Shown here: piece by piece, positions 1 through 20,296 of the stretch
How positions within the stretch are numbered: the first letter of the stretch is position 1
Layout of the letters: each line of letters begins with the position of its first letter
The notes under the pieces: generated by a model
Database searches by the model: none
The model's input: only the letters and a program-made list of their open reading frames with translations
What the model was told of the DNA's origin: nothing
Translations under genes and position numbers: made by a program
Source of the DNA: a virus
Virus record (IMG/VR): IMGVR_UViG_3300031658_000195
Coordinates: 1-20,296 of that record
DNA: 20,296 nt
Strand: one strand, 5' to 3'

Positions 1-1
1 A

Positions 2-1933
2 TACTTTGATATTATGTATGTTGTTACACGTATTATTAGATTGCTTGGTGAAGAAAAGGCAAAGCAATTATCTCCCTGGAGAAATATTCGTAAAAGTACT
101 CGCGAATTCTTTGGTAAACCACAATCAACATACCATATTTCCGGTATGACCGTGATTGACTATATGGATGCTTTCAAAAAGTTTGGTTATAAGTATGGAC
201 CGCAAGAAACATATAAACTAGACCATATCGCAAGTGTTATCCTTGGGGAAAAGAAACTTGACTATTCTGAATATGGAAATCTCACGGCGTTGTATGACCA
301 AAATCCACAACTGTATCTTGACTATAACCTTAAAGATACGTGGCTTGTTGAAGAGTTTGAAAAAGAAACTGGTTTGTTATCTCTTGTTTTAACAGTTGCA
401 TATGGTGGCGGTGTTAATTATTCTGATGCATTTGGTACTGTTGGTATATGGGAAACTACAATTTACCGTAGACTGATTAAAGAGAATAAAGTACCACATA
501 TAAAAGGCGGGCCAGGGCAAAGAGCAGGAGATTTGGTCGGCGGGTATGTAAAAGATCCAAAAGTTGGCATGCATCCTTGGATTGTATCGTTTGATTTGAA
601 TTCATTGTATCCACACCTTATGCTTCAATACAATATGTCGCCCGAAACATACATGGAAAATGAACGCCAATATGTATCTCAAGATATGATACTTGAAGAT
701 AAGTTTCAAAACGACAATCCTAACTATTCTGTAGCAGCAAACGGCGCTTGTTTTTCAAACGAAAAGAAAGGTGTAATTCCAGAAATCATTGATGAATATT
801 ATAACAATCGTAAAGTTATTAAACAAAAGATGCTTGAGGTTGAGCAAGAACTCGAAAACGCGACTGATTCAACTAAAAAATCTGATCTTAAAAGAATTAC
901 AACCCAACTACATAACTCGCAAATGGCCATCAAAATTAGCATGAATTCGTTGTACGGCGCAATGGCTAATGTATATTTTCTTTACTATATTAATGACATG
1001 GCCGAAGCAATTACTACGTCAGGGCAGTTATCTATTCAGTATGCCCAGAAGTCTGTAAACAATTATTTAAACAAAATACTTAAGACTGACGCTGATTATA
1101 TTTTCTATATTGATACTGACTCAATTTATGTTAACATGGCTCCGCTTGTTGAAAAAGGTTTTGGTACTGTTGATGTTAGTCGTAAAGAAGGCGAAGAATA
1201 TCTAGATAAAGTATGTAAACTAAAAATAGAAGGAGTAATTGAAGATGGATATATTAAATTAGCAAAGCAAGTTGGCGCATATCGCCAGGCTATGGTTATG
1301 AAACGAGAAAAAATTACTGATAAATCTATTTTCATTGCAAAGAAACGCTATATTATGAATACGCTTAATTCAGAAGGTGTTCATTACGAAAAACCAAAAG
1401 TTTCAGTAACTGGTTTGGAGTCTGTTCGGTCTTCAACTCCTGAAGTATGCCGCGATAAACTTAAAGAATCGTTCGAGGTTATTATGCAAGGCACTGAGCA
1501 AAATGTTCAAGACTTTGTTGAGGAATTCCGCCAAACATTCTACAGCCTTCCGGCCACTTCGATTGGGCGTAACAGTGGTACTGATAACATTGAAAAATAT
1601 ATGTCAAGTGGAACATATAAAAAAGGTTGCCCAATGCATGTTCGTGGGGCTATTTTATATAACAAATTTCTTAAAGAAAAAGGTCTAAACAAAACGTACG
1701 AAACCGTTAAAGGTGGCGATAAAATTAAATTTGTGTATTTAAAACTGCCAAACCCAATTCGAGAAAATATCATTTCATTCCCAAGCATTTTACCAAGTCA
1801 ATTAGGTTTAGATCAATATGTAGATTATGAAACACAATTCAATAAAGTATTCTTAAGTCCAATTGAAAGTATTCTTGAAGCTGTTGGTTGGAATGCTGTA
1901 AAAGTGGATACTCTTGAAAACTTTTTTGTATAA
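2..1933 (+). CDS. 43: T4-type family B DNA polymerase gp43, C-terminal part (5' end outside window)
   Basis: Replicative DNA polymerase of the T4/RB69 family. The reading frame is open to the window edge (first full codon at 2), so the protein is truncated and the ATG at 14 is internal. The first residues, YFDI, align with the ExoII region of RB69 polymerase (ESFDVPYI), so roughly 220 N-terminal residues are missing. Numbering from the ATG at 14: ExoIII-like YLDYNLKD near 101-108, motif A FDLNSLYP at 193-200, motif B KxxxNSLYG at 307-315 and motif C YIDTDS at 365-370 with both metal-binding aspartates. The protein ends VDTLENFFV, matching the C-terminal clamp-binding tail of T4 gp43 (SLDFLFG). 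It is followed after 12 nt by a small coiled-coil gene. Unlike in T4, it does not directly follow regA within this window. Identification is very secure. Confidence 0.97.
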   Translation, partial: YFDIMYVVTRIIRLLGEEKAKQLSPWRNIRKSTREFFGKPQSTYHISGMTVIDYMDAFKKFGYKYGPQETYKLDHIASVILGEKKLDYSEYGNLTALYDQNPQLYLDYNLKDTWLVEEFEKETGLLSLVLTVAYGGGVNYSDAFGTVGIWETTIYRRLIKENKVPHIKGGPGQRAGDLVGGYVKDPKVGMHPWIVSFDLNSLYPHLMLQYNMSPETYMENERQYVSQDMILEDKFQNDNPNYSVAANGACFSNEKKGVIPEIIDEYYNNRKVIKQKMLEVEQELENATDSTKKSDLKRITTQLHNSQMAIKISMNSLYGAMANVYFLYYINDMAEAITTSGQLSIQYAQKSVNNYLNKILKTDADYIFYIDTDSIYVNMAPLVEKGFGTVDVSRKEGEEYLDKVCKLKIEGVIEDGYIKLAKQVGAYRQAMVMKREKITDKSIFIAKKRYIMNTLNSEGVHYEKPKVSVTGLESVRSSTPEVCRDKLKESFEVIMQGTEQNVQDFVEEFRQTFYSLPATSIGRNSGTDNIEKYMSSGTYKKGCPMHVRGAILYNKFLKEKGLNKTYETVKGGDKIKFVYLKLPNPIRENIISFPSILPSQLGLDQYVDYETQFNKVFLSPIESILEAVGWNAVKVDTLENFFV

Positions 1934-1945
1934 AGGAAAGCAATT

Positions 1946-2131
1946 ATGAAAAACAAAGACAGAATTCACAGAATTAAACTATTAGAAGAACGCCATAAAA
2001 AATTGCACGATACAATAAATTCTTTAGAAGCCGAAAAGGCTCCTGGGGTTTATATTAAAAAGGCTAAGGTTGAAAAACTAAAACTAAAAGATGAAATTAA
2101 TTACCTAGATAAACTTAAAACTAACAGTTGA
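1946..2131 (+). CDS. small coiled-coil protein, DUF465/YdcH-like
   Basis: Protein of 61 residues, almost wholly charged alpha-helix. The pattern RIKLLEERHKKLHDTINSLE followed by VEKLKLKDEINYL resembles bacterial DUF465 (YdcH) proteins, which have the same two-helix hairpin and a KLKLKDE-type second helix. The molecular role of that family is unknown. The start ATG is preceded by AAAGGAAA at a normal distance and lies 12 nt after the polymerase stop, so it is probably co-transcribed with gene 43. Its TGA stop lies inside the TTGACA -35 hexamer of the next promoter. The family assignment is by eye from the helix pattern; it could be an unrelated coiled coil. Confidence 0.75.
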   Translation: MKNKDRIHRIKLLEERHKKLHDTINSLEAEKAPGVYIKKAKVEKLKLKDEINYLDKLKTNS

Positions 2132-2156
2132 CAAAACACGCTTACTGTGTTAAATT
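2128..2156 (+). promoter_or_regulatory. sigma70-type promoter upstream of the MazG-like gene
   Basis: TTGACA at 2128-2133, 17-nt spacer, TAAATT at 2151-2156. The -35 is perfect and the -10 matches four of six consensus bases. It lies 35 nt upstream of the ATG at 2192, leaving room for the AAGGAGA ribosome binding site at 2177-2183. Same spacing as nine other promoters in the window. Confidence 0.65.
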
Positions 2157-2191
2157 AATTTATATAATGAATAATGAAGGAGAATATAATA

Positions 2192-2602
2192 ATGGCTGAT
2201 ATGGCAAACGACATGTACATGATGCACCACAAGTTTGGTGTACGAGAATGGTTTGAAGAAAACAAGCACAACAGCGAACTCATGGAAAATTATCTTAATT
2301 TTAGATTGGCGATGTGTAAAGAAGAACTCGATGAAACATTCGATGCAATGGAAGCAAAAGATCCAGAAGAAATTGTAGATGGTCTTATTGATCTGTGCGT
2401 TTTTGCTATTGGCACACTTGATATTTTTGGTGTTGATGTTAATGAAGCATGGGATCGAGTTTATACTGCAAACATGGCAAAAGAAGTTGGTATTAAAGAA
2501 GGTCGACCAAATCCGTTCGGCGTGCCAGATTTGGTGAAACCGTCTGGATGGACAGCTCCAGACCATCTCGACAATCATGGTGATATCGACGTCGCACTAT
2601 AA
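2192..2602 (+). CDS. MazG-like nucleotide pyrophosphohydrolase
   Basis: All-alpha MazG/HisE-type NTP pyrophosphohydrolase, expected to cleave a (d)NTP to the monophosphate and pyrophosphate. Within 136 residues the metal-binding pairs typical of the fold are visible: ExxE at 45-48 (KEELDETF) and ExxD at 60-63, followed by the helix GLIDLCVFAIGTLD. The start chosen is the ATG at 2192, 8 nt after AAGGAGA, not the in-frame ATG at 2174, which precedes that ribosome binding site. The gene has its own promoter and ends before a strong terminator. T4 uses the all-alpha dCTPase gp56 to keep dCTP out of hydroxymethylcytosine DNA. No gp56 was recognised here, so this enzyme could fill that role; that is inference and the substrate cannot be read from sequence. 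Confidence 0.85.
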   Translation: MADMANDMYMMHHKFGVREWFEENKHNSELMENYLNFRLAMCKEELDETFDAMEAKDPEEIVDGLIDLCVFAIGTLDIFGVDVNEAWDRVYTANMAKEVGIKEGRPNPFGVPDLVKPSGWTAPDHLDNHGDIDVAL

Positions 2603-2632
2603 AAAAATTAAATGAGTGAATAAATAGAATTA

Positions 2633-2659
2633 GGCAGAGCAATCGCTCTGTCTTTTTTT
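2633..2659 (+). terminator. intrinsic terminator after the MazG-like gene
   Basis: The arms GGCAGAGC and GCTCTGTC form an 8-bp stem (one G-T pair) around an AATC loop, followed directly by seven T. This is a classic rho-independent terminator 30 nt after the stop of the MazG-like gene. No clear promoter lies between it and the next gene, so it may be leaky or act as an attenuator. Confidence 0.85.
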
Positions 2660-2667
2660 ACGTGAGC

Positions 2668-2684
2668 GACGGGGTAAAGCCGTC
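2668..2684 (+). promoter_or_regulatory. leader hairpin upstream of the phosphate permease
   Basis: GACGG and CCGTC form a 5-bp GC-rich stem with a 7-nt loop. It ends 6 nt before the AAGGAG ribosome binding site (2690-2695) of the permease. The position suits a translational control element, but the stem is short and the function is inferred from position only. Confidence 0.35.
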
Positions 2685-2701
2685 AAGCAAAGGAGAAAAC
2701 A

Positions 2702-3661
2702 ATGGACGCACTCACAATATGGATGGCGATAGGATTTCTATTCGCGGCCTATGCTGTTATAGCAAACGATTCTGTACAAACTCTCGGTACATGGATTGCA
2801 TCAAATAACGAGAGATTTAATTGGAAAACTATGTGGGCAGCAGCTAGTGCTGTTTTACTTTATACTATTTGGTATGGGTGGTATATGAATGGCGGCGATA
2901 TATCTTACGGCCGTCTTAATAAAATACCATTTCAAGAAGTGCAATGGTATCACGCAATGGCCCCAGCTGTATTGTTGCTGTTAACGCGCTATGGTGTTCC
3001 AGTTTCAACATCATTTTTGGTATTAAGCGCATTTGCTAGTACGTTTGTATTAGAACAAATGTTAATGAAATCGATGATGGGTTATGTTGTTGCGGCTACT
3101 GCGGCATATGGTATTTGGTATGTCGTTAGCCGTTTGCTAGATGAAAGTAATCCAGTTAAGGAAGAACATAAAGGCTATTGGCGCGTAGCACAATGGGTAA
3201 CTACGGGGTTTCTGTGGTTTACTTGGTTATCTCACGATATGGCTAACATTGCTGTATTCTTGCCACGTACACTTGATATTCCATTAATGATCATGGTGTC
3301 TAGTGTGTTTGTTATAGGTCTAGGATTTATGTTTCGTGAAGGCGGCGGTAAAATCCAGCAAATCGTATTAGAAAAACACAATACTAGATATATACGTTCC
3401 GCCACAATTATTGATCTTGTCTATTGGGCAATTTTGTTCTTCTTCAAAGAACTTAATGATATTCCAATGAGTACGACATGGGTTTTTGTAGGTATGCTCG
3501 CGGGGCGAGAATTTGCTATAGCAAGTTTCATGGGCAAAAAGAAAACAAAAAGTGTGTTCCCAATTGTAGGTAGAGACTTTGGGAAAATGATGATTGGTTT
3601 ATCAGCATCGCTTGCTATCGTATTGTTAATACATTATGTGATTGTCCCGGCCGGACTATAA
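2702..3661 (+). CDS. PiT-family inorganic phosphate permease
   Basis: Integral membrane protein of 319 residues with about nine or ten hydrophobic segments (for example near 4-21, 43-62, 102-118, 127-143, 165-183, 192-209, 236-250, 258-274 and 294-313). It carries the duplicated signatures of the PiT/Pho4 family: ANDSVQTLGT at 21-30 and the diverged repeat SHDMANIAVFLPR at 177-189, each followed by a serine/threonine motif, GVPVSTSF at 98-105 and DIPMSTTW at 253-260. PiT proteins import phosphate with cations across the inner membrane. As an auxiliary metabolic gene it would raise phosphate supply for phage DNA synthesis. The ATG follows AAGGAG at a good distance. A terminator precedes it and another follows it, so it is a one-gene unit. 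Both signatures deviate from the usual GANDVANA, so transport activity is inferred. Confidence 0.85.
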   Translation: MDALTIWMAIGFLFAAYAVIANDSVQTLGTWIASNNERFNWKTMWAAASAVLLYTIWYGWYMNGGDISYGRLNKIPFQEVQWYHAMAPAVLLLLTRYGVPVSTSFLVLSAFASTFVLEQMLMKSMMGYVVAATAAYGIWYVVSRLLDESNPVKEEHKGYWRVAQWVTTGFLWFTWLSHDMANIAVFLPRTLDIPLMIMVSSVFVIGLGFMFREGGGKIQQIVLEKHNTRYIRSATIIDLVYWAILFFFKELNDIPMSTTWVFVGMLAGREFAIASFMGKKKTKSVFPIVGRDFGKMMIGLSASLAIVLLIHYVIVPAGL

Positions 3662-3682
3662 ATGTAACAATTAGTTACTTGG

Positions 3683-3720
3683 TGTTACCGTTAACAATTT
3701 TTGTTTTCGGTAACATTTTT
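3683..3720 (+). terminator. intrinsic terminator after the phosphate permease
   Basis: TGTTACCG at 3683-3690 pairs with CGGTAACA at 3708-3715. A second inner stem AACAA/TTGTT lies in the loop, and the structure is followed by five T. A smaller GTAAC/GTTAC hairpin lies just upstream at 3664-3678. The stem reads equally well on the other strand, but the T-run supports termination of plus-strand transcripts. Confidence 0.75.
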
Positions 3721-3730
3721 ATATTTGGGG

Positions 3731-3738
3731 AATAAATA
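3731..3738 (+). promoter_or_regulatory. possible late-type promoter box (AATAAATA)
   Basis: AATAAATA differs by one base from the T4 late promoter box TATAAATA. It sits just after a terminator and 26 nt before the ATG at 3765, a plausible late promoter position for a gene with no sigma70-type promoter. In AT-rich DNA such an 8-mer can arise by chance, so support is weak. Confidence 0.3.
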
Positions 3739-3764
3739 ATATTATATTATTAGGAGGTTCCACC

Positions 3765-3995
3765 ATGTGTACAGAATATGTACGTAAAGAAGCTAACCGA
3801 CTACACTGGATTGTTAAGGGTCATTTAATACCTGCAGCAGAAAGTGACGAAAGTGTAAAACGCATATATGATAGTTATTTTAAAAGGGTGTGGGGTAATC
3901 ACGAAAACTACGTTCATGAGGATGGGTTTGAGTTTGCATACGCCGAACGGTTCGAACAAGATAGAGAATTTGCGGCTATTTTAGGATATAACTGA
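3765..3995 (+). CDS. hypothetical protein, 76 aa
   Basis: Unrecognised soluble protein of 76 residues, rich in charged and aromatic residues, with no membrane segment and a single cysteine near the N-terminus (MCTEYVRKE). It has the strongest ribosome binding site seen in the window, TAGGAGGT, at the right distance from the ATG. It stands alone between the terminator at 3683-3720 and the promoter at 4005-4033, so it is probably transcribed as a single gene, perhaps from the AATAAATA box at 3731. No function can be given. Confidence 0.7.
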   Translation: MCTEYVRKEANRLHWIVKGHLIPAAESDESVKRIYDSYFKRVWGNHENYVHEDGFEFAYAERFEQDREFAAILGYN

Positions 3996-4004
3996 AATTA
4001 ACTG

Positions 4005-4033
4005 TTGACATTCTTATTTGATTAGTTTATATT
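4005..4033 (+). promoter_or_regulatory. sigma70-type promoter upstream of the bilin reductase operon
   Basis: TTGACA at 4005-4010, 17-nt spacer, TATATT at 4028-4033. The flanks (AAATTAACTGTTGACATTCT) match the cassettes at 6339 and 7075, but the right half of the spacer palindrome is degenerate here. It precedes the 91-aa gene, the bilin reductase and the 98-aa gene, which have no other promoter between them. Confidence 0.75.
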
Positions 4034-4067
4034 GATTCTATAAGGTAAAACAAAAGGAATCAGTCTT

Positions 4068-4343
4068 ATGTCTAGAATCGTACATTTTCCAAATGGCTCA
4101 GCAATCCACAGTGATATCATCGCTGCTTTTGATATTGCTGTTGAAAGCAAAGAAAACATTAACACTGATGGTTCTATTAATTGGAATTCTATTATTTCAG
4201 ATATAGCCTGGGATTTAGATACTTTCTACGAATTCCATCATATTGAAGAATGTGTGAAAACATTATCTGCTGAATACGACTTGGACGTCGCATACGATCG
4301 CCTACAAGTTTTAAAAACAGATTATCTTGGCCTTGCGGCCTAA
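4068..4343 (+). CDS. hypothetical protein, 91 aa, first gene of the bilin reductase operon
   Basis: Unrecognised acidic protein of 91 residues, predicted soluble. It begins MSRIVHFPNGSAIHSDI and has a tryptophan/aspartate-rich centre (SDIAWDLDTFYEFHHIEEC). The ATG follows AAAAGGAATCA about 35 nt downstream of the promoter at 4005-4033. The gap to the bilin reductase start is only 22 nt, so the two are very likely co-transcribed. Whether it works with the reductase is unknown. Confidence 0.75.
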   Translation: MSRIVHFPNGSAIHSDIIAAFDIAVESKENINTDGSINWNSIISDIAWDLDTFYEFHHIEECVKTLSAEYDLDVAYDRLQVLKTDYLGLAA

Positions 4344-4365
4344 TTATAAATTATGAGGTTAAACA

Positions 4366-5058
4366 TTGAGTATTATTTGGGACAGACTAATAGAGTGCAA
4401 AGATGAAATTATTAATATTTTTAATGAACGAGCAAATGAATTTGACGAACCAGGCTTGGTGCACTTCAACAGCGACACCTGGGTCAATCGCGTCTGGCAT
4501 AATGATCATGTACGCAGGGCACATATTGATGTAGTAGACGCACGTGATACTAAAGGCTTATGGATGATGCATGTTTGCGTTTTCCCTGTGCTTAACAATA
4601 ACGGTCCTATATATGGCTTTGACGTTATTGCTGGCAAAAACAAAATGACAGGTGCTTTTCACGACTTTTCAGCAAGCAGTGGCGGTATTGATCATCCTAT
4701 GATTGTAGGATACAAAAAATCGGTCGCTGACTTTATTCCTAAAAAACAGCGGCAATTACCCGAATGGGCAACTAATATCTTTACAGATAAAATGCTGGCT
4801 GCTGGCAATGTAAATTCAGAAGAAGAAGCAGTTGCCATTATCACGCTAGCGCAGAATAATCTACGAGATTACTTTAGTAAAATTGGTGAGTTTACAGGTA
4901 AGGGCGAATACAACGAAACTGTTGCTGCACAAAACTACTACTGCCACAATCAACAACAAAATCCACACACTCCTCGCACAATGAAGAGTTTGGGTTTGGA
5001 CGAAGCAGATGTAGACAAGTTTTGTACTGACATGCTGTTTCCTAAAATTAATGATTAA
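4366..5058 (+). CDS. pcyX: ferredoxin-dependent bilin reductase (PcyA/PcyX type)
   Basis: Member of the ferredoxin-dependent bilin reductase family, which reduces biliverdin IXalpha to phycobilins using electrons from ferredoxin. All 230 residues align by eye with cyanobacterial PcyA. RAHIDVVDA matches the LHLELAK region, MMHVCVFP (H69) matches the segment with catalytic His88, PIYGFDVIAG (D86) matches the Asp105 segment, and HDFS matches ADLS. RQLPEWATNIF matches the RELPPWGDIF region, and YYCHNQQQNPHTPR at 191-204 matches HYCTKQQQNDKTRR. The position of PcyA Glu76 is Asp55 here. The start is TTG, 5 nt after GAGG; no better in-frame start exists. No heme oxygenase or ferredoxin gene lies in the window, so biliverdin and reductant would come from the host or from elsewhere in the genome. 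PcyA-like reductases called PcyX, making phycoerythrobilin, are known from uncultured marine phages. PcyX rather than PcyA is inferred from phage context and the E-to-D change. Confidence 0.92.
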   Translation: MSIIWDRLIECKDEIINIFNERANEFDEPGLVHFNSDTWVNRVWHNDHVRRAHIDVVDARDTKGLWMMHVCVFPVLNNNGPIYGFDVIAGKNKMTGAFHDFSASSGGIDHPMIVGYKKSVADFIPKKQRQLPEWATNIFTDKMLAAGNVNSEEEAVAIITLAQNNLRDYFSKIGEFTGKGEYNETVAAQNYYCHNQQQNPHTPRTMKSLGLDEADVDKFCTDMLFPKIND

Positions 5059-5347
5059 AATAGAATTTGGTAATGTAATGATGTATCACGAAAAATCACA
5101 AACTTTTGAATATCGCGGCCGTGTCTATGATGTAGGAGATGATTCAGGCGACACTCGTCATGGAGGACCTTTTGATCGAGGAACGGCCGATAGTTATTAC
5201 GGCCGTTCGTTTGAACCGCACTATTTTGTTGGTGGAACTAATACGTCGGAAAAAATTACTGATTTAACTAGCGTTGAAAAAGAAGCCTATTATGCAGGTT
5301 TTGAGTTTAACGAAACCATTATTATGGGTTTTAAAGATTGGGGTTAA
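5051..5347 (+). CDS. hypothetical protein, 98 aa, with DRGTADSYYGR motif
   Basis: Soluble protein of 98 residues. It contains a glycine/tyrosine-rich centre (GGPFDRGTADSYYGRSFEPH) followed by a segment ITDLTSVEKEAYYAGFE that looks like a helical pair. From memory, small proteins with a DRGSADxYYGR motif occur in many tailed phages without an assigned function. The ATG overlaps the last 8 nt of the bilin reductase gene, so it is translationally coupled and belongs to the same transcript. A link to bilin metabolism is possible only from this coupling. Confidence 0.75.
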   Translation: MIKIEFGNVMMYHEKSQTFEYRGRVYDVGDDSGDTRHGGPFDRGTADSYYGRSFEPHYFVGGTNTSEKITDLTSVEKEAYYAGFEFNETIIMGFKDWG

Positions 5348-5359
5348 TGTTAATTTAAC

Positions 5360-5545
5360 TTATTTATTTACTTCGATTGACTTTGGACATACACTCATAT
5401 AACGTATTGATATTTGGCGAGGGTTGCTACTTATGCTCTGGCCTATTTCATTTACAACAGAATACCTACATATTTTTACTAAAGTATTACTATTATTAAT
5501 CCACGCATGAGAAAGAGTCACGGAATATAATAACAGGATTACCAT
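5360..5545 (-). CDS. small secreted protein with signal peptide
   Basis: A 61-residue product beginning MVILLLYSVTLSHAW. It has a short N-terminus, a hydrophobic core and an A-x-W junction that looks like a signal peptidase I site (LSHA|W). The mature part has two cysteines (ICRY and SVCPKS) that could form a disulfide in the periplasm. The start at 5545 overlaps the stop of the upstream minus-strand gene by 7 nt (ATGGTAA), which argues for translational coupling; a GGGG run lies just before the ATG. The frame continues upstream to an ATG at 5599, but that would place 18 extra residues before the signal peptide. No lipobox cysteine is visible. The function is unknown; an envelope or lysis-related role is a guess. 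Confidence 0.65.
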   Translation of the reverse strand: MVILLLYSVTLSHAWINNSNTLVKICRYSVVNEIGQSISSNPRQISIRYMSVCPKSIEVNK

Positions 5546-6027
5546 GCCCCAGCACCTATTCCTATTAGCCAACCACCACCTGCTATTACTGCCATGCAAA
5601 GTATAATTAAGATTGTGACCACAATCCCATCCATTAAAGCTTTTTTTCTTTCGATTTGTTTATATACTGTTTCTTGTCGTCTGGCCCGGATTTTTTTTCT
5701 CATTTGTTTGAGTTCGTCCATAGTACCCCAACCAAATCGCATATTAAGTAACTGCGCTAATTCTTTTTCTTGTTCAACTAATTTCTTTTCGTGAATTAAG
5801 ATTGCTAATGCTTCTTCTTCAACGCTTCCAGCCTGAAATAATTTTTTAAAAATTGGAGGATTTTTACTTTCAGCTTGGGCATGTCTAAAGTCAGCTGCAG
5901 CTGTATACCACTTCCCAAGTTGTCCTGCCACGTTTTCAAATTCTTGGCCGGCGTGAACAAATCTTTTAACAGTATTAAACGCGGTGGTGGCAGCTGCAAT
6001 CGCTGTAATCGGATCAATCATTGTCAT
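5539..6027 (-). CDS. conserved-looking tail-anchored coiled-coil protein
   Basis: Protein of 162 residues on the minus strand. The N-terminus MTMIDPITAIAAATTAFNTV is followed by a charged helical region (about 65-130, including SVEEEALAILIHEKK and MRKKIRARRQE). One C-terminal membrane segment lies near 134-158 (IVVTILIILCMAVIAGGGWLIGIGAG). This gives a cytoplasmic coiled-coil domain with a C-terminal anchor. Proteins starting MDPxSAIAxATTAF with the same layout are, from memory, common in marine T4-like phages, function unknown. The start may be the ATG at 6027 or 6021; the AGG upstream fits the second at 9 nt better than the first at 3 nt. It lies behind the only TATAAATA box found on the minus strand and is coupled to the secreted-protein gene, so late expression is likely. 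Confidence 0.85.
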   Translation of the reverse strand: MTMIDPITAIAAATTAFNTVKRFVHAGQEFENVAGQLGKWYTAAADFRHAQAESKNPPIFKKLFQAGSVEEEALAILIHEKKLVEQEKELAQLLNMRFGWGTMDELKQMRKKIRARRQETVYKQIERKKALMDGIVVTILIILCMAVIAGGGWLIGIGAGAW

Positions 6028-6092
6028 AAACCTAAATTGTTTAAATAATTACAATAATATAATTCAAAGCAGATGATTGTATAGATCATAAC

Positions 6093-6100
6093 TATTTATA
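6093..6100 (-). promoter_or_regulatory. T4-type late promoter box TATAAATA (minus strand)
   Basis: The plus strand reads TATTTATA, so the minus strand carries the exact T4 late promoter box. It lies about 66 nt upstream of the only minus-strand operon and is the only exact minus-strand copy found by eye. In T4, such boxes are recognised by the gp55 sigma factor with the sliding clamp as activator. Whether this phage encodes gp55 cannot be seen here. Confidence 0.6.
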
Positions 6101-6129
6101 AATGTGTCTAAATCACAAAGGAAATCGAT

Positions 6130-6342
6130 ATGACACCGTTAGATATATCAGACCATAAAAAAAATCACATAGTTCATATTCACGTTGACGTGAGAAATAA
6201 CGCAAAGGATTATTGCAAAACACATATGAATCAAACGCAATGGACCTATAAACAAAACACCAATACGTATGAAGACACTTTCTTTTTTGAATTTGCGCAT
6301 GACGCTAGAGATTTTTGTAGTTATTTTAAAATTAACTATTGA
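6130..6342 (+). CDS. hypothetical protein, 70 aa
   Basis: Unrecognised 70-residue protein, rich in histidine, asparagine and aromatic residues (IVHIHVDVRNNAK; DTFFFEFAHDARDFCSYF), predicted soluble, with two cysteines. The ATG follows AAAGGAAA at a normal distance. The last residues KINY and the TGA stop are encoded within the promoter cassette that drives the next gene, the stop lying inside the -35 hexamer. It is the first plus-strand gene after the minus-strand island. Its own promoter is not clear in 6028-6129. Confidence 0.65.
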   Translation: MTPLDISDHKKNHIVHIHVDVRNNAKDYCKTHMNQTQWTYKQNTNTYEDTFFFEFAHDARDFCSYFKINY

Positions 6343-6395
6343 CATTCTCTTTAGAATCAGTTATATTGATATTAACAAATGAAAAGGAATACATC
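6329..6395 (+). repeat. dispersed promoter-leader cassette, copy A
   Basis: This stretch, running from AAATTAACTATTGACATTCT through the -10 box and leader to the GGAATACA ribosome binding site region, is closely repeated at 7065-7133 with only scattered differences. Shorter matches lie at 3996 and 20194. The pattern resembles the mobile early-promoter cassettes described in T4-like phages. Confidence 0.75.
6339..6367 (+). promoter_or_regulatory. sigma70-type promoter with spacer palindrome
   Basis: TTGACA at 6339-6344, 17-nt spacer, TATATT at 6362-6367, followed by a leader and AAAAGGA ribosome binding site before the ATG at 6396. The inverted repeat ATTCT-N4-AGAAT lies at 6344-6357, just downstream of the -35 box. 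The stop codon of the preceding gene lies inside the -35. Confidence 0.8.
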
Positions 6396-6635
6396 ATGGA
6401 AAATCTAGGTATCAACTTTGTAAATGCTAATGAGGCAGGTCTTATTTTCACTATCAACACTGATAAAGGCGAAATTCAACGTCGTTGTGACAGTGTTGAA
6501 GATGGTCAATTTTGGGTTGGTTGCTACGGTATTGCTACAGACCTATTCCTTTCTTCTGACATGGATTTTGCCTCAGAAGAAGGATTTGCAAATGATGCAG
6601 ATGCTAAAATTATGTTAAATAAAATTCTAAACTAA
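6396..6635 (+). CDS. hypothetical acidic protein, 79 aa
   Basis: Unrecognised acidic 79-residue protein beginning MENLGINFVNANEAGLIF and containing RRCDSVEDGQFWVGCYG. It is predicted soluble. The frame extends upstream to 6339, but that start lies in the -35 box. The chosen ATG at 6396 has AAAAGGA upstream and follows the promoter by about 28 nt. The 135-aa gene follows 16 nt later, so both are likely on one early transcript. No function can be assigned. Confidence 0.75.
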   Translation: MENLGINFVNANEAGLIFTINTDKGEIQRRCDSVEDGQFWVGCYGIATDLFLSSDMDFASEEGFANDADAKIMLNKILN

Positions 6636-6651
6636 AGAAAAGGAAAATAAC

Positions 6652-7059
6652 ATGACTTTTACTTACTCAGATGATTGCTTCTCAGATCTTCATAAAGATG
6701 TTTATGGATTTCGTCCTCGTGGTTCTTTGATGGTTGAATGGAATGATCGTACTCCTCGCCAGAAGCAAGAGCTTTGGAACGCTCTTTGTGATGAGCTTGA
6801 GGCAAATACTAAGGCTGAGAAAGCAGCTAAAGTAGTCGCTATCGAAAAGTTCGAAGCTCGCGTTAAAGACGTGATTAGTCTCGGCGCTAATGACCGTAAA
6901 ACAGCACTTAGCTGGATTATTGGTTCTGAAACCTTTTACTACGGACAAGATGTTGAGCAATTTGTATGGGAGCAAGGTATCCTATTTACTGAATACGGTA
7001 AGCAGTTAGTTCAAGATCTTTTGAAAATCGTTGAATATAAGGAATACGATTATGCTTAA
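6652..7059 (+). CDS. phage protein with SDLHKDVYGFRPRG motif
   Basis: Soluble protein of 135 residues. The N-terminal motif FSDLHKDVYGFRPRGSL is, from memory, shared by many short tailed-phage proteins of unknown function. The rest is helical and charged up to about residue 90, then reads TALSWIIGSETFYYGQDVEQF. The ATG is preceded by GAAAAGGAAAA. It is second in the short operon starting at 6396 and is followed by another promoter cassette. It does not resemble a heme oxygenase, which was looked for because of the bilin reductase upstream. Confidence 0.8.
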   Translation: MTFTYSDDCFSDLHKDVYGFRPRGSLMVEWNDRTPRQKQELWNALCDELEANTKAEKAAKVVAIEKFEARVKDVISLGANDRKTALSWIIGSETFYYGQDVEQFVWEQGILFTEYGKQLVQDLLKIVEYKEYDYA

Positions 7060-7064
7060 TAAGT

Positions 7065-7133
7065 AAATTAACTATTGACATTCTATATAGAATCAGTTAT
7101 ATTAATATTATCAAATAAGAGGAATACACACAC
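7065..7133 (+). repeat. dispersed promoter-leader cassette, copy B
   Basis: Near-duplicate of 6329-6395, including the upstream AAATTAACTA, the promoter, the spacer palindrome and the leader ending GAGGAATACA. The duplication covers non-coding control sequence only; the genes downstream of the two copies are unrelated. Confidence 0.75.
7075..7103 (+). promoter_or_regulatory. sigma70-type promoter with perfect 14-bp spacer palindrome
   Basis: TTGACA at 7075-7080, 17-nt spacer, TATATT at 7098-7103. ATTCTATATAGAAT at 7080-7093 is a perfect palindrome overlapping the last base of the -35 and filling most of the spacer, where a bound regulator would block RNA polymerase. It drives the gene at 7134 and probably those following. 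Confidence 0.8.
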
Positions 7134-7406
7134 ATGAAAATCACATCTGCAAATCGCACATCCACTTCTTACCGCTTTACTGTTAAAATGGTTAATGGGC
7201 AAATCGCTCCTGAAGATAAAGAATCTGTTGAAGAAATGCGCAATATTATTAAAAACCGTAATGCGGAGCATCGTAAGTACCGCTTTTCCGCTCCACAGAA
7301 ATACGTTAAATTGCAAGGCCGTGGACCGCGCCCGTCACCTCGCTATCACCTAAACTTGCCACTTGATATGGCTACTTCTGCTGATGTTTATGTTTATAAT
7401 CGATAA
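7134..7406 (+). CDS. hypothetical basic protein, 90 aa
   Basis: Unrecognised basic 90-residue protein (many Arg/Lys, for example IIKNRNAEHRKYRFSAPQKY and GRGPRPSPRYH), predicted soluble. Its charge would allow nucleic acid binding, but no known motif is seen. The ATG follows AGAGGAATACACACAC, about 30 nt after the -10 box of the cassette at 7075-7103. It heads a run of small overlapping genes up to about 8.3 kb. Confidence 0.75.
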   Translation: MKITSANRTSTSYRFTVKMVNGQIAPEDKESVEEMRNIIKNRNAEHRKYRFSAPQKYVKLQGRGPRPSPRYHLNLPLDMATSADVYVYNR

Positions 7407-7420
7407 GATTGGGTTGTATC

Positions 7421-7534
7421 ATGGATTGGAATGATTTTTCTGGACTAAAAGTTACACCGTGGATTGCGATTTCACAGATTCCGTCAGATGGGCTGAAGAT
7501 ATTACGTACAAAGGAGAATGAAAATGGGCACTGA
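7421..7534 (+). CDS. possible 37-aa small protein
   Basis: A short frame starting MDWNDFSGLKVTPWIAISQI and ending at the TGA at 7532-7534. It fills the only gap between the genes at 7134 and 7524 and overlaps the latter by 11 nt. The composition is protein-like, with tryptophans and no rare-codon runs, but the ribosome binding site (GGGTTGT) is poor. It may be a real small gene or just leader sequence. Confidence 0.35.
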   Translation: MDWNDFSGLKVTPWIAISQIPSDGLKILRTKENENGH

Positions 7535-7751
7535 ACTAAGAACTGTACCAGGAACTGAGATTAAGCAAACCCGATTCTATGGTGGTGATGACCGTGGTGT
7601 TTGTATACAAATAACTAAGGCTGCACACCAACCTGATATGGGCATCCCCTATGATTTCATTCAATTGACTCGTAAACAAGCAAGTTTACTGGCGGGTGAG
7701 CTGTACCTATTTGCTGATTCACTTGAAGTCGTTAAGGAAAGTGATGAGTAA
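7524..7751 (+). CDS. hypothetical protein, 75 aa
   Basis: Unrecognised 75-residue protein, probably alpha/beta: a strand-rich part (TRFYGGDDRGVCIQITKA) followed by a helix (LTRKQASLLAGELYLFADSLEVV). The start chosen is the ATG at 7524, 7 nt after AAGGAG. The in-frame ATG at 7518 lies only 1 nt after that site and is unlikely. Its end overlaps the start of the next gene by 8 nt, indicating translational coupling. Confidence 0.75.
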   Translation: MGTELRTVPGTEIKQTRFYGGDDRGVCIQITKAAHQPDMGIPYDFIQLTRKQASLLAGELYLFADSLEVVKESDE

Positions 7752-8004
7752 ACTTTACATTTACACAGATCCTGACACGGCTCGTCCCTTAGAAAAAGAA
7801 ATACAAAAACAAACCTTAGAAAACTTTGGCTATAAGTTTAAATGGAGCTCTGCATCAGCTGGAAACTCAGGCAATTCGTCACTGTCTATTGATCTAATAA
7901 AAAAGTTGACATCTGATGAAATACTTGATATAATACCAATTATTAAAGAGATAGCAGCCAAAAAGAACTACGAGGAGTTCGTAGAAAAATTAAAGGAAGT
8001 GTAA
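7744..8004 (+). CDS. hypothetical protein, 86 aa
   Basis: Unrecognised 86-residue soluble protein beginning MSKLYIYTDPDTARPLEKEI, with a serine/glycine-rich middle (SSASAGNSGNSSLS) and two charged helices at the C-terminus. The frame is open further upstream, but the ATG at 7744 has AAGGA 5 nt before it and gives the usual coupled overlap with the upstream stop. A perfect sigma70-type promoter lies inside the gene at 7906-7934. Confidence 0.7.
   Translation: MSKLYIYTDPDTARPLEKEIQKQTLENFGYKFKWSSASAGNSGNSSLSIDLIKKLTSDEILDIIPIIKEIAAKKNYEEFVEKLKEV
7906..7934 (+). promoter_or_regulatory. perfect-consensus sigma70-type promoter inside the 86-aa gene
   Basis: TTGACA at 7906-7911, 17-nt spacer, TATAAT at 7929-7934. 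Every core base matches consensus. It lies in the 3' part of the gene ending at 8004 and would transcribe the nucleotide hydrolase at 8006 and the nuclease at 8311. Confidence 0.7.
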
Positions 8005-8005
8005 T

Positions 8006-8314
8006 ATGAAATACGATCAAGACAAACCAAAAATTCACTTAGTACCACCTGAGGCTATTATTGAAGCTGCGAAGGTGTTTGGCTTTGGCGCTGAAAAGTA
8101 TGGTGAAAACAATTGGCGGCAGGATATTGATAAGTTTCCTGTCTCTCGTCATTACTCATCTATTCAACGTCATATGCTTGCATATATTTCTGGTGAAGAT
8201 AACGATCCTGAGTCAGGTCTTCCACACTTATCACACGCATTAACTCAAATGATGATCCTCGTAATGACTACGATCGAAGGCGATCCAATTACTGACGATA
8301 GGTTTAAAAAATGA
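8006..8314 (+). CDS. dATP/dGTP diphosphohydrolase-like protein (DUF5664)
   Basis: Protein of 102 residues matching the widespread phage domain annotated as dATP/dGTP diphosphohydrolase N-terminal domain (DUF5664). The N-terminus KYDQDKPKIHLVPPEAIIEA and FGFGAEKYGENNWRQ are typical, followed by RHYSSIQRHMLAYISGEDND with PESGLPHLSHALTQM. The conserved His, Glu and Asp residues resemble those of all-alpha nucleotide hydrolases. Its role is probably in shaping the dNTP pool; the substrate is not proven by sequence. AAGGAAGTG precedes the ATG. The stop overlaps the next start (ATGA). Confidence 0.8.
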   Translation: MKYDQDKPKIHLVPPEAIIEAAKVFGFGAEKYGENNWRQDIDKFPVSRHYSSIQRHMLAYISGEDNDPESGLPHLSHALTQMMILVMTTIEGDPITDDRFKK

Positions 8315-8796
8315 ATAGAATTCAATCGCAAAAAATTCTTGGTGACATTGCTGAAACAGTAGTATCTGACTACTTCACGATACAAGGCAACGTAGTTGAA
8401 ATGTCGACAAATCCATACGACCAAGAAAAAGACATGTTTATTAATACTGTTAGGTCGGAAGTAAAGTTTGAAACACTATATCATAAACATAACTCTTTTT
8501 CTATACCTATTATGAATTTGCGTACCAATAAAATTTCAAGAAACCAGCTCAACAAATGCTTGAATGTAGAGCGGCTCATTGTTGTTCAAAACCCAAGTAA
8601 AGATAAGATAGTTACATTGTGGGAAGCTGCTCCTCTTGGCGAACGTAATTTTAATCTTCATGCAAATCAGCACGATGGTAGATTGGTGGCCCTTTTTCCA
8701 TTAGAAACATTTACAAAAATTGTTGACATTTGCAGCGAAACGTTGTATAATGAAATTACAAAATACAGCTTTAGCAAATATAAGGATTATGCATAA
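8311..8796 (+). CDS. predicted PD-(D/E)xK nuclease-like protein
   Basis: Protein of 161 residues whose first 60 residues follow the PD-(D/E)xK nuclease plan: a helix with a conserved Glu (ILGDIAETVVSDYF, E15), an acidic residue before a strand (EKDMF, D41), then SEVKFE with E50-x-K52. The rest contains ISRNQLNKCLNVERLIVVQN, resembling the strand-helix that follows in such nucleases. It could cut host DNA or process phage DNA. Its position directly before the dCMP hydroxymethylase gene, with a 1-nt overlap, invites comparison with T4 nucleases that attack unmodified cytosine DNA, which is inference. A perfect promoter for the next gene lies inside its 3' end. Confidence 0.65.
   Translation: MNRIQSQKILGDIAETVVSDYFTIQGNVVEMSTNPYDQEKDMFINTVRSEVKFETLYHKHNSFSIPIMNLRTNKISRNQLNKCLNVERLIVVQNPSKDKIVTLWEAAPLGERNFNLHANQHDGRLVALFPLETFTKIVDICSETLYNEITKYSFSKYKDYA
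8723..8751 (+). promoter_or_regulatory. perfect-consensus sigma70-type promoter for the dCMP hydroxymethylase
   Basis: TTGACA at 8723-8728, 17-nt spacer, TATAAT at 8746-8751, inside the 3' end of the nuclease-like gene. The -10 ends 44 nt before the hydroxymethylase ATG. All twelve core bases match consensus. Confidence 0.8.
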
Positions 8797-9476
8797 TGCA
8801 AAACGTAAATGATATTCGTAGTTATTTTGTTGAAGAACTAAAAGCCGAACGCTTTACTACAGATAAGACTGGTGCTAAAACTATTGAGATGCTTGGTGCA
8901 TCTTTTATTGCTGATGAGCCATCTATCTTTGGTAAACCAGTTAAATCTTATATTGATGCTGAGCTTGCTTGGTACGAGTCAGGCTCTACTAACATTAATG
9001 ATATTCATGGCGAAGATAAAGATCCGCCTGCCGCTTGGCTGTATGCAGCTGATGATCACGGCAACATCAATTCAAACTACGGTCACCTTGTCTTTTCTCC
9101 TAAGTATTTTAATCAATATAATAATGCTTTGCAGGAATTGGTTAACAATCCTGATAGTCGTCGTGCACAAATGATTTACAACCGCCCATCCATTTGGACT
9201 GAATTTAATGAAAACGGCAAGTCTGACTTTATCTGTACTAATGCTCAAACATTTTATATTCGTAATGGCAAACTTCATATGGTATCACAGATGAGAAGCA
9301 ACGACGTAATCTTTGGTTATAAGAACGATTATGCTTGGGCTCAGTATCTAATGGATAAAATGGTTTCTGATTACAATCATACAACACAAAATGCTTATCC
9401 TATCACTAAAGGTGATCTTATTTGGAGCGTAATGAACCTCCACGTTTATGAACGTCACTTTGGCTTGGTAGTTTAA
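8796..9476 (+). CDS. 42: deoxycytidylate 5-hydroxymethylase (T4 gp42 homologue)
   Basis: Thymidylate-synthase-fold enzyme expected to convert dCMP to 5-hydroxymethyl-dCMP with methylene-tetrahydrofolate. It aligns over its full length with T4 gp42: DKTGAKTIEMLGASFIADEP, E56 in AELAWYESGSTN, the phosphate-binding arginines in PDSRRAQMIYNRPS (122-123), the catalytic cysteine C147 in SDFICTN, and MRSNDVIFGYKNDYAW. In the last motif D178 replaces the asparagine that thymidylate synthases use to recognise dUMP, and this Asp marks dCMP specificity. Length is 226 residues against 246 in T4; the C-terminus stops soon after the LHVYERHF motif, losing about 19 residues. The start overlaps the upstream stop by 1 nt and follows AAGGA. 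This gene is the strongest evidence that the phage carries hydroxymethylcytosine DNA. Confidence 0.95.
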   Translation: MQNVNDIRSYFVEELKAERFTTDKTGAKTIEMLGASFIADEPSIFGKPVKSYIDAELAWYESGSTNINDIHGEDKDPPAAWLYAADDHGNINSNYGHLVFSPKYFNQYNNALQELVNNPDSRRAQMIYNRPSIWTEFNENGKSDFICTNAQTFYIRNGKLHMVSQMRSNDVIFGYKNDYAWAQYLMDKMVSDYNHTTQNAYPITKGDLIWSVMNLHVYERHFGLVV

Positions 9477-9700
9477 TGGTTGAGCTTATTCGTATAACTG
9501 ACATTATTGAGCAGAAAGTTCGTAAAGAAAAAGAGCTCGAATTTTATGAAAAAGAACTCAAAAAACTTCAACAAAAAATGTTTTTTATTCAAAAGGATAT
9601 TGATGTCACTAACACAATTATTAGAATAATTGAGAATGAAAAAGTGTTTGATATTAAAGACTCTATGGAAAAACGTATGATAGGAAATGACGATGAATGA
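9476..9700 (+). CDS. small coiled-coil protein, 74 aa
   Basis: Highly charged 74-residue helical protein (EQKVRKEKELEFYEKELKKL, then IQKDIDVTNTIIRIIENEKV), predicted to form a coiled coil. From memory, similar small proteins occur in marine T4-like phages without a known function. The ATG overlaps the hydroxymethylase stop by 1 nt (TAATG) and the 3' end overlaps the deaminase start, so it belongs to the nucleotide-metabolism operon. Confidence 0.75.
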   Translation: MVELIRITDIIEQKVRKEKELEFYEKELKKLQQKMFFIQKDIDVTNTIIRIIENEKVFDIKDSMEKRMIGNDDE

Positions 9701-10211
9701 AATTGTTAATCAAGAATCGTACGAAAACTACATGCGTCGTCGACTCCGAGAAGAAGATGACAGCCAAACTAAGTGGAATGATAGGTTCATGGATATGGCT
9801 AAAATGATTTCTACTTGGAGTAAAGACCCGTCAAGTCAAATTGGTGCTGTTGCTGTTAACGATGAACGTCGTGTTCTTGCTACTGGTTATAACGGTTTTC
9901 CAAAAGGTATTGACGATACGTGGGAACGTTTAAATAACAAAAAAGAAAAGTATTCTCGTATTGTCCATGCTGAAATGAATGCTCTTATGAACGCGTTGTA
10001 TTCAGGTGTAAGTCTTAAAGATTCAACACTGTATGTCTACGGATTACCTATTTGTCCAGAGTGTACTAAGTGCGTAATACAATCCGGAGTTAAGCACGTG
10101 GTAATACCAACAGATAAAACTGATAAAGGTAATTGGCAAGAAGTATGGGAACAACAAAGTTTGCCAATGTTTAAAGAAAGCGGCGTGCAAGTTACTGTTT
10201 TGGAGGTTTAA
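9693..10211 (+). CDS. cd: deoxycytidylate (dCMP) deaminase
   Basis: Zinc-dependent deaminase converting dCMP to dUMP, supplying thymidylate synthesis. Visible are SKDPSSQIGAVAVN, the GYNGFPKGIDDT loop, the catalytic zinc motif HAEMNAL, and PICPECTKCVIQSGV with the C-x-x-C zinc ligands. One residue separates the proline from the first cysteine, against the usual PCxxC. Length is about 172 residues, normal for the family. The start at 9693 lies 6 nt after AGGAA; the in-frame ATG at 9687 lies too close to that site. It shares the dCMP pool with the hydroxymethylase two genes upstream, so the pair sets the balance between dUMP and hydroxymethyl-dCMP. Confidence 0.93.
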   Translation: MNEIVNQESYENYMRRRLREEDDSQTKWNDRFMDMAKMISTWSKDPSSQIGAVAVNDERRVLATGYNGFPKGIDDTWERLNNKKEKYSRIVHAEMNALMNALYSGVSLKDSTLYVYGLPICPECTKCVIQSGVKHVVIPTDKTDKGNWQEVWEQQSLPMFKESGVQVTVLEV

Positions 10212-10214
10212 TTA

Positions 10215-10883
10215 ATGGCAAGTAGTCTTAGCGATATATATGTTGGCGTAAAAAAGAACGCGCCTAATCGTAAGAAAAACGATTTCTACCCAACTCCTCC
10301 ACTTGCTACCTACGTATTGTGCAAATATAATAGACCACCGCAAAACATTTTTGAACCATGCGCAGGAAAAGGTAACATTTCTGTTGAACTTGCTCGAAAT
10401 GGTCATAATGTTTTAAGTCACGACCTGCACAAATATAAAGACTCTCTGTGTAGCATAAATACATCATACGACGCTCTTGAAACTCCAAAGCAAGACATTG
10501 CCGAAGGTGTAGTAACGAACCCACCATATCATAAAGATTTGCCTCGCAAGCTGGCTGAAAAGTGGATTGATGAATACAGTTACACCGCAATGTTTCTTCG
10601 CTTAACGTTTCTTGAAGGAAAAAAGAGAAAAAAACTATTTACAAATAACCCGCCAAGTGATATAATATTTCTATCAGATAGAGCTAAATTTAATTCTGAC
10701 CTTGTTGAACCTATCGAAAAGAAGGATCAAATTGGCGGAATGATTGCTTATATGTGGATAATATGGGATAGGCGCTTTTCTACGAAAACGCAACATACAA
10801 AAATGCAATGGGTTAATCTTGAAGATGAATACGATGGATGGAGAGAACAATATGATCAATGTAGTAATACCAGCGGCAGGTGA
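10215..10883 (+). CDS. N6-adenine DNA methyltransferase
   Basis: Class I SAM-dependent methyltransferase of 222 residues. YPTPPLATYV at 25-34 precedes the SAM-binding motif I, FEPCAGKGNISVELA at 46-60, and the catalytic NPPY at 102-105 (TNPPYH), which marks amino-group methyltransferases, most likely on adenine. There is no obvious separate target-recognition domain, so specificity cannot be predicted. GGAGGT precedes the ATG, formed by the last codons of the deaminase gene. The 3' end overlaps the next gene by 32 nt. It probably protects phage DNA from host restriction or marks it for other proteins; both are inferences. Confidence 0.85.
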   Translation: MASSLSDIYVGVKKNAPNRKKNDFYPTPPLATYVLCKYNRPPQNIFEPCAGKGNISVELARNGHNVLSHDLHKYKDSLCSINTSYDALETPKQDIAEGVVTNPPYHKDLPRKLAEKWIDEYSYTAMFLRLTFLEGKKRKKLFTNNPPSDIIFLSDRAKFNSDLVEPIEKKDQIGGMIAYMWIIWDRRFSTKTQHTKMQWVNLEDEYDGWREQYDQCSNTSGR

Positions 10884-12339
10884 AGCAACACGTCTTAAAC
10901 CCTTAACATCAAATTGCTCAAAGGCAATGGTGCGTGTCCATGGTAAACCTACTATTGAATATATCATCGAGTCCATTTATAAAAACACCTCTGACGTAGG
11001 TAAAATTATTATTGTTGATGGTAAGCATAATGATATACGTGAATGGGCATCTAAAAGCAAATATAATAATATCAAATGTGTAAAGCAGGGATCGTTGAAC
11101 GGTCCCCGTGATGCTATAGCGGTTGGCTGTCAAGCTTTGTTGGATTGGGCAAATCCTCTTGTAGTTTGGTTAGGCGATGCCATTATCCTTGAAGAAAACA
11201 TGCCACTGGGTGAAGACTTTCTTTTAACTAAAAAAGTTGAAGATCACTCTGCGTGGTGTATGTGGGATGGAGATCAGTATTATAATAAACCAAAAGAAAC
11301 TGTTAAAGATGCGGTAGCACTCGTAGGTTTATATAGTTTTGCTGATGGGTTTGGGGCGGCACAGTCATTCATTAATACAAAAGAGTATGATATATCCGAC
11401 TCACTTGAATTGTATGGATATAACGCCAAGTTTAACAATATAAGCACTAGGCGTTGGTACGATATTGGCGATATATCTTCATACCACAAAACTTGCGCAA
11501 CTCTATTAACATTCAAAGCACGTGAATTTAATTCTTTTGAATATAAATCAGACATTAATGTTATAACAAAAATCCCATCTCACAATAATACCTTCGCAGT
11601 ACGAACCATAATGAACGAAAAGAATTGGTACGAATCGCTCGATTCAGTTCAGAGTATGTTTATTCCTAAGATGCTTAAAGATGACTATGCGCTATCAATG
11701 TCATATGAGTCAGGTGTTTTGTTGTCTGATTTGTTTGCACACGAAGATATATCAAACAGCACCATAGATTATTTGATTGAAAAAGTCATTATTGCAATGC
11801 AAAATCATTTTCATAAACAACCGACACTTAAGTTTGCAGTTGACTTTCAAAATAATGCTAAAAAAATGTGGGTTGATAAAACAGCAGAACGTTTAGAATG
11901 TTCTGAAGATTATTATAATGATTTGGCAAAACGTTGTCTCGAAAAAGCAAAACCAGTTGCAGCTATGCATGGAGACTTGCATTTCGCAAACATACTATAT
12001 AATCCATACAACGACAGTATTACATTGTTAGACCCTCGAGGCTCCTATGGTGATCATACAGGATGCGGCGGAGATCACTTATACGATATGTGCAAGCTAT
12101 CACACGATCTTTACCACGGTTATAATGAACTAGTGACCGGGCATAAATATCCAGAGTATGTTGCAAAAAGTTTTGAAAAACTGGTTGACAAATACTATAA
12201 AGCAGAGTATAATGAAATTATTGACGGTGGTGCGTTGCTTATTGCTACTTGTATTAAACTGCATTATGACTGCACCGATAGGCAAAAACGAATGAGAGAT
12301 TATGTTAATGAATACGCAAACAATAGTAATGGATCTTGA
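10852..12339 (+). CDS. fused sugar-type nucleotidyltransferase and small-molecule kinase
   Basis: Two-domain protein of 495 residues. The N-terminal part (about 1-230) is a GlmU/LicC-type nucleotidyltransferase: the signature NVVIPAAGEATRLKPLT with SKAMVRVHGKPTIEYI, WLGDA at 106-110 with the metal-binding Asp, and RWYDIGDISSYHKT, usual in sugar-1-phosphate nucleotidyltransferases. The C-terminal part (about 235-480) is a choline-kinase/aminoglycoside-phosphotransferase-type domain with the catalytic loop HGDLHFANIL (373-382) and DPRGSYGDH. A fused kinase and nucleotidyltransferase suggests phosphorylation and then activation of one metabolite to an NDP- or CMP-linked donor. The ATG at 10852 has GGAGAG 6 nt upstream and overlaps the methyltransferase gene; an in-frame TTG at 10819 is less likely. 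It is followed by a HAD phosphatase and a glycosyltransferase, forming a donor-synthesis and transfer cassette. The substrate is unknown. Confidence 0.9.
   Translation: MINVVIPAAGEATRLKPLTSNCSKAMVRVHGKPTIEYIIESIYKNTSDVGKIIIVDGKHNDIREWASKSKYNNIKCVKQGSLNGPRDAIAVGCQALLDWANPLVVWLGDAIILEENMPLGEDFLLTKKVEDHSAWCMWDGDQYYNKPKETVKDAVALVGLYSFADGFGAAQSFINTKEYDISDSLELYGYNAKFNNISTRRWYDIGDISSYHKTCATLLTFKAREFNSFEYKSDINVITKIPSHNNTFAVRTIMNEKNWYESLDSVQSMFIPKMLKDDYALSMSYESGVLLSDLFAHEDISNSTIDYLIEKVIIAMQNHFHKQPTLKFAVDFQNNAKKMWVDKTAERLECSEDYYNDLAKRCLEKAKPVAAMHGDLHFANILYNPYNDSITLLDPRGSYGDHTGCGGDHLYDMCKLSHDLYHGYNELVTGHKYPEYVAKSFEKLVDKYYKAEYNEIIDGGALLIATCIKLHYDCTDRQKRMRDYVNEYANNSNGS
12185..12213 (+). promoter_or_regulatory. 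perfect-consensus sigma70-type promoter inside the kinase domain
   Basis: TTGACA at 12185-12190, 17-nt spacer, TATAAT at 12208-12213, within the 3' end of the nucleotidyltransferase-kinase gene. It would transcribe the HAD phosphatase, GT-B glycosyltransferase and C5-methyltransferase. It is in frame-constrained coding sequence, so a chance match is possible but unlikely given all twelve core bases. Confidence 0.7.
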
Positions 12340-12667
12340 TGATACAATTTGTATTCCACTTCATGGTAGAAAAAGAAGTGCAGAAAAATACGGTTTAGCA
12401 AGTCCTAAAAAAGAAATGATTAATAGTTTAAAAAAGGCAAAAGAAAAAGGCTATAGGATAGTTATTCATACTGCTCGTAGGATGGTAACTCATGACGGCG
12501 ATATAAATAAAATCATCGAGGATGTCGGAAAGATTACAACTGATTGGTTGGAAAAGTACGAAGTACCTTATGACGAAATTGTATGGGGAAAACCCTACGG
12601 TGTTTATTATGTTGATGACAAGGCCATGCTTCCTGCTGATTTTATTAAATTTATAGAATGGGATTAA
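12308..12667 (+). CDS. HAD-superfamily phosphatase
   Basis: Compact HAD hydrolase of about 119 residues. Motif I is IVMDLDDTI (DxDxT), motif II is VIHTARRM, a lysine lies in the WGKPYG segment, and motif III is the acidic YYVDDKA. The absence of a cap domain fits the small capsule- or sugar-phosphate phosphatases found in polysaccharide loci. The ATG at 12308 is preferred over 12302 because GAGAG lies 9 nt upstream; the gene overlaps the kinase fusion by 32 nt. With its neighbours it probably removes a phosphate from an intermediate of the activated donor. The substrate is not visible from sequence. Confidence 0.88.
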   Translation: MNTQTIVMDLDDTICIPLHGRKRSAEKYGLASPKKEMINSLKKAKEKGYRIVIHTARRMVTHDGDINKIIEDVGKITTDWLEKYEVPYDEIVWGKPYGVYYVDDKAMLPADFIKFIEWD

Positions 12668-12668
12668 A

Positions 12669-13919
12669 ATGAAAAATATTGGTTTTGCAAAAATTGGTAA
12701 ATCTGTAAAATTTAGAACAAACAAGTATTCTCCAATTGGAGGAGACAACGAAGCGTCCTGTACTCTTCGTGCGCTATCAAACAATAACCCCGACAAGAAT
12801 TTTTATATTGTTGGTAGATCTGACTTTGGAACTTTAAGTGATATAGAAAAAGCTGATTTGTTTCCGTATGATAACGTGATTGATGTATGGGCTGGAATTC
12901 CATTAAGCATGTCAGAAGCTTATTATAATCATATCATTACTTATTTTAAAGAAAAAAATATTACTCTTGATTTCACTGTTATGATGGTTGGTCAAATGAG
13001 TAGTGTAACCATTCCTAATCGTATTCAAAAAGTTAGAGAAGGAAATGATGGCCTGTTTGCGGCCACACTTGATATGTCTAAATGGTATTCAACGCCAATT
13101 GTTACATGGATAAACGAAGAAAAACCAAAATACGTTGAAATTGTTAATGATCCAAGATATACAATCAAACAACCTAGAGATTTATTTCATGTGCCAATGA
13201 AATCGCTTGGACAATACGATTATGATTACGAAACTTTTGCTATTCGCAATTATGAAGATCAAGAAAGAATTACGCGTGTTGTAAAGTCTGAATATGCTGG
13301 TATGGAAACGGTTTTTTGCGGAGACTATAATTACGCTGAAAAAGTAAACACTGAGCGTGCTACAAACTTTATGGTAGTTTTAAATGAAGGTAAGCCATCA
13401 CGATATAAACTACTAAAGGAATGGGTACTAGGCAAATTCAATGATGTTGATGTTTATGGTAAATGGTCTGAAGTTATTGGCGATGATTCTAGATTTAAAG
13501 GATCTATGCATATTAACGAATTGCAAACCACACTGCAAGATGTTAAGTTTACGTTCATTATTCCTATTAAAGAAGGTTGGACTACGTCTAAATATATTGA
13601 AATGATTCATGCTGGTGTGATACCGTTTCTTCATCCTTCATATGATGAGCAAGGTCATTTACCAATTCCAATGTTTCTCCGCCCGAAGACTCCTTCGGAA
13701 TTTTATGAGCGGATGCAGACACTTATTGAAAACGAAGAAAAGTATAAAGAAGTTTTGAAAAATCTTCGTAAGAATATTCTTAAACCGGAATATTACGATG
13801 GTACATTTATAAACAACAAGATTATGTCTTCAATAGATTCCAATTATGTTCAACCAAACGTTGGTGAATATGAAAAGAAAACTGTTGCAACACTCGAAGA
13901 TTTTTTAAATAAAGGATAA
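12669..13919 (+). CDS. GT-B glycosyltransferase, probably DNA-modifying, with clamp-binding-like tail
   Basis: Protein of 416 residues with the two-domain plan of GT-B glycosyltransferases. The C-terminal half resembles T4 beta-glucosyltransferase in order and spacing: FMVVLNEGKPSRYKLLKEWV, DVDVYGKWSE, a stretch ending FTFIIPIKEGWTTSKYIEMI with HAGVIPFLH (compare the T4 NFITLRVWETMASDAVMLI region), then FLRPKTPSEFYERMQTLIEN. The last residues, TLEDFLNKG (408-416), resemble the polymerase end TLENFFV and the C5-methyltransferase end TLEEFFA. In T4, alpha-glucosyltransferase has been reported to bind the gp45 clamp. Taken with the hydroxymethylase and the donor-synthesis genes, transfer of a group to hmC in DNA is the best guess. 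Donor and product are unknown, and the match to T4 enzymes is remote. Confidence 0.75.
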   Translation: MKNIGFAKIGKSVKFRTNKYSPIGGDNEASCTLRALSNNNPDKNFYIVGRSDFGTLSDIEKADLFPYDNVIDVWAGIPLSMSEAYYNHIITYFKEKNITLDFTVMMVGQMSSVTIPNRIQKVREGNDGLFAATLDMSKWYSTPIVTWINEEKPKYVEIVNDPRYTIKQPRDLFHVPMKSLGQYDYDYETFAIRNYEDQERITRVVKSEYAGMETVFCGDYNYAEKVNTERATNFMVVLNEGKPSRYKLLKEWVLGKFNDVDVYGKWSEVIGDDSRFKGSMHINELQTTLQDVKFTFIIPIKEGWTTSKYIEMIHAGVIPFLHPSYDEQGHLPIPMFLRPKTPSEFYERMQTLIENEEKYKEVLKNLRKNILKPEYYDGTFINNKIMSSIDSNYVQPNVGEYEKKTVATLEDFLNKG

Positions 13920-13923
13920 AATA

Positions 13924-15141
13924 ATGAGCGATGATATTACATGGGCCCCGTTAGTCCCTTTAATTGGCGGATCACCATTAGGAGCAGAGCGAGCTTTTGG
14001 AAAACCTCCTGAAGCAATATATTCATACGATGGATTTCAATCAAATGATAGTCATTATGTGAATTATCAAAATAACATTAAAAACCGAGGATTAGATTAT
14101 CGCCTTTTAGACAATGGCCCGCCTATACATAAAGTTGATGTCGTGTCTGGTACTCCACCTTGCGCGGCTTTATCACAATTAAATACAGGAAAGACTGCAG
14201 AATCAAAAGGTGCTGGTTGTCAAAAAAATGAATGGATGTATAAGGTATTTGAAGACGGTATTGATTTGTTTGAAGCAAAAGCTGTAGTCGTTGAAAACGC
14301 CCCTGCACTTTTTACAAACAAAGGCCGTGATGTTGCTAACAATTTGTTTGACATTTGTACTAAAAGAGGTTATAGTTTAACTCTATACAAAACTTCAACC
14401 AAATATCACGGTATACCACAAGCACGCGATCGTACCTTTGCTATTGGTTGGAAATCTGAAAAGGCGCCTATTATGTCTTGGTTTAAACGAGACCGTAAAA
14501 ACTTTAAAGATTATTTAGCTGCAGTAAACGAAAAAGCATTACACCAGGATTTGGTTGTTAGCAAAAAACTTGACGAAGAACCATACTTCCAATTCCTTAA
14601 ATCAAAAACAAATGAAAATCCAAGAGATATTTTAATTCGTAATAAAAATATTACAGCCTTTACTTATATTCAAAGAAATGGGTTACTTGAAGAAGCAAAT
14701 GAATGGTTTCACAAAGTTGGCCACGCACGTGGAATACATGTATCTTCGCACGCAATTAAAAAGTTTGCGGCAGGCAAAGGTATATGGGATAGCTCGACTC
14801 ACGTGTTTGACGAATGCATGAATGCTGTAATCGGAAGGAACCTTGCAGATACAATTCATCCAATTCACGACCGTTCTTTAACTATACGCGAAGCTTTATA
14901 TCTAATGGGATTCCCAGACGATTTCGAACTCGTTGGAGGCCTTGCTAAAATGAATCATATTGCGCAAAATGTTCCAGTTCCTACATCATGTGATATTCAT
15001 ACTGAAATTGGTAAGTTTATTCGTGGTGAGTTGGATATGTCTGAAACAAACTATTTACGCCAAAATAATCACACCGAGAAAACGGAAAATGATCCGCTCG
15101 GTACATCAGACCAAGTTACATTAGAGGAATTTTTTGCATGA
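13924..15141 (+). CDS. C5-cytosine DNA methyltransferase with clamp-binding-like tail
   Basis: Protein of 405 residues with the ordered motifs of C5-methyltransferases: a variant motif I (VPLIGGSPLGAERAFG), motif IV SGTPPCAALSQL with the catalytic cysteine, motif VI VVVENAPAL, motif VIII IPQARDRTFAIGW, motif IX SLTIREALYLMGFPDDFELV and motif X HIAQNVPVPTSCDI. All core residues are present, so it should be active. The target-recognition region lies about 200-300. The protein ends QVTLEEFFA, nearly identical to the polymerase tail, which suggests clamp tethering. Its presence is odd in a phage that appears to fill cytosine C5 with hydroxymethyl groups. The stop overlaps the dexA start (ATGA). 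It could protect cytosines before replacement or act on another substrate. Confidence 0.9.
   Translation: MSDDITWAPLVPLIGGSPLGAERAFGKPPEAIYSYDGFQSNDSHYVNYQNNIKNRGLDYRLLDNGPPIHKVDVVSGTPPCAALSQLNTGKTAESKGAGCQKNEWMYKVFEDGIDLFEAKAVVVENAPALFTNKGRDVANNLFDICTKRGYSLTLYKTSTKYHGIPQARDRTFAIGWKSEKAPIMSWFKRDRKNFKDYLAAVNEKALHQDLVVSKKLDEEPYFQFLKSKTNENPRDILIRNKNITAFTYIQRNGLLEEANEWFHKVGHARGIHVSSHAIKKFAAGKGIWDSSTHVFDECMNAVIGRNLADTIHPIHDRSLTIREALYLMGFPDDFELVGGLAKMNHIAQNVPVPTSCDIHTEIGKFIRGELDMSETNYLRQNNHTEKTENDPLGTSDQVTLEEFFA
14348..14376 (+). promoter_or_regulatory. possible internal sigma70-type promoter
   Basis: TTGACA at 14348-14353, 17-nt spacer, TATAGT at 14371-14376, inside the C5-methyltransferase gene. 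It is about 760 nt upstream of the dexA start, so its use is doubtful, but it follows the same spacing rule as the other promoters. Confidence 0.4.
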
Positions 15142-15764
15142 GTAACCATTTTATTATTGACTTCGAAACAATGGGTAAAGATGCGTCAAAATGTGCTATC
15201 GTAGATTGCTCTGTTATGGTGTTTAACTTTGATCGTTTTTCTTCAAATCCATATACCTTAAATAGTGTAAAAGAAACAAAAAAGTTTAAACTTTCGGTGG
15301 CAGACCAAGTTAAAAACTATGGGTGGGAAATTGATAAAAGCACGTTACAATTTTGGGAAGAGCAAGATGCAGATGTACGTGCAAATGTTTCACCGAAAAA
15401 ATCAGATCTAACTGTAAAGGAATTTGTAAAAGGTTTTCACGAATTTTTAATTGAGTCTCCTAAAATCGATTTTTGGTGGAGTCGTTCAAATACATTTGAT
15501 CCTATCATTCTTTCTCGAGCTTTTGAAGCTGAAGGCAAACTCTTACATCTCGAAGAATACCTTAAATATTGGAGAGTACGAGATACACGTACTTATATTG
15601 ATGCAAAACTAAACTTTCCAAAACAAAACGGGTTTATTCCAATGACCGATGAAAATACTTGGAATAAAAACTTTAAAAAACATGATAGTGCGTGGGATAT
15701 TCTTGCTGATGTACTTAGATTTCAACAAATACATCGTGCAGAAAACGATTTAGATTTACTTTAA
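15138..15764 (+). CDS. dexA: DexA-like 3'-5' exonuclease
   Basis: DEDD-family exonuclease similar to T4 DexA (227 residues; 208 here). Exo I is FIIDFETMG (D8, E10), followed by STLQFWEEQDADVRANVSP, which matches STIEWWKNQSPEARKNIAP of T4. Exo II is WWSRSNTFDPIIL, then RDTRTYIDAKL, and exo III is HDSAWDILADV. T4 DexA degrades DNA from the 3' end and has minor roles in replication and recombination. The ATG overlaps the methyltransferase stop by 4 nt and has AGAGGAA upstream. The C-terminus NDLDLL loosely resembles the bacterial beta-clamp motif, but not the TLExF tail of its neighbours. Confidence 0.93.
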   Translation: MSNHFIIDFETMGKDASKCAIVDCSVMVFNFDRFSSNPYTLNSVKETKKFKLSVADQVKNYGWEIDKSTLQFWEEQDADVRANVSPKKSDLTVKEFVKGFHEFLIESPKIDFWWSRSNTFDPIILSRAFEAEGKLLHLEEYLKYWRVRDTRTYIDAKLNFPKQNGFIPMTDENTWNKNFKKHDSAWDILADVLRFQQIHRAENDLDLL

Positions 15765-15774
15765 GGAATACATT

Positions 15775-16659
15775 ATGGATATCCAAATTACAACAGAACA
15801 CTTGCAAAAATATAAATTATTTATTGGGGCCCCAATGTATGGCGGTCAGTGCGCAGGGTCGTTCTGCAAATCAACTAACGATCTTTCGGCAATGTGTGCA
15901 AAATATGGAATTGAGCTTAAGTTTTATTATTTGTTTAATGAAAGCTTGGTTCAGCGCGCAAGAAATTATGTAGCAGATGAATTTCTTCGCTCGGACTGTA
16001 CTCACCTAATGTTTATTGATTCGGATATTGGATTTAAGGCTAATGACGTATTAACGTTACTAGGAATTCAAACACTACATCCAGAAACCTATGACATTAT
16101 GACAGGACCATATCCTAAAAAGACTATTGCGTGGGAAAAAATTAAGACTGCAGTTGAGTTGGGAAAGGCTGATGAAAATCCGTTTGACCTTGACTATTAT
16201 GCTGGTGATTACGTTTTTAATATGGCGGAAGGTGTAAAATCATTTAAAATAAACGAACCTGTTGAAGTAAGCGAAGCAGGAACAGGATTTATGTTAATAC
16301 CACGCGAAGTGTTAGAAAAATATTCTGAAGCGTATCCAGAACTTAAATATATCCCAGATCATATAAGAACAAAAAACTTTGATGGCACCCACGAAATCAC
16401 AGCTTTTTTCGATTGTGAAATTGATCCAGATTCAAAAAGATACTTATCAGAAGATTATTTCTTTTGCAGAAATTCTACAAAAATAGGGATTAAAGTTCAT
16501 ATGTGTCCATGGATGGAATTGCAGCATGTAGGAAGTTACATATTTAAAGGATCTTTAGGTGCTGTGAGTACATTAGGTATGTCTCCAACAGCTTCAAAGA
16601 ATTCAAACCCCAAAAATTATAAAAACAAGAAAAAAACAAAAAGGTCTTTTAGACCATAA
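15775..16659 (+). CDS. GT-A glycosyltransferase-like protein with basic C-terminal tail
   Basis: Protein of 294 residues of the GT-A type. The N-terminus KLFIGAPMYGGQCAGSF and ELKFYYLFNESLVQRARN lead to MFIDSDIGF with the metal-binding DxD at 82-84, followed by a variable acceptor region. AGTGFMLIPREVLE, a late acidic EDYFF and HVGSYIFKG are typical of the C-terminal half of this family. The last 20 residues are strongly basic (NYKNKKKTKRSFRP), which would suit a DNA substrate. Its place after dexA and before gene 45, and the hydroxymethylase upstream, suggest DNA glycosylation, perhaps a second step after the GT-B enzyme. A role in modifying host surface sugars is the alternative. AAGGAATAC precedes the ATG. 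Confidence 0.78.
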   Translation: MDIQITTEHLQKYKLFIGAPMYGGQCAGSFCKSTNDLSAMCAKYGIELKFYYLFNESLVQRARNYVADEFLRSDCTHLMFIDSDIGFKANDVLTLLGIQTLHPETYDIMTGPYPKKTIAWEKIKTAVELGKADENPFDLDYYAGDYVFNMAEGVKSFKINEPVEVSEAGTGFMLIPREVLEKYSEAYPELKYIPDHIRTKNFDGTHEITAFFDCEIDPDSKRYLSEDYFFCRNSTKIGIKVHMCPWMELQHVGSYIFKGSLGAVSTLGMSPTASKNSNPKNYKNKKKTKRSFRP

Positions 16660-16665
16660 AAGTGA

Positions 16666-16694
16666 TTGACATTTTGAAACTATTATGTTATAAT
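16666..16694 (+). promoter_or_regulatory. perfect-consensus sigma70-type promoter for the clamp operon
   Basis: TTGACA at 16666-16671, 17-nt spacer, TATAAT at 16689-16694, in the gap between the GT-A gene and gene 45. It lacks the ATTCT-AGAAT palindrome seen in the cassette promoters. It should drive the whole 45-44-62-regA block. Confidence 0.88.
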
Positions 16695-16725
16695 TATATT
16701 AATGACAACCAGGAGAAACTATATA

Positions 16726-17394
16726 ATGAAACTATCTGACCGTACTCTAACTATTCTCAAAAGCTTTGCCGCAATCAATAAATCAATTATTATGAAGCAA
16801 GGTAATGTACTAAAAACTGTAACACCAGAAAAAACTCTAATTGCAATTGCTAATATTGAAGATAACATTCCATCTCAAGCTGTTGTTTATGATCTTTCAA
16901 GATTCCTTTCAATCCTAAGCCTTCACCAAGATCCGGATATTCAATTCCACGATAAATTTTTTACTATCTCTGAAGGAAATAAGAAAAAAACAAAATATAT
17001 TTACGCAGACCCGTCTATGGTTATTGCCCCACCAGAAAAAGAATTGTCTATTCCATCCGAGGATGTAAAAGTAAATGTTGTATGGGATGATTTTCAATCT
17101 GTATTGAAAGCAGCTGGTGTTTTGCAGTTTGAGGAAATTGCGTTTGTTGGAGAAGATGGCAAATGTTTCCTCCGAGCAATTGATAGTAAAAATCCAACAG
17201 CTGACGCATATGGTATTGAAATTGGTACAACAAATGATACGTTTACTATTATTATTAAAACCGACAATCTTAAATTGCTCCCCCAGGACTATGAAGTAGT
17301 TCTATGTGCTAAAGGTATTTCGTATTTTAAAGGATCTGATGTATCTTATTATGTTGGTATTGACACAAAATCAAAATATGAAAAGGGCCAATAA
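16726..17394 (+). CDS. 45: sliding clamp gp45
   Basis: Trimeric DNA sliding clamp of the T4 family, 222 residues against 228 in T4. The N-terminus MKLSDRTLTILKSFAAINKSIIMKQ matches T4 gp45 closely, as do VYDLSRFLSILSL and YADPSMVIAPPEK. The clamp holds the polymerase on DNA and in T4 also activates late transcription. The start at 16726 has AGGAGA 9 nt upstream; the frame opens earlier at 16702, but that ATG precedes the ribosome binding site. It stands first behind a perfect promoter, fitting high demand. It is the likely partner of the TLExF tails on the polymerase, GT-B enzyme and C5-methyltransferase. Confidence 0.96.
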   Translation: MKLSDRTLTILKSFAAINKSIIMKQGNVLKTVTPEKTLIAIANIEDNIPSQAVVYDLSRFLSILSLHQDPDIQFHDKFFTISEGNKKKTKYIYADPSMVIAPPEKELSIPSEDVKVNVVWDDFQSVLKAAGVLQFEEIAFVGEDGKCFLRAIDSKNPTADAYGIEIGTTNDTFTIIIKTDNLKLLPQDYEVVLCAKGISYFKGSDVSYYVGIDTKSKYEKGQ

Positions 17395-17579
17395 TGTTAG
17401 ACACCGTTAAAATTACACCACAAGACATTGGTAATGCTGTTGCTATTATTGATATTTGCGTAAAACGAGGGGCTATTGAAGGTAGTGAATTATCAGCGGT
17501 TGGTAAAATTCGAGATAAGTTGGACTCTTACGTAAAACAAGAAGCTAACAATGTTTCAGACGACAATAAAGCAGAATAA
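17394..17579 (+). CDS. small protein between genes 45 and 44
   Basis: Protein of 61 residues beginning MLDTVKITPQDIGNAVAIID, followed by ICVKRGAIEGSELSAVGKIR and a polar tail. It looks like two helices joined by a turn. From memory, a similar short protein occupies this place in marine T4-like phages; the function is unknown. The ATG overlaps the gene 45 stop by 1 nt, so it is translated together with the clamp. Confidence 0.8.
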   Translation: MLDTVKITPQDIGNAVAIIDICVKRGAIEGSELSAVGKIRDKLDSYVKQEANNVSDDNKAE

Positions 17580-17615
17580 ACTATATACAAACTTATGAAA
17601 GTAGTATATTATATA

Positions 17616-17649
17616 AATCAAGGCTGTTCTTAATTGGATAGCCTTGATT
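17616..17649 (+). promoter_or_regulatory. 10-bp hairpin in the gene 44 leader
   Basis: AATCAAGGCT at 17616-17625 pairs perfectly with AGCCTTGATT at 17640-17649 around a 14-nt loop. No T-run follows, so it is not a terminator. It lies 19 nt before the GAGG ribosome binding site of gene 44 and may control translation or protect or process the RNA between the clamp and clamp-loader genes. Confidence 0.6.
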
Positions 17650-17681
17650 CTACATTATGAAACTCTTTGAGGTTATTGCTT

Positions 17682-18635
17682 ATGACACTAAATAAAAAAA
17701 ATGATGAAGTACTTTGGGTCGAAGCATATCGCCCAGGTACTATTGAAGAAACAATTCTTCCGCAAAAAACAAAAGACATCTTTAAAAAGTTTGTTGCTGA
17801 TGATAGCATGCCAAACCTGTTACTTACTGGTGGTCCGGGCATGGGTAAAACAACTGTTGCGAAAGCAATGCTCAATGAATTAGGTTGTGACTATATTGTA
17901 AAGAACGGATCATTGAATGTAAACATTGATACTCTTCGTTATGAAATTTCAACCTTTGCTTCATCTGTATCCTTCACAGGTGGTCGTAAATATGTTATTC
18001 TCGACGAAGCTGATTATCTAAACGCTGCAACTGTTCAGCCCGCACTTCGTAACTTTATTGAAGAATATTCTAAAAACTGTGGATTTATTTTTACATGCAA
18101 TTTCAAAAATCGTATTATTGAACCACTTCGTTCTCGTCTTTCTGAAATAGATTTTTCGATTGAAAAAACCGATAGACCTAAAATGGCTGCTCATTTTTTT
18201 AAGCGCGTTCTTGCTATTTTACAACAAGAAAACATTGACCACGATAAAGCAGTTGTTGCAAAGGTAATTGAAAAACATTTCCCAGATTTTCGACGTGTAC
18301 TTACTGAGCTACAAACATATGCTGCGTCAGGTCGTATTGATGAAGGTATTTTTACAAACCTAAAAGAAGAATCAATCGAACAGCTTTTTGTATTGTTAAA
18401 GGAAAAGAACTTTACTGGAATGCGGAAGTGGTGCGCGGATAATAGTGATCAAGATACTAACGAAATGTTTCGCCACATATACGATACTGCAACAAGCAAA
18501 GTTGAACTTAAAAGTCTACCAGGATTTATTGTAACACTTGCGGACTATATGTATAAAGCTCATTTTGTTGCAGACGTGGAAATTAATTTAATTGCGTTTT
18601 TAACAGAAGTAATGTTCGAAAGTAGCTTTAAGTGA
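17682..18635 (+). CDS. 44: clamp loader ATPase gp44
   Basis: AAA+ ATPase subunit of the T4-type clamp loader, 317 residues. Visible are VEAYRPGTIEETILP, Walker A GGPGMGKTT, Walker B VILDEADYLN, sensor I IFTCNFKNRI, and the arginine finger in PLRSRLSEIDF. The start is the ATG at 17682 with GAGG 9 nt upstream; the TTG at 17667 overlaps that ribosome binding site. Together with gp62 it opens the gp45 ring and loads it on primed DNA using ATP. The stop overlaps the next gene (GTGA). Identification is secure. Confidence 0.96.
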   Translation: MTLNKKNDEVLWVEAYRPGTIEETILPQKTKDIFKKFVADDSMPNLLLTGGPGMGKTTVAKAMLNELGCDYIVKNGSLNVNIDTLRYEISTFASSVSFTGGRKYVILDEADYLNAATVQPALRNFIEEYSKNCGFIFTCNFKNRIIEPLRSRLSEIDFSIEKTDRPKMAAHFFKRVLAILQQENIDHDKAVVAKVIEKHFPDFRRVLTELQTYAASGRIDEGIFTNLKEESIEQLFVLLKEKNFTGMRKWCADNSDQDTNEMFRHIYDTATSKVELKSLPGFIVTLADYMYKAHFVADVEINLIAFLTEVMFESSFK

Positions 18636-18829
18636 AATTTTTAAAAAAGAAAGTAAAAGAATGTTTTTTCTGTAAGGTAAGCTTATCAGCAGGTAATTCT
18701 TTTACTCTCCAATATTCATCGGCCGATGGTGTACACACTGCAACTATGTGTGGTGAATGTTCAAAAACTTTTGACGAACTCGCAGATTTAAAGGATAAGG
18801 CGTATGGCCAAGGATTTGACTCCATTTGA
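18632..18829 (+). CDS. small zinc-ribbon-like protein between genes 44 and 62
   Basis: Protein of 65 residues with two CxxC pairs, CFFC near 11-14 and CGEC near 40-43, spaced as in a zinc ribbon, with a basic N-terminus MKFLKKKVKE. The start is GTG, overlapping the gene 44 stop by 4 nt, and the gene overlaps gene 62 by 26 nt, so it is translationally coupled to both clamp-loader subunits. The canonical T4 order has no gene here. A role in clamp loading is possible but only from position. Confidence 0.75.
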   Translation: MKFLKKKVKECFFCKVSLSAGNSFTLQYSSADGVHTATMCGECSKTFDELADLKDKAYGQGFDSI

Positions 18830-19199
18830 TTTTATTAAATCAGTCTCACACAATAAGAAGGATTTAATTCTAGATTCTGACTACCCGCAACAAACTGAAA
18901 AGCAATATAACGCGTTTATCGTTAATCGCGGATTTTCATATTTTGAAGATACTATTCTTCATGCAAACGAATTGAATATGCGCCATCATTTATTTGAAGA
19001 TGCACAATATAGATATTATCTAGGGATGCTACGCCCTCGCAATCGCTTTTCCAAATGGCATAAAGCCGAAAAGAATAACGATTTAGACGCGATACAAGAA
19101 GTATATTCAGTGAATAGAACAGTCGCAAAAATGTATCTTAAAACTTTAACTAAAGAAGATTTAAAAACAATCCACACCAAATTAGAGAAAGGTGGATAA
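18804..19199 (+). CDS. 62: clamp loader small subunit gp62
   Basis: Protein of 131 residues aligning with the middle of T4 gp62 (187 residues): MLRPRNRFSKWHKAEKNNDL matches VPRGKRYGKWAKLVEDS of T4, followed by IQEVYSVNRTVAKMYLKTLT against IKLLAKRYQVNTNDAINYKSIL. It is the non-ATPase subunit that completes the gp44/62 clamp loader. It is shorter than in T4. The ATG follows AAGGATAAGG inside the zinc-ribbon gene. Sequence identity is low, but the place after gene 44 and before regA gives strong support. Confidence 0.88.
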   Translation: MAKDLTPFDFIKSVSHNKKDLILDSDYPQQTEKQYNAFIVNRGFSYFEDTILHANELNMRHHLFEDAQYRYYLGMLRPRNRFSKWHKAEKNNDLDAIQEVYSVNRTVAKMYLKTLTKEDLKTIHTKLEKGG

Positions 19200-19200
19200 T

Positions 19201-19208
19201 TATAAATA
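19201..19208 (+). promoter_or_regulatory. TATAAATA box between gene 62 and regA
   Basis: Exact match to the T4 late promoter box, 58 nt upstream of the regA start. A second plus-strand copy lies inside the HAD gene at 12502, where it is probably chance, so this one is uncertain too. Confidence 0.25.
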
Positions 19209-19266
19209 TTCCGATGGTCTAAATGAGCATTATCACAATAATAAAAAAAATAAAGGTGAACTCATT

Positions 19267-19671
19267 ATGGAAAGAGATTTGTTTAGAGGAGTTGGCGTAG
19301 AATTAAAACTACCAAGCCCCGATAATTTTCTTAAGATAAAAGAAACTTTGACTCGTATCGGAATAGCGTCAAAAAAAGAAAAAAAGCTGTATCAGTCTTG
19401 TCACATATTACACAAGCAAGGTTTATACGCGATCGTACATTTTAAAGAACTCTTTATTTTGGACGGTAAAGAAAATTCATTTGCGGAAGAAGATCGCGCA
19501 AGAAGAAATACTATTATTAATTTGTTAGAAGAATGGGGCCTTCTTGAAATTGTCGATCCTGCTAAATCAGAAGATCCAATTGCACCTTTAAGCCAAATTA
19601 AAATACTATCACATAAAGAAAAAGGTTCTTGGGAATTAGAACCAAAATACAATATCGGTAAAAAGAAATAA
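19267..19671 (+). CDS. regA: translational repressor RegA
   Basis: Protein of 134 residues homologous to T4 RegA (122 residues). PDNFLKIKETLTRIGIASKK followed by KLYQSCHILHKQGLYAIVHF matches the T4 protein nearly residue for residue, as do LLEEWGLLEIV and the end WELEPKYNIG. RegA binds early mRNAs around the start codon and blocks ribosomes. The start at 19267 has AAAGGTGAA upstream. The frame opens at 19192, but that segment overlaps the end of gene 62 and has no T4 counterpart. The order 44-62-regA is the T4 order, but a dUTPase-like gene follows where T4 has gene 43. Confidence 0.96.
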   Translation: MERDLFRGVGVELKLPSPDNFLKIKETLTRIGIASKKEKKLYQSCHILHKQGLYAIVHFKELFILDGKENSFAEEDRARRNTIINLLEEWGLLEIVDPAKSEDPIAPLSQIKILSHKEKGSWELEPKYNIGKKK

Positions 19672-19687
19672 TCTGGAGTATTATATA

Positions 19688-20173
19688 ATGAAAGTTTTTC
19701 GAGCAAATGAAAATGCAATACGCCCAACGTTTGATAGACATGAAGATGCGGTTTTTAATTTAAAAGCATGTTTTGAACCAAACAGTAAAGTACGTTTAAT
19801 TAATCCTTTAAACAAAAAAACCTTTACACCAACAAAAATATACAATGGAAAAACATGCGTTCAAGTATATCCACAACAAAGAATTCTAATACCAACCGGC
19901 CTAACGTTTGATGTTCCGTTGGATTGTGTATTAAAATTATATTCAGATCCTGACATATCAAATGAAAAAGGTTTGGTACTTTCAAACGGTGTTGAATTAA
20001 TTAGATCTGGATTAAATGAAGAATTACATGTAATGATTACAAATATTACAGACGGTGTTTCTGTTATTGAAACTGGTGGAAACATTGCTCTTGGTCAGCT
20101 CGAGAAAATGCTAGCATATTCGATTTCAGAAATTACAAAATTACCATCCGATGACGTGGCAGAGGATGCGTAA
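19688..20173 (+). CDS. degenerate dUTPase-fold protein
   Basis: Protein of 161 residues that reads like a trimeric dUTPase with weakened active-site motifs. DAVFNLKACF stands where motif I (AGYDL) is expected. QRILIPTGLTFDVP matches the usual beta-strand before motif II. The arginine-serine of motif II is absent, motif III appears as NGVELIRSGLNEELHVMITN without its Asp and Tyr, motif IV is NIALGQLEK, and no glycine-rich motif V is seen. Catalysis is therefore doubtful; it may be a structural or regulatory relative, or act on another nucleotide. GGAGTA precedes the ATG. It is the last gene of the clamp operon in this window. Confidence 0.7.
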   Translation: MKVFRANENAIRPTFDRHEDAVFNLKACFEPNSKVRLINPLNKKTFTPTKIYNGKTCVQVYPQQRILIPTGLTFDVPLDCVLKLYSDPDISNEKGLVLSNGVELIRSGLNEELHVMITNITDGVSVIETGGNIALGQLEKMLAYSISEITKLPSDDVAEDA

Positions 20174-20201
20174 ATATTTTAAAAAATCCACGTAAATTAT
20201 A

Positions 20202-20230
20202 TTGACATTCTATACAGAATCAGATATATT
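20202..20230 (+). promoter_or_regulatory. sigma70-type promoter with spacer palindrome, right edge
   Basis: TTGACA at 20202-20207, 17-nt spacer, TATATT at 20225-20230. ATTCTATACAGAAT at 20207-20220 is one base from the perfect palindrome at 7080. It points to a gene or RNA beyond the window. In the last 66 nt the only open frame starts at an ATG at 20259 without a ribosome binding site. Confidence 0.78.
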
Positions 20231-20296
20231 AATATCAAGAGCGCAGCATGGCCTGGTTATGCCCTTGAAACTTTACAGTACTAAAACACAACACAC

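Follow-up and report, generated by a model that had tools for sequence, protein, structure and literature searches.

The window, meaning the whole 20,296-base virus record analysed here, carries on its plus strand at 2702..3661 a gene for a divergent PiT-type phosphate permease of 319 amino acids (pit), with an ATG start and a stop codon, which was assigned from a PHO4 match, an alignment, an AF2 model and a Foldseek search. The gene sits between a mazG-like nucleotide pyrophosphohydrolase gene (2174..2602, +) and small ORFs without assigned function, within a T4-type replication region that comprises gp43, sliding clamp, clamp loader, thymidylate synthase, dCMP deaminase and dUTPase genes. 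The T4-type DNA polymerase gene gp43 (2..1933, +), whose 5' end is cut by the window, marks the phage context; its product shares 45-46% identity with the best-matching proteins, which are cyanomyovirus-type polymerases and that of Phage C48C1. The interval before pit contains, all on the plus strand, the sequence ATAAATA, which resembles a T4-type late promoter (2620..2626), a terminator-like hairpin followed by a T-run (2632..2653), a conserved RNA hairpin element of 28 nt (2662..2689) and, directly after it, the ribosome-binding site AAGGAG (2690..2695). A related 221-kb phage contig keeps the order gp43, small ORF, mazG and RNA element, followed by pstS and pit.

The initial annotation had described a 319-residue membrane protein with duplicated AND/HDMAN and PVSTS/PMSTT signatures, and this was confirmed by the ORF, an alignment of 117 relatives and the helix layout of the AF2 model. 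The first repeat contains the signature AND-SVQ at residues 21-26 (2762..2779, +; A21-N22-D23...Q26), in which N22, D23 and Q26 are invariant among the 117 sequences, and a PVSTS loop at residues 100-104 (2999..3013, +; P100-V-S-T-S104), which is invariant at residues 100-103 (PVST) and breaks a helix in the model. The second repeat contains HDMAN at residues 178-182 (3233..3247, +; H178-D179-M-A181-N182), which aligns with NNIAN of canonical PiT and is invariant at D179, A181 and N182, and a PMSTT loop at residues 255-259 (3464..3478, +; P255-M-S-T-T259), which is invariant throughout and again coincides with a helix break. The duplicated P-[VM]-S-T-[TS] loop by which PiT / PHO4 proteins are recognised is therefore present, and the GANDVAN-type signature occurs in two copies at the right places, altered to ANDSVQ and LSHDMAN. 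The pit gene is under purifying selection, with a dN/dS below about 0.07 at saturated synonymous sites.

PHO4 (PF01384) was the only Pfam family matched by the window protein, no other transporter family being hit, but the score of 20 bits (E 3.8e-4) lies below the gathering cut-off of 33.7; an NCBIfam profile search of the protein returned nothing. The same family was matched by 13 of 13 viral members tested and by 16/17 viral and cellular members. For comparison, one cellular member (L089) scored 28.9 bits, and a score of 207 bits was obtained for the canonical PiT that some cells with a subfamily member also encode. In a single BLASTP comparison with a canonical PiT from a marine alphaproteobacterial genome, the first three signatures aligned in order over residues 11-188 (E 7e-6), and profile-profile comparison with canonical PiT gave an E-value of 4.9e-5 at a probability of 68%. 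Given the sole Pfam match, its consistency across family members and the ordered BLASTP alignment, the repeated PiT signatures exceed chance.

PDB sequence searches with the family yielded nothing useful, and structural evidence was obtained from an AF2 model built from the 117 relatives, none of which is a canonical PiT. An earlier input of 13 near-identical viral rows had given a pLDDT of 37, and a confident model was reached when cellular rows were added (pLDDT 83.7, pTM 0.82). This model has a repeated 4+4 helix layout in which each P-x-S-T loop interrupts the third helix of its half. Foldseek against the PDB returned TmPiT (6L85) as the sole confident match (probability 1.00, E 3.7e-4, TM 0.64 on the query), the next matches having probabilities of at most 0.12; the BFVD viral models contained no match to the pit model. 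The 6L85 match and the 4+4 helices identify a PiT fold with two repeated halves, thereby bearing out the PiT/Pho4 type first proposed for this gene, and a profile comparison aligned the two halves with their P-x-S-T loops in register, though weakly (P-value 0.033, probability 1.5%). We conclude that the window protein belongs to a divergent subfamily of its own that has the PiT fold, and we do not call it a member of PF01384 because its score is below the family cut-off.

The RNA element before pit (model R1; GTGAGCGACGGGGTAAAGCCGTCAAGCA) consists of GUGAGC, a 5-bp stem enclosing a GGUAAA-type loop, and AAGCA. Among 38 distinct relatives the five base pairs of the stem are paired in 99.5% of cells, and all five covary, with both sides changing in some sequences; shifted pairings collapse. 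Extension of the stem by two outer pairs was unsupported by covariation. Model R1, which was built with the window among its sequences, gives the window a score of 49.8 bits (E 3e-9). The element matched no Rfam family above the gathering threshold, and a permissive threshold gave weak matches far below gathering. An exact scan located the element in 99 stretches and a degenerate scan in at least 120. After removal of redundancy there were 129 sites, of which 118 lie immediately before pit, seven before an operon with a later pit, four are cut off and none is elsewhere, so that each of the informative sites (125 of 125) stands in front of pit or of an operon that includes it. The element is previously undescribed and was found only in these positions; it is carried by most phage pit copies in the window's clade. 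Whole-contig searches recovered it in 18 of 30 viral contigs (seven of them chosen for having it), once in 16 and twice in two, whereas Phage C48C1 yielded none; the idea that it serves as a translation signal of phages in general was rejected on these grounds. An accident of one locus was likewise rejected, as the 129 sites comprise 21 distinct cores. Five cellular genomes gave one marginal match only (E 0.81), and the cellular pit-family loci tested had no such element.

Where the window has the terminator-like hairpin at 2632..2653, many relatives have a second hairpin that covaries and has a conserved loop of the ACGUCGA type; this second hairpin, with conserved loop and covarying stem, was found in 67 of 161 contexts. 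The R1 hairpin presumably controls how strongly the transporter mRNA is translated or how stable it is. A more ambitious proposal, which we regard as rather unlikely, is that the hairpin, often behind the second conserved-loop hairpin, would represent a new phage-specific class of regulatory RNA that senses phosphate status, directly or via a bound protein, and acts as a translational switch for phosphate-import operons in phages. At four loci (L284, L303, L322 and L085), terminator-like hairpins lie just upstream of pit and their loop repeats the GGUAAA-type sequence of the element.

Two DNA signals were enriched upstream of pit. The late-promoter-like box NATAAATA occurs in 59/131 phage pit upstreams as against 291/1682 control upstreams. 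An 18-bp Pho-box-type repeat was found in 17 of 138 phage pit upstreams and 4 of 1738 control genes, and its TTAAC version in 10 of 68 cellular pit copies and 1 of 822 controls. These figures correspond to odds ratios of about 60-fold in phages and about 140-fold in cells, for related sequences that are not independent, so P values overstate the enrichment. The CTGTCAT form of the Pho box was not found in the window.

Relatives of pit are encoded on at least 399 IMG/VR stretches in one scan, with further ones from other queries. In contrast, tblastn of three subfamily members against 50,697 deposited phage records found none, although records very near the window may be outside this search. 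A canonical PiT gave only weak partial matches in the same records, mostly in bacterial-sized or very small ones. Thus pit is common in uncultured ocean phages and absent from the deposited phage records searched, and isolate studies would therefore have missed it. Among 26 pit contigs checked, gp23 was present on 7, terminase on 10 and phoH on 14, and those bearing gp23 or terminase include contigs of 316, 328 and 343 kb. Since cellular relatives exist and pit lies on genuine phage genomes (the gp23/TerL contigs), it qualifies as an auxiliary metabolic gene. Six bacterial genome bins (L083-L088) have pit copies in the phage clade, and three carry gp43 on the same stretch; they are probably phage contigs binned with cells and were counted as phage contigs.

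The initial annotation had suggested looking for host-like relatives, and these are present in cellular genomes: one scan of bacterial genomes found homologues in marine Alphaproteobacteria, SAR11 and Flavobacteriales that share 57-66% identity with the window protein. In the tree, the window lies inside a phage-only clade of 21 rows (SH-aLRT 100), and other phage copies fall among Flavobacteriales and beside alphaproteobacterial sequences. A single clade of all phage rows was rejected (p-AU 2e-35), as was a single phage clade without the Flavobacteriales-type phage (p-AU 0.002); therefore at least three phage groups hold pit separately, and phages probably gained it on three or more occasions, the tree being unrooted with respect to the direction of transfer.

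Pfam-confirmed neighbours of cellular pit genes include PhoB/PhoR-type regulators, a phosphate-selective porin (Porin_O_P), Ppk1, PhoU_div (DUF47) together with canonical PHO4, a Metallophos and GT4 pair, and an SBF-family transporter. We take the Metallophos and glycosyltransferase pair to be PlcP/Agt, which act in lipid remodelling under phosphate shortage, and the SBF-family protein to be ACR3-like. In some cells canonical PiT coexists with the divergent subfamily, a few genes away. At two cellular loci (L091 and L092) a polyphosphate kinase gene comes immediately after pit, and a gene encoding a small secreted protein of barrel-like appearance comes before it. Pit and phosphate islands have been reported from HIMB59-group genomes (PMC10734472). 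In some phages a PstS-type gene (PF12849) lies just upstream of pit, and other operon partners encode signal-peptide proteins that resemble small outer-membrane barrels, a reading made by eye for proteins with no Pfam match. The Flavobacteriales-type phage pit genes (L243-L248) follow, at a distance of 8-13 nt, a gene whose product is a secreted barrel-like protein.

We consider it likely, with a probability of roughly 0.8, that pit encodes an inner-membrane inorganic phosphate importer of the PiT fold, made by a T4-like phage in a marine Gram-negative host and supplying phosphate for phage DNA synthesis. A T4-like phage would express the permease in the inner membrane of the infected host, the permease would keep phosphate entering the cell, and the imported phosphate would feed phage DNA synthesis. 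We infer phosphate as the substrate, import as the direction, Na+ or H+ as the coupling ion and the type of host. A marine Gram-negative heterotroph is the host suggested by the related cellular copies and by the partners that resemble outer-membrane proteins, and the phosphate-gene neighbours and Pho-box-like repeats of homologues favour phosphate import as the best reading of the sequence evidence. Against a phosphate importer stand the sub-cut-off PHO4 score, the lack of an NCBIfam match, the altered GANDVAN signatures, the absence of a CTGTCAT box from the window, and the fact that the neighbourhood evidence comes mostly from cellular homologues rather than from the window phage. The description of the permease as low-affinity was unsupported, and the connection with regulation under phosphate starvation speaks against presuming low affinity.

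Alternatively, as already cautioned for this gene, the PiT-fold permease may carry a different anion; sulfate or arsenate would be examples. CysP of Bacillus is a PiT-family sulfate permease, both GANDVAN-type signatures here are altered relative to canonical PiT, a canonical PiT a few genes away in some of the same cells would allow a division of labour, and the SBF family, whose members adjoin some Flavobacteriales copies, includes arsenite exporters. The neighbours and upstream repeats, however, indicate phosphate across unrelated lineages (PhoB/PhoR-type, Porin_O_P, Ppk1, PhoU_div), a PstS-type gene is paired with pit in some phages, and no sulfur-assimilation neighbour was recognised among the gene clusters examined. 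This evidence answers the caution indirectly, favouring phosphate without proving it, and we judge another substrate unlikely. The PhoB/PhoR-type gene pair that directly precedes pit in many Flavobacteriales and some other cells, and the PhoU-like DUF47 gene near it in others, would also fit a protein that acts mainly as a phosphate-status receptor, altering host PhoR/PhoB signalling instead of importing in bulk. Those neighbours are cellular and not phage genes, co-regulation explains their co-location equally well, and the transporter signature loops are strongly constrained, which makes such a role very improbable.

That pit is host DNA misassigned to a virus, and not a phage gene, is the least credible of these explanations and is effectively refuted by related pit genes on the same contigs as gp23 and terminase. 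IMG/VR can include misclassified contigs, two related contigs (L178 and L181) are short, and neither gp23 nor terminase was found on the L180 contig; yet the window itself holds gp43, clamp, clamp loader, dUTPase, thymidylate synthase and mazG, and none of the cellular loci tested showed the RNA element of its clade. With gp43 and mazG flanking the gene, its phage origin, as originally proposed, stands.

Compared with the PiT / PHO4 family (PF01384; TmPiT 6L85, with E. coli PitA as the usual reference), the window protein shares the fold, the order of the repeats, the PVSTT-type loops and the conserved aspartates and AN residues, but it falls below the score cut-off, its GANDVAN signatures read ANDSVQ and LSHDMAN, and at 319 aa against about 400 in TmPiT it represents a distinct marine subfamily. 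Virus-borne PHO4-type genes are found in algal viruses, and Monier et al. 2012 described a single phage-derived pho4 clone (JF837193, 1139 nt) near the alphaproteobacterium HIMB59 (PMC3429862), a published placement that fits the cellular groups found here. Whereas that clone, likened here by its published placement, is one case, the present gene occurs on hundreds of contigs in several separate phage groups, accompanied by promoter and RNA elements. Phosphate acquisition is likewise served by cyanophage pstS and other phosphate genes of phages, and some relatives have a PstS-type gene ahead of pit, but what is encoded here is a secondary permease that has a leader RNA of its own, and not a binding protein alone. 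The manA and wcaG leader RNAs of marine phages, known from marine metagenomes and T4-like cyanophages (PMC2864571), are also structured RNAs in the 5' leaders of metabolic genes; the present element differs in having no Rfam match and in being a short hairpin associated with a single gene family.

Phosphate limits growth across much of the ocean, and phage DNA demands much phosphate. A recurrent single-gene importer with a leader RNA and, in relatives, periplasmic and outer-membrane partners would allow the control of phosphate uptake by phages to be tested beyond the cyanophages. Being small and strictly gene-linked, the hairpin lends itself to an in vitro search for a ligand or protein partner.

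Elsewhere in the window, a gene at 4366-5058 encodes a ferredoxin-dependent bilin reductase (PF05996, E 6e-13). Genes resembling those for heme oxygenase and 5-aminolevulinate synthase occur on related phage contigs, and phages with such genes have been described (PMC11480375). A long minus-strand ORF at 5539-6027, amid a plus-strand region, matches PHROG 32327, which has no assigned function. A 506-aa ORF at 10819-12339 matches nucleotidyl transferases (PF00483) at its N-terminus, and its remainder appears kinase-like by eye.
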